NCBI RefSeq assembly: GCF_029338315.1
Contig: NZ_CP119794.1
Location: forward strand, 2,232,001 to 2,296,000
DNA from: Haloarcula regularis
GTDB lineage: Archaea; Halobacteriota; Halobacteria; Halobacteriales; Haloarculaceae
Length of the DNA stretch: 64,000 bases
Reading direction: 5' to 3'
Shown here: positions 1 to 64,000 of the stretch, one piece after another
Layout: each line of letters starts with the position of its first letter
Numbering within the stretch: position 1 is the stretch's first letter
Translations under genes and position numbers: made by a program
Notes under the pieces: model-generated
Database searches by the model: none
Seen by the model: the letters and a program-made list of their open reading frames with translations, nothing else
What the model was told of the DNA's origin: nothing

Positions 1-414
1 GGGGTCGGCGCGGTCGTACCAGTTCTCGCCCCGGTCGACCCACAGCATCGCACGGTGGATGATGGGTGTCGCCGACGCGTCGCCGTCGGGCATGAACACG
101 ATGACGTCGCCCGGGCGGCCGAACACGACGTACCCGGCGGTATCGCCGGCCGCCGCCGTCACGACGCCGTGGCGTGCGTCCGGCCCGGGGAAGCGCTCCT
201 CGTCCATGACGAACACCATGTCGCCCGTCTCGATGCTGGGGGTCATGCTGGGACTCTCGATGGCCACCAGTGGGGGCCACACCCCGCTGACCGCAAAGAG
301 GAACAGGCCGACCAGGCAGACGGCGACGACGGCACTCGCGAGCTCCCTGGCGAGGTGTCCGGTCGCTCCCCCCGACCGATCGTCCCGCCCGGCAGGTCCG
401 CCGTCGCCGTCCAT
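1..414 (-). CDS. Signal peptidase I (archaeal/ER type), C-terminus outside window
   Basis: Membrane-bound serine protease that removes Sec/Tat signal peptides outside the cytoplasmic membrane. Reading leftwards from the ATG at 412-414, about 25 polar residues precede one strong transmembrane helix (VVAVCLVGLFLFAVSGVW). The catalytic-serine box ESPSMTPSI follows, then the GDMVFV segment, then PIIHRAM, whose His takes the place of the bacterial catalytic Lys. That places it in the archaeal/eukaryotic S26B group. The reading frame is still open at base 1, so the C-terminal part lies outside the window. It is divergent from the polymerase gene, with a gap of only 78 bp. Confidence 0.85.
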   Translation of the reverse strand, partial: MDGDGGPAGRDDRSGGATGHLARELASAVVAVCLVGLFLFAVSGVWPPLVAIESPSMTPSIETGDMVFVMDEERFPGPDARHGVVTAAAGDTAGYVVFGRPGDVIVFMPDGDASATPIIHRAMLWVDRGENWYDRADP

Positions 415-492
415 CACTGGTCCGGATAGTCGGGAACGGGCTATCAATGTTGGGTCCGCTATCCTTTTGCCCGCCCACACTGAGTAGGGAGT

Positions 493-2060
493 GTGCCCCT
501 GGAGACGCCGGCACGAATCGTCAGGGAACTCGCCAGCCGCGGCTACAACGCCGAGCGAGAAGCGGTGACGCGCCTCGCGGACGCGCCGGACTCCGCGGCC
601 GCGCTCGATCGTGCACTGGAAACGATGCCCGCAGACGCGCTGAAACTGACGACCGACCACGTCGACGGCGTCCTCGAGAGCCACGCAGGGCGCCGTGAAT
701 CCCATCGTGGCCAGTCGGACCCCAGCGGAACTGGGGCCGACTCCACCACCGAACTAGACCCCTCTGTTTCGACTGGAACGGCGGCGCCGAACCCGCCCGA
801 CGACGGTGGGGGCGTTCCACACGAAACAGAGGGGTCTCGGAACGTCGACCGCTCGCTTCGTGCCGTCGAGGTCGCCAACGACATGACCGGCGACTCGACG
901 GGGACCGGCGAGTATTCCGATTTCGTCGCCGTCTTCCGGGACCGCTACGAGAAACTCGCGAGCAAGCTCCGCGGGCGGGTCAACCACCGGCCGACAGACG
1001 CCATCGAGGCGATGGGCGGGGGCAGCGAGGCGGCGCTCATCGGGATGGTCTCGGACATCCGCTCGACCGCCAGCGGCCACTGGCTGGTCGAACTCGAGGA
1101 CACCACCGGGACCTTCCCCTGTCTCGTGATGAAAGACCGGCCCATCGCCGACCTCGTCCAGCACCTGCTGTTCGACGAGGTCATCGCCGTCGAGGGGACC
1201 CTGGCCGACGACGGCGGCATCCTCTTTGTCGACTCGCTGTACTTCCCCGACGTTCCCCGGACCCACGAGCCCTCGACGGCCGACCGGCCGGTCCAGGCCG
1301 CGCTCATCTCGGATATCCACGTCGGCAGCCAGGAGTTCATGGCCGACGCCTGGCACCGCTTTACCGACTGGCTCCACACCCCCGAAGCCGAGCGCGTCGA
1401 GTACCTCCTCATCGCCGGCGATATGGTCGAGGGCGTCGGCATCTACCCCGACCAGGACGAGGAACTCGACATCATCGACATCTACGAGCAGTACGAGCGG
1501 TTCTCGGAGTACCTCAAGGAGGTGCCCGGCGACATGGAGATCCGCATGATTCCGGGGAACCACGACGCCGTCCGCCTGGCTGAACCCCAGCCGGGCTTCG
1601 ACGAGGAACTCCGGGACATCATGACCGCCCACGACGCGACGATCCACTCGAACCCCTCCGTCGTCACTGTCGAGGGCGTCTCGGTGCTCATGTACCACGG
1701 CGTCTCGCTCGACGAGGTCATCGCCGAACTCCCCGACGAGGAGGCCAGTTACGAGGACCCACACGAGGCGATGTACCACCTCCTGAAGAAGCGCCACGTC
1801 GCCCCGCAGTACGGCGGCCACACGCGCCTGGCCCCCGAGAAGAAAGACTACCTCGTCATCGAGGACGTCCCCGACGTCTTCCACACCGGCCACGTTCACA
1901 AGCTGGGCTGGGGCGAGTACCACAACGTGCTGGCGCTCAACTCCGGGTGCTGGCAGGCCCAGACCGACTTCCAGAAGTCCGTCAACATCGACCCCGACGC
2001 CGGCTATGCCCCATTCTCGACCTCGACACGCTGGACATGACGGTCCGCAAATTCCACTGA
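493..2060 (+). CDS. polB: DNA polymerase D small subunit (DP1), frameshifted near the C-terminus
   Basis: Small, exonuclease-bearing subunit of the euryarchaeal replicative polymerase PolD. The first ~130 residues are poorly conserved and acidic. An OB-fold region follows, then a calcineurin-like phosphoesterase domain with all its motifs: ISDIHVGS, GDMVEGV, PGNHD, YHG and TGHVHKLGWGEYH. A GTG start at 493 is used because no upstream ATG is in frame. As read, the frame ends at 2040 with an atypical tail. Adding one C to the CCCC run at 2009-2012 restores an acidic, regular C-terminus ending at the TGA of 2058-2060 (about 522 aa). The length change is most likely a sequence error. The large subunit (DP2) is not in the window. 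Confidence 0.93.
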
Positions 2061-2065
2061 CCCAC

Positions 2066-2250
2066 CTTTTTCTGCGTCGGGTTTCCTCGCGAGCCGAAGG
2101 CTCGCTGCGGGGACAGCGTGGCGGCTCCGCCGCCACGTCATTCGGTTGCGGGCCGACGGCCCGCAACCCGCTCCTTGAAAAATCTGGATCAAAAAAAGCC
2201 GGCCGTCGCTCCGCTCCGGCCGGTGAAACGGCTCGCTTCGCTCGCCGTAT
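2066..2250. repeat. Intergenic bipartite hairpin element, copy 1
   Basis: This fills most of the 309-bp gap between the polymerase subunit and metY. It opens with a T-rich run and a TCTGCGTCGG-like motif. Three GC-rich inverted repeats follow, including GTGGCGGCTCCGCCGCCAC. Then comes an A-rich stretch (GAAAAATCTGGATCAAAAAA), a further GC stem, and the tail GTGAAACGGCTCGCTTCGC. The same order of parts recurs at 15905, 20611, 20860 and 38163. It could act as a terminator or a structured RNA. No coding potential is visible. Confidence 0.6.
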
Positions 2251-2369
2251 GCGTGACTCGTCTCGGGACCGCAACTACCGTCCGTATTTGCCGTCGTCCC
2301 GGGGCACTGGCGTCGTTGTCCGGTGTAGTGAATCTTTATTCCCCAGGGGATGAAGATGGGTACCACACC

Positions 2370-3662
2370 ATGAGCGACGACCGCGGATTCGAGACAGACG
2401 CGCTGCACGTCGGCCAGGACGAGCCGGGCACCGACGCCCGCTCACGGGCCCCGCCGATCCACCAGACCACCTCGTACGTCTTCGAGGACGCCGACGACGC
2501 CGCCGCCCAGTTCGCCCTGGAGAAGCCCGGGCACATCTACTCGCGGCTGATGAACCCGACCGTCGCGATGCTGCAGGAACGACTCGCCAAACTCGAGGGC
2601 GGGGTCGGTGCCGTCGCGACGGCCTCGGGGATGGCGTCGCTGAACCTCGCGACCTTTCTGCTGGCCGACGTCGGCGACAACATCGTCACGGCCTCCTCGC
2701 TGTACGGCGGCACGTACACCTACTACACTCACACTGCGCCGCGCAACGGCGTCGAGGCCCGCTTCGTCGACACGCTGGACTACGAGGCCTACGAGGAAGC
2801 CATCGACGAGGACACTGCCTACGTCCACTTCGAGACCATCGGGAACCCGGCGCTGGTGACCCCCGACATCGAGCGCCTGGCCGAGATCGCTCACGACAAC
2901 GGCGCGCCCCTCTTCGTCGACAACACGTTCGCCACGCCGTACCTCTGTAACCCGCTCGAACACGGCGCGGACCTCGTCTGGAACTCCACGACGAAGTGGA
3001 TCCACGGCCACGGTACCACCGTCGGCGGCATCCTCGTCGACGGCGGGTCGTTCCCGTGGGACGAGTACGCCGAGCAGTACCCCGAGATCGGCGGCGACAA
3101 CCCGGCCTACCACGGGGTCAACTTCCGGGAGCGGTTCGGCGACGCCGCGTTCACCTACGCCGCCATCGCCCGCGGGCTGCGTGACCTGGGGTGCCAGCAG
3201 TCGCCGTTCGACGCCTGGCAGACGATGCAGGGCCTGGAGACGCTGCCCTCGCGGATGGACCGCCACTGCGCGAACGCGATGGCCGTCGCGGAACACCTCG
3301 ACGACCACCCCGAGGTCTCGTGGGTCACCTACCCCGGCCTCGAGAGCCACGAGACCCACGACACGGCCTCGAAGTACCTCGACGGCGGCTACGGCGGGAT
3401 GATCACCTTCGGCCTTGAGGACGGCTACGACGCCGCCCGGACGACCGTCGAGTCGACCGAGATCGCCTCCCTGCTGGCGAACGTCGGCGACGCGAAGACG
3501 CTCATCATCCACCCGGCGTCGACGACCCACCAGCAGCTCACCGACGAGGAGAAGGCCACCGCCGGCGTCACCGACGACCTGGTGCGCCTCTCGGTCGGGA
3601 CCGAGGCCGTCGAGGACATCATCGCCGACCTCGATCAGGCCATCGACCGGGCCACGAACTGA
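2370..3662 (+). CDS. metY: O-acetylhomoserine aminocarboxypropyltransferase (sulfhydrylase)
   Basis: PLP-dependent Cys/Met-metabolism enzyme of about 430 aa. It joins O-acetylhomoserine with sulfide to give homocysteine for methionine synthesis. Visible family signatures are RAPPIHQTTSYVF near the N-terminus, YSRLMNPTV, the glycine-rich ATASGMAS cofactor loop, FVDNTFATPYL, and NSTTKWIHGHG, which contains the Schiff-base lysine. The C-terminal half has HPASTTHQQL and VRLSVGTE, also typical. The ATG at 2370 is chosen because the protein then begins at the usual family start. An AT-rich TATA-like stretch (GAATCTTTATTC) lies about 35 nt upstream. Members of this family also include cystathionine synthases, but the length and HGHGTTVGG favour MetY. 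Confidence 0.9.
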   Translation: MSDDRGFETDALHVGQDEPGTDARSRAPPIHQTTSYVFEDADDAAAQFALEKPGHIYSRLMNPTVAMLQERLAKLEGGVGAVATASGMASLNLATFLLADVGDNIVTASSLYGGTYTYYTHTAPRNGVEARFVDTLDYEAYEEAIDEDTAYVHFETIGNPALVTPDIERLAEIAHDNGAPLFVDNTFATPYLCNPLEHGADLVWNSTTKWIHGHGTTVGGILVDGGSFPWDEYAEQYPEIGGDNPAYHGVNFRERFGDAAFTYAAIARGLRDLGCQQSPFDAWQTMQGLETLPSRMDRHCANAMAVAEHLDDHPEVSWVTYPGLESHETHDTASKYLDGGYGGMITFGLEDGYDAARTTVESTEIASLLANVGDAKTLIIHPASTTHQQLTDEEKATAGVTDDLVRLSVGTEAVEDIIADLDQAIDRATN

Positions 3663-3887
3663 CTCCCTCTCCTGGCGGTTTCTCGCGACACTCTCTCGAC
3701 CACGCCCCCGGTGAGCCGGTGGCCTCTCGCGACGTCAGTCAGGAATGTTTAGCGATATATTCCAGAAGTAGGCGGTATTTAGGTCTGAATGGTTCGTTAT
3801 ATCGAGAATACTGAAACGAACACAAGGAATAAGGGAGAACCACTGGATAATATCATATACTGTTGCCGATACCCGTCCCACCAACCC
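3663..3887. promoter_or_regulatory. AT-rich promoter region of the zinc-ribbon gene
   Basis: A 225-bp gap. Its second half is much richer in A/T than the surrounding genes. A TATA-like ATCATATACTG at 3852-3862 lies about 27-35 nt before the ATG at 3888, which fits a leaderless haloarchaeal transcript and supports that start. No other gene is evident. Confidence 0.45.
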
Positions 3888-4019
3888 ATGTCCGTGCTCA
3901 CGTCACTCAGAAACGCCGTTCGACTGGACCGGGAGACCTACGTCTGCCGGTTCTGTAACCTCTCGTTCGACCGCCAGCTGACGAACTGTCCCGCCTGTGG
4001 CTGTAGCGAGGTCGAGTAG
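3888..4019 (+). CDS. Small CxxC zinc-ribbon protein (43 aa)
   Basis: Tiny protein of unknown role. It has a short leader, then two cysteine pairs, CRFC and CPAC (the latter followed by GC), spaced like a rubredoxin-type zinc ribbon. Such one-domain zinc ribbons are abundant in haloarchaea. The frame is open further upstream to 3789, but that stretch is AT-rich, contains the TATA-like element and reads unlike haloarchaeal protein, so I start at the ATG of 3888. It converges with serB. No function can be assigned. Confidence 0.6.
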   Translation: MSVLTSLRNAVRLDRETYVCRFCNLSFDRQLTNCPACGCSEVE

Positions 4020-4037
4020 CCGTCGCGGCCGCGCCGG

Positions 4038-4670
4038 TCAGAGGATTCCTTTCGCTTCCAGCAGGTCCCGCAGTTCCGCCATCGTCTCGACGGTCACGTC
4101 ACAGGCCGGTTCGACGGCCGGTTTCGGGTCGAACCCGACGGCGAGGCCGGCGACCTCCAGCATCGGCAGGTCGTTCGCGCCGTCGCCGACCGCGACGGTG
4201 TCCGTGCGGGCCTCGCCCGTGACGGCCGTCGCGACTTCGAGCGCGTCGTCTTTCGTCCCCTCGATGAGCGGTCCCTCGACCTCGCCGGTGAGCTTCCCTT
4301 CGGCGACGGGCAGGCGGTTGGCGACGATGGCGTCGACCTCGACGCCTTCCGCTTCGAGTGCGGCCTCGACGCCGCGCTCGAACCCGCCGGTGAGGATGGC
4401 GACGTAGACGCCCGCCTCGCGCAGCGCCCGGATGACGTCGGCCGCGCCCGGGCGCAGTTCCACCGCGTCGAAGGCCGCCTGTGCCTTCTCGTCGGGCAGG
4501 TCGGCGAGGAGCGCACAGCGCTGACGCAGGCTCTCCGCGTATTCGATCTCGTCGTTCATCGCCCGTTCGGTGATATCGGCCATATCCTCGGCGGTGCCGT
4601 TCTGGTCGCCCAGCAGGACCGTCATCTCCGAGTCCGAGAGCGTCCCGTCGAAGTCGAACGCGACTAACAT
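4038..4670 (-). CDS. serB: Phosphoserine phosphatase (HAD superfamily)
   Basis: Dephosphorylates phosphoserine in the last step of serine synthesis. About 210 aa, with HAD motif I AFDFDGTLSDSE (nucleophile Asp) within the first 15 residues, motif II LTGGF, a KDDAL lysine region, and motif III/IV VGDGANDLPML. The helical cap between motifs I and II has the size usual for SerB. The ATG at 4668-4670 places motif I at the extreme N-terminus, as expected; the frame extends upstream but has no conserved sequence. HAD substrate range is hard to read from sequence, so another small phosphomonoester is possible. Confidence 0.82.
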   Translation of the reverse strand: MLVAFDFDGTLSDSEMTVLLGDQNGTAEDMADITERAMNDEIEYAESLRQRCALLADLPDEKAQAAFDAVELRPGAADVIRALREAGVYVAILTGGFERGVEAALEAEGVEVDAIVANRLPVAEGKLTGEVEGPLIEGTKDDALEVATAVTGEARTDTVAVGDGANDLPMLEVAGLAVGFDPKPAVEPACDVTVETMAELRDLLEAKGIL

Positions 4671-4745
4671 TACCGGATGGTACCGTGGCCGGGGTTTCAA
4701 ACTATCCGGTTTCGCGTCGTGACTGGCCAATCCTCGCCGAGGTGT

Positions 4746-6920
4746 CTACGGTTTCGGCGGCGCCCCGTCGTACGCCGACATGTCCTGATAGAAGTTCAGC
4801 ATCGCGAACTTCAGCTTCTCGGGATCGATGTCGACCATCTCCCGGCGCTCCTCGGGCGGGAACGCGCCGCGCACGGCGTAATCGTGCATCTCCATCTCGG
4901 CGGCCTCGGTGTAACGCTTGTCCAGCAGGATGCGCGCCCCGAAGTCCTCGGGCGAGCGGACGACTCGGCCCAGCGCCTGGCGGGTCTTCCGGACCGTGGG
5001 TATCTCGACGGCGTAGCGCCACCCGGCGTCGTCCTCGCCGTCGCCGAACGCCGTCGCGTAGGCGTCCTGGACGGCGTCCATCCGGTCGTCGAGGTGCGGG
5101 TACGGGACGCCGACGACCACGACGGTCCGGGCGTCGTCGCCGTCGTAACTGACCCCTTCGGCCAGCGTCCCCACAGCGAGGTAAAGAGGACGCCGTCGTC
5201 GCCCCTGGTGAACGCCGCCCGGAGGTCGCGGGCTTGCTTCCCGGGCTCGTCGAGGTACCGGGTCCCGCTGACGGCGACCATGTCGTGGTAGCGCTCGGCC
5301 TCGCTGTAGGAGGGGCAGAAGACGAGCGTGTTCCCCGGCGTGAAACGGACGACGTCCTCGAGCGTGCGGGCGATGGTCCGCTGGGTCTGGGGGTCGTCGC
5401 GCTGGCTGGCGAACAGCGCGGGGCCGTCGACGGCGTAGGTGCGCCGGCGCTCCTCGGGGAACTGCGCGCCGTAGGCCATCGTCACCGGGTCCGAGAGGCC
5501 GACGACGTCCTCGGTGACGTCGAAGGGCCGCAGGGTGGCGCTCATCAGGACCGCCGCGTGCAGGTCGTCGAACAGCGACCGGGTGACCTGCTCGGGGATG
5601 CAGGTGTAGAGTTCGGCCCGGCCGTACACCTCGTCGGTGGACTCGTCCCTGCGGACGCTCACGACGGGGTACTGGCCGGCGTCGTCCGACTCGGCCAGCC
5701 AGTCCGCGAGGAAGGTGGCCGCCTGGAGGGTCTGACACTCCTTGCGGGTGTCGAGTTCACCGTCCTTGAACTGCTCTACGTACTGCTCGTCGAGTTCGCG
5801 GCCCAGGTCGACGGCGTCGTCGAGTTCCGCGTGGAACCCGGGCCCGGAGTACCCCTGGAGAAATGCGAGCGTCAGGTCGTCCCGGCGGTCCGGGTTGGCG
5901 ATGGTGACGTCCTCCCAGTGGTCGTCGACCGCTTCCCTATCACCGAAGCCAAAGGAGTCCTCGTATGTCTCGACCAGGGCGTCCCGGAACGTCTCGAGGA
6001 CGTTCGTCGCCGCCTCGACCCGGGGGTCCTCGACCCCCTCGAGTTCCTCGAGCGCCTGGGCCAGCGTGTTCTCGGTGAGGGTGCGTCGGGCGTGGTCCCG
6101 CGCGGCGGATTCGACGTTGTGAGCCTCGTCGAAGACGGCGACCACGTCCTCGGGATCCCGGCCCAGCCAGCGGAAGAACTGCTCGCGGATGGTCGGGTCC
6201 AGCAGGTGGTGGTAGTTACAGACCACGAGGTCGACGCCGTCCATCCCCTCTTTCAGCAGTTCGTAGCCACACATGCCCTGCTCGTGGGCGTACTCGTAGA
6301 CGTCGTCGGGGGTGCGCACGTCGTCGTAGAGCCACGCGTAGAAGGCGTCGGTGTCGACGGTGAGGTTCCGGTAGTAGTGGTCGCAGACCGACCGCTCCTC
6401 GCGAATCTCGTCGCGTTCGTCCTGCAGGTTCCGGAGCTCGTCGACCACCGCACTCCGTGCTTCCATCGCCTGCGTGTCCCCGGATTGCCCTTCCTCCAGG
6501 AGTTCCCCCTCGCGCTGTTCGAGGTCGGCGATGTCGCCCTCGACGTCCACCAGGTCGCGGGTCGTATCACGGAGCGCCTGGCACTCCTCGTAGTCGACGT
6601 CGATGTGGCACATCGACCCCTTGCCACGGAAGACGACCGCGCGCAGACGCTCCTGTTCGGTGATGGCGCGGGCGTCCGCGACGAACTGGCGCATCTGCTG
6701 GTGGACGTTTGTCGTGATGACGACGGTCTTGCCGGTCTCGCGGGCGTGTTCCAGCGCCGGCACCAGCGACGCCAGCGTCTTGCCGGTGCCACAGGCCCCC
6801 TCGAAGAGGACGTCCCGCCCCTCGCCCAGCGCCTCGTAGATAGTGCCCATCGCTTCGCGCTGGTGGTCGTACGGCTCGTCGTAGGGGAAACCGGAGGTAC
6901 CCGTCGTCGGTCGTCGCCAC
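4746..6920 (-). CDS. XPD/Rad3-like iron-sulfur DNA helicase, two indels
   Basis: Superfamily 2, 5'-3' helicase of the XPD/Rad3/DinG type, about 725 aa after repair. It has Walker A GACGTGKT, four cysteines in the region expected for the 4Fe-4S domain (CHIDVDYEEC, then SVCDHY and GMCGY), the box VFDEAHNVE, and motif VI QALGRVVRSPEDFG. The frame breaks at the CCCC run of 5169-5172: adding one base yields LFTSLWGTLAEGVSYDGD, the conserved motif V region. A second length change in the AAA run at 6888-6890 separates the probable start (GTG at 6918-6920, then YLRF) from the conserved PYDEPYDHQREAM. Homologues unwind DNA in repair or restart, but the cellular role in archaea is unsettled. It is transcribed on the same strand as acs, which lies upstream. 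Confidence 0.88.
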
Positions 6921-6977
6921 TGGGTGGTAGTGGCGCTTCTCGGGATAAAAGACTTCGCCGGGGGACGGAACTGGTCG

Positions 6978-8909
6978 CTACTCGTCGGGGGCCTCCACCT
7001 CGATGTCGTCGGTCGCCTGCTCGACCGTGTCGACGGCGTCGGGGTCCTCGATGGTCGAGAGGTCGCCCAGGTCCTCGTCGAGCATGATGTCGCGGATGGT
7101 CCGGCGCATGATCTTGCCCGACCGGGTCTTGGGAAGCTGGTCGACGAACTTCAGCTCGCCGACGACGGCGAACGCGCCGACCTGCTCGCGAACGTTCCCG
7201 ACGAGTTCCTCGCGGAGGGCGTCGTCGGGCGTCACCGACTCGCGGGTGACGACGAAGGCGGCCGCCACCTCGGTCTTCTCTGGGTCGGGTTTGCCGACGA
7301 CCGCGGCCTCGACGACGGCGTCGTGGCTGACCAGTGCGTCCTCGAGGTCGGTCGGCCCGATACGGTGGCCGGCGATGGTGATGACCTCGTCGGCCCGGCC
7401 GCTGAACCAGAAGTAGCCGTCCTCGTCCATCGAGACGGCGTCGCCGACCCAGTACTTCCCGTCGACGGCGCGCCAGTACTCGTCGAGGTAGCGGTCGTGC
7501 CCCTCCCAGAGCGTCGGGGTGAGGCCGGGGAAGGGCTCCTCGACGACCAGCGCCCCCTCGGTCCCCGGCTCGACCGGGTCGCCGTCGAAGTCGGTCACCG
7601 TCACCTGGACGCCCGGCAGCGCGACGCCCGCGGCGCCGGGCCGGATCGGCACGAGGTCGATGCCGTAGGGGTTCCCGATGATGGGGCCCGCGGTCTCGGT
7701 CTGCCACATGTGGTCGATGACGGGCACCTCGTCGTCCAGCACCTCGCGCTGGAGCCACTCCCAGGCCGGCGGGTTGAGCGGTTCGCCCGCCGAGAAGACC
7801 GCCTCGAGCGTGGAGAGGTCGGCACGCTCGTGGAACTCGTCGTCGAAGCCCGACAGCGCGCGGATAGCCGTCGGCGCGGTGAATATCTCGGTGACGCCGT
7901 GGCGCTCGACGAGGTCCCACCAGACACCGGCGTCGGGGTAGGTCGGGACCCCCTCGTAGACGACGGTGGTACACCCCACGAGCAACGGCGCGTAGACGAT
8001 GTATGAGTGGCCGACGATCCAGCCGATGTCGGAGGTAGCGAACCACGTATCGGCGGGCTTGAGGTCGAACATCCACTGGGCCATCGCGTAGACGTGGACC
8101 TGGTAGCCGCCGTGCTGGTGGACGGTCCCCTTGGGCTTTCCCGTGGTCCCGGAGGTCGGCAGGATGAACGCGGGGTCGGTCGCCGCCGTCTCGACGTGGC
8201 TCGTGTCCTCGTCGCGCCCGCGCTCGAGCGCGTCGGTCCAGGTGGTGTCGCGCTGGTGCAGCGCCGTGTCGCCGCCCCGCTGGAGGACCACCACGTCCTC
8301 GATGCGGTCGCCGGCGGCGTCGTACTCGTCGAGCGAGCGGTCGACGATGGCCTTCAGGTCGACCTCGTCGCCGTTCCGGTAGCCGACGTCCGCCGTCAGC
8401 AGCAGCGAGGCGTCGGCCAGCTCGATGCGGTCGGCCAGCGCCGCTGCGCCGAACCCGCCGAAGACCACCGAGTGGACGGCCCCGATGCGGGCACAGGCCA
8501 GCATGGCGAAGACGGCCTCCGGACACATCGGCATGTAGATGGTCACGGTGTCGCCCCGTTCGATGCCGAACGACCGGAGCATCCCGGCGACCCGCTCGAC
8601 CTCGTGGAGCAGTTCGTTGTACGTGTAGACCTCGTTGCCCTCGCGCTCGCCGGTCTCGAAGACGAGCGCGGCCCGGTTCCCGTCGCCCGCTTCGACGTGC
8701 CTGTCGACGGCGTTGTAGCTCACGTTCGTCCGCCCGCCGGTGAACCACTCGAACTCGCCCGGCCCCTCGCTCTCGAGGACGGTGTCCCACGGCTCGGACC
8801 AGTGGAGGTCCGACGCCACCTCGGCCCACAGCCCCTCCGGGTCCTCCCGTCCCCGTCGCTGGAGGGCTCTGAGTGCCGGTGCGCGGACGTCGTGATTGTC
8901 GCCTGTCAT
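6978..8909 (-). CDS. acs: Acetyl-CoA synthetase (AMP-forming)
   Basis: Activates acetate (perhaps also propionate) to its CoA ester via an acyl-adenylate. About 643 aa, full length for the family. The features in order are the ACS N-terminal domain, the adenylate P-loop TSGTTGKPKG, SDIGWIVGHSYIVYAPL, MWQTETAGP, YWVGDAVSMDEDGYFWFSGRADEVI, and the C-terminal catalytic lysine in PKTRSGKIMRR. The ATG at 8907-8909 is preferred to a GTG two codons upstream. A TATA-like CATAAAAATT lies 22-32 nt upstream. It lies head-to-head with a lipoprotein gene, and the XPD-like helicase follows downstream on the same strand. Confidence 0.92.
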   Translation of the reverse strand: MTGDNHDVRAPALRALQRRGREDPEGLWAEVASDLHWSEPWDTVLESEGPGEFEWFTGGRTNVSYNAVDRHVEAGDGNRAALVFETGEREGNEVYTYNELLHEVERVAGMLRSFGIERGDTVTIYMPMCPEAVFAMLACARIGAVHSVVFGGFGAAALADRIELADASLLLTADVGYRNGDEVDLKAIVDRSLDEYDAAGDRIEDVVVLQRGGDTALHQRDTTWTDALERGRDEDTSHVETAATDPAFILPTSGTTGKPKGTVHQHGGYQVHVYAMAQWMFDLKPADTWFATSDIGWIVGHSYIVYAPLLVGCTTVVYEGVPTYPDAGVWWDLVERHGVTEIFTAPTAIRALSGFDDEFHERADLSTLEAVFSAGEPLNPPAWEWLQREVLDDEVPVIDHMWQTETAGPIIGNPYGIDLVPIRPGAAGVALPGVQVTVTDFDGDPVEPGTEGALVVEEPFPGLTPTLWEGHDRYLDEYWRAVDGKYWVGDAVSMDEDGYFWFSGRADEVITIAGHRIGPTDLEDALVSHDAVVEAAVVGKPDPEKTEVAAAFVVTRESVTPDDALREELVGNVREQVGAFAVVGELKFVDQLPKTRSGKIMRRTIRDIMLDEDLGDLSTIEDPDAVDTVEQATDDIEVEAPDE

Positions 8910-8930
8910 AGGCACCTGTTCGAAACAACA

Positions 8931-8941
8931 TCATAAAAATT
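8931..8941 (-). promoter_or_regulatory. TATA box of acs
   Basis: An A/T-rich block in an otherwise GC-rich 90-bp divergent intergenic region. Read on the minus strand it gives AATTTTTATG, ending about 22 nt before the acs ATG. That spacing fits a leaderless or nearly leaderless haloarchaeal transcript. Confidence 0.5.
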
Positions 8942-8999
8942 GTGTGGGTTACGTGGTAACACCCGCCAGGTACTTGCCCGCCCCGCCCCTCTCGGGGGT

Positions 9000-9737
9000 A
9001 TGTGGCGGCCCCTGACGGTCCTCACGGTGGCGCTGCTGGCGGGCTGTTCTGGCCTGGTCGTCGGCGGTGACGCACCCGGGGAGACGGTGACGCCGGCGCC
9101 GGTCCCCGACACCGCGACGGACGTCCCGGTCCCGCTCCGGAACGGGACGGTCGACATGGACCGCCTGCTCTCGCGCCACGACGCCGCACTCGCAGAGCGC
9201 AGTTACCACCGCCGGATCGTTCGCGAGGGACCGCAGAACACCCGTGACGTGTGGGTGGACCGCGATGGGGGCGTCGTCCGGGTAAGACAGACGTTCGGCC
9301 CGCTCGTCGACGATTCGGTCCTCGTCGGCAACCGGGAGTACACCAACGTCCGGGACGACCCGGACACGGACTACGTGATCCGGCCCAGCGAGGGCCAGAT
9401 CCCCTACGTCCGCACCCTGTCGGGCGGCGCCTTCCTCGCTCAGGTGCTGACCGGGGGGGAGTACCGACGCCTCGGCACGGTCCAGCGCGACGGGCGGACG
9501 CTCGCTGTCGTCGGGACGAACCGGACCGACGGCGCGCTGTCGCCCTCGCGGAACGCGATTCTCTCCTCGCGAGTGTACGTCGACCGGGCCGGTGTCGTCC
9601 GCTACGTCGACCACCGGGCGCGCCGTCCGGACGGGAGCAACCTCACCGTCGAGATGACGATCACGACGGGTCTAGAGCGGGTCCCCGTCCCGTGGTGGCT
9701 TCGCGACGCCGACCCCTACGTCTCCGGTTCGATGTAG
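9000..9737 (+). CDS. Haloarchaeal lipoprotein of unknown function
   Basis: A 245-aa exported protein. The first 18 residues form a short hydrophobic signal ending in the lipobox LLAGCSG, so the mature Cys is probably lipid-anchored outside the membrane. A low-complexity Thr/Pro/Asp linker follows, then a mixed alpha/beta domain with alternating hydrophobic residues and no catalytic motif I can name. The ATG at 9000 puts the lipobox at the right distance. Its last 22 bp overlap the 3' end of the convergent CDF transporter gene. Similar lipoproteins are common in haloarchaea and their roles are unknown. Confidence 0.75.
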   Translation: MWRPLTVLTVALLAGCSGLVVGGDAPGETVTPAPVPDTATDVPVPLRNGTVDMDRLLSRHDAALAERSYHRRIVREGPQNTRDVWVDRDGGVVRVRQTFGPLVDDSVLVGNREYTNVRDDPDTDYVIRPSEGQIPYVRTLSGGAFLAQVLTGGEYRRLGTVQRDGRTLAVVGTNRTDGALSPSRNAILSSRVYVDRAGVVRYVDHRARRPDGSNLTVEMTITTGLERVPVPWWLRDADPYVSGSM

Positions 9738-10681
9738 ACCTTCCTGACGTCGCCGTTCAGGTCCTTCAGGTCGGTCTCGATGGCGGTGATGGCGTCGTCG
9801 AGCGCCGCGGTGTCGAGGTCGGTGTCGAAGACGACGTCCGCCGAGACGATGACCTCGTTCGGCCCGAAGTAGACCGTCCGGAAGTCGACCAGTTCGACGA
9901 CGCTCCCGTGGGCCAGGATGGCCTCGCGCAGTCGCGCGCCCTCGTCGGCCGGGAGGCTCTCGCCCAGCAGGAGGCGCTTGTTCTCCCAGGCCAGCGCGAG
10001 CGCAAAGCCCATCAGCATGATCCCTATGAGCAGGGCCGAGACGTTGTCGAAAAAGGCGTTCCCGGTCTGCTGTTCGAGGAAGAGACCGACGAGCGCGATG
10101 GTGATACCGGCCAGTGCGATGGTGTCCTCGGTCAGGGCCGTCAGCGTCGTCACGTCGCTGGTCTTGCGGAAGGCCTCGCGGTAACTGCCCCAGTCGTTGC
10201 GGGTCATCTGCCGGCGCATCTCCGCGCGGGCCTTCACCAGCGCGTACGTCTCGAAGGCAAAGGCCGCAAGCAGTACGGAGTAGTTGACCCAGAGCGGGTC
10301 CAGCCACGCCGGCGGCTGGTAACTGATAAAGAGGAACTCGATGCTCCCCGAGTGGGCCCCGCCGTGGCCCCCCGCGGTCAACTGGCTCCAGCCGTGTTTC
10401 AGGCTCTCCCACCCGGCGATACCAAAGAGGAAGACGGAGACGAGGAAGCTGTAGAAGAACTGCGCCTTCCCGTACCCGAAGGGGTGCGTGCGGGTGCTCT
10501 CCCGCCCGCTGTAGCGGATACCGATGAGGAGAAACACCTGGTTGCCGGTGTCGGAGATGCTGTGGTAGGTCTCCGAGAGCATGGCGGCGCTCCCGGTCAG
10601 CAGGAACCCGACGAACTTCAGCACCGCGATGGCGCCGTTGGCGAACAGGGCGGCCAGGACGACTGATTTACTGCCTGCCAT
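9716..10681 (-). CDS. Cation diffusion facilitator family transporter
   Basis: Membrane exporter of divalent metal ions (Zn, Mn, Fe or Co; substrate not readable), working by proton antiport. 321 aa. The N-terminal pair of helices carries SETYHSISDTGNQ (the HxxxD metal site of TM2), then the cytoplasmic HPFGYGKAQFF motif, then four more helices, including one with TEDTIALAG where the second metal-binding motif sits. A cytoplasmic ferredoxin-like CTD of about 90 residues follows, with DFRTVYFGPNEV. A longer than usual His/Gly loop (GGHGGAHSG) lies between TM3 and TM4. The ATG is at 10679-10681, divergent from the phosphodiesterase gene. Confidence 0.85.
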   Translation of the reverse strand: MAGSKSVVLAALFANGAIAVLKFVGFLLTGSAAMLSETYHSISDTGNQVFLLIGIRYSGRESTRTHPFGYGKAQFFYSFLVSVFLFGIAGWESLKHGWSQLTAGGHGGAHSGSIEFLFISYQPPAWLDPLWVNYSVLLAAFAFETYALVKARAEMRRQMTRNDWGSYREAFRKTSDVTTLTALTEDTIALAGITIALVGLFLEQQTGNAFFDNVSALLIGIMLMGFALALAWENKRLLLGESLPADEGARLREAILAHGSVVELVDFRTVYFGPNEVIVSADVVFDTDLDTAALDDAITAIETDLKDLNGDVRKVYIEPET

Positions 10682-10748
10682 TACCACTGGGTCACGAGCG
10701 GGCCCCAAAGTGGTTCTGGATTTATACCCCCGCCACGTAGCCCGAACC

Positions 10749-11258
10749 GTGCTCACCGTCGTCTCCGACACCCACGGTACTGACGGGCACCAACTCGAAG
10801 ACAGGACGCTCGCGGCCGTGCGCAGCGCCGAGGCCGTCGTCCACGCGGGGGACTTCACGACCGAGCACGTCCTCGACGCCGTCGCGGCCGAGGCCGGGTC
10901 GCTGACCGCCGTCTACGGGAACAACGACACGACCGGCGTCTGCGAGCGACTCACGGACGTCGCGACGTGCTCGTGGGCGGGCCGCACTGTGGTCGTCGCC
11001 CACGGCCACGAGCACACGGAGACGGCCCTGGGGATGCTCGCCCGCCAGGAGGATGCCGACGTGGTCGTCGTCGGCCACTCCCACCGCCCCACGCTCTCGA
11101 CCCTGGACGGCCGCCTGCTCGTGAACCCTGGGTCGTACGCCGACCCGCGGCGCTACCGGCCCGCCCACGCCGAACTGCTGGCCGAGGACGGACTGTTACG
11201 AGCGCGACTGCGCGCTCCGGACGGAACGACGTACTCGGAAGTCACACACGACGTCTGA
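10749..11258 (+). CDS. YfcE/MJ0936-type metallophosphodiesterase
   Basis: Small single-domain calcineurin-like phosphoesterase, 169 aa. All metal-site motifs are present: VSDTHG at the N-terminus, HAGDF, YGNND, VVAHGHEH and VGHSHRP, then LVNPGSYADPR. Homologues hydrolyse phosphodiester bonds in model substrates with Mn or Ni, but the natural substrate is not known. The GTG start at 10749 puts the first motif at residue 6. The gene is divergent from the CDF transporter, with only 67 bp between them. Confidence 0.85.
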   Translation: MLTVVSDTHGTDGHQLEDRTLAAVRSAEAVVHAGDFTTEHVLDAVAAEAGSLTAVYGNNDTTGVCERLTDVATCSWAGRTVVVAHGHEHTETALGMLARQEDADVVVVGHSHRPTLSTLDGRLLVNPGSYADPRRYRPAHAELLAEDGLLRARLRAPDGTTYSEVTHDV

Positions 11259-11286
11259 ACGGTGAGAAACAACCCACGCGAGACGA

Positions 11287-11954
11287 CTACCGGACGTACC
11301 AGATGGCCACGAGGGCGACGAGGACGAAGGCCCCGCCGGCGAAGAACGCGAGCCCCGGTGAGAGCCCGCCCGCGACCGCCGTGCTGCCCTGCGTGGCGGC
11401 GTCGACCGCCCCGAGTGCGGTCTCGGTCCCACCGTCGGCGATGGTCCCGTTCTCGAGGTAGAAACTCGGGTCCCGGCTCGCCGTGTCCGCGCTCCCACTG
11501 TGGACCGTCGGCCCGCCGAAGAGGCCGGCCCCGAACACCTGCTGGACGAGCAGGCTCGCCAGGCCGACGATGGCGAGGCCGCCCAGGAAGTTCGCCAGCG
11601 CGGCCCGCAGCCCGGAGGTCTCTTGCTCGTCGCCGGCACAGATGACCAGGGGCTGGTTCGCCGGGGCGTAGACGTCCATCTCCCTGCCCTTCTCTGAGTA
11701 GGCCGTGTCGACGATCTCGACGGCGCCGGCCTTCTTGAGCTTCTTCAGGTGGTACTGGGCGTTCTGCAACGAGGTGTCGACGCGGTCGGCCACTCGCCCG
11801 GCGGTGCGGGTTCGCGGTTGAGCTCCGACAGCAGCTTCCGCGCAGTCTCTGCCGAGAGGGCCGACAACACGTCGTCAGCGTCTTCGCTGTCGACCCCGAT
11901 GACCCGCGGTTCGGCGTCCGGTATCGCCGGGTCCCGGGAGGGCAGTAACGACAT
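11287..11954 (-). CDS. Membrane-anchored winged-helix regulator, frameshifted
   Basis: ArsR-like transcription regulator fused to a membrane tail. The N-terminal part reads DVLSALSAETARKLLSELNREPAPPGE, the start of a typical haloarchaeal winged helix. The frame then breaks at 11793, where one C is missing on the plus strand. The helix-turn-helix continues as VADRVDTSLQNAQYHLKKLKKAGAV. Two transmembrane segments follow (about 20 residues each, LAIVGLASLLVQQVF and the C-terminal FVLVALVAIWYV), separated by an extracytoplasmic loop rich in Thr/Ser/Gly. About 222 aa in all. The ATG at 11952-11954 is followed by MSLLPSRD. A palindrome overlaps its likely transcription start and may be its own operator. 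Confidence 0.78.
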
Positions 11955-11960
11955 GATTCT

Positions 11961-11983
11961 TCATATGTTCTATGCCCATATGA
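11961..11983. promoter_or_regulatory. Palindromic candidate operator upstream of winged-helix gene
   Basis: A perfect 7-bp inverted repeat, TCATATG (11961-11967) and CATATGA (11977-11983), separated by 9 bp. It lies just before the ATG of the minus-strand winged-helix gene and immediately downstream of a TATA-like GGATAACAC (minus strand, about 11984-11992). That position over the transcription start is typical for an archaeal repressor site. The binding protein is inferred, not shown. Confidence 0.5.
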
Positions 11984-12114
11984 GTGTTATCCAAACTACG
12001 ACGACTCTTACACATATCGCTCAAAGGTCGATTTTACCTTTCGATTCCGGGCGATTCAGCCCGCCTCCGGGGAACTGCCGAAACTCCTTTGCCCCGCCGT
12101 CGGCAATGGGGCGT

Positions 12115-12237
12115 ATGGCCGAACTGATAACCTACGCCATCCTCGCCGCCGTCCTCGGGTTCTTCTTTTTCATGTACCTGATGCTCCGGCGCACGGTCAC
12201 CGGGTTCAAAGAGGGTCTGGACGGCAGCAGAAAGTAG
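12115..12237 (+). CDS. Small single-pass membrane protein (40 aa)
   Basis: Very short protein made of one transmembrane helix (ITYAILAAVLGFFFFMYLMLRR) and a short charged tail, TVTGFKEGLDGSRK. The ATG at 12115 is the only plausible start and the gene sits 44 bp before the aminopeptidase on the same strand. Such small membrane proteins with a Lys/Arg stop-transfer end are seen in haloarchaea. The function is unknown. Confidence 0.6.
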   Translation: MAELITYAILAAVLGFFFFMYLMLRRTVTGFKEGLDGSRK

Positions 12238-12281
12238 CCGCGGACGAAAGCTGTTTGGGGCCGTCGGCGGTGTATCCCCGT

Positions 12282-13361
12282 ATGGACCCGCGCATCCGTG
12301 AACACGCAGAAGTCGTCGTCGACCACTCGCTGGACCTGAGCGAGGGCGACGATCTGGTCATCGACGCCCACCCCGTCTCGGAGGATCTGGTCGTCGCACT
12401 GCACGAGCTCGCCGCCGACCGCGGCGTGAACCCCCTGGTCGTCCAGGACCGCCTTGGCGAACGCTACACTCGCGCGTACCTGCGCAACCGCGACGAGTTC
12501 GAGACGCCCAGCCACGTGATGGCGCTCTACGAGGAGATGGACGCCTACATCGCGATCCGCGGGAGCGCCAACGTCACCGAGACCAGCGACGTCGATCCCG
12601 AGACCAACGCCGCCTACCAGCAGGCCCAGCGCCCCCTGCTCGACGAACGGCTCTCGAAGCCCTGGTGTCTCACTCAGTACCCCGCGGCGGCCAACGCCCA
12701 GCTGGCCCAGATGTCCACCGAGGGCTACGAGAACTTCGTCTGGGACGCCGTCAACAAGGACTGGGACGCCGTCAGGGAACACCAGTCCCAGATGGTCGAC
12801 ATCCTCGACCCGGCCGACGAGGTCCACATCGTCTCCGGCGAGACCACCGATATCCGGATGTCCGTCGCCGGTAATCCCACCCTGAACGACTACGGCGAGC
12901 GCAACCTCCCCGGCGGCGAGGTCTTTACCGCTCCCGTCGCCGAGAGCGTCGACGGCGAGGTGCTGTTCGACAAGCCGCTGTACCACCAGGGCCGCGAGAT
13001 AACCGGCGTCTCGCTGCGGTTCGAGAACGGCGAGGTCGTCGCCCACAGCGCCGAGAAGAACGAGGACCTCCTGACAGAGGTGCTGAACACCGACGAGGGC
13101 GCCCGCTTCCTGGGCGAGCTCGGTATCGGGATGAACCGCGACATCGACCGATTCACCTACAACATGCTGTTCGACGAGAAGATGGGCGACACCGTCCACA
13201 TGGCGGTCGGCCGGGCCTACGAGGACACCGTCGGCGACGAGAACGAACAGAACGAGTCGGCCGTCCACGTCGACATGATCGTCGACATGAGCGAGGACTC
13301 GTACATCGAGGTCGACGGCGAACGCGTCCAGGAGGATGGGACGTTCGTGTTTGAAGAGTAG
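12282..13361 (+). CDS. M29 family (thermophilic) aminopeptidase
   Basis: Cytoplasmic metallo-aminopeptidase of the AmpS/T/PepS family, 359 aa, close to the normal family length. Recognisable family segments are TDIRMSVAG, NLPGGEVFTAPV followed by ES, ELGIGMN, HMAVGRAYED and VHVDMIVD, which supply the Glu, His and Asp ligands for the two metal ions. The ATG at 12282 is preferred because the upstream in-frame ATG at 12255 adds nine unlikely residues. The gene stands alone apart from the small membrane protein upstream and is followed by repetitive intergenic DNA. Confidence 0.88.
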   Translation: MDPRIREHAEVVVDHSLDLSEGDDLVIDAHPVSEDLVVALHELAADRGVNPLVVQDRLGERYTRAYLRNRDEFETPSHVMALYEEMDAYIAIRGSANVTETSDVDPETNAAYQQAQRPLLDERLSKPWCLTQYPAAANAQLAQMSTEGYENFVWDAVNKDWDAVREHQSQMVDILDPADEVHIVSGETTDIRMSVAGNPTLNDYGERNLPGGEVFTAPVAESVDGEVLFDKPLYHQGREITGVSLRFENGEVVAHSAEKNEDLLTEVLNTDEGARFLGELGIGMNRDIDRFTYNMLFDEKMGDTVHMAVGRAYEDTVGDENEQNESAVHVDMIVDMSEDSYIEVDGERVQEDGTFVFEE

Positions 13362-13631
13362 CGAGGCCGACCAACGGGAGGCCTCGTCCCGGAGCGGTGA
13401 CCGAAGGGAGCCGCGGAGGAGTAGCGAGGCTTCGAACGGAGTGAGAAGCCTCGAACCGGAACGGTGACCGAAGGGAGCCGTGGAGGAGTAGCGAGGGGCG
13501 CGAACGAAGTGAGCGGCCCTCGAAGACGCGCAACGGGGAGCGAAGCGACCCGGGAGAAATAGCGAGAGCCCGAGCGTAGCGAGGGGCGCGACCGGAGGAG
13601 TCTCGACGATGCGAGGCCGACCAACGGGAGG
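13361..13631. repeat. Nested direct repeats downstream of the aminopeptidase gene
   Basis: The 350-bp gap before the YccF gene is built of imperfect repeats. A 21-bp unit beginning GCGAGGCCGACCAACGGG occurs exactly at 13361-13381 and 13611-13631, so its first base is the last base of the aminopeptidase stop codon. Inside, a 35-bp unit containing CGGTGACCGAAGGGAGCCG recurs at 13395-13429 and 13462-13496 with one mismatch. Short TAGCGAGG and GAGCGAAGCGA variants fill the rest. Spacing is irregular and no CRISPR organisation is present. No gene is seen here. Confidence 0.65.
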
Positions 13632-13712
13632 GTTCGAACCGCGGGGTCGTCCGGGAATGTGACCTCCGTCCACGGACAGAAAGCTGATGCCGACCGGCCG
13701 AGTAGGGCAGGC

Positions 13713-14087
13713 ATGAGCGACCAACCCTCCCTCCTCGTCCGCGCGGTGTGGTTCGTCTTCGTCGGCTGGTGGGCGACCGGCCTCTGGCTCGCCGTCGCGT
13801 GGCTGTTGAACGTCACCATCGTCGGCATCCCGCTGGGTATCAAGATGATAAATAGGGTCCCGCTGGTCCTCTCGCTCAAGCGTCGTGACCCGCTGGTCGA
13901 AGCGGGCGGGAGCGGGGCACAGCACTCACTCCCGGTCCGTGCGGTGTGGTTCCTGCTGGTGGGCTGGTGGGCCAGCGGCGTCTGGCTGGGCGTCGCGTAC
14001 GGCCTCTCGCTGACCATCGTGGGCCTCCCGCTGGCCATCTGGATGTACAACAAGCTGCCGTACGTCGTCTCGCTCTACGCGTACTGA
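13713..14087 (+). CDS. YccF-domain membrane protein (tandem repeat)
   Basis: 124-aa inner-membrane protein of the YccF family (formerly DUF307), function unknown. It contains two homologous halves of about 50 residues. Each has an RAVWFxxVGWWA segment, a transmembrane helix and a (V/L)TIVGxPL motif (residues about 10-40 and 75-105). The halves are joined by a short charged loop, KRRDPLVEAGG. The ATG at 13713 is the only start near the first repeat. The next gene follows 60 bp downstream on the same strand and may be co-transcribed. Confidence 0.8.
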   Translation: MSDQPSLLVRAVWFVFVGWWATGLWLAVAWLLNVTIVGIPLGIKMINRVPLVLSLKRRDPLVEAGGSGAQHSLPVRAVWFLLVGWWASGVWLGVAYGLSLTIVGLPLAIWMYNKLPYVVSLYAY

Positions 14088-14147
14088 CCGACGGGCAACG
14101 GTTGTACCGAGCGAAGGATACTCACGACTGGACCACTTTGGTACCGT

Positions 14148-14468
14148 ATGGCACTCGGGCAGGTGGAACTGGCACTCCGGGTCGCGGCCGGACTCTTCGT
14201 CATCGTCACGCCGACGTTGCTGTTTCTCGGACTGTGGAACTGGCTCGAGTCGATGCGCGACGACGAACTCATCCAGCGGGCCCACAGACGGGCGAAGCAC
14301 ATGGAGCAGGCCGAGTCGGGGTCGTGGCGCCTCGACGCCGCGGCGATGACGGCCGCGGCTACGGGCACCCGGATTCCCGACGGGATGACGTCGTGTGCGA
14401 GCTGTGGGGCCCACAACCGCACGGACATGACCTACTGCCAGGAGTGTCTGGGCAAGCTCTCGAAGTGA
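14148..14468 (+). CDS. Membrane protein with C-terminal zinc ribbon
   Basis: 106-aa protein of unknown function. One transmembrane helix at the N-terminus (residues about 8-32, LFVIVTPTLLFLGLWNWL) is followed by a charged helical segment and an Ala-rich linker. At the C-terminus is a four-cysteine ribbon, CASC and CQEC, 14 residues apart. This arrangement resembles the zinc-ribbon sensor or adaptor proteins common in Archaea. It converges with the next gene almost without a gap: its stop ends at 14468 and the neighbour's stop begins at 14470. Confidence 0.68.
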   Translation: MALGQVELALRVAAGLFVIVTPTLLFLGLWNWLESMRDDELIQRAHRRAKHMEQAESGSWRLDAAAMTAAATGTRIPDGMTSCASCGAHNRTDMTYCQECLGKLSK

Positions 14469-14469
14469 G

Positions 14470-15306
14470 TCACGGGCGTCGCTCTTCGACCCACACTACG
14501 AGCGTTGGCGACGCCCGATCCCCGTCGCAGTCCTCGCCCCGTTCGACCGCGTAGGTCACCGGCTCGGTCTGGTTGACGTCGACCAGCACGTCCGCCCGGA
14601 CGTCGACGGTGCGCGTCGTCTCGCCGCGGATGACGCTCCTCTGCTCGAAGGCGGCGGGTTCGTAGCCGACCCAGAGCTCCCGACTTGGCGGGTCGGGGAC
14701 GCCCAGCAGGCAGCCGCGCAACTCGGGGAGGTCGAAGGCTCTCGTGAAGACAAACTCGTTGCGGGCGGTGACCGTGCCGATAGTGACCTCAGACTGGGTG
14801 TACCCCCGGTCCGGGCCCCGCGTCGGCGGCTCGACGGTGACCGACGACTCCGTCTCGAGGTCGTATGTCACGCCGCCGCCGACGGCGTCGACGCCGACGA
14901 GCACCGCGCTCAGGACCACGAGACCGGTGACGATGGCCGCGGCGGTCCGGCGCGACATCGTCAGCTCACGCACCCGGAGGCCGTACCCGAGCCCCAGGAA
15001 GACGGCGGCCGAGGCCGCGAGCAGGAGGAAGGTGCCGGTCTCTCCGGGGTCGTAGCGGACGACGACGTAGCCGACGAAGACGACGTAGGCGATGCCAGAC
15101 AGCGCGAACGCGACCACGTCCAGCACGTCGCGCTGGACCGCCACGCCGGCGACGAAGAAGACGACGAACGTCAGCAACAGCAGGACGGCCTTCACCGTAA
15201 TCGAGAGACCGAACACCACGTCGCGGACGAAATACAGCAGCGCTGCGGCCGCAAAGAGGACGCCCAGCGCGTAGAGGAGTTTGCCGCTGTCGATGTCGAA
15301 GTTCAT
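14470..15306 (-). CDS. Multi-pass membrane protein (DUF1109-like)
   Basis: 278-aa protein. The N-terminal ~150 residues contain five to six hydrophobic helices (for example LLYALGVLFAAAALLYF, AVLLLLTFVVFFVAGVAV, TFLLLAASAAVFLGLGYGL). They are followed by an extracytoplasmic beta-rich domain of about 120 residues, with a CLLGVPDPPSRELWVGYEP segment and two cysteines. It resembles the haloarchaeal DUF1109 family from memory; that assignment should be checked by profile search. The ATG at 15304-15306 gives MNFDIDSGKLLYALG, and upstream residues are not conserved-looking. No function can be assigned. Confidence 0.65.
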   Translation of the reverse strand: MNFDIDSGKLLYALGVLFAAAALLYFVRDVVFGLSITVKAVLLLLTFVVFFVAGVAVQRDVLDVVAFALSGIAYVVFVGYVVVRYDPGETGTFLLLAASAAVFLGLGYGLRVRELTMSRRTAAAIVTGLVVLSAVLVGVDAVGGGVTYDLETESSVTVEPPTRGPDRGYTQSEVTIGTVTARNEFVFTRAFDLPELRGCLLGVPDPPSRELWVGYEPAAFEQRSVIRGETTRTVDVRADVLVDVNQTEPVTYAVERGEDCDGDRASPTLVVWVEERRP

Positions 15307-15411
15307 GGGGACCAGCTGGACAGACTCCACACGGTACTATCAAATTGTCGACCAAACCGACTGGGCCCGGCTGTGACTGGCCCATCGACGTGCCAGCGCG
15401 TGGCGGTTCGC

Positions 15412-15705
15412 TCACACCGCGTCGTCAGGGTCGTGGCGGGTCCGCATCCGCTCGGCCTCCGTCCCGTAGCGCTCCCGGCGGTCGGCCGTCTCGACCGGTC
15501 GCAGTTCCTCGAGCGACGCCTCGATGGCGGCGGTGACCTCGGGCGCGTTGCCGCCAAAGCGGTTGAACGCGCGCTCTTTCTGGAGGTAGCGCGTCCCGTC
15601 GAGCGTGGCGTACACGATGACGAGGATGTGTGGCGAGTCCGCGGAGAAGGTCCGCTCGACCATCCACACCTGCTCGGTTTCGGCGGTCGTGTCTGTCCGG
15701 CTCAT
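15412..15705 (-). CDS. Small hypothetical haloarchaeal protein (97 aa)
   Basis: Short soluble protein with a beta-rich core (VWMVERTFSADSPHILVIVYATLDGTRYL) and a charged Arg/Glu-rich helical tail ending HDPDDAV. No known motif. The ATG at 15703-15705 is used; ten further in-frame residues upstream look non-coding. Amino-acid composition and third-position GC match neighbouring genes, which supports it being real. It stands alone between the membrane protein and a repeat-rich spacer. Confidence 0.55.
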   Translation of the reverse strand: MSRTDTTAETEQVWMVERTFSADSPHILVIVYATLDGTRYLQKERAFNRFGGNAPEVTAAIEASLEELRPVETADRRERYGTEAERMRTRHDPDDAV

Positions 15706-15822
15706 ATCGGGAGATACGACGGCCACCTCGTTCAACGGCCCTGACTGTTCTCGACCTGTGAGAACCGGAGGCTCAGTCCCTCGCTGTCCCTCGCCACTCC
15801 GGTGTCGCTGGTCGCCGTCTGA

Positions 15823-15890
15823 TCAGTCGTCGTCGGTCGCCCGCGACCCAGTGCCGGGCCCAGCGAGCGGCGTCCGATCGACCACGGTCC
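15823..15890. repeat. Duplicated 3' end of the radical SAM gene
   Basis: Sixty-six of 68 bases match 16019-16086, the last codons of the neighbouring radical SAM gene, in the same orientation and 196 bp away. It is a non-coding fragment. The bases between the two copies are mostly an intergenic hairpin element, so the duplication may have come with that element's arrival or from a recombination event. Confidence 0.8.
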
Positions 15891-15904
15891 GCATCCCACC
15901 TTCT

Positions 15905-16016
15905 GCCTCGGGTGTGCTCACTCCGTTCGCACACCGCTCGTCGAAAAATCTGGACCAAAAAGCCGACCGCTCGTTGCACTCGCGGTCGGTGAAACGGCTC
16001 CCTTCCGTCGCCGTAT
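15905..16016. repeat. Intergenic bipartite hairpin element, copy 2
   Basis: Has the same parts as the element at 2066: a GC stem (GTGTGCTCACTCCGTTCGCACAC), then CGAAAAATCTGGACCAAAAAG, then a second stem (CCGACCGCTCGTTGCACTCG and its complement), then GTGAAACGGCTC. It sits between the two copies of the radical SAM 3' end. No open reading frame of note. Confidence 0.6.
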
Positions 16017-16018
16017 AC

Positions 16019-17047
16019 TCAGTCGTCGGCGGTCGCCCGCGACCCAGTGCCGGGCCCAGCGAGCGGCGTCCGTTCGACCACGGTCCCGTCGTAGGTCGGG
16101 TACTGCTCGACGATCTCGCCTTTCGGCACGTCGCCCTCCTCGACCATCTCCTCTAAGAGCCACCACGCCAGTTCGACGTGGTCGGACTTGACGGCGTAGA
16201 ACTCCTCGGGGACGCCGAGTTCCTCGAGTCGCGCCTCTGAGACCCAGGCTTTCCCGTAGACGAGGGTCCCGTCCTCGGTGACGTCGTCGAACTCCCGGCG
16301 GATGTTGCGGGCCATCCGCTTGAGCCGCGAGCGGTGCTGGGCGGCGTCCTTGAAGACGCTCGTACAGAAGTAGACCTTCTCGTGGTCGCCCATCGTCTCG
16401 AGGATGTCGTGAGACCCCTCGACGGCGCTCATGTGGTCCTCTTTGAGTTCGAAGCCCGCCTCCTGCATCCGGCGGTAGTTCCCGTCGGACATCTCGAACT
16501 CGTTGATGTTACAGAAGTCCGCGGCGCCCTCGTCTAAGAACTCCAGAAACTCCTCCTCGGCGCGGATGCCGGGAATCTCGAAGGCCGGCGTCAGCCCCTC
16601 CTCGCGAGCGATGTAGAGGATCTCCTCCCACTCGGTGCCGTGGAGGTCGCCCCACAGCTCCAAGGGCGGGTGGAAGCGGATCTCGTCCAGGCCGGCCTCC
16701 GAGAGGCGGCGCATGTTCTCGCGGCCGCCGGTGATGCCCGTATAGAGGTGCGTGTGGTGGTCCTCGCCGAACTCCTCGGTCAGCAGTTCCAGGTAGTGAC
16801 AGGTCCGGTCGAGGGCCTCCTGCGGTTCGCCACCCGTGATGGACGTGCCCAGCGCGCTCATGCGCTTGGCCTCCTCGATGACATCGGAGTCGGCCTCGAC
16901 GGGGCGCTCGTTGGCGTACATCTGGGTGACGTTCTTGCGGTTCTCCCCGAGGGGACAGTAGAAGCAGTCCCGCTGGTCACAGTAGCCGTAGACGAACAGC
17001 ACCATCTTGCCGCCCTTGGCGCACTGTTCGCAGCCCTCGGAGATCAT
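16019..17047 (-). CDS. Archaeal radical SAM protein (COG2108-like)
   Basis: 342-aa predicted radical SAM enzyme of unknown reaction. Near the N-terminus are two extra cysteines (CEQCAKGGKMVLF), then the cluster motif GYCDQRDCFYCPLGE, spaced C-x4-C-x2-C rather than the usual C-x3-C-x2-C. The GGEP motif that binds SAM follows as TSITGGEPQEAL. The remaining TIM-barrel part has RFHPPLELWG and GIRAEEEFLEFL. I recall this as the archaeal family related to pyruvate-formate-lyase activase (COG2108). The ATG at 17045-17047 starts the protein at MISEGCEQC; an upstream start at 17092 is less likely. Confidence 0.8.
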   Translation of the reverse strand: MISEGCEQCAKGGKMVLFVYGYCDQRDCFYCPLGENRKNVTQMYANERPVEADSDVIEEAKRMSALGTSITGGEPQEALDRTCHYLELLTEEFGEDHHTHLYTGITGGRENMRRLSEAGLDEIRFHPPLELWGDLHGTEWEEILYIAREEGLTPAFEIPGIRAEEEFLEFLDEGAADFCNINEFEMSDGNYRRMQEAGFELKEDHMSAVEGSHDILETMGDHEKVYFCTSVFKDAAQHRSRLKRMARNIRREFDDVTEDGTLVYGKAWVSEARLEELGVPEEFYAVKSDHVELAWWLLEEMVEEGDVPKGEIVEQYPTYDGTVVERTPLAGPGTGSRATADD

Positions 17048-17163
17048 CGTGTACACCCTACCAGTTCCCCGAGTGGCAAGCGTGCGCATCACGGTCGGTG
17101 TGGGATGGGTCGACGTGGGCCGGCCCCGCGGGGCTTATCCCCCGTCCGGCCGGACGTCGGGTC

Positions 17164-18510
17164 ATGACCGACTCCGCGAGGACGCTCCCCGAAGGTGCCC
17201 GCCGTCGGGGCCTCGCCATCGTCCTGGCTGTCGTCTTCCTCGACCTGCTGGGATTCGGCATCATCATCCCCATCCTCCCCTTCTACACGCGCTCGTTTCC
17301 GGGTGGCACCGAGTTCGTCATCGGTCTGCTGGCGGCGTCGTACTCGGCGATGCAGTTCGGGTTCGCGCCCGTCCTGGGGTCGCTCTCGGACCGGGCGGGC
17401 CGCCGGCCGGTGCTCGTCCTCTCGCTTTCGGGGTCGGTGCTGGCCTGGACCATCTTCGGCCTGGCCGACGCGCTGTGGTTGCTCTTTGCCTCCCGGATGC
17501 TCGCCGGCGCGATGGGCGGGAACCTCTCGACGGCCCAGGCCTACGTCGCGGACGTGACTCCGCCGGAGCGCCGGGCGGCCGCGCTGGGCTACATCGGCGC
17601 GGCCTTCGGCGTGGGCTTCATTTTCGGTCCTGGAATCGGTGCGATCCTCTCTTTCGACGCCACCGTCGCCGCCGTCGCCGCCGCGCTCCCCGCCGTCGTC
17701 CCCATCACGAAGTTCTCCCTGCCGAGCTTCGCCGCGGCGTTCGCCAGCCTCTGTGGCGTCGTCGTCGCGGTGTTCTTCCTCCCCGAGTCGCGCGCCCCGG
17801 CGGCGACGGACGAGGCCCGCACCGCCCGCCCGTCGGCCCTCTCACAGCTCCGGGCCGCCGTCGCCGCGCCGGGTCTGCGCGAACTGCTCGTCGCCTTCTT
17901 CCTGGTCTCGTTTGCCTTCTCGGGTGTGCAGATAATGTTCATCCCGTACGTCGCCGACGTCTACGGCTACACGGCGGCCCAGAGCGCGCTGTTGCTGACC
18001 TACATCGGCGTCCTGGCGGTACTCACGCAGGGCGTCCTCATCGGGCGGCTGACCGCCAGGTACGGCCCCGTGGCGCTCTCTGTCGCGGGCACCGCGTTGC
18101 TGGTCGGCAGCGTCGGCCTCCTCCCGTTCTCGAAGACCGTGGGGGCTCTCTTTCCGGACCTCTCCGCGCTCGCGCCGTTTCTCACCGCCGACCTGCTGGG
18201 GCTGCTCGCGATTCTCACCGTTCTCCCGGTTGGCAACGGCGTCCTCTCGGTGACGCTGACGGCCCTGGTCTCACAGCGCGCCGGTGCGGACGTCCAGGGC
18301 AGCGCCTTCGGCATCACCCAGGGCGCCGGGAGCCTCGCCCGCACCGTCGGCCCGCCGGTGATGGGGTGGCTGTACTTCGCCGTCGGCTTCTGGTCCCCGT
18401 TTGTCGTCGGGGCCGTCCTCCTGCTCCCGGTCGGCGCGCTCGTCCTCCGTCTCGGCCGCCACGAGCCGGTCACGGACCCGGCCCCGACCGACCCGGGCCA
18501 CATCAGGTAG
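17164..18510 (+). CDS. Major facilitator superfamily transporter (TetA/DHA1-like)
   Basis: 448-aa, twelve-helix membrane transporter. Motif A of the drug/H+ antiporter group is clear after TM2 (GSLSDRAGRRPVL), and TM5 contains the GFIFGPGIGAIL (motif C-like) antiporter signature. A longer central cytoplasmic loop rich in Ala/Arg separates TM6 and TM7, as usual. The closest resemblance is to the TetA-type tetracycline/multidrug exporter branch, but the substrate cannot be read. The ATG at 17164 follows a short GC-rich leader and is divergent from the radical SAM gene by 116 bp. Confidence 0.83.
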   Translation: MTDSARTLPEGARRRGLAIVLAVVFLDLLGFGIIIPILPFYTRSFPGGTEFVIGLLAASYSAMQFGFAPVLGSLSDRAGRRPVLVLSLSGSVLAWTIFGLADALWLLFASRMLAGAMGGNLSTAQAYVADVTPPERRAAALGYIGAAFGVGFIFGPGIGAILSFDATVAAVAAALPAVVPITKFSLPSFAAAFASLCGVVVAVFFLPESRAPAATDEARTARPSALSQLRAAVAAPGLRELLVAFFLVSFAFSGVQIMFIPYVADVYGYTAAQSALLLTYIGVLAVLTQGVLIGRLTARYGPVALSVAGTALLVGSVGLLPFSKTVGALFPDLSALAPFLTADLLGLLAILTVLPVGNGVLSVTLTALVSQRAGADVQGSAFGITQGAGSLARTVGPPVMGWLYFAVGFWSPFVVGAVLLLPVGALVLRLGRHEPVTDPAPTDPGHIR

Positions 18511-18547
18511 GGGCGGCGTTGATGTATCTGGAGAAATACTTCTGGTT

Positions 18548-19069
18548 ATGGGCGAGGACGACTCTGGCCCCGTGGGCGGCCCGGTCTCGGCCGGCGAGTC
18601 GCTCGACGAGCGGGTCCTGGCCCGCAGCGAGGACCTCATGCGATCCGTCGAGGTGGTGGCCGCGCTGGTGCTGGTCGTGCTCTTTGCCATCGGCGTCTTC
18701 GACCTCGGCCTGCAGATATTCCGCACCGCGCTCTCGGGCACCATCACCGATCCGCTGGTGGTCGTCGGGTTCATCGACACCGCCCTGCTGCTCTTTATCA
18801 TCGTCGAGGTGTACCAGACCGTCGTCGCCTACACCCGGGAGAGCCAGACGCGCCGTATCGTCCGCCTGGTCATCTACACCGGCGTCATCGCCATGGTCCG
18901 GAAGGCCATCATCTTCCGGACCGGCGAGTACGCCGACGAACAAGCCGCCCTGCTCGCCGCCGGCGCCTACGCACTCATCATCTTCGGCCTGGCGGCCCTG
19001 CTCGTCGTCGAACGGCGCACCCGCGAGACCGACGAGGCGACGCCCGCCCCCTCGCCCGAAGACAGTTAA
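18548..19069 (+). CDS. PsiE-like small membrane protein
   Basis: 173-aa protein with four transmembrane helices (about residues 35-60, 70-95, 105-125, 135-155) after a charged cytoplasmic N-terminus. The helix sequences and the internal QTRRIVRLVIYTGVIAMVRK segment resemble the phosphate-starvation-inducible PsiE family, whose function is unknown. The ATG at 18548 is the start nearest the first helix. It lies 37 bp after the MFS gene and 24 bp before the DUF373 gene, so the three may form an operon. Confidence 0.7.
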   Translation: MGEDDSGPVGGPVSAGESLDERVLARSEDLMRSVEVVAALVLVVLFAIGVFDLGLQIFRTALSGTITDPLVVVGFIDTALLLFIIVEVYQTVVAYTRESQTRRIVRLVIYTGVIAMVRKAIIFRTGEYADEQAALLAAGAYALIIFGLAALLVVERRTRETDEATPAPSPEDS

Positions 19070-19093
19070 ACGCTCGTGGCGTATCCGGCGACA

Positions 19094-20194
19094 ATGCTGC
19101 TGGTGCTGTGTGTCGACCTCGACGACGACCTCGGCCGGAAGACCGGTATGGACACGCCGGTCATCGGGCGCGACGCGGTGGAAGACGCAGCCGTCGCGCT
19201 GGCCGAGGCCGACCCCGAGGACTCCGACGTCAACGTCCTCTTCGAGGGCATCCACATCTACGACGGCGTCGAGGACGAGGCCGTCGAGGTCGCCGCGGTC
19301 ACCGGCGTCGACGGGAGCGACGTGGCGGCCAACCGCGCCGTCGGCGAGGAGGTCGACACGGTGCTGGCGTCGCTGGTCACCAGCGAGGACGTCCGGGCAC
19401 TGGTCGTCACCGACGGCGCCCAGGACGAGTCCGTGGTGCCGGTCATCCGCTCGCGGGTCCCCATCGACGGCGTCCGCCGGGTCGTCGTCCGCCAGGCCCA
19501 GAACCTGGAGTCGATGTACTACACCATCAAGCAGGTCCTCGACGACCCGGAGACCCGCGGGACCATCCTGGTGCCGCTGGGCATCCTCCTCCTTATCTAC
19601 CCGCTGACCATCGCCGTCGAGTCGCTGGGCCTTCCGGGGTCGGCGCTCGGTATCATCTCCGGCTTGCTCGGGCTGTACGTCCTGGCCCGTGGGCTGGGCG
19701 CGGAGGAACTGGTCGACCGGACGGCCGAGCGCATCACCTCCGGGGTCTACGCCGGCCGCATAACCATCATCACCTACGTCGTGGCCGCGGCGCTGTTGGT
19801 CATCGGCGGCGTCAGCGGCGTCCAGACGCTCGACGCCCAGCCCGAACCCCGCTCTGCCGTCGAGGTCGTCGCCGCGCTCGTCTTCGGGTCGCTCCAGTGG
19901 TTCGCCGCCGCCGGCGTCACCTCCAGTCTGGGCCGGGTCACCGACGAGTACCTCCACGATACGTTCCGGTGGCGGTACCTCAACGCGCCCTTCTACGTGC
20001 TCGCCATCGCCGCCGTCCTCCACGGAGTCAGCGCCTTCTTTCTTGGCCTGCAGGACCTCCAGTACCTCGCCGTCGTCCTCACCGGCGGGACGCTGCTGGG
20101 CCTGGCGAGCACCCTCGCCTTCGCCGTCGCCGAGACCCGTTTCGAGCCGCCGGACCAGCGCAGTCAAGGCCCCGGCGGCCACTCCTCCGAGTGA
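19094..20194 (+). CDS. DUF373 family membrane protein
   Basis: Archaeal conserved membrane protein of unknown function, about 366 aa. The N-terminal ~140 residues are a cytosolic alpha/beta domain with the family hallmark LLVLCVDLDDDLGRKTG and TDGAQDESVVPVI. Six hydrophobic helices follow, starting at LVPLGILLLIYPLTIAVESLG. The ATG at 19094 gives MLLVLCVDLD; an in-frame ATG six codons upstream is less likely. The next gene starts inside the stop codon (TGATG), a sign of translational coupling. Confidence 0.82.
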   Translation: MLLVLCVDLDDDLGRKTGMDTPVIGRDAVEDAAVALAEADPEDSDVNVLFEGIHIYDGVEDEAVEVAAVTGVDGSDVAANRAVGEEVDTVLASLVTSEDVRALVVTDGAQDESVVPVIRSRVPIDGVRRVVVRQAQNLESMYYTIKQVLDDPETRGTILVPLGILLLIYPLTIAVESLGLPGSALGIISGLLGLYVLARGLGAEELVDRTAERITSGVYAGRITIITYVVAAALLVIGGVSGVQTLDAQPEPRSAVEVVAALVFGSLQWFAAAGVTSSLGRVTDEYLHDTFRWRYLNAPFYVLAIAAVLHGVSAFFLGLQDLQYLAVVLTGGTLLGLASTLAFAVAETRFEPPDQRSQGPGGHSSE

Positions 20195-20490
20195 TGTACG
20201 TCTCCCGCGCCGTCGAGAGCATCCGCGCCGACCCGATTCCCGGCGAGACCGTCGCGCTGGCGCTGACGACCGCCGACGACGCCGACTCCGAGGCCGTCGC
20301 CAGCGCCGTCGAGGACTGCGGCGCCACCGTCGAGCGCAACCTCCAGTTCGACGATCTGGCGGTGTCGGTCCCCCACGAGCGCGTCGACGACGTCTGTGCT
20401 GTCGACGGCCTGACCGCTGTCGAGACGACCGACGCCATCGCCATCACCACCGCCGAGGCGACCGACGAGGACGTCGAGTACGAGGGCTGA
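20194..20490 (+). CDS. Small acidic hypothetical protein (98 aa), coupled to DUF373 gene
   Basis: Starts at the ATG of 20194-20196, which overlaps the preceding stop codon by one base, so it is probably translated by coupling. The sequence is a compact acidic alpha/beta domain with repeated short beta strands (VALALTTADDADSEAV; NLQFDDLAVSVPH; TDAIAITTAEATD). This suggests a ferredoxin-like or ACT-like small fold, but no motif identifies it. It ends 42 bp before tRNA-Arg. Function unknown. Confidence 0.6.
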   Translation: MYVSRAVESIRADPIPGETVALALTTADDADSEAVASAVEDCGATVERNLQFDDLAVSVPHERVDDVCAVDGLTAVETTDAIAITTAEATDEDVEYEG

Positions 20491-20532
20491 TTTCGCACGC
20501 CTTTTGTCACCGCCCCCGCTACGAACTGGTGA

Positions 20533-20607
20533 GGGCACGTAGCTCAGTCCGGATAGAGCGTCGGACTTCTAATCCGACGGTCGTGGGTTCGAATCCCATC
20601 GTGCCCG
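20533..20607 (+). tRNA. tRNA-Arg (anticodon TCT)
   Basis: The seven-base acceptor stem GGGCACG pairs with CGTGCCC (20600-20606) and the discriminator is G. The D-arm is GCTC..GAGC, and the anticodon stem TCGGA/TCCGA encloses the loop CTTCTAA, giving anticodon TCT. The T-arm GTGGG TTCGAAT CCCAT closes it. No intron and no encoded CCA. It reads AGA codons. Confidence 0.95.
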
Positions 20608-20610
20608 TCT

Positions 20611-20946
20611 AAATTTTACTTCGTCGGGTTCGCGTCTGCGACGCGAACCACTCCTCGCAAAATTTAGTATAAAACGACCTTCACGCTCACTTCGTTCGCG
20701 TGAAGTGAACCGCTCGCTACGCTCGGCGGATGCTCGACAGTCGGACGTAGAGGGATCGTACAATCCCGGAAGGAATGTTCGGTAGTGACCGCTCTCTCGT
20801 CCGTTCGACTCGAAAAACGTGGGCTTGGTGATCACTGTGAAGCAAGGCTCGAACGTCGAGCGGAGCGAGTCTTTCGGTGGCGAAAAAGAGCCGGCACCTC
20901 GCTGCGCTCGGTGCCGGTGAACCGCGCTCACTCCGTCCGCGCGGCG
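20611..20946. repeat. Two intergenic hairpin elements downstream of tRNA-Arg (copies 3 and 4)
   Basis: Most of the 444-bp gap after tRNA-Arg. Copy 3 (20611-20730) runs TTTTACTTCGTCGG, stem GGTTCGCGTCTGCGACGCGAACC, CTCCTCGCAAAATTT, a second stem TTCACGCTCACTTCGTTCGCGTGAA, then GTGAACCGCTCGC. Copy 4 (20860-20946) runs GGTGGCGAAAAAGAG, stem CCGGCACC..GGTGCCGG, then GTGAACCGCGCTCAC. The part order is that of the elements at 2066 and 38163. A minus-strand frame crossing this region and the tRNA is not a gene. Confidence 0.6.
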
Positions 20947-21051
20947 GTGACTCCGTGGTCGTGGGTCGATAGGAGTCGGATTATAGAACTCGAACACGGC
21001 TCTCTCCGGGTATCGTCCCGCCGTGCCTCGATCCCCTCGCGGGGGCTGCGT

Positions 21052-22697
21052 TCATCGCCCGTTCCGTCGTCGCCACCAGAGCCCGAGCGTCAGCGCGACC
21101 ACACTCGCGGTCACCCAGAGAACCGTGGGGGGTGCCTGCTCGTCGGTTGCGTCGGCCGCGTCGACGTCGGTCACGGCCACGGGCCTGCTGACGGCGAAGT
21201 CACGCTGCTGTTCGGTGTCTGCGGCGACCCCGCGCCGAACAGTGTCGACTTCGTAGCGTGCGGGCGTCCGGCGCGGGCGAAGCAGGGTCGAACTTGGTTC
21301 GTCGGCCTCGGGCCACGGTTCGTCGACCAACGGGTCGGACCCGGCCTTGACCTCGACGCCGTCGTCGAGGCCGTCCCCGTCGGTGTCGGCCCGGAACGGG
21401 TGGCTCCCGTAGCGCCACTCGGCGGCGTTGTCGAGGCCGTCGCGGTCCGGGTCGTTGCGCCCCTCGCGGGTGACGGCGTGGGGTTCGTCGGGCACCAGTG
21501 GTGCGGAGCCGACGACCGCCTGCCGGGCGAACGCCGCGGTCTCCCTGCCGGCGACCGTGGCGATGGCCTCGACGAACGAGTCGAGGGTAACCGGGCCCTC
21601 CCGGGCCGTTAGCAGTTCGAGCACGTCCTCGAACGAGTGCTCCCATCCGGTCCGGCGCTGGATGCGGGCGTCGAGGGCGGCGACGACCCGTGCGCCCTTG
21701 TGGTACGGGGCGGTCCGTGCGTCCCACGTTTCGGGGCGCGAGAGGTCGGCCCGCTCCGAGCGCTCGGTCGTGATGCGCGTCCGGAACCGGTCGTAGCCGA
21801 CGTGGCCCTGCCGCAGCGTGATGGTCGCGGCGTAGTAGTCGGCGCTGCCCTCGGTGACCCAGCGCATCTCCTCGGTCGTCCGGTAGTGCTGGCGGGTGTG
21901 GCGGTACTCGTGGACCCAGACGTTCGTCGGGTGTCTGACGGGCTCTCTGGCGTTGACGATGACCGCCGGTTCGCCGTTGGCGGGCGTGTACCCGCCCGGC
22001 CCGAGCCAGTCCGGGGCGGCGAAGACGGTCACCACGCTGTGGGTCGGGCCGACGCGCGTCTCGCGCTGAGCGCCCGCGATGGACCCGAGGATGGTCGCCG
22101 GCGGCGCCCGTAGCACCACGGTCTCGGGGACGACGAGCCGGATCGACCCAACGCCCGTCTCCCGGGTCACCATCTCGTAGGCGCCGAGGTAGGCGACGGA
22201 GGGGCTCCCCACGCCGGGGCCGTCGACGGTCAGGCGCTCGTCCCAGTCGGGTTCGCGCTCGCCCCGCCACTGCCAGCGGGCGCGCAGAGCGACCTCCGTT
22301 CGACTGACGAGCGTCCACTCCCGCGTGTCGGCCGTCCGCTGACCGAACGGCGTCGAGAGGTCGACGGGGACCGTATACGAGAGCCTGGGTCGTTCGGCGT
22401 CGCCGTCCCACTGCAGGCCCTGTCCGTTCGCTCGAACCCGTCCCGGGAGACCCGCGTCGCGTTCGTGGGCAACTGGACCGTGAGGCTGGCGACGGGGTCG
22501 GGGACGGTGACAACCGCCGTCACGCGGACGAGGCCGGGCCGCGCGGGCAGGCGCTGAATCTCGTAACGGACGTCGATAGACGGGGCCGACGCGGTCGGTT
22601 CCGACGGGGCGTCGGCGGCGGCGACCGGCCCGGTCGCGCCGCTGCAGAGGGCGAGTGCGAGCCCCAGTGCCACGATAGCCGAACGTATCGTCGTCAT
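21052..22697 (-). CDS. Secreted/anchored zinc metalloprotease with calcium-type repeats, frameshifted
   Basis: Begins at the ATG of 22695-22697 with a signal peptide (SAIVALGLALALCSGATGPVAAA). About 70 residues later the frame breaks at the CC of 22424-22425 (one base short). It then continues through a beta-rich region, an HEYRH zinc motif with a downstream TEGSADYYA (third ligand Glu expected here), and a helical domain. Next come two thrombospondin-type-3 calcium repeats (DPDRDGLDNAAEW and DTDGDGLDDGVEV) and a final transmembrane helix before WWRRRNGR. About 548 aa in all. The overall layout suggests a cell-surface gluzincin-like peptidase. Its substrate is unknown. Confidence 0.75.
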
Positions 22698-22831
22698 TAC
22701 CCGACTCCGGTACGCAGGGGTTGCGGCCCACCCGGCAAAAACGTTCGTCGGCCCGACGCTCGCGCGATACGGGCCCGTCGGGGGCCCGCCAGGTCGCAAG
22801 CGTTTTGCCGTCCGCCAATCTACGCTGGGCT

Positions 22832-23283
22832 ATGCCCGACTGTCCGCTCGCAGACGAATGCCCCAGCTTCACCGAACGAATCGAGGGGATGGGCTGTACG
22901 CACTACGGCGACCGGGGTGGTGCGGAGTGGTGTAACCACTACAGCCAGCCCATCTCGGAACTCAAGAGCCAACCGGTGAAAATCGGCGAGGAGGTCGTCG
23001 TGACCGTCGAGGACATCCACGAGAGCGGTGCCGGCGTCGGCCGTACGGAGGACGGCTTCATCATCATGGTCGACGGCGTCTGCCGCCGGCGAAGGCGAAG
23101 GTGAAGGTGACGAAGGTGCGGTCGAACCACGCGCGAGCGGACGAGATCGAGCGGCTCGAACTCGACGAGGAGGACGTGGACGACGACGAGGCCGACCGGA
23201 CGGCGGCCGACGAGGACGCCGAGGACGGCGAGGACGACGACCGTCGACGGCTCGGCAGCCGGGACAACTTCTGGGGCAGCTAG
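22832..23283 (+). CDS. Cysteine-rich TRAM-domain protein, frameshifted
   Basis: About 150 aa after repair. The N-terminus carries five to six cysteines (CPLADECPSF, GMGCTHYG, EWCNHY) that may bind a metal. The TRAM beta-barrel then follows: VKIGEEVVVTVEDIHESGAGVGRTEDGFIIMVDGV. The frame then breaks at 23080. Inserting one C gives LPPAKAKVKVTKVRSNHARAD, the normal end of a TRAM domain. A very acidic Asp/Glu tail ends at the TAG of 23281-23283. TRAM domains bind RNA, and haloarchaea have several small TRAM proteins thought to act as RNA chaperones. Confidence 0.82.
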
Positions 23284-23416
23284 ACCGGGCAGTGTTCAGT
23301 TACGATCCGAGAGCCACGAACAGACAGCCGGGGCATTCTGGCGCTGCGAAGCATCGTAAACACGACCGCGAGACTGGCACCGGAACTTTTTGACCCCTAG
23401 TGCCGTGGCGACTGGT

Positions 23417-24265
23417 ATGGACCTCGAACTCGAGGGGAACGTAGTACTGTGTACCGCCGCGACGAGTGGCCTCGGCCTCGCGAGCGCCGAATCCTTCGCT
23501 CGCGAGGGCGCACACGTCGCCGTCTGTGGGACCACGCCCGAACACGTCGAGGCGGCGCGAGAGCGACTCGGGGAGACGGGCGACGGTGACGTCCTGGCCG
23601 TCGAGGCCGACATCACCGACCGCGACGAGGTCGAGGCGTTCGTCGAGGAGACCGTCGAGACGCTGGGCGGTCTCGACCACGTCGTCACGAGCGCCGGGGG
23701 CCCCGGCCCCGGCCCCTTCCTCGAGACGACCGAACGCGAGTGGTACACGGCTTTCGACCTGCTGGTGATGAGTGTCGTCTGGACCACCCGCTTTGCCTAC
23801 CCCTACCTCCGGGACTCCGAGGCGGGGACCGTCGTCAACATCACCTCCCGGTCGGTCGCGGAGGTCATCGACGACCTGGTCCTCTCGAACGCGGTGCGCC
23901 GGGCGGTCATCGGCCTGATGAAGACCCAGGCACGCGAGTGGGGTCCGGCGGTCCGGGTCAACGCCGTCCTCCCGGGGTCTCACGAGACGCCCCGCATCGA
24001 GGAACTCGTCGAGGCCGCCGTCGAACGCGGCGAGTACGACTCCTACGAGGCGGGCATCGCCGAGTGGTCCGACGCACCGCTGGGGCGGGTCGGCCAGCCC
24101 GAAGAACTCGGCGACGTCGTCGCCTTCCTCTCGTCGGCCCGCGCGTCCTACGTCACCGGCACTGCCCTCCCCGTCGACGGCGGGTCGATGCGAAAGCTAG
24201 CGGCCCGGTCGATCCAGCGACTGGCCGGCGTTCCCGCTGGGGGTCGCCAGCTGCCAGACGAGTAG
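23417..24265 (+). CDS. SDR-family protein lacking the canonical Tyr-Lys pair
   Basis: 282-aa Rossmann-fold protein of the short-chain dehydrogenase/reductase superfamily, most like 3-oxoacyl-ACP reductases. The nucleotide site is TAATSGLG (first Gly of TGxxxGxG replaced by Ala), then DITD and SAGGPG. Thirteen residues after the catalytic-position Ser (NITS), the usual YxxxK is SNAVR, so both Tyr and Lys are replaced. The C-terminus has LPVDGG, as usual. Either a divergent subfamily with other chemistry or a non-catalytic member. ATG at 23417. Its last 69 bp overlap a putative antisense membrane gene. Confidence 0.78.
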   Translation: MDLELEGNVVLCTAATSGLGLASAESFAREGAHVAVCGTTPEHVEAARERLGETGDGDVLAVEADITDRDEVEAFVEETVETLGGLDHVVTSAGGPGPGPFLETTEREWYTAFDLLVMSVVWTTRFAYPYLRDSEAGTVVNITSRSVAEVIDDLVLSNAVRRAVIGLMKTQAREWGPAVRVNAVLPGSHETPRIEELVEAAVERGEYDSYEAGIAEWSDAPLGRVGQPEELGDVVAFLSSARASYVTGTALPVDGGSMRKLAARSIQRLAGVPAGGRQLPDE

Positions 24266-24430
24266 CCCGAGCGAGACTAGCGCGACCGCCGCCGTCGCGA
24301 CGTAGGCCTCGCTCTCGACCGGGAACAGCTGGTCCGGAAAGAGGGCCGCGAACACGAGCAGTCCGCCCGCAGAGAACCCGACCAGCAGCGGGACGACGGT
24401 CAGCCAGAACCGGCGAGCAGCCCCTTCCAT
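24197..24430 (-). CDS. Putative small two-helix membrane protein (77 aa)
   Basis: Two hydrophobic segments, FWLTVVPLLVGFSAGGLLVFAAL and YVATAAVALVSLGLLVWQLA, separated by a short polar loop and followed by a polar tail. The ATG is at 24428-24430. The tail overlaps the end of the SDR gene on the opposite strand by 69 bp. The clear two-helix pattern argues it is real, but the overlap and short length leave doubt. Function unknown. Confidence 0.5.
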   Translation of the reverse strand: MEGAARRFWLTVVPLLVGFSAGGLLVFAALFPDQLFPVESEAYVATAAVALVSLGLLVWQLATPSGNAGQSLDRPGR

Positions 24431-24696
24431 ACCCGCACCACTCGTTCTAGCCTACTGTGTGTTTCGCCTGAATGACAGTCAGTCGATAGGGCTCCCACGA
24501 CGTCGGTCTCGCCGATACAGCACTCGAAACTATCCACGGCGGTGGGCCTGCGAGGAACCCACCCGTGTGTCGGTTGTCTCGACGTATCGTGGATGTCCGA
24601 GTCGACGTGGGTTCGAGCATCCGTGGCCACCGGCCGGATGGAACGTATACGTCCACCGGGTCGCTCATCCTCTGGTGGGGTCTCTACCGATCGCCG
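24431..24696. other. Intergenic region without recognisable gene
   Basis: About 266 bp between two minus-strand genes. Short open frames exist on both strands, but their translations look random (Arg/Thr/Ser-rich, no hydrophobic or domain pattern). No clear repeat or strong palindrome was found. Confidence 0.4.
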
Positions 24697-25071
24697 CTAC
24701 GCCGCATCACTGCTCGCTTTGCTGGACAGGAACGCCGTCTGGTCCAGTGCGGAGAGCATCCCAACCACGTCGTCACCGTCGGTCACGGGCAGATGGTGGA
24801 TTTCGTGCTCGATCAGCGTGGCGGCGGCTTCCTGGACCGTGGTGTCGGCGTCGACGGTGATAAGATTCCTCGTCATGTGGTCGGCGACTGTCGCATCACC
24901 GAGCGCCCGTCTGGTGGCAACGATCTCCGCGAGGTCCGTCGTCGTAAACAGCCCGACCGGCCGACCGGCGGTGTCGACCACGACGAGTGATTGTACGTCC
25001 CCGCTGACCAACCGTGCGGCCGCGGCCTCGACGGCGGTCGTTTCGACGACAGTGACGAGGTCTTCGGTCAT
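24697..25071 (-). CDS. Stand-alone tandem CBS-domain protein
   Basis: 124-aa protein made of two CBS motifs (residues about 1-58 and 66-120), which pair to form a Bateman module that senses adenine nucleotides or similar ligands. Typical strands are LVSGDVQSLVVVD, GRPVGLFTTTDLAE, LITVDADTTV and HHLPVTDGDDVVGMLSALD. The ATG is at 25069-25071. An AT-rich TATA-like block (AGTAATACTTTTTC on the plus strand, 25125-25138) lies about 55 nt upstream. No catalytic domain is attached; target protein unknown. Confidence 0.88.
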   Translation of the reverse strand: MTEDLVTVVETTAVEAAAARLVSGDVQSLVVVDTAGRPVGLFTTTDLAEIVATRRALGDATVADHMTRNLITVDADTTVQEAAATLIEHEIHHLPVTDGDDVVGMLSALDQTAFLSSKASSDAA

Positions 25072-25202
25072 CAGGTTTCACGGGAGTTTCGCCAGTCGTC
25101 ATAACCGAAGTGCGTTGGCAGAATAGTAATACTTTTTCGTTGAAATTTCGCGGCCCACGCGCTCCGGATGCAGCATTCACTCGGTGAATCTCTCGATTGC
25201 CG

Positions 25203-26195
25203 TTAGAATTTTCCACTCGCTCGCAGCTCGCTCACCACTTCGCGGACCCGCTGGGCCTGCCCCTTCGGGACGACGAGCGTCCGGTCGTCGAACGACGCGA
25301 CGACGAGGTCCGAGACGCCGACGACGCTCACGTGGCCGTCCGAGGCCAGCACGTTCCCCTCGCTGTCGATGCTCACGTGGTCGCCGAGGACGGCGTTGCC
25401 CTCGGCGTGGTCCAGCACCCGTTCCAGCGCGTCCCACGACCCCAGATCGTCCCACTCGACGTCGGCGGGGACGACGGAGACGTTCTCGGCCCGTTCGAGG
25501 ACGGCGTAGTCGACGCTCACGGGGTCGACCGCATCGAAGGCGTCGGCCGGATTTTCGTCGAGGCGGTCGACCAGTGGCTCCAGTGGGGTCCCCTCGGTCG
25601 CGGCGAGGAAGGCCTCGGGCGTCCACGCGAACATGCCGGCGTTCCAGTAGAAGCCCGCCTCGACGTACTCGGCCGCCGTCTCCCGGTCGGGTTTCTCGTG
25701 GAACGCGTCGACGTGCTGGTAGCCGTCTTCGGTCCGCCCGGGCTTGATGTAGCCGTAACCGGTCGCCGGTCTGTCCGGTTCGATACCGAGTGTCACGAGC
25801 CCCCCTGTTTCCACTGCAACGCCGGTGGCCCGCCGGGCGACGTCCTCGAAGTCGCCCTCGATGTGGTGGTCGCTGGGCAGGCACAGGAGCACGCACTCGC
25901 CGACCTGTTCGCGGATCGTGTGGGCGGCGTAGGCCAGCGCCGGGCCGGTGTCTTTGGGCTCTGGTTCGGTCAGCACCGCTGCCCCGGGGGCGCGGTCGCG
26001 CACGCCGTCGACGTAGTCCTCGCGGGTGAGCACGTACGTCTCGTCGGCGAACCCGGCGCGGTCGACCGTCTCGGCCAGCAGCGACCGCTCGCGGCCGAAC
26101 GACTGGAACTGCTTGGGGCGGTCCGACCGGCTCGCGGGGTAGAGTCGCGTCCCCGTGCCACCGGCCAGAATCAGCGCGACGAGTGGTCTGTCCAT
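25203..26195 (-). CDS. Mannose-1-phosphate guanylyltransferase
   Basis: Nucleotidyltransferase of 330 aa that makes GDP-mannose from mannose-1-phosphate and GTP for surface glycan synthesis. The N-terminus has the signature ILAGGTGTRLYPASR plus RPKQF; later are CLPSDHHI, GYGYIKPG and FHEKPDRETAAEYV, then GFYWNAGMF and DDLGSWDAL. These match the ManC-type enzymes without the C-terminal isomerase domain, and match length for the single-function form. The ATG is at 26193-26195. It reads towards the CBS gene and away from the next hypothetical gene. Confidence 0.88.
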   Translation of the reverse strand: MDRPLVALILAGGTGTRLYPASRSDRPKQFQSFGRERSLLAETVDRAGFADETYVLTREDYVDGVRDRAPGAAVLTEPEPKDTGPALAYAAHTIREQVGECVLLCLPSDHHIEGDFEDVARRATGVAVETGGLVTLGIEPDRPATGYGYIKPGRTEDGYQHVDAFHEKPDRETAAEYVEAGFYWNAGMFAWTPEAFLAATEGTPLEPLVDRLDENPADAFDAVDPVSVDYAVLERAENVSVVPADVEWDDLGSWDALERVLDHAEGNAVLGDHVSIDSEGNVLASDGHVSVVGVSDLVVASFDDRTLVVPKGQAQRVREVVSELRASGKF

Positions 26196-26237
26196 GGCCA
26201 CCTCTTGCCCGCCGGGGGGTTCAAAGGTATGGGTCGG

Positions 26238-26522
26238 TCAGAACGTCTCGACGGTGCCGGCCCGGATGTCCTCCAGACAGCCCTGACAGTCGGGATGGTC
26301 GGCGTCGTAACAGACCGGACGCAGCTGCTCGTCGAGCGCGGCGGCGCGCCGTTCGGCGTAGCGCCGGCAGACGATGCGGGCCCGCCCCTCGTCGTCGGAG
26401 GGCAACCCCGCCAGCGCCGCCCGCTTGCCGTTGCTGTAGGCGCGTTTGGCGTCGGAGAGCTGCCGGCCGGCGGACCGGAGCCCGTTCCGGACGAACCGCC
26501 CGAGCCGGTCGTCGTCGCCCAT
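26238..26522 (-). CDS. Hypothetical haloarchaeal protein with C-terminal cysteines (94 aa)
   Basis: Basic, mostly helical protein (RNGLRSAGRQLSDAKRAYSNGKRAALAGLP) with three cysteines near the end (PVCYDADHPDCQGCLED), suggestive of a small metal site. The ATG at 26520-26522 was chosen because upstream residues lose the haloarchaeal composition. It is divergent from rpa3 by 186 bp. No family recognised with certainty. Confidence 0.6.
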   Translation of the reverse strand: MGDDDRLGRFVRNGLRSAGRQLSDAKRAYSNGKRAALAGLPSDDEGRARIVCRRYAERRAAALDEQLRPVCYDADHPDCQGCLEDIRAGTVETF

Positions 26523-26638
26523 GTCCCGACGTAGCGGGTGACGGCAAATCAATCTTCTCGCGCGAGGGCCACGCTGGGGCCCGACGACCCGTGTGTGACT
26601 GCCGTCGGACTGCTTCACTTTCGCCGTGCTAGACGAGC

Positions 26639-26648
26639 GTTTATACGG
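26639..26648 (+). promoter_or_regulatory. TATA-like box upstream of rpa3
   Basis: GTTTATACGG, the only A/T-rich block in the intergenic region, about 60 nt before the rpa3 ATG at 26709, implying a leadered mRNA of about 35 nt. An AGGTGGAGA purine-rich stretch just before the ATG (26690-26698) could serve as a Shine-Dalgarno element. Confidence 0.4.
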
Positions 26649-26708
26649 GAAGCCGACCAACGGACTAGTGTCTCCCGACGAAAACCAAGGTGGAGACAGT
26701 GAACGCCA

Positions 26709-27650
26709 ATGACAGAGTCAGATTTGCGTACCGACGCAGTAGAGATACACGAGCAGTTTTCGGACCAGCTCGACATCGAGGTGGAGGACGTCGTTTCGCG
26801 CCTCGAGACGCTGGTCGACGACTACCAGGTCCCGCTGACCGAGGCCCGCCGGAGCGTCGTCAACACGTACTTAGACGAGGCCGGCATGGACCGCGAGCAG
26901 CTGGGCGGTGGCGGCGGTGGCAACGACCAGGTCCAGGTGTCGGACGTCGACGCCCCCGAGGAGTGGGTCGATATGCGTGTCACCGTCGTCGAACTGTGGG
27001 AACCGCGCGCCGACGCCGTCGCACAGGTCGGCCTGCTGGGCGACGAGACGGGCACCATCAAGTTCACCAAGTGGTCGAAGTCCGACCTCCCCGAACTCGA
27101 GGAGGGCACCTCCTACGCCCTGCGCAACGTCGTCACCGACGAGTACCAGGGCCAGTTCTCGGTGAAGCTCAACCGGACGACGGTCATCGAGGAGCTCGAC
27201 GAAGAGATAGAGGTCGGCGACGACAGCGTCGAGGTCGAGGGCGCGCTGGTGGACATCCAGTCGGGCTCGGGCCTCATCAAGCGCTGTCCCGAGGAGGACT
27301 GTACCCGCGTCCTCCAGAACGGCCGCTGTAGCGAACACGGCGAGGTCGAAGGCGAGTTCGACCTCCGCATCAAGGGCGTCTTAGACGACGGCGAGGAGGT
27401 CTCCGAGGTCATCTTCGACGAGGACGCCACGACGGAGCTCACCGGCATCACCCTCGAAGAGGGAAAGGAGATGGCGATGGACGCGCTCGACACCACCGTC
27501 GTCGCCGACGAGATGCGCCAGAAGATTCTGGGGCGCTACTACCGGGTCACCGGCCCGACGTTCCGCCGCTACGTGCTGGCGGACGACCAGGAGCGACTGA
27601 CCGGGCCGGTCGATGCCGAACGCGCACTCATCAAAGCGAGGTCGATCTAA
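26709..27650 (+). CDS. rpa3: Replication protein A (haloarchaeal RPA3 type)
   Basis: Single-strand DNA-binding protein, 313 aa. The N-terminal ~65 residues form a helical domain (ARRSVVNTYLDEAG) followed by a Gly linker. An OB fold spans about 75-165 (WVDMRVTVVELWEPRADAVAQVGLLGDETGTIKFTKW). A second OB-like region contains a zinc finger with CPEEDC, C and H ligands (GRCSEHGEVEGEFDLRIKGV). The C-terminal part (QKILGRYYRVTGPTFRRYVLADD) is family-typical. The gene order with a following RPA-associated gene, one base downstream, is the known haloarchaeal rpa3-rpap3 operon, whose products act together in replication and repair. Confidence 0.93.
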   Translation: MTESDLRTDAVEIHEQFSDQLDIEVEDVVSRLETLVDDYQVPLTEARRSVVNTYLDEAGMDREQLGGGGGGNDQVQVSDVDAPEEWVDMRVTVVELWEPRADAVAQVGLLGDETGTIKFTKWSKSDLPELEEGTSYALRNVVTDEYQGQFSVKLNRTTVIEELDEEIEVGDDSVEVEGALVDIQSGSGLIKRCPEEDCTRVLQNGRCSEHGEVEGEFDLRIKGVLDDGEEVSEVIFDEDATTELTGITLEEGKEMAMDALDTTVVADEMRQKILGRYYRVTGPTFRRYVLADDQERLTGPVDAERALIKARSI

Positions 27651-27651
27651 G

Positions 27652-28257
27652 ATGTCGAGTACCCCCACCCGCGAAGTCGCCCGCCGCGTCTTCGCACGCG
27701 AGTTCAACGACGCGAGTTACACGTTCAAGGAATCAGACGACGACCGGGCGCCGGTGTACGTCCTGCTCCCGACCGGGCAGCGGGCCAACCGCGTGTTCGT
27801 CGTCGGCACGCTGACCGAGACCGAGGACGTCGGCGAGGACAGCGAGTACTGGCAGGGCCGTGTGGTCGACCCCAACGGCGACACGTTCTTCATGTACGCC
27901 GGGCAGTACCAGCCCGACGCCGCGTCGATGCTGCGGGACCTCGAACCGCCCGCCTACGTCGCCGTCGTCGGCAAGCCCCGGACCTACGAGACCGACGAGG
28001 GCGACGTGAACGTCTCGGTTCGCCCCGAGTCCATCTCGCAGGTCGACGAGGCGACCCGCGACCGCTGGGTCGTCGAGACGGCCGAACGGACCCTCGAGCG
28101 CGTCCAGCGGTTCACCGAGGCCGAGGAGGCCACCGCCGACGAGTACGTCTCGATGGCCCGCGAGGAGTACGGTGACGACGTCGACGCGTACCGCCGCGCC
28201 GCGGTCGGCGCCTTAGAGAGTCTGCAGGACGAGCAGGCCGAGGCCAGCGCGGACTAG
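27652..28257 (+). CDS. rpap3: RPA-associated protein (RPAP3, COG3390)
   Basis: 201-aa partner of RPA3. It has a short N-terminal region (REVARRVFAREFNDA), then an OB-fold core, VFVVGTLTETEDVGEDSEYWQGRVVDPNGDTFFMYAGQYQPDA, and LEPPAYVAVVGKPR, then an acidic helical tail. The start ATG at 27652 follows the rpa3 stop by one base, so the pair is co-translated. In Haloferax and Halobacterium the equivalent pair is co-transcribed and co-purifies; that is established for relatives and inferred here. The next gene converges with a 4-bp overlap. Confidence 0.92.
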   Translation: MSSTPTREVARRVFAREFNDASYTFKESDDDRAPVYVLLPTGQRANRVFVVGTLTETEDVGEDSEYWQGRVVDPNGDTFFMYAGQYQPDAASMLRDLEPPAYVAVVGKPRTYETDEGDVNVSVRPESISQVDEATRDRWVVETAERTLERVQRFTEAEEATADEYVSMAREEYGDDVDAYRRAAVGALESLQDEQAEASAD

Positions 28258-28670
28258 GTCTCGAGGAGCTCGACGAGGTTCCCTTCGGGGTCGCGGACGA
28301 ACACGATCGTCGTCCCGCTCTCGGTGGTCTGCGGGTCGCTGACCGTCTCGACGTCGTCGGGGAGCGCCTCGAAGACGGCGTCGAGGTCGTCGACCGACAG
28401 CCCCGGGTGCGTCGCCCCGGGCTGGTTGAGTTCGGGCCGCTCGCGGGCGTCCCCCTCGGGTTCGTACTCGACGAGCTCGAGTCGCGCGCCGCCGGCGTCG
28501 AGGTGTGCGAACTCGGCGCTCGCGTCCTCGACACCCACGCCGGTGGCGAACGCATCGCCGCCGACGGTAAAGCGCGTCAGTACCTCGAGGCCCAGCACGT
28601 CGCGGTAGAACTCGACGGCGCGGTCGAGGTCCGAGACGGTCAGGCCGAAGTGGTGTGCGGTCGCGTCCAT
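28254..28670 (-). CDS. VOC (glyoxalase/bleomycin-resistance/dioxygenase) protein
   Basis: 138-aa protein with the paired beta-alpha-beta-beta-beta modules of the vicinal-oxygen-chelate superfamily. HHFGLTVSDLDRAVEFYRDVLGLEVL starts the first, and THPGLSVDDLDAVFEAL with VFVRDPEGNLVELLE ends the second. Candidate metal ligands are the His near position 6, ARLELVEYE and the final ELLE. The ATG is at 28668-28670. It may be a lactoylglutathione-lyase-like or methylmalonyl-CoA-epimerase-like enzyme; the sequence does not decide which. Confidence 0.83.
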   Translation of the reverse strand: MDATAHHFGLTVSDLDRAVEFYRDVLGLEVLTRFTVGGDAFATGVGVEDASAEFAHLDAGGARLELVEYEPEGDARERPELNQPGATHPGLSVDDLDAVFEALPDDVETVSDPQTTESGTTIVFVRDPEGNLVELLET

Positions 28671-28760
28671 ACCCGGTCGACGGGCCCCGCCGGGTTAAAC
28701 GACTTCGCTCCCGTCCGGTTTCTTTCACCGTCGCGACGAACGTGTCATCGTCTGACAAAC

Positions 28761-28771
28761 GATTAAATACG
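28761..28771 (+). promoter_or_regulatory. TATA box of the ribbon-helix-helix gene
   Basis: GATTAAATACG lies 25-35 nt before the ATG at 28796. This AT block in a GC-rich setting fits a nearly leaderless haloarchaeal promoter. Confidence 0.5.
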
Positions 28772-28795
28772 AAGAGCGACGAATAGGAGCTAACC

Positions 28796-29225
28796 ATGGG
28801 CAACAAACAAGACGATCTCCTTTCGCGTCAGCGAGGACAAGTTCGAGACGCTCCGCGAGATCGCCGAGGAGCGCGACATCTCGCTGTCGGCGGTGTTTCG
28901 CGACTACGTCGACACGCTCGTGGCCCACGACGGCCAGGTGAAAGTCGCGCCCGAACACGAACTCGAGGACGCCGCACAGGAGTCCAGCACGGAGAGTTTC
29001 CCGCCGAAAGTCGAGGTCCCCAAGAGCTTCATCCGGGAACACGAACGCCTCGAACTCGAGGCCGAACACCTCCGGGAACAGCTCGAAGAGCACAAACGCT
29101 ACGTGACGAAACTCCGCCAGCAGCTCGACGAGATGGACCAGGACGAGGTCATCCACCTCGAGGACCTAGACGAGGGTGAAGAGGAAGACGCCTCCTACCG
29201 CATCGGCAGTTTCGACGACCGCTGA
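28796..29225 (+). CDS. Ribbon-helix-helix protein with coiled coil, frameshifted at the start
   Basis: After the start codon (MGNK) the frame is off by a two-base shortfall in the AAA run at 28805-28807. Adding AA gives KTISFRVSEDKFETLREIAEERDISLSAVFRDYVD, a clear ribbon-helix-helix DNA-binding domain. A middle segment (VEVPKSF) leads into a coiled coil of about 40 residues rich in Leu, Glu, Gln and Arg (REHERLELEAEHLREQLEEH), then an acidic tail. About 143 aa. RHH proteins dimerise on DNA operators. The coiled coil may drive higher oligomers. Target genes unknown. Confidence 0.8.
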
Positions 29226-29322
29226 GCCCGCTCGCGCCGTCCCGGGACCGTTCTCCCCGCGTTCTCTCCCGCTCTCCCGCCGGCTCGAAGGCTTATCCCG
29301 CTCCGTGAGCTAATTGGGCACA

Positions 29323-29499
29323 ATGAGTCTGTTCAACCGGCTCGGCAAGAAGGTCGAGGAGTTCAAACAGGAGGCCGAGTCCGCCTCGCGCGAGGAGGCG
29401 ACACACTGGTGTCCGGCCTGCGAGGCGCGCTTCTACACCGCCCACGACGAGTGTCCCGAGTGCGGCCACGATACCGTCGAGCGAATCGACGCCGAGTGA
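29323..29499 (+). CDS. Small zinc-ribbon protein (58 aa)
   Basis: Starts MSLFNRLGKKVEEFKQEAE, an amphipathic helix, followed by a four-cysteine zinc ribbon CPAC...CPEC with GHD after it. Third-position GC matches neighbours. The ATG at 29323 is preceded by a TATA-like CTTATCC about 30 nt upstream. Such helix-plus-ribbon proteins are frequent in haloarchaea; the role is unknown. It converges with the next gene at a distance of 39 bp. Confidence 0.65.
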   Translation: MSLFNRLGKKVEEFKQEAESASREEATHWCPACEARFYTAHDECPECGHDTVERIDAE

Positions 29500-29538
29500 G
29501 CCGATTTGCGCCGACCGACGCTCCGTCGAGCGGCCCCC

Positions 29539-30039
29539 TCAGACCAGCCGGTTTCGCCGTTCCTGGACGGTCTCGGCGACCTCGTGTCGCCCGTCGACGT
29601 CCGCCAGCGTCTCGATCGCCTCGAGCGTCCGGACCGAGTCGTCCAGGAAGGAGAGGACGTCGCCCGGATACGCGTACACCATGTAGTCGTCGCTCATCAC
29701 GTCGACGATGGCGTCCGGCCCCAGTCCCTGCTCGCGCAGTTCCAGCAGATAGGTGACGAACTTCCGCTCGGGGCAGCCACAGTGTGGACTGGCCTCACAA
29801 TCACAGTCTAAGAAGTCCTCCGCGAAGTCCAGCACCCGCTCGCGGGAGGCCTCGTCGAGCTTCGCCAGGCCCTCGCCCTGGAAGAGGACGTCCAGCGTCG
29901 CCCCCTTGAACGCCCCCTTCGGGAAGTTCGTCTCCAGCTGCGAGCGGAGCTGCTGGTGGTTCTTGACGTATATCTTGTCCGTGATGGCCACGCGTGGCGG
30001 GTCGTAAGCGACGACCGTGTAAAAGCGTCTCGAAGCCAC
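29539..30039 (-). CDS. Conserved haloarchaeal protein with Cys cluster (166 aa)
   Basis: A soluble protein with an N-terminal beta segment (FYTVVAYDPPRVAITDKIYVKN), a helical middle (QLRSQLETNFPKGAFKGATLDVL), and a cysteine-rich stretch in the centre (CDCEASPHCGCPERKFVTYLL) that could hold a metal or cluster. A C-terminal helical part follows. The GTG at 30037-30039 gives the longest protein; an internal GTG (MAITDKIYV, 29992-29994) is an alternative start. The family is not recognised with confidence. Lies upstream of tRNA-His in the opposite orientation. Confidence 0.62.
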   Translation of the reverse strand: MASRRFYTVVAYDPPRVAITDKIYVKNHQQLRSQLETNFPKGAFKGATLDVLFQGEGLAKLDEASRERVLDFAEDFLDCDCEASPHCGCPERKFVTYLLELREQGLGPDAIVDVMSDDYMVYAYPGDVLSFLDDSVRTLEAIETLADVDGRHEVAETVQERRNRLV

Positions 30040-30098
30040 CCCGGAGTCGTAACGTATTTCTGTGGCAGCGGGGTATCTTAGACTGCCTCAGCAGGCGC

Positions 30099-30170
30099 GT
30101 CCGGGTTGGGGTAGTGGTATCCTTCAGCCTTGTGGTGGCTGAGACGTGGGTTCAATTCCCGCACCCGGAC
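30099..30170 (+). tRNA. tRNA-His (anticodon GTG) with encoded G-1
   Basis: Acceptor stem T1-T7 (TCCGGGT) pairs with 30163-30169, and an extra 5' G at 30099 (G-1) pairs with C73 at 30170, the identity feature of tRNA-His. T8 and G9 follow at their canonical places. The D-arm has GGTAGTGGTATCC. Anticodon stem TCAGCC/GGCTGA and loop TTGTGGT contain anticodon GTG. The T-arm is CGTGGG TTCAATT CCCGCA. No intron. An HNH gene begins 100 bp downstream. Confidence 0.92.
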
Positions 30171-30269
30171 TATAATTCTTCTGACACTTCTCGCCCAGCA
30201 TCGGGCTCCGATTTCAGTTCCACTTTCACTCCGGTTGGACCGGATTTAGTTTCACGCCGGAACAACTGG

Positions 30270-31118
30270 ATGAATATGCCTGACCACGAATGTCCGACCT
30301 GTGGAGCACCGTTCGATTCTCGGCGAGGACTCGGGGTACACCACAGCAAGGCACACGACGAGCGCCTCCCGAACCGAACGTGCGACGAATGCGGTACGGC
30401 CTTCTACTGTGAGTATTCCAAGCGGTACTGTTCGGATGACTGCCGCGAGACGGCCGTCTCGCAGACTGGTTCGGACAACCCGAACTTCCGGGGCGGCAAG
30501 CAGGAGACCGACTGCGACATCTGTGGGGCGTCGTTCGACTACTATCCTTCGGAGAAGGAGGGGCTCTACTGTCCGGAGTGCGTCGAAACCGCAGCGTGGC
30601 GCAACCCACCCGAACAGTCGGGGGCGGACCATCACTCGTGGCAGGGCGGCACCCTGACACTCTCGTGTGACGTCTGTGACGCTCGGGTCGAGCGATATCC
30701 GAGTCAGGTGACGGGCGAGGTCACCCTCTGTAGCCGCGAGTGCCACGCCGAGTGGCTCTCGGACGCGTTCACGGGCGAGGGCCACCCGAACTGGCGCGGC
30801 GGGGACGTCGGCGACTACGGGCCGGGCTGGCGCGAGGTCAGGGAGCGAGCGCTCGAACGGGACGACCACGCGTGTGTCCTCTGTGGCACCGACGCCGACG
30901 ACCTCGGCCGGAATCCCGACGTCCATCACGTCGTTCCCGTGCGGCTCTTCGCCGAACTGCCGGTCCTGACGGTCCGGGACGCACACACCCTCGAGAACGT
31001 CGTCACGCTGTGTCCGGCCTGTCACCGGCGGGCGGAGTTCGGTTACGTCTCGCGGGCCGAGCTGTGCTGGCGGGCTGGCATCGATCGGGGGCCGGCCGTC
31101 CGGGCCAGTGTTGGCTAG
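30270..31118 (+). CDS. HNH endonuclease with multiple zinc ribbons
   Basis: 282-aa predicted nuclease. It has several CxxC/CxxH modules in a row: CPTCGAPFDSRRGLGVHH (C2H2-like), CDECGTAFYC...RYCSDDC, CDICGASFDYY...YCPEC and CDVCDARVERYPS...CSREC, separated by NPNFRGGK, HHSWQGGT and HPNWRGGD linkers. The C-terminal third is an HNH domain: CVLCG, DVHHVVPVR, NVVTLCPACHRR. Start is either ATG at 30270 or 30276. Its position 100 bp after tRNA-His suggests an acquired gene, but no element ends were found. The zinc modules may read DNA, as in homing-type nucleases. Confidence 0.83.
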   Translation: MNMPDHECPTCGAPFDSRRGLGVHHSKAHDERLPNRTCDECGTAFYCEYSKRYCSDDCRETAVSQTGSDNPNFRGGKQETDCDICGASFDYYPSEKEGLYCPECVETAAWRNPPEQSGADHHSWQGGTLTLSCDVCDARVERYPSQVTGEVTLCSRECHAEWLSDAFTGEGHPNWRGGDVGDYGPGWREVRERALERDDHACVLCGTDADDLGRNPDVHHVVPVRLFAELPVLTVRDAHTLENVVTLCPACHRRAEFGYVSRAELCWRAGIDRGPAVRASVG

Positions 31119-31122
31119 CAGG

Positions 31123-32316
31123 TCAGGGTTCGGGCCGTATCGTCTGTGACTCGGACCCGCTCAGCGAGCCGTACTCGTTGCTGGACTTGATGATAGAGAG
31201 CGCGGTCATGATGTCCGAGCGGGTCAGCAGGCCCAGGAACTCGCCGTCGGCGTCGGTGACGAGCAGGCGGCCGACGGAGTTTGACTGGAGTTCGGTCAGC
31301 GCGTCCATCACGGGCAGGTCGGGCGCGACGGTGAGTATCTCGGTGGTCATCACGTCGCCGACGGTGTAGGCGTCGCGTTCGACCTCGCGGACGGCGCGGG
31401 CGTCCTCGAGTGCGACCAGGCCCACGACGTCGCCGTCCTTCTCGACTGGGTAGCCGGTGTGGCGCTCCTCGAACATCGTCCGGATGAGCTCGCGGATGGA
31501 CATCGTGGGGCTGACCGAGGTGACGTGGTCGGCGGGCGTCATCACGTCCTGGACGGTGACGCCCTCGAAGGCCGCCCGCATCGACGTCTGTCGGGCCTCG
31601 CCGGCCGCCCCGATGTAGATGAAGAAGGCCAGGCCGGCCAGGAAGATGTTCCCGGCGACAAACAGGCCAAAGAGGCCCAGGAAGATGGCGAAGACCTTGC
31701 CCACCTCGGCGGCGATCTTGGTCGCCTGGGCGTAGGGTCGCCGGCGGGCCAGCAGCGCCCGGAGGACGCGGCCGCCGTCCATCGGAAAGCCCGGGAGCAT
31801 GTTGAAGATGGCCAGTGCGACGTTCATCAGCGCGAGGTACGCGAGGACGAACCGAAGGGCCTCGAGGACGACCGACTGCGTCCCCGGGATGACGACGAAC
31901 GCCACGTAAGACAGGCCCCCCAGCACGACGCTGACGACGGGCCCCGCGATGGCGATGGCGAGCTCTTGCTTCCAGTCTTCGGGCATCTTGGTGAGCTGGG
32001 CGATGCCGCCAAAGAGCCAGAGCGTGATGGAGTCGATGGGGTAGCCATACCGGATCGCGACCAGCGAGTGGCCCAGTTCGTGGAGGACGACGCCGGCGAA
32101 CAGGCCGACGGCGGCGGTGACACCGAGCACCCACACGAGGTTGCCACTCGCCAGCATCGTCGGGTCGAGCCCGGCGGCGAGCACCTCGTTCAGGAACCCG
32201 GTCGTCTGCTCGACTTGCGTCCCGATGATCCAGGCGAACAGGGGTAACACCAGCAGGAAGGTGAGGTCGAGCTGGATGGGGATCCCGAACGCGCTCCCGA
32301 TGCGGAACCGGCGCAT
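31123..32316 (-). CDS. Site-2 protease (M50) with tandem CBS domains
   Basis: Intramembrane zinc metalloprotease of about 397 aa. TM helices enclose the zinc motif HELGHSL and the second motif FNMLPGFPMDGGRVL, which supplies the third ligand Asp. The C-terminal ~140 residues contain two CBS domains (VQDVMTPADHVTSV and VGDVMTTEILTVAP), the usual layout of archaeal/bacterial SpoIVFB-like proteases. The CBS pair may respond to nucleotides. ATG at 32314-32316. It converges with the HNH gene (4-bp gap) and is divergent from the Ski2-like helicase. Candidate substrates are membrane-bound regulators. Confidence 0.9.
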   Translation of the reverse strand: MRRFRIGSAFGIPIQLDLTFLLVLPLFAWIIGTQVEQTTGFLNEVLAAGLDPTMLASGNLVWVLGVTAAVGLFAGVVLHELGHSLVAIRYGYPIDSITLWLFGGIAQLTKMPEDWKQELAIAIAGPVVSVVLGGLSYVAFVVIPGTQSVVLEALRFVLAYLALMNVALAIFNMLPGFPMDGGRVLRALLARRRPYAQATKIAAEVGKVFAIFLGLFGLFVAGNIFLAGLAFFIYIGAAGEARQTSMRAAFEGVTVQDVMTPADHVTSVSPTMSIRELIRTMFEERHTGYPVEKDGDVVGLVALEDARAVREVERDAYTVGDVMTTEILTVAPDLPVMDALTELQSNSVGRLLVTDADGEFLGLLTRSDIMTALSIIKSSNEYGSLSGSESQTIRPEP

Positions 32317-32398
32317 ACCTGATGTTGTCGGCCAGGCGACTTAAACGCGCTGTGGCGTGTCGAGTGACTGAAGTAGGTCGCCGGTCCTACCTTGGGGC

Positions 32399-34444
32399 GT
32401 GTCCCAGCAGGCTGCACAGGTCGATACCCTCTTTCTCCACGAGCGCGGCGAGGAGTTCCGGGTCGTCGGCCAGCGCGACGGGGGGCGCCTGTTCCAGGGC
32501 GTCTTAGAGCTCAAAGAGACCGGCACGGGGCCACGCCCGCGGCGGCTCCGCATCAAGGACGGCACGAGCGAAGACCTCCGGTCGCCCGACCAGTTCGTCG
32601 ACATCGCGCGCCGTGCAGCCCGCATCCGCATCTCCGAACAGACCTCGCCCCGAGCGCGTGAGCGCGCCAGGGAGATGCTCGACGCCTACCAGCTCGAGGC
32701 GAAGGTCGTCCGGACCTGCCGGTTCTGTGCCGACGCCGGCCGGTACGCCCCGATAACGAGCGAGACGGCCATCGAGGCCGACGGCGAACAGATCTGTCCC
32801 GACTGCGCGAAAGAGGAACTGGACCGGGAACTGGCGTTCAACGGCGCGATAACCAGCGACGCCAGGGACCGCCTGGAGGAGTTGCTCCTCGAGGTCCAGG
32901 ACCTAGAGCGCATCACGAACCTGCTGTCGGGCAACCTGGACCCCGACCTCACGAAGTTCGACGAGATATCCGCGACCGTCGACGACATCGATCTCGTGCC
33001 CACGGACTCGCTGTCGCTGCATCCGGGCATCCAGCAGCATTTAGAGTCGCGGTTCGACACGCTCCTGCCGGTCCAGAGTCTCGCGGTCGAACACGGCGCG
33101 ACCGACGGGACAGACCAGCTCATCGTCTCGGCGACGGCGACGGGCAAGACGCTGGTCGGCGAGATGGCCGGCCTGGACCGCGTCTTGAACAACAAGGGCA
33201 AGATGCTGTTTCTCGTCCCCCTCGTCGCGCTGGCGAACCAGAAGTACGAGTCCTTCCGCGACCGCTACGGCGACATGGTCGACGTCTCCCTGCGCGTGGG
33301 CGCCAGTCGCATCTCCGACGATGGTGGCCGCTTCGACCCGGGGGCGGACGTCATCGTCGGTACCTACGAAGGTATCGACCACGCGCTCCGGACCGGCAAG
33401 GACCTCGGGACTATCGGAACGGTGGTCATCGACGAGGTCCACACGCTCGGCGAGGACGAGCGCGGTCACCGCCTCGACGGCCTCATCTCCCGGCTGAAAC
33501 ATTACTGTGAAACCGGCGGGTCGCCGGCCAGCGACGACACGCAGTGGATATACCTCTCGGCGACGGTCGGCAACCCCGGCCAGCTCGCCCGGAAACTGCG
33601 CGCGAACCTCGTGGAGTTCGAGGAACGCCCCATCCCCATCGAGCGCCACGTCACGTTCGCGGACGGGCGTGAGAAGATAGACACCGAGAATAAGCTCGTC
33701 AAGCGGGCCTTCGACACGAAATCGAGCAAGGGCTACCGCGGCCAGACCATCATCTTCACGAACTCCCGGCGGCGCTGTCACCAGATCTCCCGGAAACTGG
33801 AGTACAGCTCGGCACCGTACCACGCGGGGCTCGACAACCGCAAGCGCCAGCAGGTAGAGAGACGCTTCGCCGACCAGGACATCGCGGCGGTCGTCACCAC
33901 CGCGGCGCTCGCCGCCGGCGTTGACTTCCCGGCCTCGCAGGTCGTCTTCGACTCGCTGGCGATGGGCATCGAGTGGCTCACCGTCCAGGAGTTCGAGCAG
34001 ATGCTCGGCCGCGCCGGCCGACCCGACTACCACGACAAGGGGACCGTCTACCTGCTGGTCGAACCCGACTGCTCCTATCACAACAGCATGGAGATGACCG
34101 AGGACGAGGTGGCGTTCAAGCTCCTGAAAGGCGAGATGGAACCGGTGGTAACCCGGTACGACGAGAGCGCGGCCGTCGAGGAGACGCTGGCGAACGTCAC
34201 CGTCGCCGGCAAGAAGGCCAAGGCGCTCAACGACCGGATGGTCGGCGAGGTGCCGACGAAACACGCGCTGGGCAAGCTGCTGGAGTACGAGTTCATCGAC
34301 GGCCTCGAACCGACGCCGCTTGGTCGTGCGGTCACCCGGCACTTCCTCGCGCCCGACGAGGCGTTCCAGCTGCTCGACGGCATCCGCAAGGGGCTGGACC
34401 CCTACGACATCGTCGCCGGGATGGAGCTGCGCGACGAGCACTGA
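32399..34444 (+). CDS. Ski2-like DEAD/DEAH helicase with an N-terminal zinc module
   Basis: 681-aa SF2 helicase. The N-terminal ~230 residues carry a domain not typical of Hel308, containing a zinc pair (CRFCADAGRY..., CPDCAKEE). The helicase core has Walker A SATATGKT, DEVHTLGEDERGH, SATVGNP (motif III), motif IV IIFTNSRRRCHQI and motif VI MLGRAGRPDYHD. C-terminal residues resemble a winged helix followed by a helical ratchet. It begins with GTG at 32399. I recall haloarchaeal homologues with an N-terminal DUF but cannot verify. It is likely to unwind DNA or RNA; the specific substrate cannot be read. Confidence 0.85.
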   Translation: MSQQAAQVDTLFLHERGEEFRVVGQRDGGRLFQGVLELKETGTGPRPRRLRIKDGTSEDLRSPDQFVDIARRAARIRISEQTSPRARERAREMLDAYQLEAKVVRTCRFCADAGRYAPITSETAIEADGEQICPDCAKEELDRELAFNGAITSDARDRLEELLLEVQDLERITNLLSGNLDPDLTKFDEISATVDDIDLVPTDSLSLHPGIQQHLESRFDTLLPVQSLAVEHGATDGTDQLIVSATATGKTLVGEMAGLDRVLNNKGKMLFLVPLVALANQKYESFRDRYGDMVDVSLRVGASRISDDGGRFDPGADVIVGTYEGIDHALRTGKDLGTIGTVVIDEVHTLGEDERGHRLDGLISRLKHYCETGGSPASDDTQWIYLSATVGNPGQLARKLRANLVEFEERPIPIERHVTFADGREKIDTENKLVKRAFDTKSSKGYRGQTIIFTNSRRRCHQISRKLEYSSAPYHAGLDNRKRQQVERRFADQDIAAVVTTAALAAGVDFPASQVVFDSLAMGIEWLTVQEFEQMLGRAGRPDYHDKGTVYLLVEPDCSYHNSMEMTEDEVAFKLLKGEMEPVVTRYDESAAVEETLANVTVAGKKAKALNDRMVGEVPTKHALGKLLEYEFIDGLEPTPLGRAVTRHFLAPDEAFQLLDGIRKGLDPYDIVAGMELRDEH

Positions 34445-34506
34445 ACCTCCCGCTTCGCTGACGGGACGGCCGTACCTTCTTGTAGGGCCGTCTCCTTCCG
34501 GATTCC

Positions 34507-35940
34507 ATGGGGCTGTTCGACAGTATCAGGAACGCCGTCGGCGGGTCGGCCGACGACGCCGGGGACGACGCGTCGTCGCTGCGGGACAGCACCACGCTCG
34601 ACCCGACGGACTTCCGTACGCGGGCCGAGTCGGTCGCTGACGCCGACGGTCTCGACTTCTCGCGCGGGTCGCTCGCCCACCTCGACAGCCACGTGGCGTC
34701 GCTGTCCGACCCCGAGACGGCCGACGACGCGGCGGCCCCGACGACGTACGCGGACCCGGCCCTGCGGTACGGGAGCTACCTCGGCGAGGTGCTCGTCCGC
34801 GCGTACGACGGTGCCTGGACGCGCGACGAGGGCTGGGGGGTCACCGTCGCCGGCCCCGACGACGAGGTGACCGTCGCCGTCTTCGACATCGCCGCCCGCT
34901 CGCTCGACGGCGACCCCGTGTTCGCGGCCATCGTCGAGCGTCTCGAGGCGGAGCTCGCGCTCGGGGCCGACGCGAACGCGGACGGCCTGTCCACGGCACC
35001 CGAACCCGAGGCGGGTCCCGAGGAGGGGGCGAGTGACCCGGCGGCCGCCCCGAAATCGGGCGCCCAGACGGCCACCGAGGACGACGCGACCAGTGGCGAC
35101 GGTGCGGCCCCGGACGTCTCCGCCGGGGCGTCGATACCCGACGCGAGCCCAGCGGCGGACGACACAGCAGCCGGTAGTTCGGACGGGGGCGACACGACAG
35201 CCGACGGTGTCGCGGCCGACGATGCCACGGTAGCGGCGGCGGGAGAGACGGCCGGCGATGTCACAGCCGAGGCTGACACGGAACCCGTCACCCCCGACCC
35301 GGAGACGGACCAGCAGTCCGACGAGCCGGCGACCGCCTTCATCGCCGAGGCCGAGGCCGAGTCCGAGGCCGCCGGGGCAGGGGACGACGTGGCCGTCGAG
35401 ACGCCCGACGCTTCGGACACCTCCGCCCCCTCGGGTGGCGGCATCGACCTCGGGAGCGACGCCCCGGCCGCGGAGCCGGCCGGGCCCGCGGACGCGCCGG
35501 ACGCCGACCCGACCGCGGGCGACGGCCTGCGGGCCGAGTACGCCGATACGGCCCAGGAGTTCGCCGCGTTCTGGAGCGAGCACGACCTGGACTTCGACCC
35601 CGACTCGCTGTCCCGACTCGACGCGCTCGTCGACGGCGAGTGGGACGCCGGCCGGTTCCGGGACGCCACGTTCGGCGCCGAGGCGGACTTCGACGACCGG
35701 GCGTTCACGAGTCTCGTCACCGAGCTCGGGAGTTACTTCGGCGAGGTGCTGGTGCGTACGGTCGACGGCGAGTGGACCGAGGCGACCGATCACGGGGCGG
35801 CTGTCGTCGTCGCCACCGACACCGACCCGCTGGCGGTGCCCGTGTTCACGGTCGCCGAGAACTCGCTCCGGCAGACCGCGGTCTTCGAGCGGAGCTACGA
35901 GGCGCTGCTCGAGGACATCGGCCGGGGCGACGTCGCGTAG
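34507..35940 (+). CDS. Large acidic two-domain protein of unknown function
   Basis: 477-aa protein with two related ~110-residue domains (about 35-165 and 325-475) separated by a ~150-residue linker almost wholly of Ala, Asp, Glu, Thr, Gly and Pro. Both domains show the order DGLxF(S/D)..SL..LD, then a Y(L/F)GEVLVRxxDGxW segment, then V(A/P)VF..A..SL and a closing helix. I do not recognise a family. The linker looks disordered and highly negatively charged, usual for halophiles but extreme here. Independent of the helicase, from which it is 62 bp distant. Confidence 0.75.
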   Translation: MGLFDSIRNAVGGSADDAGDDASSLRDSTTLDPTDFRTRAESVADADGLDFSRGSLAHLDSHVASLSDPETADDAAAPTTYADPALRYGSYLGEVLVRAYDGAWTRDEGWGVTVAGPDDEVTVAVFDIAARSLDGDPVFAAIVERLEAELALGADANADGLSTAPEPEAGPEEGASDPAAAPKSGAQTATEDDATSGDGAAPDVSAGASIPDASPAADDTAAGSSDGGDTTADGVAADDATVAAAGETAGDVTAEADTEPVTPDPETDQQSDEPATAFIAEAEAESEAAGAGDDVAVETPDASDTSAPSGGGIDLGSDAPAAEPAGPADAPDADPTAGDGLRAEYADTAQEFAAFWSEHDLDFDPDSLSRLDALVDGEWDAGRFRDATFGAEADFDDRAFTSLVTELGSYFGEVLVRTVDGEWTEATDHGAAVVVATDTDPLAVPVFTVAENSLRQTAVFERSYEALLEDIGRGDVA

Positions 35941-35997
35941 CCCCCGTCCCGCTCCCGTACCCGTATCCTTTTGCTACTGGCATCGCTCGTACCCGAC

Positions 35998-37884
35998 GTG
36001 GTACTTGGACCCGTCACACCGGGCATGGCGTTCGTGTTCGTCGTCATTCTGGCCGCGCTGGCGCTGTTCGCGACGGAGGCGCTGCCGGTCGACGTGACCG
36101 CTATCGCCGTCATGGTCACGCTGATGCTGGTCGAACCGGTGACCGCGGTCGCCGCCGATGCCGGCCTGTTGACCGGCCCGATATACGTCCTTCACCGGCC
36201 CGGTGACGGCGTCTCGCCGCTCGCACGCGGCCTCTCCGGGTTCGCGTCGACGGCGACGATAACCGTCCTCGCGATGTTCATCCTCTCCGACGGCGTCCAG
36301 CGGACCGGCATCGTTCAGATGCTCGGGCACCGCCTGGCGACCCTGACCGGCGAGAACGAGTCCCGGCAGCTGGGCGCGACCGTCGGCCTCGTCGCGCCCA
36401 TCTCCGGATTCATCAACAACACCGCCGCGGTCGCCATCCTCCTGCCGATGGTGACCGACATCGCCCACAACGGCAAGGTGTCGCCGTCGAAACTCCTCTT
36501 GCCGCTCTCGTATGCCTCGATGTTCGGCGGGATGCTGACCCTCATCGGCACCTCGACGAACATCCTTGCCTCCCAGATCTCGGCGGAGCTGCTCGACCAC
36601 CCCTTCGGGATGTTCGAGTTCACCCAGCTGGGCGCCGTCGTCACCGTCGTCGGCGTCGTCTACCTGCTGACCGTCGGGCGCTACCTGGTGCCCGGCCGCA
36701 TCGACGTCCAGGACGACCTCACGGCCGAGTTCGAGATGGGCGAGTACCTCACCGAGGTGGTCGTCCGCGAGGACTCCCCGCTCGTCGGCGAGACGGTCCA
36801 GGAGGCCCTGGCCGAGACGGAGTTCGACGTCGACGTCATCCAGCTGGTCCGTGGCGGGCGGACGTTCCTCGAACCGCTCGGCCCCAAGGGAATCCAGGCC
36901 GGCGACGTCTTCGCTGTCCGGACCGACCGGGACACCCTGGTCGAACTGCTTGACGCCGAGGGCCTGGACCTCATCCCCGAGGTACAGGTCGACGACGAGG
37001 AGTTAGAGAGTGCGAGCGAGCGCCAGAACCTCGTCGAGGTGGTCGTCGCGCCGGGCTCGTCGCTCATCGGGCAGACGCTGGTCACCTCGAACTTCCGCCA
37101 GCGCTACGACGCGACGGTGCTGGCCCTGCGCCACGGCGAGGAACTGTACCGCCGCCGGATGGACCGGGTCCGCCTGCGCATCGGCGACACGCTGCTCGTC
37201 CAGGCCACGCCCGAGAGCATCGACCGTCTCAACGTCAACCGCGACTTCATCGTCGCCCAGGAGGTCGAACGCCCCGACTTCCGCCGCGAGAAGATCCCCG
37301 TCGCCGTCGGCATCGTCGCCGCCGTCGTCGGCGTCGCCGCCCTCACGCCCATCCACATTGTCGTCTCCGCGCTCGCCGGTGCCGTGGCGATGGTCGTCAC
37401 GCGCTGTCTCGAACCCCAGGAACTGTACGACGCCGTCCAGTGGGACGTCATCTTCCTGCTCGCGGGCGTCATCCCGCTTGGCGTCGCGCTCCAGGAGACC
37501 GGCGGGGCGGACCTGCTCGCGGACCTGTTCGTCCTCGCGGCGCCCGGCCTCCCGGCTATCGTCGCACTGGGTCTGATGTACGTCGTCACCGCGCTGCTGA
37601 CCAACGTCATCTCGAACAACGCCTCCGTGGTGTTGATGATCCCCGTCGCCGTCGAGGCCGCCCAGCAACTCGGTGCCAACGCCTTCGCGTTCGTCCTCGC
37701 CGTGACCTTCGCCGCCTCGACGGCGTTCATGACGCCCGTCGGCTACCAGACGAACCTGCTGGTCTACGGTCCCGGCGGCTACCGCTTCACCGACTATCTG
37801 AAGGTCGGCGCGCCGCTCCAGGCTCTCTTCGCCGTCGTCACGACCCTCGGCATCGCCTTCTTCTGGGGCCTCGCGCCCACGTGA
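35998..37884 (+). CDS. DASS/SLC13-type transporter with two TrkA-C domains
   Basis: About 628-aa membrane transporter. TM helices are split in two bundles by a ~200-residue cytoplasmic insert containing two TrkA-C (RCK-C) modules (TEVVVREDSPLVGETVQ and VEVVVAPGSSLIGQTLV), each with the family sequence GDxxxVxxxxxxxxxL. Hairpin loops with SGFINNTAAVAIL, GTSTNIL and SNNASVVLMIPVAVEA match the SNT motifs of the divalent-anion:sodium symporter family (SLC13, citrate/sulfate/phosphate). The ion specificity is unknown; nucleotides or ions may gate it. GTG at 35998 is used. Confidence 0.83.
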   Translation: MVLGPVTPGMAFVFVVILAALALFATEALPVDVTAIAVMVTLMLVEPVTAVAADAGLLTGPIYVLHRPGDGVSPLARGLSGFASTATITVLAMFILSDGVQRTGIVQMLGHRLATLTGENESRQLGATVGLVAPISGFINNTAAVAILLPMVTDIAHNGKVSPSKLLLPLSYASMFGGMLTLIGTSTNILASQISAELLDHPFGMFEFTQLGAVVTVVGVVYLLTVGRYLVPGRIDVQDDLTAEFEMGEYLTEVVVREDSPLVGETVQEALAETEFDVDVIQLVRGGRTFLEPLGPKGIQAGDVFAVRTDRDTLVELLDAEGLDLIPEVQVDDEELESASERQNLVEVVVAPGSSLIGQTLVTSNFRQRYDATVLALRHGEELYRRRMDRVRLRIGDTLLVQATPESIDRLNVNRDFIVAQEVERPDFRREKIPVAVGIVAAVVGVAALTPIHIVVSALAGAVAMVVTRCLEPQELYDAVQWDVIFLLAGVIPLGVALQETGGADLLADLFVLAAPGLPAIVALGLMYVVTALLTNVISNNASVVLMIPVAVEAAQQLGANAFAFVLAVTFAASTAFMTPVGYQTNLLVYGPGGYRFTDYLKVGAPLQALFAVVTTLGIAFFWGLAPT

Positions 37885-37940
37885 CACGGGCGGCCCCGCA
37901 ACGAAACCCTTTACTCCGTGACCATGGGATACTGAGATGC

Positions 37941-38011
37941 GGGACCGTGGGTTAGTGGTATACTCCGGGCCTTGGGTGCCCGTGACCCCGGTTCGAATCC
38001 GGGCGGTCCCA
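37941..38011 (+). tRNA. tRNA-Pro (anticodon TGG)
   Basis: Acceptor stem GGGACCG/CGGTCCC with discriminator A at 38011, D-arm GGTTAGTGGTATAC, anticodon stem CGGGC/GCCCG with loop CTTGGGT (anticodon TGG), T-arm CCCGG TTCGAAT CCGGG. No intron, no encoded CCA. Its 3' end is the target of exact 25-bp duplication further downstream, a typical mark of integration. Confidence 0.95.
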
Positions 38012-38080
38012 CGTTCTTCCGAGACCCAGCGGGGACCTCCGTGTCCGAGCGACGCGTCTCGGTACTCCTGGGACGACCGC

Positions 38081-38157
38081 GGATTCGAACCCTGGCAGTC
38101 GCAGCGCGAACGGAGTGAGCGACCGTCTGCCTCCGGTTCGAATCCGGGCGGTCCCAC
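38081..38157 (+). repeat. tRNA-Pro 3'-end repeats (candidate att remnants)
   Basis: The last 25 bases of tRNA-Pro plus one flanking base (37988-38012) recur exactly at 38133-38157. A third, degenerate copy of the T-arm (GGATTCGAACCCTGGCAG) lies at 38081-38098. Direct repeats of a tRNA 3' end are left by site-specific recombinases of integrative elements. No integrase gene lies between or immediately downstream; the adjoining accessory-like DNA to about 39.9 kb may be what remains. Confidence 0.75.
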
Positions 38158-38162
38158 TACCA

Positions 38163-38303
38163 CTTTACTTCGTCGCCTTTCCTCGCGCGCTCGGTGAGCG
38201 CGCTGTGGGAAGGCTCCTCGCAAAAACGTGGGGAAAAAGGCGGAATCGCCGCTCTGCGGCGATTCCGTGAAACTGCTCGCTTCGCTCGCGGTACAGTTGC
38301 TCG
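38163..38303. repeat. Intergenic bipartite hairpin element, copy 5
   Basis: CTTTACTTCGTCG, GC stem (GCGCGCTCGGTGAGCGCGC), GGCTCCTCGCAAAAACG, A-rich run, second stem (GGAATCGCCGCTCTGCGGCGATTCC), then GTGAAACTGCTCGCTTCGCTCGC. Same order of parts as at 2066 and 20611. Lies immediately after the duplicated tRNA end. Confidence 0.6.
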
Positions 38304-38538
38304 GTTGGGTGGCGGTCAGAATCGTCCGTCATATCTCTCGGCCATATATTGAGGCTACCGTACAGCAATTCTCCTGTGACTGTCGTCACTTCGGGAATTG
38401 ATCAGTATCGACGGTATACTACTGATTTGAAACAAGCGCCCACGTGTTGAACTGAATCTCCCATCTGAACGCTCTATAGCACCCCACGTAACGCTGATTA
38501 TCATCGATAGATTGAATAGTAAATAAAATAGTTCTGCT
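38304..38538. promoter_or_regulatory. AT-rich upstream region of the pilin-like gene
   Basis: A 235-bp region clearly richer in A/T than the genome average. A/T blocks (TTGAATAGTAAATAAAATAG) end about 10 nt before the GTG of 38539 and may contain the TATA box. No open reading frame of interest is present. Confidence 0.4.
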
Positions 38539-39669
38539 GTGTACGTGACGGTGGATAATATACTAGGGGCCGACGACGCCGTCTCGTCGGTTATCTCGGT
38601 CGTCCTGATGGTGGCTATCGTGGTGATATTGGGGGCCGTCGTATCGGTGTTCGCGCTTGGCATCGGAGAGAGCGTCGATAGTACTGTACCGAGTGCGAAT
38701 TTCGAGTTCGAGTACGAATCGAGTGGCGGCGAGGTAACCGTCACACACAGCAACGGAGACTCACTCAGTGGGTCACAGGTCCGGTTCGCGGGAGCCGCGA
38801 CCGAACAGACGTCGTTCGGCGGTACCGATTGGGGAACAGGCGAAATAAGTGCGGGTGACTCCGCCACCGTGAAGGTCGATAGAGGTGAGACCCTGCGGGT
38901 CGTCTGGCAGGCCGACGACGGCAGCGGGCAGACCGCCACGCTCGGTGAGTACGAGGTGCCAGACGAGGGACTGATCCACTCGATTTCGGGTATAATCACT
39001 GGTGGCGATATTCAACCCGATGGCAATGGACTCACTGTCGATGTCAGTAGCGATATCGAACAACTCCAAGGCGGCAGCGCCGAGGCCAGGATATTTACGG
39101 ACGGCACCTTGTACACGACGACGACTATCAGTGGATCGGGAGAACAGACGCTTCTCTCCAGCTCCCAAACCTTGTATAACACCGACTACGAGGTGCGTGC
39201 CTACGAGACGAGCAACTACAACAACGAAGTCGGTAGGTTTGGCCCCGACAAAGAGCCCTCCAGTGCCACGATTGGCGGGATAACGGGGGATATCAACGGC
39301 GGCCCCTGGATGAACTCGGATGGAAAAGTATCTGTATCGCTATCGAGCATCAAATCCAATGATAATGGTGTTGGTGATGATGGTGGGGACGTTTATGTTG
39401 TGGTGGACGATGATGATGATTTAGATCAAGGCGGAGCTGAGGGCGACGCAGGTGAGGCCAAAGGATACGTCTCAGAGACTGACACTTACGTTAGCTTCAC
39501 TTTTAGTGGCGGCGATAGCGATCAAGCTAACGACCATATTTACTCCGATGAAACAATGACTGTTAAGATCTATGACAATGAATCCCATTATGATAACAAT
39601 CCCGGCTCTCCGCTGGATACCGGTACGAAAAAGGCTGATGAGGGGGGGGCAGACTTTACAAGGCCGTAG
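38539..39669 (+). CDS. Type IV pilin-like surface protein (376 aa)
   Basis: The N-terminal hydrophobic stretch (DDAVSSVISVVLMVAIVVILGAVVSVFALGIGE) has the signature of haloarchaeal type IV pilins, which a prepilin peptidase cuts just before it. A large Ser/Thr/Gly/Asp-rich extracellular part follows, ending in an acidic Asp-run (VVVDDDDDLDQ). Its codon usage is visibly more A/T-rich than neighbours (GAT, AAC, TAT), suggesting lateral acquisition. Several GTG starts lie together (38539, 38545, 38551); the first is used. It may be an adhesin or pilus component. It sits alone between the tRNA-Pro repeats and a MITE-like element, with no pilus assembly genes nearby. Confidence 0.72.
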   Translation: MYVTVDNILGADDAVSSVISVVLMVAIVVILGAVVSVFALGIGESVDSTVPSANFEFEYESSGGEVTVTHSNGDSLSGSQVRFAGAATEQTSFGGTDWGTGEISAGDSATVKVDRGETLRVVWQADDGSGQTATLGEYEVPDEGLIHSISGIITGGDIQPDGNGLTVDVSSDIEQLQGGSAEARIFTDGTLYTTTTISGSGEQTLLSSSQTLYNTDYEVRAYETSNYNNEVGRFGPDKEPSSATIGGITGDINGGPWMNSDGKVSVSLSSIKSNDNGVGDDGGDVYVVVDDDDDLDQGGAEGDAGEAKGYVSETDTYVSFTFSGGDSDQANDHIYSDETMTVKIYDNESHYDNNPGSPLDTGTKKADEGGADFTRP

Positions 39670-39725
39670 CTGAGAGCAGTCACACATCAGTTGAATCGGA
39701 GAAGGCATCGAAGTGTGTTAATTCT

Positions 39726-39823
39726 CTCAGCTTTGCACGTTGAAGTAGGAGCATGACGTAGGCGCCAGCAGGAACAGTTGATGCCGATTACGGACTTCTC
39801 CGACGCTAACGTGCAAAGCTGAG
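39726..39823. mobile_element. MITE-like element with 16-bp terminal inverted repeats
   Basis: CTCAGCTTTGCACGTT at 39726-39741 and its exact reverse complement AACGTGCAAAGCTGAG at 39808-39823 bound a 98-bp piece without any open reading frame. Perfect 16-bp terminal repeats around a short non-coding core are typical of miniature inverted-repeat elements mobilised by a transposase in trans. No target-site duplication is obvious. Alternatively it could fold as a long hairpin terminator for the pilin-like gene. The spacer on to mcm (39824-40021) holds no gene. Confidence 0.65.
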
Positions 39824-40021
39824 TCAATAAAGCACCACCACTCAGTCTACGACTGCGACCTCTGAAATCTGATCCAATGACCGAGGACCGCTACGAGCAA
39901 CCCACCCCATCGTTTCACGGTCGATCAGGCCGCAGTCCCCGAGTTCGACTGGAGCGAGATCCACTTTCGCCCCGGCTTGCGAACCTTCTTAGGCTATCGG
40001 GCACAACCACTGTCCACTCAG

Positions 40022-43000
40022 ATGGCGACCGCCGAGAACACCGAACTCATCGACCGCTTCGAGGAGTTCTACCGCGATTACTACCGCAACGAGATCGGTG
40101 AGCTCGCACAGAAGTACCCCAACGACCAGAAGTCCCTGTACATCGACTGGCAGGACCTCTACCGGTTCGACCCGGACCTGGCCGACGACTACCGCACCAA
40201 ACCGCAGCAACTCCAGGAGTACGCCGAGGAGGCCCTGCGCCTGTACGACCTCCCGGTCGACGTCTCGCTCGGGCAGGCCCACGTCCGCGTCCGCAACCTC
40301 CCGAGTCCGAGGACATCCGGGAGATCCGCCACCAGCACCACGGCAACCTCATCAGCGTCCAGGGCATCGTCCGCAAGGCGACGGACGTTCGGCCGAAAGT
40401 GCTCACGGCCGCCTTCGAGTGCCAGCGCTGTGGCACCCTCACCCGCATCCCCCAGGCCGCCGGCGACTTCCAGGAACCCCACGAGTGCCAGGGGTGCGAG
40501 CGCCAGGGCCCCTTCCGGCTCAACACCGACCAGTCGGAGTTCATCGACGCCCAGAAGATCCGCGTCCAGGAGTCTCCCGAGGGCCTCCGTGGCGGCGAGA
40601 CGCCCCAGTCCATCGACGTCAACATCGAGGACGATATCACCGGAAACGTTACCGCGGGCGATCACGTCCGCGTGACCGGCGTCCTCAAGCTCGACCAGCA
40701 GGGCAACGACCGCGAGAAGTCCCCGATGTTCGACATCTACATGGACGGCGTCAGCGTCGAGATCGAGGACGAGCAGTTCGAGGAGATGGAGATCACCGAG
40801 GAGGACAAAAAGGAGATCGTCGAGCTCTCGAACGAACCCGACCTCTACGACAAGATGGTCGGGGCCATCGCACCCTCCATCTACGGCTACGAGAAAGAGA
40901 AGCTCGCGATGATGATCCAGCTGTTCTCCGGCGTGACCAAGAGCCTCCCCGACGGCTCGCGCATCCGCGGTGACCTGCACATGCTACTGATAGGTGACCC
41001 TGGCACGGGTAAGTGCCAAAAATTTGACAGCAAGGTGGCGCTTGCGGACGGTACAGAGCGTCAGATCGGAGATCTTGTAGAGTCCCGTCTGGATGCCCCT
41101 ACCAGCATTGACGACGGAGTGTATCAGCAGACAGATTTCGAAGTACAGACCGTCGATGACGACGGCTCGATTACTACCGGCACAGCAACGAAAGTCTGGA
41201 AGCGCGAAGCGCCGGAAACGCTGTACGAAATCAGAACGCAAAGCGGACGAGAAGTAACTGTCACACCGTCCCATCCCCTGTTCGTGCAGTCGGAGATGTC
41301 GCTTTCGGCGAGGCGAGCCGACCAACTATCTGAAGGTGACTTTCTCGCTGTTCCGGGCCAGCTACGTGGTGAGTGGGACAACACACTGGAGGTCCATCAC
41401 CGGACCGTCGACCGCCATAATGCGAACTCACTGACTACTCCCGAGCAAGTGACACCGCCGCTCGCTCGGTTGATGGGATATGTTATCGCCGAAGGGCACA
41501 TTAACGCGACCGAATCAAGCGGAGACGTCACGGTCACCAACGCGGACGAAGAGATAATTGAGGATGTCCTTGAGTGTGTCGAGTCACTGGGGCTGCGTGC
41601 GACGAGACGACCTCACCATACCAACGAAGACGTCGAACTCGCCTGTTGCTCGTCCGTCGAATTGATTGACTTCTTCCGGGAAATAGAACCGGCGATGCTG
41701 GAACCCTCTGCCGAACAGCGAGTGCCGGAGTGTTTGTTCCGTGCGACACCTGCGAACAAACGCGCGTTCCTCCGGGCGTATATCGACAGTGAGGGGACGG
41801 TATCGAAGAAAGAACGCGAGATCGCGGTCGGCTCGATGAGCCGCGAATTGCTCGAAGGGGTTCAGACACTCCTCCTCACATTCGGGATTACCAGTCATTT
41901 CGAATCCAGACAGGGGGGCAGCTATCGGCTCCGAATCAGCGGCACGGACTTCGTCACCTTCGTCGACCAGGTCGGCTTCGTGACAGAACGCAAATCGACC
42001 GCCTCCGCGTCGTTCTACGAGACGCCGCAGAATTCGAACACTGCTATCGTTCCAAATCTCTCGACTGATCTCAAACGAATCCGAGAATCGCTTGCACTGT
42101 CGCAGTTCGAGTGCGGTATCCCGCGAACGACGTATCAGCACTACGAGCGTGGAGACAGGAACCCCAGTCGTGACAGTTTGCTCGAGGTCGTCGCCACCTT
42201 CGAACAGCGACTCGAATGGCTCCGTGAGACGAAAGATCGGATCACAGGTGGAGAATGGACGGATATCGAGGACATTCGGGCACAGCTGAACCTCTCTCAG
42301 GACGACCTCGCAACAGCGATGGGAGTCGAACAGACGGCAGTCAGCTACTACGAACGAAACGACGCGATACCGGACGGAGGGTGTGTGGAGGATGCGAAGG
42401 AGGCGGTGATTCGAAGGATCGACCGCGGACTTTCGGTCACGACCGACGTCAAGCGACTCCGAACTATCGCAACTGCTGATGTTGCCTGGGACCGGATCGA
42501 GTCTATCGAGCCCGTCAAATCCGATGAGGAGTGGGTCTACGACCTCGAGGTCGAGGGAACGCACAGCTATCTCTCGAACGGCATCGTCTCGCACAACTCA
42601 CAGATGCTATCCTACATCCGACAAATCGCCCCACGCTCCGTCTACACCTCGGGCAAGGGATCCTCGAGCGCAGGGCTCACCGCCGCGGCGGTCCGCGACG
42701 ACTTCGGCGACGGCCAGCAGTGGACGCTGGAGGCTGGGGCACTCGTCCTGGCAGACCAGGGTATCGCTGCTGTCGACGAGCTCGACAAGATGCGGTGTGT
42801 CACCGGCGACACGCTCGTCCACCGGGCCGACGGCATCTCACGGATTCGGGACCTCGCACACGACGCCGCAGCGACGGGTACCGTCGAGGACCTCGCGAAC
42901 GGGCGCACTATCCGCGAGTTCGGTGACCTGCGCGTGTGGACGATGACCGACGACGGACGGCTCGTCACCCGTCCCGTGACCGCTATCCACGAATACGACG

Positions 43001-45624
43001 CGCCAGACGAACTGACCCGCGTCACGCTCACGACGGGCGAGCGACTGACGGCGACGGCGGACCACCCGTTCTTCGTCCGAGCGGACGGCGAGCGACGCGA
43101 ACGCCACGCGGCGGACCTCGAACACGGCGACTGGGTGTACGTGCCCAGGGACCTCAACGAGCCAGCCGCCGACGGCGGCGTCGCGGCCCTGCCCGACGGC
43201 GACTCACCGACACCACCCGACGGCGACGCCGTCTCGCCGGCCATGGCGTCCGTCCTCGGCTACCTCGCCGGCGACGGCAACGTCTATTACGACCGCGAGG
43301 AAGGCGTCTACGGTATCCGCTTTACCAACGCCGAGGCGGAACTGCTTGCCGATTTCGAGGGCGCCTGTCGGAGCGCCTTCGACGCCGAACCGGTTCGCCC
43401 GCCCAGCGAGCAGCGAGCGGACGGCGTCGAGACCGTTCGCCTCCCCGGCAAGCAGTACGCCGACACCGTCCTCGACGCGGGGATGAACCTGGAGACGTAC
43501 GACGGCAAGCGGCTCCCCGGGTCTGTCACGGCGTCGTCCCGGACGGCCAAGGCGGCGTTCGTCCGGGCGCTCGCCGACAGCGAGGGGTCGGTCGACGAGC
43601 GCAACGTCCGACTCCACTCCTCGAGTTACGAACTCATGCTGGGGACGAAGCAACTGTTGCTGGAGTTGGGCGTGTCCTCGCAACTACAGACGCGCAAGCG
43701 GTCCGACAGACGAGACGTGTACACGTTGACGATTACCGACGCCGACTCGCTGGCGGCGTTCGACCGCCACGTCGGGTTCACGCTCGACCGGAAACAGCGG
43801 TCGCTCGACGACGTGCTCGAGACCGTCGCCGGGGACCGGACCGTCCTCGACGTGATTCCCGGGTGTGGCTCGGTGCTGGCCGACTGCCGTGCGTCACTCC
43901 GTCTTCACCAGTCCGAGTGTGGCCTCTCCGACGCGACCTACTGCAACTTCGAGAACGAGGACGCGAACGTTTCGCTCCGATGTGCTCGGACCGTCCTCGA
44001 ACGGTTCGAGACCCGGCGCCACGAGGCGACTGTGGACCGCGAGCGCCTGGAAGGGGCCGACTGGGACCGGCTCGAATCGCTCCGGCAGCGCTATCACGTC
44101 TCGCAGGCCGAACTGGCGGCGGGAACCGCGTACAGCCAACAGCAGATCTCGAGCGGGTGGGGTGAGGATGCGGCCCTCCGCTCGACGGTCGAGTCACGAC
44201 TCGACGCAATCCTCTCCGGGATCGCGTCGACCGACCTCGAACGGCTCCGCGACCGCGTCCACGGCGACGTGAAGTGGCGGCGCGTCGACAGCGTTGAGAC
44301 GGTCCCGGCGACTGTCGACGACGACCGGATCCGACTCCTCCGCGAGGAACTGGCCGAACTGCTGAGCTGTCCGCCCGACGACGCCGTCGACGTCGCTCGA
44401 CAGCGACTCGCCGAGGATCCGTCTCTCGACGACTGGGCGACACTCCGCTCACGACTCGACGAGTACGGCATCTCGGGGGCGGCGCTCGCCGCCGACGTCG
44501 GTGTCGACCAGTCGACCGTCTCCCGCTGGCTTCGCGGCGTCGTCGAGACGGATCGGTTCGACGAGGTACGGCGGGCCGCTCGTGACCGGATCGACGCGGT
44601 CCGCGACCAGCTCCGCTCGCGGCTCGACGAACTCGAATCCCGGCAGGCGCCGAGCGTCTACGACCTCACCGTCGCGGGGACGCACAACTTCGTCGCGAAC
44701 GGGATGGTCGTCCACAACTCCGAGGACCGTTCGGCGATGCACCAGGCGCTCGAACAGCAGGAGATCAGCGTCTCGAAGGCCGGCATCAACGCCACGCTCA
44801 AGAGTCGCTGCTCGCTACTGGGCGCGGCCAATCCCAAGTACGGTCGGTTCGACCAGTACGAGCCCATCGGCGAGCAGATCGACCTGGAGCCGGCGCTCAT
44901 CTCCCGGTTCGACCTCATCTTCACGGTCACCGACCAGCCCGACGAGGAGTCCGACCGGAACCTCGCCTCGCACATCATCCAGACGAACTACGCCGGCGAA
45001 CTGCACACCCACCGCACCGAGAACGCCACCTCGAACTTCACCGAGGAGGAGGTCGAGACGGTCACCGAGGAGGTCGCGCCGACCATCGAGCCGGACTTGC
45101 TTCGCAAGTACATCGCCTACGCGAAGCGCAACTGCTTCCCGACGATGACCGAGGAGGCGAAAGAGCGCATCGAGGACTTCTACGTCGACCTCCGTCTGAA
45201 GGGGCAAGACGAGGACGCCCCGGTGCCGGTGACCGCCCGGAAGCTCGAGGCGCTGGTCAGGCTGGCCGAGGCCTCCGCCCGGATTCGTCTCTCCGACACC
45301 GTCGAGGAGGACGACGCCGAACGCGCGGTCGACATCGCGCTCTACTGTATGAAACAGATCGGCATCGACCCCGAGACCGGCGAGTTCGATGCCGACGTCG
45401 TCGAAACGGGCACCTCCAAGAGCCAGCGCGACCGCATCCAGAACCTGAAGGGTATCATCGCCGACATCGAGGACGAGTACGACGAGGGCGCGCCCATCGA
45501 CATCGTCGTCGAGCGCGCCGAGGAGGTCGGCATCGATGAGTCCAAGGCCGAACACGAGATCGAGAAGCTCAAGCAGAAAGGCGAGGTCTACGAGCCCCGC
45601 ACCGACCACCTCCGGACGACATAA
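40022..45624 (+). CDS. mcm: MCM replicative helicase containing two inteins, frameshifted near the N-terminus
   Basis: Replicative helicase. Precursor of about 1,867 aa; spliced product about 698 aa, normal for haloarchaeal MCM. The start ATG at 40022 gives MATAENTEL. The frame breaks at the CCC run 40300-40302 (one C short); restored, it reads NLPESEDIREIRHQ. The N-terminal domain has a zinc finger (CQRCGT...CQGC), the AAA+ core has Walker A GDPGTGK/S (interrupted by intein 1), Walker B DELDKM followed by R (interrupted by intein 2), sensor-1 LGAANP and arginine-finger SRFDLIF. The C-terminus is a winged helix. Lies 1 base overlapping with a small gene downstream (TAATG). Confidence 0.94.
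41014..42597 (+). other. Intein 1 in MCM (528 aa), in Walker A
   Basis: Inserted between the Walker A Lys (GDPGTGK) and the Ser that follows it. It begins with Cys (CQKFDSKVALADGT) and has the block B TPSHPLFV. Two LAGLIDADG motifs (LARLMGYVIAEGH, residues ~150-163; RAFLRAYIDSEG, ~250) make a homing nuclease, and it ends YLSNGIVSHN before the extein Ser. Between the nuclease and the C-terminal splicing part lie two XRE-type helix-turn-helix segments (~351-392 and ~418-456). Base composition is less GC-rich than the exteins. Splicing is needed for ATPase activity. Confidence 0.92.
42796..44718 (+). other. Intein 2 in MCM (641 aa), after Walker B
   Basis: Inserted after DELDKMR, next to Walker B. 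It starts CVTGDTLVHRADG, has block B TADHPFFV, LAGLIDADG motifs MASVLGYLAGDGN (~149) and AAFVRALADSEG (~253), and ends VANGMVVHN before the extein Ser of SEDRSAM. It is unusually long. Three more helix-turn-helix-like segments (about residues 361-395, 428-455 and 550-582, the last ADVGVDQSTVSRWLRG) fill the space before the splicing C-terminus. GC content is like the host gene, unlike intein 1, suggesting an older or locally adapted copy. Confidence 0.92.
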
Positions 45625-45896
45625 TGGACCGCATCTCCGCCCTGCGGAACGTCGAGGAGGCGCTCGCGGCCTTCGAGGACGGTGAGTGCTCGCTGTCCGA
45701 CCTCGAACGCGACGTCAGGGGTATCCTCCGCACCTACGCCACCGACTTCGAGGGCGACCTCGAGGCCTACCGGGCGTCCGGCACCGGCGCTGCCGACGGC
45801 CTGGTCGTCTTGGCACCCTCCGAATCGGCCGCCTGCGAGCGGGTCCGCACCCTCGTCGACGACCCCGGGGAGTTCTCGGTCAGCCGGGTCGGGTGA
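45624..45896 (+). CDS. Small acidic protein downstream of mcm (90 aa)
   Basis: Starts ATG at 45624, overlapping the mcm stop by one base, so translation is probably coupled. The sequence (ISALRNVEEALAAFEDGECSLSDLERDVRGILRTYATDFEGDL) reads as a helical bundle with a beta end (DGLVVLAPSESAACERV). Function unknown. It may be a haloarchaeal DUF conserved beside mcm; I cannot confirm this. An AT-rich promoter-like segment separates it from the next operon. Confidence 0.65.
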   Translation: MDRISALRNVEEALAAFEDGECSLSDLERDVRGILRTYATDFEGDLEAYRASGTGAADGLVVLAPSESAACERVRTLVDDPGEFSVSRVG

Positions 45897-45935
45897 GCCG
45901 CTGGGCGGGCGCTCGCCCGATATTATTCAGAAGAA

Positions 45936-45948
45936 AATAGTATAATTT
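45936..45948 (+). promoter_or_regulatory. TATA box of the small-gene operon
   Basis: AGAAAATAGTATAATTTTAG is the A/T-rich core of a 80-bp gap; the GTATAATTTT portion ends about 30 nt before the ATG at 45977. Consistent with a leaderless start of the following four-gene unit. Confidence 0.5.
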
Positions 45949-45976
45949 TAGTCCTAGCCACGACTGCAACCGATCG

Positions 45977-46312
45977 ATGCTGCTGGTCGTCACGTACTCG
46001 CGGGCCGCCCGTCGGGACCTGCGAAACGTCTGTCGGCGACACGAGTCGTGTGTGGCCCAGCAACTCGGACGGGCGGCGCTGTTCGAGGGGACAGAGTTCG
46101 GTGCGTTCCAGGTACTGCGCCTCCGGGAGAAACACGACCTGGCGGTCCGGGTCGAGCGGCTCGAACCGTTCGGGCCCGAGGACGTCCCGGCGCGGGTGGC
46201 CGAGGCCGCACGCGCGTACGAGCAGCGGACGGAGCCGGCGACGCCGTACGAGCGGTTCGCGGCCGGGCGTGACCTGCCCGCGCCGGCGTCGATGCGGGAG
46301 GAACCGCTGTGA
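45977..46312 (+). CDS. Small protein starting the MinD-like operon (111 aa)
   Basis: Basic first half (TYSRAARRDLRNVCRRHESCVAQQLGRAALF) and an acidic, helical second half with RVAEAARAYEQR. No catalytic motif is visible. Its stop overlaps the ATG of the next gene by 4 bases (46309-46312). Function unknown; context suggests that it works with the following three proteins. Confidence 0.62.
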   Translation: MLLVVTYSRAARRDLRNVCRRHESCVAQQLGRAALFEGTEFGAFQVLRLREKHDLAVRVERLEPFGPEDVPARVAEAARAYEQRTEPATPYERFAAGRDLPAPASMREEPL

Positions 46313-47121
46313 GGCTCCGGGTCGGCGGGGCCTGTCACGAGGGCCGTGTCGTGGATCTCCGGGCCAGCGACGTCGACGGCGCTGCCGTCGCGCGTTCGGT
46401 GCGTGGGGAGGCCCTGACGCCGGCGGTTTCCCCCACCGCCACGGCGGCGGTGTATCGCTATGCGGGCCACGTCCGACCGGGGATGGGCCTGCGGACCAGG
46501 ACGGCACTGGCGGCGGCGGCCCGGTCCCGCGGCGTGACGGCGCCCCAGGACGACGCGATCGCAGACCTGCGGGCACGGCTCGCCGACCTCGACCCCGACC
46601 GACCGGACCTCCCGGCCCGCACGGGCCGGGTCCCGGAGGGGGCCGTCAGGGAGCTCGAGGAGGCCGTCGCGACACACCGAGGACGCGTCCGGGCCCACGA
46701 GCGACTCCCTGCGGGCGACGCCAGCGAGCCACGCGAGGACCTCCGGGCGGCCGCGCGGCGCCTGTCCGAACGCGAGACCGAACGGACCGCGGCCCGGCAG
46801 ACCCGCGAACGACGGCGCGATGCCGCCCGCGGGTACCGCCAGCAACTGGAGCGGCGCCGGCGCCTGGCCGACGAGCTGGCGAACCGCCGGCGCGAGGCGC
46901 GGGCGCACCTGGTAGATTCGCTCGAGGGCAGGTTTCGCGCATCGCTCGCGACACTTCCCGGCCCCACCCCCGAGGATCCGTTCGACGCACCGCCGGTCGA
47001 CGCGGCGCTCGCTACACTTCGGGTCGCCCGGACCGAGGCACCGGTCGTCCTCGAGGTCGACCGGTTCGCCAGTCCGGCGGCCGCCGCGCGGCAGCTCTCG
47101 GCGCCCGTGGTCCGGTGCTGA
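46309..47121 (+). CDS. Coiled-coil protein of the MinD-like operon (270 aa)
   Basis: N-terminal beta-rich part (RLRVGGACHEGRVVDLRASD) and a long Arg/Glu-rich coiled-coil region (roughly residues 100-195, RRRRLADELANRRREARAHL and neighbours). It ends with a domain containing APVVLEVDRFASPAAAARQL. Starts 4 bases inside the previous gene. The helical arms suggest a scaffold or partner for the ATPase downstream. Family not recognised. Confidence 0.6.
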   Translation: MRLRVGGACHEGRVVDLRASDVDGAAVARSVRGEALTPAVSPTATAAVYRYAGHVRPGMGLRTRTALAAAARSRGVTAPQDDAIADLRARLADLDPDRPDLPARTGRVPEGAVRELEEAVATHRGRVRAHERLPAGDASEPREDLRAAARRLSERETERTAARQTRERRRDAARGYRQQLERRRRLADELANRRREARAHLVDSLEGRFRASLATLPGPTPEDPFDAPPVDAALATLRVARTEAPVVLEVDRFASPAAAARQLSAPVVRC

Positions 47122-47153
47122 GATTTAAATCCGAACGGGCGACCACCCGGCGT

Positions 47154-47861
47154 ATGGTCACGTTTGCAAGCGAGTGTACGGCCCGGGAGGGCGTCACGCT
47201 GGTCACCGCGGCGCTGACGGATGTCGCTGTACCGACCAGGATCACCCTCGCGAACCGACTGGACGGGCCGGTCTGGCCGCCACGTCGCGAGGGCCTTCCG
47301 GTGTGTGGCTGGACCGACACCGGGTTCGAGGCCGTCGTCGGCCCGGGTCGGCACGCCTTCGGCTACGCTTCGCCAGCGCCGCCGGTGGACCCGGCGGTCG
47401 AGCTGGTCGAAGCCACACCGGTCCCCGACGCCGAACCGACCAGTGACGTGGAACAGACGCCCGAGGCTGTCTGCCGGGACCTCGGCGACCCGTCGCCGCC
47501 CGCCGACGCGCTTTCGCCGGCGGTCCAGAGCGGCGGCGAGACGGGCCGCGAGCCCGCGGCCGTCGACGACACGGTCCGGGACCTCCCGGACCCCGTCGCC
47601 GAGTTCTTCGAGGCGGCCGAACGACGGGTCCGCAGGGCCGAGGCACTGGCGGAGTCCGGGACGTCGACGGAGGCCGAGACGCTGGCGGCGGCGAGCACCG
47701 CCGTGCGTGAGGCGGGCGGGCTGGACGAGGTGCGCGCCCTCGCCGAGCGGCACGAAACGGACGTCCGGACGCTCCGGGCTATCGCCCGGCGCGCCGAGGC
47801 GCTCGCAGAGCGACGGGCCGCGGCGACGGTTCAGACCGACACCCTCGAACGGCTCGCATGA
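47154..47861 (+). CDS. Operon protein with Pro/Asp linker and helical C-terminus (235 aa)
   Basis: N-terminal ~75 residues form a beta-rich domain (VTLVTAALTDVAVPTRITLANRLDGPVWPP). A low-complexity acidic linker follows, then a helical segment (DPVAEFFEAAERRVRRAEALAE) with an Ala/Glu-rich bundle. Its stop overlaps the ATG of the MinD-like gene (47858-47861), indicating translational coupling. Function unknown. Confidence 0.6.
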   Translation: MVTFASECTAREGVTLVTAALTDVAVPTRITLANRLDGPVWPPRREGLPVCGWTDTGFEAVVGPGRHAFGYASPAPPVDPAVELVEATPVPDAEPTSDVEQTPEAVCRDLGDPSPPADALSPAVQSGGETGREPAAVDDTVRDLPDPVAEFFEAAERRVRRAEALAESGTSTEAETLAAASTAVREAGGLDEVRALAERHETDVRTLRAIARRAEALAERRAAATVQTDTLERLA

Positions 47862-48523
47862 TCCTGACCGTCACCGGCGGCAAGGGCGGGGTCGGGAAGT
47901 CGACGGTCGCCTACAACCTCGCGGCGGCGCTCGACGGCGTCGTCGTCGACGGCGACCTCGCGATGGCCGACCTCCCGGCCGGTCGCGGTCCGGACCTCCA
48001 CGACGTGCTCGCCGGCCGGGCGGCGCCGCTCGAGGCCGTCTCGGAAGCGGGCCCGGTCGCGATGGTCCCCTGTGGCCGTTCGCTCGCTGGGGCGCGGGCG
48101 GCCGACGTGACTGCACTCGGCGACGTCCTGGCGACCCTCGAGCGGACGGCTCGCTGGGTCGTCGTCGACTCGCCGGCCGGCCTGCGGGCCGACGTCGGCG
48201 TCCCGCTCTCGGTCGCCGACGCCGCGGTCCTCGTGACGACGCCAGACGCCGCGGCGCTGGCAGACGCCCTGCGTGTCCGCGAACTCGTCCGCGAGCTCGA
48301 CACCGGGCTCTGTCGGGTGGTGCTCAACCGGGCCGGGCCGGACCCGAAGACGACGGCCGTTGCCGACCGCTTCGGGGCACCCGTCGTCACCGTCCCCGAG
48401 AGCGACGCCGTCGCGAGCGCCCAGCGGGCCGGTCAGCCGGTCCGTCGGACGGCGCCCGATTCCCCTGCCGCCGACGCCTTCGAGTCGCTCGCGGCCGCCG
48501 TTCAGTCCTGCAGGCCGGTGTAG
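47858..48523 (+). CDS. MinD/ParA-like P-loop ATPase (221 aa)
   Basis: SIMIBI-class ATPase with the deviant Walker A KGGVGKST at residues ~8-15 (both Lys present), the switch segment VVVDSPAGL, and VLVTTPDAAALADALRV in place of the usual membrane/partner region. It is short for a MinD, lacking the obvious C-terminal membrane helix. Related haloarchaeal proteins affect placement of cell machinery. Last in the four-gene unit. Its 3' end overlaps TFB by 22 bp. Target unknown. Confidence 0.82.
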   Translation: MILTVTGGKGGVGKSTVAYNLAAALDGVVVDGDLAMADLPAGRGPDLHDVLAGRAAPLEAVSEAGPVAMVPCGRSLAGARAADVTALGDVLATLERTARWVVVDSPAGLRADVGVPLSVADAAVLVTTPDAAALADALRVRELVRELDTGLCRVVLNRAGPDPKTTAVADRFGAPVVTVPESDAVASAQRAGQPVRRTAPDSPAADAFESLAAAVQSCRPV

Positions 48524-49360
48524 GTCCCCGCAGCGTCACCGGCGTCACGTCGGCCACGTCGGCCGCCTCGGCCTGGGTCAGGTCGACGTCGCGCTCGCCG
48601 GCCGCAGTGTAGAGACACGCCGCCGCCACCCCGGCGGGGTTCCGTCCGGCGACGAGTCCGCGGTCGCGCGCCTCGTCGACCAGCTCCTCCGCCCGCTTTC
48701 TGACTGTCGTGGGTAATTCGAGTTCGGTCGCGAACCGCGGGACGTACTCGCGGGGGTCGATGGGGCCCGTCGGGAGCCCCAGCTCCCGGTTGAGCGCGTC
48801 GTAGGCCGCCCGGAGTTCCGACTCGTCAGCGCGGGCGACCGCACACAGTTCCTCGACGGTCCGCGCGAGTCCTTCGGTTCGACACGTGGCATAGACGCCG
48901 GCCGCGGCGAACCCCTCCAGCGAGCGCCCGCGCAGCAGGTCCGCCTCCTGGGCCGACTCGAACAGCACGCAGGCCCGGTCACGGATAGCGTCGGAGAGGT
49001 CGAGCGACCCGACGATACGCCGTATCTCGGTGAAGGCGTAGACCTGGTTGCGTTCGCGCTTGGACCGGACCTGCGCGCGGTTGTGCTCGCGGCGGAGGCG
49101 CGCCAGCTGCCGACGCTTGCGGCCCTTGACCCTGGTCGACCGGCCGATCTCCGTCGAGAGCCCCGGTCGTGGCGCGACCGGGTCAGTGGCGCCCCCGTCC
49201 GGGCACGCTCGGTGTCGTCGTCCTCGAAGGACCGCCACTCCGGGCCGCGGTCGATAGGGTCCTCGCCGACGACCAGGCCACACTCGGCACAGACCGCCTC
49301 GTGACCGTCCTGCTCGACTGCACACTCACACTCCGGGCAACGTCGCGTCGTTGCGCTCAT
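48502..49360 (-). CDS. tfb: Transcription initiation factor IIB (TFB), two indels
   Basis: Archaeal general transcription factor. The N-terminus has the zinc ribbon CPECECAVEQDGHEAVCAECG, then EWRSF. A frame break occurs at the CCCC run 49161-49164 (plus strand); with one base added, HDRGLSTEIGR follows, the conserved B-finger region. Two cyclin repeats come next. A second break at 48526-48529 separates the end (TLRGTYTGLQD*) at the TGA (48502-48504). Length after repair is about 286 aa. Either a sequence error, or a genuine decaying paralogue, since haloarchaea carry several TFBs. ATG at 49358-49360. Confidence 0.88.
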
Positions 49361-49533
49361 CGTATCTCGACCTACGGCCCGAGCGGGGGTTAAAAACCCG
49401 ACGGAGAGACGGGTCTCGGGCCGGATTCGGTCGAAATCACCGACCGGTTATCGGTCGGTTCTCGGCCGGGCCAGTGCCGTCGGCCGCGCTCGCAGCACCA
49501 CGCTTAAATTCCAGGCGTGACGAGGTGAGAGCA

Positions 49534-50031
49534 ATGGGGCTTGCCGACATCGCGGCGGGGCTCGAGGTGACCGAGTCACAGCGCGAGACCGGGGTCGCCG
49601 CCGTCGACGAGACGGACGCGTCGCTCGCGACCCGACTCGACCCGGTGGCCGACAGTCTGCCGTGTTCGCCGGCCGCGGCCGCCACCGTCGTCGAGGCCTA
49701 CGCCGCGGGCAAGAGCGTCGGGGAGAGCGGCCACGCGGCCGGCGTCCCGCCGGTCACCGCCGCGAAGACGCTCCACCTGCTCGGCGAACAGGTCGCGCCG
49801 CTGGGCCCGCGCGGGCGAGAGATGGTGGCCGACTGGCTGGCCGGCGACCTCTCGCGGAGCGAGGCCCTGACGCTCTCGGGGGCGAGCGAGGCGGAGTTCG
49901 CGCTCGCGGCCTACGTCCAGACCCACGACCCGCTGCCCGAGGCCCGCGACGCCGTCGAGGGGGCGCTGGCGACGGCCCGCGAGCGGGACCCGCTCGCAGA
50001 CACGATGAGCGACGTGGGCGAGTTGCTGTGA
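49534..50031 (+). CDS. Hypothetical haloarchaeal protein (165 aa)
   Basis: All-helical, Ala-rich protein with a segment resembling a helix-turn-helix (AAAATVVEAYAAGKSVGESGHAAGVPPVTAAKTLHLLGE). It may be a small DNA-binding or scaffold protein. ATG at 49534 is preceded by a TATA-like CTTAAATTC about 30 nt upstream. Lies between tfb and gshA; 96 bp before the latter. Family not recognised. Confidence 0.62.
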   Translation: MGLADIAAGLEVTESQRETGVAAVDETDASLATRLDPVADSLPCSPAAAATVVEAYAAGKSVGESGHAAGVPPVTAAKTLHLLGEQVAPLGPRGREMVADWLAGDLSRSEALTLSGASEAEFALAAYVQTHDPLPEARDAVEGALATARERDPLADTMSDVGELL

Positions 50032-50127
50032 GCGCTCTCGTTGCGGGACGGCGGGGAGACGGCGAGCCGGTCGGGGGCCTGTCACCGCTGGACCACGTTT
50101 AACTCCCCTGCCCGCAAACCGACGGCT

Positions 50128-51652
50128 ATGTCGGCCTCGGAACTGGCGGCGGACGTCGCGAAAGCGCTGGACGTGAGCAGAGACGAGTTCCGCGACCGGG
50201 CCCGGGAGGAGGCCGAGGACCTCAAGGCCGAGGTCCGGTCGGGGACCTTCGACAACTCGGAGGCCATCGTGGGACTCGAACTCGAGCTGTACGCCGTCGA
50301 CGACCGGACCAACGCCTTGCGGCGGGTCCCCCGCCAGCTGCTGGAGCTCATCGGCTTCGAGAAGGAACTGGGCCTGCACAACGCCGAGATGCAGACCAGT
50401 CCCCAGCCGCTGAACTCCCACGGCCTGCGGGCCCAGGAGAACGAGCTGAAGGCGTCGCTGAAACCGGCCCAGCGGCGCCTCCAGCGCGACGGCATCCGGA
50501 TGGTCGCCGACGGCATGTGGACGGTGCCGCCCCAGGGCGAGACGGCGCGGGACTACCTCTGTGACTGCGTCGAGAAAGACGGCGTCTGCATCGGGACGAA
50601 CATGTCCGACTCCGTGCGCTACCACACGATGGCCAACGCGGGTTACCCGTCGGCGTTCGAGCTCGAGGCGCCCCACGTCTCCCTGCAGGCCGAGACGGTG
50701 ATGCCCGAGTCGCTCATCACCTCCATGCAGCCCCACTACCAGATTCCCCACGCGCCGGACCTCCCGGAGTATTTCAGATACGCCCTCCGGGTCGCCGCGC
50801 CGCTGCTGGCGATGGCAGTCAACGCCCCGTTCTTCCCGCCGGACCTCTACGACGACGCGCCCGACGCCGACATCGTCGCCGACACGTACATGGAGCACCG
50901 CATCGGCGTCTTCGAGTCGGTGCTGAACCCCCGGTCGGACGCGCCCGAACAGGCAAAGGTCTGTTTCCCGCCGGACTTCGAGACGGTCGAGGACGCGATC
51001 GACGACATCGTCGAGGACGACACCATCGTCCCGCGGACGCTGCAGGCCGGCACGCGCTTCGACGACGACTTCGTCCACTTCCGGCACAAGCACGGCTCGT
51101 ACTGGCGGTGGGTCCGGCCGGTGTTCGAGGGGCCGACCCGGTCGGCGGCCAACGCCCGCATCGAGTTCCGGCCGCTGCCGGCCCAGCCGACCGTCGACGA
51201 CGCCGTCGGCTGTATGGCTGTCTTCGCCGGCCTGATGGAGAGTCTCCCCCGGCTGGAACACCCCATCCAGTCCCTGGACTGGGAGACGGCAAAAGAGAAC
51301 TTCTACGCGGCCGCCCGCGAGGGCTTGCGGGCCGACATGGAGTGGATCACCGCCGACGGCGCGACGACGACGGCCACCGACGAGCTGTACGGTGAACTCT
51401 TCGAACACGCCCGCGACGGCCTCGAACAGCGCGGCCTCTCGACGGAGGAGGCCCACGGGTACATCGCGCCGCTGCGCGAGCGGGTCGACAGGCGGCTCAC
51501 GCCCGCCCGCTGGAAACACGACTTCGTACGGCGCCAGGTCGAGGAGAACGTCCCGCTGGCGGAGGCCATCTGGGATGCAGGCGGCCTACATCAGCCGCCA
51601 GCGCGAGACGCTGCTCGAGGGCAGTTTCGTCGACTGGTTCGACGGGGACTAG
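50128..51652 (+). CDS. gshA: Glutamate-cysteine ligase-like protein, indel at 3' end
   Basis: ATP-dependent enzyme making gamma-glutamylcysteine, the main low-molecular-weight thiol of haloarchaea. 507-508 aa. Family features include IVGLELELYAVD (Glu-rich nucleotide/metal site), LGLHNAEMQTSPQPL, GMWTVPPQGETARD and HFRHKHGSYWRWVRPVFEG. The frame breaks at GGG 51572-51574 (one G too many or two missing). The restored tail reads MQAAYISRQRETLLEGSFVDW and ends at the TAG of 51650-51652. It overlaps the convergent flavin reductase by 4 bp. Confidence 0.8.
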
Positions 51653-52224
51653 TCGTCGGCGGAGACGCCGGCCTCGGCCGTCGCCGCGTGCCCCTCGCTG
51701 GTCGCGTGGCGGACGACGTCACGTCCGAGGGTCGTCAGTCGCTCGGCGATGTCGTCGTCGGTCACGGTCCCGTCCTCGATCCGGTCCCACGAGTCGGGGA
51801 CGGCGACCTGGTTCGGGACCGGTTCGGTCTCCAGCGCCAGGCAGCTCGCCCGGAGGTGTTCGAGGGCCGGTGTCGGGAACCCGCCGCCGGAGACGGCGAC
51901 GAGGCCGACGGTGGTCCCCGACAGGGCCTCGATGCTACAGTAGTCCAGCGCCGTCTTCACCACGGAGGAGTACGACCCGTGGTACATCGGCGTGCCGAGG
52001 ACGACGGCGTCGGCATCGCGGATGGTGGCGACGAGGGCCGGACCGTCGCCGGCCTCGTCGGCGTCGGCGTCGTACACGGGCAGATCGAGGGCCCGGAGGT
52101 CGACGTGTTCGGTGGTCGCGCCGGCCGAGGCGGCGGCCGAGAGCGCGTGGTCGACGGCGATTCGCGTCCTGCTCTCGTTGCGGAGGCTGCCTGCCAGCCC
52201 TACGACAGTGGGTCGTTCGGTCAT
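51649..52224 (-). CDS. NADPH-dependent FMN reductase
   Basis: 191-aa flavodoxin-like protein. The phosphate-binding loop GSLRNESRTR at the start, then GTPMYHGSYSSVVKTALDYC and VSGGGFPTPALEHLR match the FMN-reductase/azoreductase (SsuE/YhdA) family. It may supply reduced flavin or reduce quinones; the partner is unclear. The ATG is at 52222-52224 and the gene converges with gshA. Confidence 0.85.
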   Translation of the reverse strand: MTERPTVVGLAGSLRNESRTRIAVDHALSAAASAGATTEHVDLRALDLPVYDADADEAGDGPALVATIRDADAVVLGTPMYHGSYSSVVKTALDYCSIEALSGTTVGLVAVSGGGFPTPALEHLRASCLALETEPVPNQVAVPDSWDRIEDGTVTDDDIAERLTTLGRDVVRHATSEGHAATAEAGVSADD

Positions 52225-52345
52225 TGGTCCGTACGAGTGAGAGGGCGGCCGTTATTGTAAATTCTGAGAACTGCGTTTCAGTCCGGGCGCTGACACCTTC
52301 GAGCCCTGCACAGTCCTTTTTGAGGCATCCCCCGAAGCTGTGCCC

Positions 52346-53276
52346 ATGTCCGAGGACGCGCCCGTCGAGTCGTCTCCGGCCGACGCCGACGCCGTCTCGA
52401 CTGCCTTCGAGCTGTTCAGTCACGAACTCCGCGTCGACATCCTGTTTGCGCTCTGGGACGCCGAGCGCCACGCGCTCTCCTTTTCGACCTTACAGCGGCG
52501 GGTCGGCGAGCGAGACAGCGGGAAGTTCAACTACCACCTCTCGAAAGCTCGTCGGGAAGTTCGTCGGCCGAACCGATGACGAGTACGAGCTGCTCTACCC
52601 CGGGCATCGGGTCATCGACGCGGTCCGGAGCGGCGTCCTCCATCGGACGGTCGCCGTCGACCCGGTCACCCTCGAGACGCCCTGTGCAGGCTGTGGCGAC
52701 CCGCTCTCGTTTACCTACGACGGGCAGAACCACCTGGGCCGGGTGGGCTGTCTGGACTGTGAGGACATCGTCGTCGCGTTCCCGTTCGACCCCGGCGGCA
52801 TCCAGGGGCGGTCGGACGAGGCGGTCGTCGAGGCCTTCGACCGCCGGACCCGGCTGTTCTGGCGGTTCGCGCTGGCGGGCGTCTGCCCGGTCTGTGCCGG
52901 CGTCGTCGAGGCCGGGCTGACCGCCGCCGTCGGTCCGGAGCTGCCGACTCACTACACCGACGACCACCCGGTCACGCTCCACGTGGACTGCCGGGGGTGC
53001 AGTTTCTACAACTACCCCCCGCTCGCGGCGGTCGTCGGCTTCCACCCGGCCGTGGCCGGCTGGCTCCACGACCGGGGCGTCGACCCCCGGACGACGCCCG
53101 TCTGGGCGTTCGACGGCGTGCGCGACCCCGACCAGCTGGACGTCCTCAGCGAGGACCCCTGGGCGGTCGCGGTCCCGGTTCGCGCCGGCGACGAGACCCT
53201 CCGTGTGCACCTGGACGGGGCACTCGCCGTGACGGCGCTCGAACGACGACCGGCCGGGGCGTCGGACGGGTTGTGA
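52346..53276 (+). CDS. ArsR-like regulator with zinc-binding effector domain, frameshifted
   Basis: The first ~70 residues contain a winged helix (AFELFSHELRVDILFALWDAERHALSFSTLQRR). The frame then shifts at the AAA run 52544-52546 (one A extra), after which HLSKLVGKFVGRTDDEYELLYPGHRVIDAVRSG continues the helix-turn-helix. A ~200-residue C-terminal domain with two cysteine pairs (CAGCGD...CLDC; CPVCAG...CRGC) is characteristic of haloarchaeal regulators with an added metal domain. About 310 aa. ATG at 52346. Effector unknown. Confidence 0.78.
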
Positions 53277-53295
53277 GCTCAGTTTCACCACGCAC

Positions 53296-53745
53296 TCACT
53301 GGACCGACTCGACGTAGTCGACGGCCGCCGCGGGCGTCTCGACGTGTTCGATACCGGCCAGTCCCTCGACGTGGTGGGTGCCCAGTCCGGCGACCGGGCG
53401 GCCGTAGTCCAGCGCGTGACCCAGCTCGGAGAGCGTGCCGCTCTTGCCGTCGACGGCGATGACGGCGTCGCCGTTCAGCACGACGAGGACGTTCCGGGCG
53501 TTGCCCAGCCCCGTGGCGATCGTGGTCTCGACGAACTCGTTGGCCCCGTGGCGGTCGTCGCCGGGGAGGATGCCGATGGTGTGGCCGCCGGCCTCGCTGG
53601 CACCTTCACAGACGGCCTCCATGACGCCCGAGAGGCCCCCACAGACCACCTCGTGACCGCGCTCGCCGAGGAGCGTGCCGACCCGGCGTGCCTGCTGGTA
53701 CTGTGCCGCGGTGACGACGGACCCGCCGATGACGGAGACGCGCAT
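53296..53745 (-). CDS. LOG/TIGR00725-like Rossmann protein
   Basis: 149-aa protein of the TIGR00725/lysine-decarboxylase-like family with VSVIGGS at the N-terminus and VCGGLSGVMEAVCEGASEAGG, ILPGDDRHGANEFV and AVDGKSGTLSELGHALDYGRPV. This family includes molybdenum-cofactor-carrier-like proteins and cytokinin-type phosphoribohydrolases; the sequence cannot tell them apart. ATG at 53743-53745. Next to phaC but with 44 bp between them and the same orientation. Confidence 0.82.
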   Translation of the reverse strand: MRVSVIGGSVVTAAQYQQARRVGTLLGERGHEVVCGGLSGVMEAVCEGASEAGGHTIGILPGDDRHGANEFVETTIATGLGNARNVLVVLNGDAVIAVDGKSGTLSELGHALDYGRPVAGLGTHHVEGLAGIEHVETPAAAVDYVESVQ

Positions 53746-53789
53746 GACCGGTCTTCGACGGGGAGCGAGAAAAGGATGGAGGCCGCTAT

Positions 53790-55196
53790 TCAGACCTGCT
53801 CGAGCCACTCCTCGGCCCGCGCGGGCGAGGCGTTCGTTATCTCGGCCAGCTCGGCGGCGTCGCGCTCGGCGAGGTCCGCGACGGTCTCGACGCCGGCGTC
53901 GCGGAGCCGGTCGGCGTAGGTCGGGCCGATGCCGTCGATGGTCTGGACGTCCCGGACCGAGGGGCCGGCGTCCGCCTCGCCGCTCTCGTCGTCCTCGACG
54001 TCGTCGGCGACCTCTTCGACGGCCTCGGCGGCCGCCTCGCTCGGGGACTCGACCTCGATGTCGACCTCGTCGCCGTCGTTGCGGTCTTTGTACCACTGGG
54101 CGACCTCGGGCCAGAGGTCGGCGTGGGTCGAGGAGGACACCGACAGCCCGATGTGCCCCGTCGAGAACTCGATGGTCTTCGTGTCCTCGCTCGGGATGAC
54201 GTCGGTGAAGGGTTTCGAGGCCTCCGGCGGGATGAGATGGTCGTACTCGCCCATCAGCTGGAGGACCGGCATGGTGATGTTGTCCAAGTCGACGTGTTTG
54301 CCGTTCAGTTCGAGCTCGTTCTTGTAGAGCTTGTTGTCCTGGTAGACGTCCTCTAAGAACTGGACGTAGGTGTCGCCGGCGACGTCGATGCCGTCGCCGA
54401 GCCACTTCTCCATCCGGCCGAAGTTCTCGACGAAGTCCTCGTTCTCTAGGTTCTCGGCCAGGCGGATGTACTTCGAGACGTAGTTGTCGACGGGGTCCAT
54501 CAGCGCGAAGCCGATGTCGAGCATCTCCGCCGGGACGTTGCCGAAGGTGTCGGTGACGTCGCTCGGGGAGTAGTACTCGTCGGAGCCCCACTCCTCTAGG
54601 ACGCCGCCGGTCTGGTTGAAACAGAGGCCGGCGGCCATCAGGCCAAGAGCGTTGACCTTCTCGGCGTGGAGCGCGACGTACATCGCCGACATCGTCCCGC
54701 CCATACAGTAGCCCAGGATGTTGATGGCGTCCTGGCCCGAGCGCTCGCGGACGACGTCGACGCAGTTGTCCATGTAGCGGTTGACGTAGTCGTCGAGTGT
54801 CAGGTGCTGGTCGAGTCTCGACGGTTCGTTCCAGTCGATGAGGTAGACGTCGTGGCCCGCCTCGAGCAGGCGCCGCACCACCGACCGCTCTTCCTGCAAA
54901 TCGAGGATGTACGGCCGGTTGATGAGCGCGTAGACGATGAGGATGGGCACGTCCTGTTTGTCTTCCTCGGCGACGTCGATGCCGGCTGCCTCGGCGTCGT
55001 AGTGGAGGAGTTCGAGCTTGTTCTCCTCGTAGACGACCTCGCTTGGCGTCTGGCCGACCTCGACGGACTCCATCAGCTCGAGGCGCTCGTCGGCGACCTC
55101 GCTGGTCTCGACGGCCTCGCGCATCGCGTCCAGCGACTTGGACTGCCAGTCCAGCGCGGCCGCAAACGGGTTGAACGGGTTTTGGTCACTCGACAT
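53790..55196 (-). CDS. phaC: Class III PHA synthase subunit PhaC with HhH-like extension
   Basis: Catalytic subunit of polyhydroxyalkanoate synthase; polymerises (R)-3-hydroxyacyl-CoA at the granule surface. 468 aa. The lipase-like box GYCMGG holds the catalytic Cys, with GEYDHLIPP (catalytic Asp) and STGHIGLSV (catalytic His) in order. After an acidic linker ([22 protein letters not shown]) comes a ~55-residue helix-hairpin-helix-like domain ([26 protein letters not shown]). Bacterial PhaC lacks it; haloarchaeal versions can carry extensions. Requires PhaE, encoded four bases upstream on the same strand. Confidence 0.93.
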
Positions 55197-55200
55197 TGTG

Positions 55201-55746
55201 CTACTCCTCGAGGTGCTCGAGGATGCGGTCGAGCTTCTGTTCGACGGCGTGCTGGCGCCGTTCCAGCTCGACGAGGCGTTCGGCCACCTCGTCGACGTCG
55301 TCGCGGGTCGGGAAGCCAAGCTGGGCGATGGTGTCCTGGCTCAGCTCGTCGGCCTGCTGTTGCATCTCCATCATGGACTCGACCAGCTGGCCGTTGGCCG
55401 CGGCGAACGCGGACGTGCCCATCACGTGCTTGAACGCCTCGTTGGCCGACTGGAGCCAGATATCCCGGAACTCCGCGGGGTCGACGTCCTGGCCCTGGGC
55501 CGCGTCGGCCGAGCGCTCGACCATCCGGTCGGCGGCGTCGAGCCACTCCTCGTAGGCCCGGTTGTAGCCCTGCAGCCCCTCGCTCAGCTCGTCCTGCTGG
55601 GGCATGCTGTCCTCGACGGCGTCGGCCCATGACTCGACGAACGCGGCCTGTGCCTTCATGTTCTGTTCCATCGAGTCGACGACCGCGTCGTTCATCTCCT
55701 CGACCATCTCGGTCCACTCGTCCTGCATCTGGTTTGTATCACTCAT
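55201..55746 (-). CDS. phaE: PHA synthase subunit PhaE
   Basis: 181-aa non-catalytic partner that activates PhaC in the class III synthase. The sequence is helical throughout, rich in Glu, Gln and Met, without enzymatic motifs, as expected. Conserved context segments are [21 protein letters not shown] and [24 protein letters not shown] at 55744-55746. It sits between phaP (46 bp) and phaC (4 bp), so they are almost certainly co-transcribed. Confidence 0.9.
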
Positions 55747-55792
55747 TTGTTGTAATTGGCGGGTACGCGCACAAAAAACGGCTGGTTCGTTG

Positions 55793-56355
55793 TTACGCCT
55801 CGACGTCGACTTCGACGGCGTCGGCGGCCTGGGCCTGGACCTCTTCGACCTGGGCCTGGATCTCCTCGACCTGCTCTTGGACCTCCTCGAGCTGGTCGCC
55901 GAACTGCTCGGCGGCCTCGACGGACTGGGCCTCCAGTTCCTCGTGGGCGTCGACGAGCATCTCGACCTGCTCGCCGACGGCGTCCAGGTACTCCTGGGTC
56001 ATCTCGTCGTAGGCGTCGACGCCCTCGACCATCTCGCTCTCAACGTTGTCGAAGAGTCGGCGTGGTTCTCGAGCAGGAAGTCGTACTGCTCGTCGACGGC
56101 GCTTCGCATCTCCTCGACGGTGCCGGCGACGCCGGGCACGGTCGACTCGATGGCGTCGAGATAGCTGTGGAAGGCGGTCTTCGAGAGCTCGACGCCGCGG
56201 CGCTGGGCCGACTCCTGGGTGTCGAGGCTGTCGATGACTGCCTCGTTGACGTTCTGCTGGAACGCGACGCTCTGCTCGAGGGCCTTCTGGCTCTGGGTGA
56301 TCGTCGCGCGCTGCATCTCGAAGGCTGTCGTGACGGGGGTGGTGTAGTCTACCAT
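55793..56355 (-). CDS. phaP: Phasin PhaP, frameshifted in the middle
   Basis: Small helical protein coating PHA granules. ATG at 56353-56355 (MVDYTTPVT). The frame breaks at the AA of 56052-56053 (plus strand, one base short); the repaired sequence reads NHADSFDNVESEMVEGVDAYDEMTQ. Amphipathic helices with many Gln and Glu, then a Glu/Gln/Val coiled coil (EEVQEQVEEIQAQVEEVQ), follow. About 187 aa. Placed between phaR and phaE as in Haloferax and Haloarcula. Because PhaP is a very active granule protein, a real loss would be unexpected. Confidence 0.85.
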
Positions 56356-56362
56356 TGGTGTA

Positions 56363-56662
56363 TTACTCCTGTGAGGTTCGCTTGACCGGGAGGACGACCG
56401 CCTGGACGATGTCGCCTTCCTCGATGTCGAGCGCCTCGCGCTCGGCGTCGGGGATGCTGATGCGACCGCCGCTTTGCACGCGGGTCTTGAAGGTCGCCAT
56501 CTGACTCATCGCGCCGAGCTGGTTCATGTCCATGCTCGGCATCCCACCGCCAGCGAACAGCTGCTTCATCAGCTCTTGCTGCTGTTCCATCGCTTGCTCG
56601 CTGGCCTGCTGCATCCCCCGGAACATCGGGGGCCACATCAGACTGTCGTCCTCGTCGGCCAT
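56363..56662 (-). CDS. phaR: AbrB-family PHA regulator PhaR
   Basis: 99-aa protein. The first half is Met/Gln-rich (MQQASEQAMEQQQELMKQLF). The second half is a SpoVT/AbrB DNA-binding fold (FKTRVQSGGRISIPDAEREALDIEEGDIVQAVVLPV). In Haloferax mediterranei the gene heading the phaRPEC cluster encodes such a protein, which represses the operon and associates with granules; the assignment here is by position and domain. ATG at 56660-56662, with a TATA-like element 27-36 nt upstream. Phasin starts 7 bp after its stop. Confidence 0.87.
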   Translation of the reverse strand: MADEDDSLMWPPMFRGMQQASEQAMEQQQELMKQLFAGGGMPSMDMNQLGAMSQMATFKTRVQSGGRISIPDAEREALDIEEGDIVQAVVLPVKRTSQE

Positions 56663-56688
56663 CGTGGTACCAACTACACCCTTCAACG

Positions 56689-56733
56689 ACTTAAAACTTC
56701 CGCTGAATACCATCTGATACCATTCGTTACCAT
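56689..56733 (-). promoter_or_regulatory. phaRPEC promoter with a triple TACCAT operator-like array
   Basis: Reading on the plus strand, three exact TACCAT hexamers occur at 56708-56713, 56718-56723 and 56728-56733, one every 10 bp, so all face the same side of the helix. They end next to the A/T block ACTTAAAACTT (56689-56699) which, on the minus strand, is the TATA box of phaR. The position fits an upstream activator or a repressor site. The array is not found upstream of maoC's own TATA. Confidence 0.6.
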
Positions 56734-56869
56734 AGGATGGTTTGGGGTAGGGTGTCCTTGATTCCCGTCGCTCGGCCGGGTGAACGGCGGTTTTCTGTCA
56801 CTACGGGGCAGAGTAAACCGGCGTTTCTGCAGGGTAGACGGCTTCTATCAGCCGAGAACGATGAACCAT

Positions 56870-56908
56870 CACCAAGGTTTAATAGGCCGACCCCTAACTT
56901 ACGAGGCA
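56870..56908 (+). promoter_or_regulatory. TATA box of maoC
   Basis: GTTTAATAGG at 56877-56886, preceded by purine-rich CACCAAG resembling a BRE, lies 23-32 nt before the ATG of 56909. Supports that start over an in-frame upstream ATG at 56862. Confidence 0.5.
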
Positions 56909-57511
56909 ATGAGTTCTGAATCTCATCGGAACCCGCTGTTGGACACCTGGACGGAGACGTCTTCGCACATGTTCAACAGCGTCGTGGCTGCGAACCGGGC
57001 CGCCTTCGCCGCGTTCGGTGTCCAGCACGAGGGGGAGGAGGTAGCGCCCGTCGACCGAATCGAACCGGACGAGGACCTGCCGGAGTGGCACGTCTCGCTG
57101 TCGGCGGACCACCCGGACCACCTCGGCGTGGGCGACCGCGCGGAGTTCACGAAGACGATCTCGGAGAACGATATCCAGCAGTTCGCCGCCGCGAGCGGGG
57201 ACACGAACCCGCTACACTTAGACGAGGAGTTCGCCGCGGAGACCCGCTTCCGCGGGCGCATCGCCCACGGGACGCTGGTCGGCAGCCTCATCAGTGCCGC
57301 ACTCGCGCGACTGCCCGGCCTCACCATCTACCTCTCGCAGGACCTGGAGTTCCACAACCCGGTCCGCATCGGCGACCGACTCACGGCCGAGTGCGAGATC
57401 GTCGAGGACCTCGGCGACGACCAGTACCGCCTGACGACACGTGTCCTCAAGGAGGAGACCGTCGTCATCGACGGGGAAGCAGTCGTCCTCATCGACGACC
57501 TGCCGAACTAG
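56909..57511 (+). CDS. phaJ: MaoC-like (R)-enoyl-CoA hydratase, PhaJ type
   Basis: 200-aa hot-dog-fold enzyme. After an N-terminal ~85-residue region with FNSVVAANRAAFAAFGVQ comes the hydratase domain: FTKTISENDIQQFAAASGDTNPLHLDEEFA with the catalytic Asp and His, then GRIAHGTLVGSLISAAL. It can hydrate trans-2-enoyl-CoA to (R)-3-hydroxyacyl-CoA, the substrate of PhaC. The divergent position with phaR supports this role. Converges with the hydrolase, with a 4-bp overlap. Confidence 0.85.
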   Translation: MSSESHRNPLLDTWTETSSHMFNSVVAANRAAFAAFGVQHEGEEVAPVDRIEPDEDLPEWHVSLSADHPDHLGVGDRAEFTKTISENDIQQFAAASGDTNPLHLDEEFAAETRFRGRIAHGTLVGSLISAALARLPGLTIYLSQDLEFHNPVRIGDRLTAECEIVEDLGDDQYRLTTRVLKEETVVIDGEAVVLIDDLPN

Positions 57512-58350
57512 CAGAACGACCGGACCGACCGGTTGAACCGCTCGGGGCGCTCGCGTGGGGGGCAGTGCCCGCAGTTCTCGAATATCTCTACCCGACCCTC
57601 GTCCAGCGACTCGCCTGCCCGTCGCGACCATCGCGCGGGCAACAGCGGGTCCGCCCGGCCGTGGACCACCAGCGTCGGGACCGAAATCTCGGCCAGGCGG
57701 TCCGAGTAGTCCGTCCGGAACCCGTTTCGCTGGAACTCGTGGCGCTGCCAGCGCCGCATGGCCCGCACCGTCCGGTAGTCGACGACGGAGTCGACGTCCT
57801 CGACCAGTTGCTGTGGCGGTTCGGTCGCGCCCATGCCCCGGAGGCTCGTCCGGATCGCCGGTTTCGAGGCGCTCACGCCCTGCCAGAGCATGTTCCCCAG
57901 CACCGGCGTCTGGAGGACGCCCGTCGCCGCCTGGCGCCAGTAGGCGTCCGCCCCGAGGCCGTAACTGCCGACGAGCACGAGGCGTTCGACCGGCCCGCCG
58001 TCGAGCGCGTGACCGAGTGCGAGCGCACCACCCATCGAGAGGCCCGCCAGCGCGGGTTCCGCGACGTCGACGGCCTCCAGGAACGCCGCGACCGTCTCGA
58101 GGTAGTAGTCGGTCGTGTACGCGCGGTCGGGCTTGTCGCTCTCGCCGTGGCCCGGCAGGTCGGGCGCGTAGACGGTCCGGTCGCCGGCAAGCGCCGGGAG
58201 CGCGTGGCGCCAGGAGACCGTGGCGGCGTCGAGACCGATGCCGTGGAGGAAGACCAGCGGCGCCCCCTCGCCGCCCGTCCGGTAGTGGATGTCGACCTCG
58301 TCCCCGTCGACGGGTACCGCGACCCGCTCCGACCGTATCTCGCCTGTCAT
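57508..58350 (-). CDS. Alpha/beta hydrolase
   Basis: 280-aa alpha/beta-hydrolase-fold protein with oxyanion HGIGLD, nucleophile elbow GLSMGG (Ser), acid in HGRADPLLP and catalytic His in FENCGHCPPRE. It is similar to esterases, haloperoxidases and C-C hydrolases. The substrate is undetermined. ATG at 58348-58350. It could release hydroxyacyl products from PHA-related metabolism, but nothing in the sequence shows that. Follows OYE on the same strand with 111 bp between. Confidence 0.83.
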   Translation of the reverse strand: MTGEIRSERVAVPVDGDEVDIHYRTGGEGAPLVFLHGIGLDAATVSWRHALPALAGDRTVYAPDLPGHGESDKPDRAYTTDYYLETVAAFLEAVDVAEPALAGLSMGGALALGHALDGGPVERLVLVGSYGLGADAYWRQAATGVLQTPVLGNMLWQGVSASKPAIRTSLRGMGATEPPQQLVEDVDSVVDYRTVRAMRRWQRHEFQRNGFRTDYSDRLAEISVPTLVVHGRADPLLPARWSRRAGESLDEGRVEIFENCGHCPPRERPERFNRSVRSFC

Positions 58351-58461
58351 TCTCCGACGCTCGGTGGCGGAGGGCAATCAGCCTTTCTCTCACGCGTCCT
58401 GATGGTGAATTAACGTGTCGGTAGGACAACGTTTCGGCGAGTCGGGGTGTGTGACGATGTC

Positions 58462-59772
58462 TCAGTCGGAATTATCTCGCTCGTAGGCACCATTCCGTTC
58501 GAGGCGTGCCTTCGCCCGGACGACCGCGGGGGTCCGGCACCGCCCCGGTTCGCCGGCCACCTGCGGGACGGTGCAGTTGTTGCAGCTCGCACAGAGGGCA
58601 TCGTGGCCCTCGAGCAGTCGGGCCCCCAGTCGCGGTTCGGCGTAGAACGGCCGGGCCATCCCCACCATGTCCGCCGCGGGCGGGGCCTCGCCCACGCCCA
58701 GGAACCGGTCGCAGTCAGCCCGGGTCCTGACGCCGCCCTCGAGCAACACCGGGACGTCGACGCGCTCGCGGACCGCACGACAGAACGTGGCGTTCCACCC
58801 CGGGTCCGGTCCGAAGCGCCGGGCCTGCAACCGGTTCAACAGCTCGACCACCCGGGCGCGGACGGGCCCGCCGAAGGCGGCGGCGTAGTCGTCTTGCAGG
58901 TCGCTGGCCGCCCACGCCCGGTCGGGGAACGCGCCGCGGACGATGCTCATGTCCCAGAACGTCGAGACCTCGACCGGGACCAGCGCGTCGTAGCCGATAG
59001 CCGCCAGGCGCTCGGCGACGTCGACGGCCTCGGGGCGGGTGATGTGCCGCCGGACGAACGCCGGCGCGACGGTCTCTGCGGGCACCTTCGTCACCAGCGG
59101 CACGTCCCCGGCGTGGTCCCGGACGGCGTCGTGAATCGCCTCGAGGAACCGCACGCCGTCCGCGAACTCGTCGTCGCGCCGGTTGTAGAACGGCGAGAGG
59201 AACTGCTGGACCAGACTCATGTTCGCCGCCGAGAGGTGGATGCCGTCGTAGCCGGCGTCGGCGGCGTACCCCGCCACGCGGCCGAACTGCTCGGCCAGGT
59301 CCCACACCGCGTCCGTCGAGAGCACCTCGGGGCGCAAGGAGACGATGCCCGCCCGGTCCAGCGCCCGCAGCTGCCAGGGCGGGTCGGAGACGGCCAGCTG
59401 GCGCTGGTCGGGGTGGCGCTCGCGGTACTCGGCGTGCCAGGTGCTCATGCTCCGGAGGCCGCCGTGGGCAAGCTGGACGAAGATGGTCCCGCCGGCGTCG
59501 TGGACGGCGTCGGTCAGGCGCTCCAGGCGCGCGACGAACCCCGGGTCGTGCACGCGGGTCATGTTCGGCGCGGCACACCCGCCCCGGTCGGTGACGATGC
59601 TCGCGCCCTGGAAGACGAGGCCGACGCCCGAGTCGGCCGTCGGCACGAGCTCGTCGACGAGCGTCTCGACGGCGTCGGGACCGTTGCCCGCACACTCCAG
59701 GACGGGCGCGCGGTACAGGCGGTTCGGGAGCGACAGGCCGCCGACGGTCACGGGGTCGGTGAGCGCCGTCAC
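58462..59772 (-). CDS. Old-yellow-enzyme family NADH:flavin oxidoreductase
   Basis: 436-aa flavin-dependent oxidoreductase with a TIM barrel. Starts GTG at 59770-59772 with TVGGLSLPNRLYRAPVLE. Family motifs include FVQLAHGGLRS, the AGYAADAGYDGIHLSAAN segment, RRDDEFADGVRFLEAI and VLLEGGVRTRADCDRFL. At the C-terminus, MVGMARPFYAEPRLGARL precedes cysteines CASCNNC plus a later C, which in larger homologues hold a 4Fe-4S cluster; no second flavin/NAD domain is attached. Substrates are alpha/beta-unsaturated carbonyls. Confidence 0.85.
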   Translation of the reverse strand: MTALTDPVTVGGLSLPNRLYRAPVLECAGNGPDAVETLVDELVPTADSGVGLVFQGASIVTDRGGCAAPNMTRVHDPGFVARLERLTDAVHDAGGTIFVQLAHGGLRSMSTWHAEYRERHPDQRQLAVSDPPWQLRALDRAGIVSLRPEVLSTDAVWDLAEQFGRVAGYAADAGYDGIHLSAANMSLVQQFLSPFYNRRDDEFADGVRFLEAIHDAVRDHAGDVPLVTKVPAETVAPAFVRRHITRPEAVDVAERLAAIGYDALVPVEVSTFWDMSIVRGAFPDRAWAASDLQDDYAAAFGGPVRARVVELLNRLQARRFGPDPGWNATFCRAVRERVDVPVLLEGGVRTRADCDRFLGVGEAPPAADMVGMARPFYAEPRLGARLLEGHDALCASCNNCTVPQVAGEPGRCRTPAVVRAKARLERNGAYERDNSD

Positions 59773-59962
59773 GGCGCACCGCCCGGACCGTGGCCTGGCT
59801 GGTGTCCCGTCATGTGTGGACGTACCGCGCCGGCGAGGCAAAACTCTCTCGCCCGTCGCCGGCGTCGGGCGCGCTGCCGGCTCCGTCGCTCGAATCCCGG
59901 CCGACGCAGTAGACGCGTTTATCAATGGCGGGGTCGTTGGCCCGCACAGATGGAGGGACCAC

Positions 59963-61898
59963 GTGGCCGGTAGCTCGCAACTGCTCATCCCCTCGTCGCG
60001 GGGATCATCGGGTTGGGGGTGCTCGCACAGGTGCTTGCCGCCAGGCTCAGGGTGCCGAGTATCATCTTCTACCTCCTCGTGGGGGTCCTCATCGGCCAGC
60101 CCGGCCTCGGCCTCGTCAACTCCGAGACGTTCGGCGGGGCGCTGTCGGCAATCGTCGGCCTGGCGGTGGCCATCATCGTCTTCGAGGGGGCCTACCACCT
60201 CCGGTTCGAGCGCATCCGCGAGGCGCCGACGGCCACGTTCCGCCTGGTGACCCTGGGGGCGGCCATCGCGCTCGTTGGCACCGCCGGCGCCGTCAAACTC
60301 GCATTCGGCGTCGACTGGAACCTCGCCTTCCTCATCGGCGCTCTGCTGGTCGCAACCGGCCCGACGGTCATCACGCCAATCCTGAACGTGGTGCCGGTCC
60401 GCGACCGGGTCGCGACGGCCTTAGAGACGGAGGGCATCGTCAACGACGTCACCGCGGCAATCATCGCCGTCGTCGTCTTCGAGACGGTCAACCCCGGCGC
60501 GACGAGCGAGGGCCTGCTCCAGGCGTTCGCGCTCCGCCTGGGCACCGGCCTGCTCGTCGGCCTCGTCGTCGCGGGCCTCCTCTATTACTTGCTGCAGTAC
60601 ATCGACCTCTCGCCGGGTGACGCCCCGCGCAACGCCCGCTTGCTGGTGCTCGCCGGGGCGCTCGTCGCGTACGCTGCGGCCAACACCATCGCGACGGAAG
60701 CCGGCGTCGCCGCCGCCGCGACGGCCGGAATCGCGCTGGGGAACGCCGACCACCCCTACGAGGAAGACGTCGAGTCCTTCAAGGGCGATATCACGCTGCT
60801 GGTCCTCTCCTTTGTCTTCATTGCGTTGGCGGCCCAGTGGACCTGGCGGCGCTGAGGCGGGTCGGCATCCCCGGCCTCGTCGTCGTCTTCGCCGTCGCGC
60901 TGGTCATCCGGCCGCTGTTGGTGTTCGTCTCGACGGTCGGCGACAAGTTTACCACCAACGAGAAACTCTTCGTCAGCTTCGTCGGCCCGCGGGGCATCAT
61001 CCCCGCGTCGGTCGCGACGCTGTTTGCCGTCGAGCTGAACAACGTGGCGTCGGAGCTGCGGACCGAAGCGGCGAACGCCAGCGGCGATGAGGCCACGCGA
61101 CTGCTCGCCGAGGCCGCGACGCTTACCTCGCAGGCCGAGATTCTGCTCGGCACCGTCTTTCTGGTCATCTTCGCGACCGCCCTGTTCGAGGGCGGTCTCG
61201 CGCGGTACATCGCGGAAAAACTGGACGTGATACCAATGCGCCTGATAATTGTCGGCGGCGGCAAGGTGGGCCGAGCGCTCGCCGAGCGCCTCGAAGACCG
61301 GGGCGAGAACGTCGTCATCATCGAGCAGGACGAACAGGTCGTCGAACGAGGGCGAAACGCGGGCTACACCGTCGAGATCGGCGACGGTACCGACACGGAC
61401 GTCTTGCGCTCCGCCGGCGCCGAGAACGCCAAGACCGTCATCGCCGCGACCGGCGACGACGACGTGAACCTGCTGGTCTCGCAACTGGCCAGTTCGAAGT
61501 TCGGCGTCGACCGGGTCATCGCCCGCGCGAACAACCCCGACAACGTCGAGGCCTTCGAGGATCTCGGCGTTCGGACCATCTCCTCGGCGATGGCGACGGC
61601 GTGGGCCATCGACAACCAGATCGAACGGCCCGCCATCGCCCACTGGATGACCGACGTCGGTCGCGTCGGCGACGTCCAGGAAGTGGCGGTGACGAACCCC
61701 GACCTCGTCGGCAAGTCGGTCCGGGAGATCGGGCCGATGCTCCCCGAAGCCTGTCTCATCGCCCTCGTCAGTGGCGAGGATCACACCACGGCGGAGGTGC
61801 CGACGGCCGACTACGTCGTCAAGGAAGGGGACATGGTGACGCTGCTTGGCCGCCGCGAGTCGGTCCGCGAGGGGATGCAGCTGGTCGACGGCGGCTGA
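59963..61898 (+). CDS. CPA-family Na+/H+ antiporter with TrkA domains, two indels
   Basis: Membrane antiporter of about 645 aa. Start GTG at 59963, followed by AGSSQLLIP. The frame breaks at the CCCC run 59989-59992 (one C short); next comes LVAGIIGLGVLAQVLAARL. The membrane domain has 11-12 helices with ALLVATGPTVITPIL and EGIVNDVTAA motifs of the CPA1 type. A second break at G60837 (one G short; repaired AAQVDLAAL) precedes three final helices. A C-terminal TrkA-N nucleotide-binding domain (IIVGGGKVGRALAERL; ENVVIIEQD) and TrkA-C follow. It probably exports sodium or potassium under NAD(H)/ATP control. Confidence 0.88.
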
Positions 61899-61899
61899 G

Positions 61900-62352
61900 T
61901 CAGTCGCTCCGGAGCGTCTCAATCTCGGCCTCGTCGACGCCCTGGCTCCAGGGCGACTCGCCGCCCTCGCCGTCTGTCTTGTACGTCCCGCGAGCGCTGG
62001 CCACGTGGTGGCCGTCGGCGTCGTACACCTCGACGTCGACGACGGCGACGCTGCCACCGTTCCGGACGACGTCGGCCTCGGCCCGGAGGTCGTCGGTCGC
62101 CGGCGCGAGGTAGTCCATCCGCATGTCCACCGTCGGCGAGATCGTCCCCGAGACGGAGACGACGGCCGCCCCGCCGACGGTGTCGGCCAGCGAGTAGGTG
62201 ACCCCGCCGTGGGCGATTCGGGTGGCGGGGTTCGAGGAGTGTTCCTCGCGCAGGGGGAGCCGGGCCTCCGCGTGGCCGTCCGCCGCGGCGGTCAGTTCCA
62301 TCCCGAGTTCCTCGACGAACGGAATCGCGTTGAAGGTCGCTGTGACGCTCAT
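61900..62352 (-). CDS. PaaI-like thioesterase
   Basis: 150-aa hot-dog-fold acyl-CoA thioesterase. Motifs are EEHSSNPATRIAHGGVTYSLADTVGGAAV (catalytic Asp/Glu region) and SVSGTISPTVDMRMDYLAPAT. It resembles PaaI, which releases dead-end phenylacetyl-CoA products, but the substrate cannot be specified. ATG at 62350-62352. Its stop begins 2 bp after the antiporter gene ends, converging with it. Confidence 0.85.
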   Translation of the reverse strand: MSVTATFNAIPFVEELGMELTAAADGHAEARLPLREEHSSNPATRIAHGGVTYSLADTVGGAAVVSVSGTISPTVDMRMDYLAPATDDLRAEADVVRNGGSVAVVDVEVYDADGHHVASARGTYKTDGEGGESPWSQGVDEAEIETLRSD

Positions 62353-62417
62353 CGCCCGGAGGTGGGTCCGCTCGGGCATAAGTCCACGAGAACTGCCGAC
62401 AACGGGCCGGCCGTGGG

Positions 62418-64000
62418 CTACTCGACGGTGAACTCGTCGAACTCGGCGATGCCCCTGGAGTTGGTGTGCGAGCAGGTGAACACCGCCGCGTCCTGGCGCG
62501 GCGCGGCGTCGGGCAGGTCGGCGCTGCCGACCGTGGTCCAGTCCTCGCCGTCCTTGCTGTAGGCGCCGGTGAACGTCTCGCCGTCGCGCTCGATGCGGAG
62601 CCACAGCGGGGCGTACGTCTCGGGGTCGCGGGCCTCGCTGTCGAGGTGGCCGTCGCCGTCGGCGTCCCAGGCGAACTGGAGGCCGTTGAACGGCGTCACC
62701 GCCAGCGCGACGTACCCGCCCGACTCGCCGGCGGCCGTCGCGTCGTTGCGGACCACGAGCCCGGATTTCGCCCAGTCGTGGCTGTCCTCCTGGCCGGTCA
62801 CCCTGGCGACGACGCGGTCGCCGTCTTCGAGGCACCCGGGGTCGACCACGGCGCCGTACTCGTCGTCGTCGGTCCAGACGTCGCGGCCGGCGGCGTTGAT
62901 ATGTAGGGTCTCGCCGTTCTGGTCGAGGCCGAACTCCGCGTCGCCGGTGGCGAACGTCGTCAGCCCGTCGGGAATCGGACGGGTCATCGGGATGCGGTCG
63001 TCGATGCGGAAGTCGTCGAACGTCGCCCGCCCGCCCTCGGCCGTGCTGGCGCTGTGGACGAGCGCGGCGTCCTGGCACTCGGCGGCCGACGCGACGGTGC
63101 AGGTCCCCACCGACTCCCAGGTCGTGCCGCCGTCGGTGCTGACGAGTCCCTCGTAGGTCGACCCCTCGCGCTCGAGGCGCAGGCGGACCGGCGTCGACCC
63201 GAAGGCCCCGACCGCGCGGTCGACGTGGCCGTCGTCGTCACCGTCCCACTGGAGCTGGACCCCGAGGTTTGGGGTCACGACCAGCGCGACGTAGCCCAGC
63301 GACTCACCGGGCGCGGTGACGTCGTTGCGCAGGACGATACCCGAGCGGGCGGTGGGGTCGGTGCCGGCCTGGGACGTGACTGCGGCCTCGACGCTCCCCC
63401 CGGTGCCCACGGCGTCGGGTTCGTAGACGGCGGTGTAGTCGTCGGTGCCGCCCCACAGGCCCTCGCCGGCCGTCTCGACGGTGAACTCCGCGGCGTCGTA
63501 GGCCACGTCGCCCTCGGGGGCCGACGAGAAGACCTCGTAGTGGCCGGGAATCGGATCCAGGTCGCCCGTCGCGGGCGTCAGGTGGACCGCCTGGCCGCCG
63601 CCGTGGGGAAGGGGCGCCCACAGCGTGTCGCCGCCCTCTATCTCGAAGTGCTGGACGTCGACGGCCGACTCGTAGCCGTAGGTCGTCGCCTTGTAGCCGT
63701 CCTGGTAGACGTGGGCGTCGTAGGTGCCAGTGAGGAAGTCCAGTTCGATGGGGACCCACTCCGGGTCGGCGACGGCCGTGCCGAGCCACCAGTCCTCGCC
63801 CGTGCGGCGGGCGATAGTGACGTGCTGGCCGATGTCGCCGGTCAGCACCCGCGTCTCGTCCCAGTCGACCGGGACGTCTTTGACGAACTGGAAGGCCTCG
63901 CGGTCGAAGTCGTAGTTCACGGGCCGGTCGGTCACCATCTGGAGGCCGCTGTGGAAGATGACCAGTTGCGCGAGTTCGCGGGCCCGGGTGTTGTTGACCC
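62418..64000 (-). CDS. GH97-like glycosidase, C-terminal part, with two tandem lectin-like domains
   Basis: The frame continues off the right edge, so only the C-terminal ~527 residues are present. First comes the end of a GH97-type alpha-glucosidase/galactosidase (LVIFHSGLQMVTDRPVNYD, VPVDWDETRVLTGDIGQHVTIARR). Two similar ~155-residue domains follow (SGIVLRNDVTAPGESLGYVALVV and SGLVVRNDATAAGESGGYVALAV), resembling the DUF1349/concanavalin-like modules of extracellular glycoside hydrolases. They may bind polysaccharide. The catalytic part is outside the window. Confidence 0.78.
   Translation of the reverse strand, partial: VNNTRARELAQLVIFHSGLQMVTDRPVNYDFDREAFQFVKDVPVDWDETRVLTGDIGQHVTIARRTGEDWWLGTAVADPEWVPIELDFLTGTYDAHVYQDGYKATTYGYESAVDVQHFEIEGGDTLWAPLPHGGGQAVHLTPATGDLDPIPGHYEVFSSAPEGDVAYDAAEFTVETAGEGLWGGTDDYTAVYEPDAVGTGGSVEAAVTSQAGTDPTARSGIVLRNDVTAPGESLGYVALVVTPNLGVQLQWDGDDDGHVDRAVGAFGSTPVRLRLEREGSTYEGLVSTDGGTTWESVGTCTVASAAECQDAALVHSASTAEGGRATFDDFRIDDRIPMTRPIPDGLTTFATGDAEFGLDQNGETLHINAAGRDVWTDDDEYGAVVDPGCLEDGDRVVARVTGQEDSHDWAKSGLVVRNDATAAGESGGYVALAVTPFNGLQFAWDADGDGHLDSEARDPETYAPLWLRIERDGETFTGAYSKDGEDWTTVGSADLPDAAPRQDAAVFTCSHTNSRGIAEFDEFTVE

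Follow-up and report, generated by a model that had tools for sequence, protein, structure and literature searches.

In a 64,000-nucleotide stretch of the Haloarcula regularis genome (here called the window), four intact genes on the plus strand (45977-48523) encode DUF7855, the coiled-coil protein DUF7856, DUF7857 and a MinD/ParA ATPase, flanked by mcm on the upstream side and by a convergent tfb gene downstream. Judged by its sequence elements, the locus is better read as two two-gene transcription units than as the 'four-gene operon' of the original prediction. We could show that the ATPase is the orthologue of MinD1 (Haloferax volcanii HVO_0225), and we consider it fairly likely that DUF7855-DUF7856 and DUF7857-MinD1 are two independent modules, the latter pairing a MinD-type switch driven by ATP with a partner dedicated to it. 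The name of the ATPase and the Pfam DUF families were already known; new is a candidate partner for MinD1, DUF7857, which is the best lead to the role of this ATPase.

The tight gene order that had been predicted, with overlaps at two of the three junctions, was confirmed: all four reading frames are open, and DUF7855/DUF7856 as well as DUF7857/MinD1 overlap by 4 bp each. The DUF7856/DUF7857 junction is a 32-bp gap with a TATA-like TTTAAA inside. The locus comprises the following features:

45624-45896, plus strand: DUF7854 gene (Pfam PF25252, 126 bits), start codon overlapping the mcm stop codon (TAATG)
45942-45951, plus strand: TATA-like element ATAATTTTAG upstream of DUF7855, putative start of transcription unit 1, recognised by sequence
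45977-46312, plus strand: DUF7855, 111 aa (Pfam PF25253, 154 bits)
46309-47121, plus strand: DUF7856, 270 aa, GTG start (Pfam PF25254, 202 bits)
47124-47130, plus strand: TATA-like TTTAAAT, 30 nt 5' of the DUF7857 ATG, putative start of transcription unit 2
47154-47861, plus strand: DUF7857, 235 aa (Pfam PF25256, 105 bits)
47457-47513, plus strand: DUF7857 residues 102-120 (TPEAVCRDLGDPSPPADAL), short motif conserved in the alignment, candidate MinD1-binding element
47858-48523, plus strand: MinD1 ATPase, 221 aa (TIGR01969 match, matches to solved MinDs, synteny)
47879-47902, plus strand: deviant Walker A motif GKGGVGKS with signature lysine, in MinD1 (orthologue alignment)

Since the DUF7854 start overlaps the mcm stop codon, we grouped this gene with mcm, outside the four genes. 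The Pfam matches of all four proteins lie far above the cut-off (for the ATPase, ParA/CbiA with 45-49 bits), which excludes chance reading frames and identifies them as real genes. Co-occurrence across Halobacteria, suggested earlier as a check, was borne out: the order mcm-DUF7854-DUF7855-DUF7856-DUF7857-minD-tfb recurs across the class, and order and overlaps are kept in dozens of genera; the two modules were neighbours in much of Halobacteria. DUF7855 is strongly conserved, with 33 invariant columns in an alignment of 11 sequences.

The junctions within the two pairs differ from the junction between them. DUF7855 and DUF7856 share a 4-bp overlap in 57 of 80 loci. For DUF7857 and MinD1, both genes were called in 64 loci, and in 60 of these the overlap is 4 bp exactly, the remaining four looking like start- or frame-miscalls. 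Between DUF7856 and DUF7857, a 4-bp overlap was found in no locus and the gap usually measures 25-50 bp. A TTTAW element starts at -29 to -31 before the DUF7857 ATG in 58 of 68 orthologous loci, compared to none of 68 in the corresponding zone before DUF7856 and none of 59 before MinD1. Before DUF7855, TTTAW is present in the -35..-26 zone in 42 of 80 loci, with a close variant in many others. Each gene pair has a TATA-like box about 30 nt 5' of its first start codon, and the putative promoters are established as sequence elements; it is the conserved box inside the 32-bp gap that argues for two units. A single operon would be expected to carry no internal promoter and to be inherited as a unit; what we found is the box before DUF7857 and pairs that separate. 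Leaderless transcripts are usual in haloarchaea, and the spacing of the box before the DUF7857 ATG suggests that the DUF7857-MinD1 transcript is probably leaderless as well. A second motif, close to GNGRCCA, follows the TATA-like box ahead of the DUF7857 start codon (47137-47145); it is kept about 10-17 nt before the ATG in most orthologous loci, and none was seen before DUF7855. Three Halorussus loci and one MAG (L068, L071, L089, L105) carry an extra 430-615 bp between DUF7856 and DUF7857, possibly an inserted gene.

The two pairs also part in presence and location. In 40 of 40 loci, some of them away from mcm, DUF7857 directly precedes MinD1 and shares its strand; this set included eight loci away from DUF7856 and twenty chosen by DUF7857 alone. 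DUF7855 adjoins DUF7856 in the 80 anchored loci; among 36 genomes lacking a DUF7856 match, it was detected in just 2. DUF7857-MinD1 occurs without DUF7855-DUF7856, often relocated, and DUF7855-DUF7856 also stands alone. In Halorubrum (L106, L112) and Salinarchaeum (L104), DUF7855-DUF7856 resides beside mcm/DUF7854 and DUF7857-MinD1 elsewhere in the same genomes; separation was seen in at least these two genera and the family f3. Among 292 genomes, which are related, so that the counts are not independent events, DUF7856 was detected in 175 and DUF7857 in 214, with both in 168, DUF7856 only in 7 (two of which carry a diverged DUF7857), DUF7857 only in 46 and neither in 71. Of 22 genomes with no match to DUF7857, 21 also lack MinD1, and the 22nd has MinD1 together with a diverged DUF7857; the best MinD match in the 21 genomes reaches 115-146 bits, compared to 225-354 bits for MinD1. 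The members of each module are lost together and relocated together. From this distribution, DUF7857 would be the obligate partner of MinD1, whereas the coiled-coil protein DUF7856, for which a partnership with the ATPase had been proposed, is not an obligate one, since the pairs are kept, lost and moved separately and have separate promoter elements. A search of 120 genomes of the phylum gave 15 DUF7857 matches above the cut-off, every one within the same order, and the families appear confined to Halobacteria.

The assignment of the ATPase to MinD1 follows from its profile family, from the mcm...tfb synteny and from a score well above those of MinD paralogues. Its best curated model is TIGR01969 (archaeal MinD; E=2.9e-41, 141 bits, below the curated cut-off of 201.75), its nearest solved structures are the archaeal MinDs 1hyq, 1g3q and 1ion (E<1e-33), and its score of 354 bits stands against 116-145 bits for the other three full-length MinDs encoded in the same genome. 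The synteny mcm-DUF7854-DUF7855-DUF7856-DUF7857-minD-tfb recurs in several species of Haloferax. The corresponding H. volcanii genes are HVO_0220 for mcm (PMC3972481), HVO_0225 for MinD1 (PMC11621097) and HVO_0226 for tfb (PMC7714728), which leaves exactly four genes between mcm and minD1; DUF7855, DUF7856 and DUF7857, the three families searched, were all detected in the H. volcanii control genome. The window gene and H. volcanii MinD1, compared via other Haloferax species (L056, L059-L061, L066, L083, L085), belong to the same family and occupy the same position, and no difference was found at this level. The expected MinD/ParA-like ATPase turned out to be a true MinD whose nucleotide-binding residues are intact: across 23 aligned MinD1 orthologues, G8-G13, K9, K14 and T16 of the deviant Walker A motif are invariant, as are D104 of Walker B and the following P106, A107 and G108. 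The C-terminus is short. The match to TIGR01969 stops at position 231 of 251 and that to the solved MinD 1hyq at 233 of 263. At this end MinD1 is about 20 positions shorter than the TIGR01969 model, little follows the last shared helix in its orthologues, and a MinD paralogue of the same genome carries a terminal GGVFGLFN tail. Length and sequence of MinD1 therefore suggest that it lacks a C-terminal amphipathic membrane-targeting helix.

For DUF7857, AlphaFold predicts an N-terminal beta-sandwich (about residues 1-90; pLDDT 90-98), followed by the motif, an acidic linker (51-72) and a C-terminal helical hairpin (mostly 87-95); the poorly predicted stretch holds one short helix at residues 103-108. 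The motif (residues 102-120) can be recognised in almost every DUF7857 protein linked to MinD1. In minimal MinD1-linked forms of 119-125 aa it is the extreme C-terminus, and because these forms end right after the motif, the C-terminal part of DUF7857 would be dispensable. Seven Natronomonas-type DUF7857 proteins without MinD1 have lost the motif and retained the sandwich and the helical part; in the three Natronomonas-type genomes searched, MinD1 is absent altogether. Hence, we propose the motif as the candidate MinD1 contact site of DUF7857, noting that it was defined post hoc and that the comparison rests on one MinD1-less clade, the only such group found with DUF7857, and probably on a single evolutionary event. 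A loose regular expression for the motif is unspecific, also matching 38 of 68 DUF7856 proteins, and the motif claim is thus based on alignment and position. DUF7857 matched no known partner protein in Pfam or, by sequence, among solved structures. Its head shares a general beta-sandwich fold with DUF1425, ApaG, TRAP and CBM2 (best match 3o0l, probability 0.99); with E-values of at least 0.0076 and TM scores of at most 0.5 these matches are not significant and a common function is unsupported. In the Natronomonas-type loci (L074, L082, L088, L094, L095, L113, L116), DUF7856 is shortened, in several of them to about 220 aa. Downstream of a MinD paralogue of the window genome, and overlapping it by 4 bp, lies a gene for a 183-aa protein (L251, 3341-3892), which may be the HVO_0596 orthologue; DUF7857 showed no similarity to this downstream gene (probability 0.1%).

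Following this argumentation, MinD1 would dimerise on ATP, and DUF7857, made from the same message, would dock via the short motif behind its beta-sandwich. Docked DUF7857 might then set the place of action or the cargo of MinD1, and hydrolysis of ATP would reset the complex. The role of a localiser is proposed for DUF7857 since MinD1 appears to have no membrane helix of its own. That DUF7857 actually replaces this helix, forming with MinD1 a self-contained portable module that in one family has been joined to a five-gene MinD-KaiC/membrane-protein operon, is possible and put forward only tentatively. Module 1, DUF7855-DUF7856, would comprise a separate small protein and a split-head coiled-coil protein that act independently of the ATPase.

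Bacterial MinD-MinE/MinC and ParA-ParB are among the closest known systems; they share with MinD1 the deviant Walker A motif, the expected dimerisation on ATP and an adjacent partner gene. Unlike bacterial MinD, MinD1 shows no C-terminal membrane helix, and DUF7857 matches no known partner. The original prediction of an undescribed system holds in part: a literature search including the DUF numbers and HVO_0222-0224 revealed a described function for none of the four genes, but the ATPase is MinD1, which has both a name and published H. volcanii deletions (PMC11621097, PMC11588486), and its three neighbours are already listed as DUFs in Pfam. At the time of that work, the functions of MinD1-3 were undescribed and no clear MinE-like partner was known (PMC11621097). 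A four-fold minD deletion in H. volcanii showed no division phenotype, and the motility phenotype was that of the minD2/minD4 double deletion (PMC11621097); the lack of a phenotype beyond minD2/minD4 counts against a major division role of MinD1 in this species, and these deletions revealed no positioning role for it. MinD2-HVO_0596 of H. volcanii is likewise a MinD with a conserved gene of the same operon as its proposed partner (PMC11588486), with the difference that HVO_0596 lies downstream of its MinD and DUF7857 upstream of MinD1. Deletion of HVO_0596 gave no phenotype (PMC11588486), which by analogy counts against the proposed DUF7857-MinD1 pairing. With the motif as a short region to mutate, the function of MinD1 could be tested with a small number of pull-downs and deletions in an established model organism, and the coiled-coil gene would not be the first target.

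But could all four genes still form one positioning or segregation system, as originally suggested, with DUF7856 serving as track, scaffold or activator in the manner of ParB, MinE or PomX? The order kept in dozens of genera and the joint absence of both modules from 71 of 292 genomes speak for it. We nevertheless regard it as unlikely, because the pairs part in location and presence in several lineages, DUF7857 has a promoter element of its own and it occurs without a DUF7856 match in 46 of 292 genomes; these observations weaken the idea of a single system. Similarly improbable is a role in replication or segregation with MinD1 as a ParA-like DNA-bound ATPase and DUF7856 as an SMC-like factor. 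The position of the locus between mcm and tfb would fit such a role, and so would the best structural matches of DUF7856. The expected long coiled coil is indeed present: in the AlphaFold model (mean pLDDT 96.3, pTM 0.82), a split small alpha/beta head (residues 1-100 and 220-270) surrounds a coiled coil (110-131, 139-215), with a mean pLDDT of 96 for helix 139-215, and the top Foldseek matches are mostly heads of SMC and Rad50 proteins. The likeness is one of architecture only, two alpha/beta half-heads joined by a coiled coil. The structural matches are not significant (E>=0.058), a Walker A motif (GxxGxGK[ST]) is absent from the window protein, the family consensus and the sequences read, and comparison of the head lobes with SMC/Rad50 profiles by hhalign gave probabilities of at most 1.1%; we therefore dropped DUF7856 as kin of SMC/Rad50. 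Moreover, DUF7857-MinD1 resides away from mcm in several lineages, MinD1 is nearer to MinD than to ParA, and growth and division were unaffected in the published deletions. A viral fold library searched with DUF7856 yielded mostly coiled-coil proteins and nothing significant, and the sequences of DUF7855, DUF7856 and DUF7857 gave no credible match among solved structures. The window DUF7856 is basic (pI 11) compared to a family median of 5.3, and in view of this median we do not claim nucleic-acid binding.

Regulation of a membrane or potassium-transport complex by MinD1 and DUF7857 is suggested by an operon at L223 (1442-6356), in which five genes, each overlapping the next, encode DUF7857, MinD1, a MinD-KaiC fusion (DUF7125) and two membrane proteins. 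The fusion and two tandem membrane proteins stand beside or in an operon with DUF7857-MinD1 in L223, L217, L220, L226 and L229; fusion or membrane genes are nearby in most of the f3 loci inspected, with another arrangement in L226. We hold this to be rather improbable as well, since the association is mostly limited to one family and perhaps to a single relocation event, the TrkA-C-like match of one membrane protein is weak (E=0.0024, below cut-off) and homologues of the membrane genes are located elsewhere in the window genome. The five-gene operon is a lead to the cargo of MinD1, short of evidence. Hardly any weight falls on a metal or Fe-S cofactor carrier of the NUBPL/Mrp type: the top Pfam match of the ATPase is the NUBPL P-loop family (8.6e-13), but the archaeal MinD model fits far better (2.9e-41), the closest solved structures are MinDs and the alignment of 23 orthologues contains no conserved cysteine pair near the C-terminus. 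We thus favour DUF7857-MinD1 as a switch with a dedicated partner.

As to the flanks of the locus, tfb (HVO_0226 orthologue; 48502-49360, minus strand) carries two frameshifts relative to a related species, one of them near its 3' end, and the completeness of the genome is 90%, compared to about 99% in relatives. Both observations led us to suspect sequencing indels, which likely explain the frameshifts; these probable assembly errors near the locus leave the four genes untouched. On the other side, mcm (40399-45624) is interrupted by two large insertions that are intein-like in appearance.
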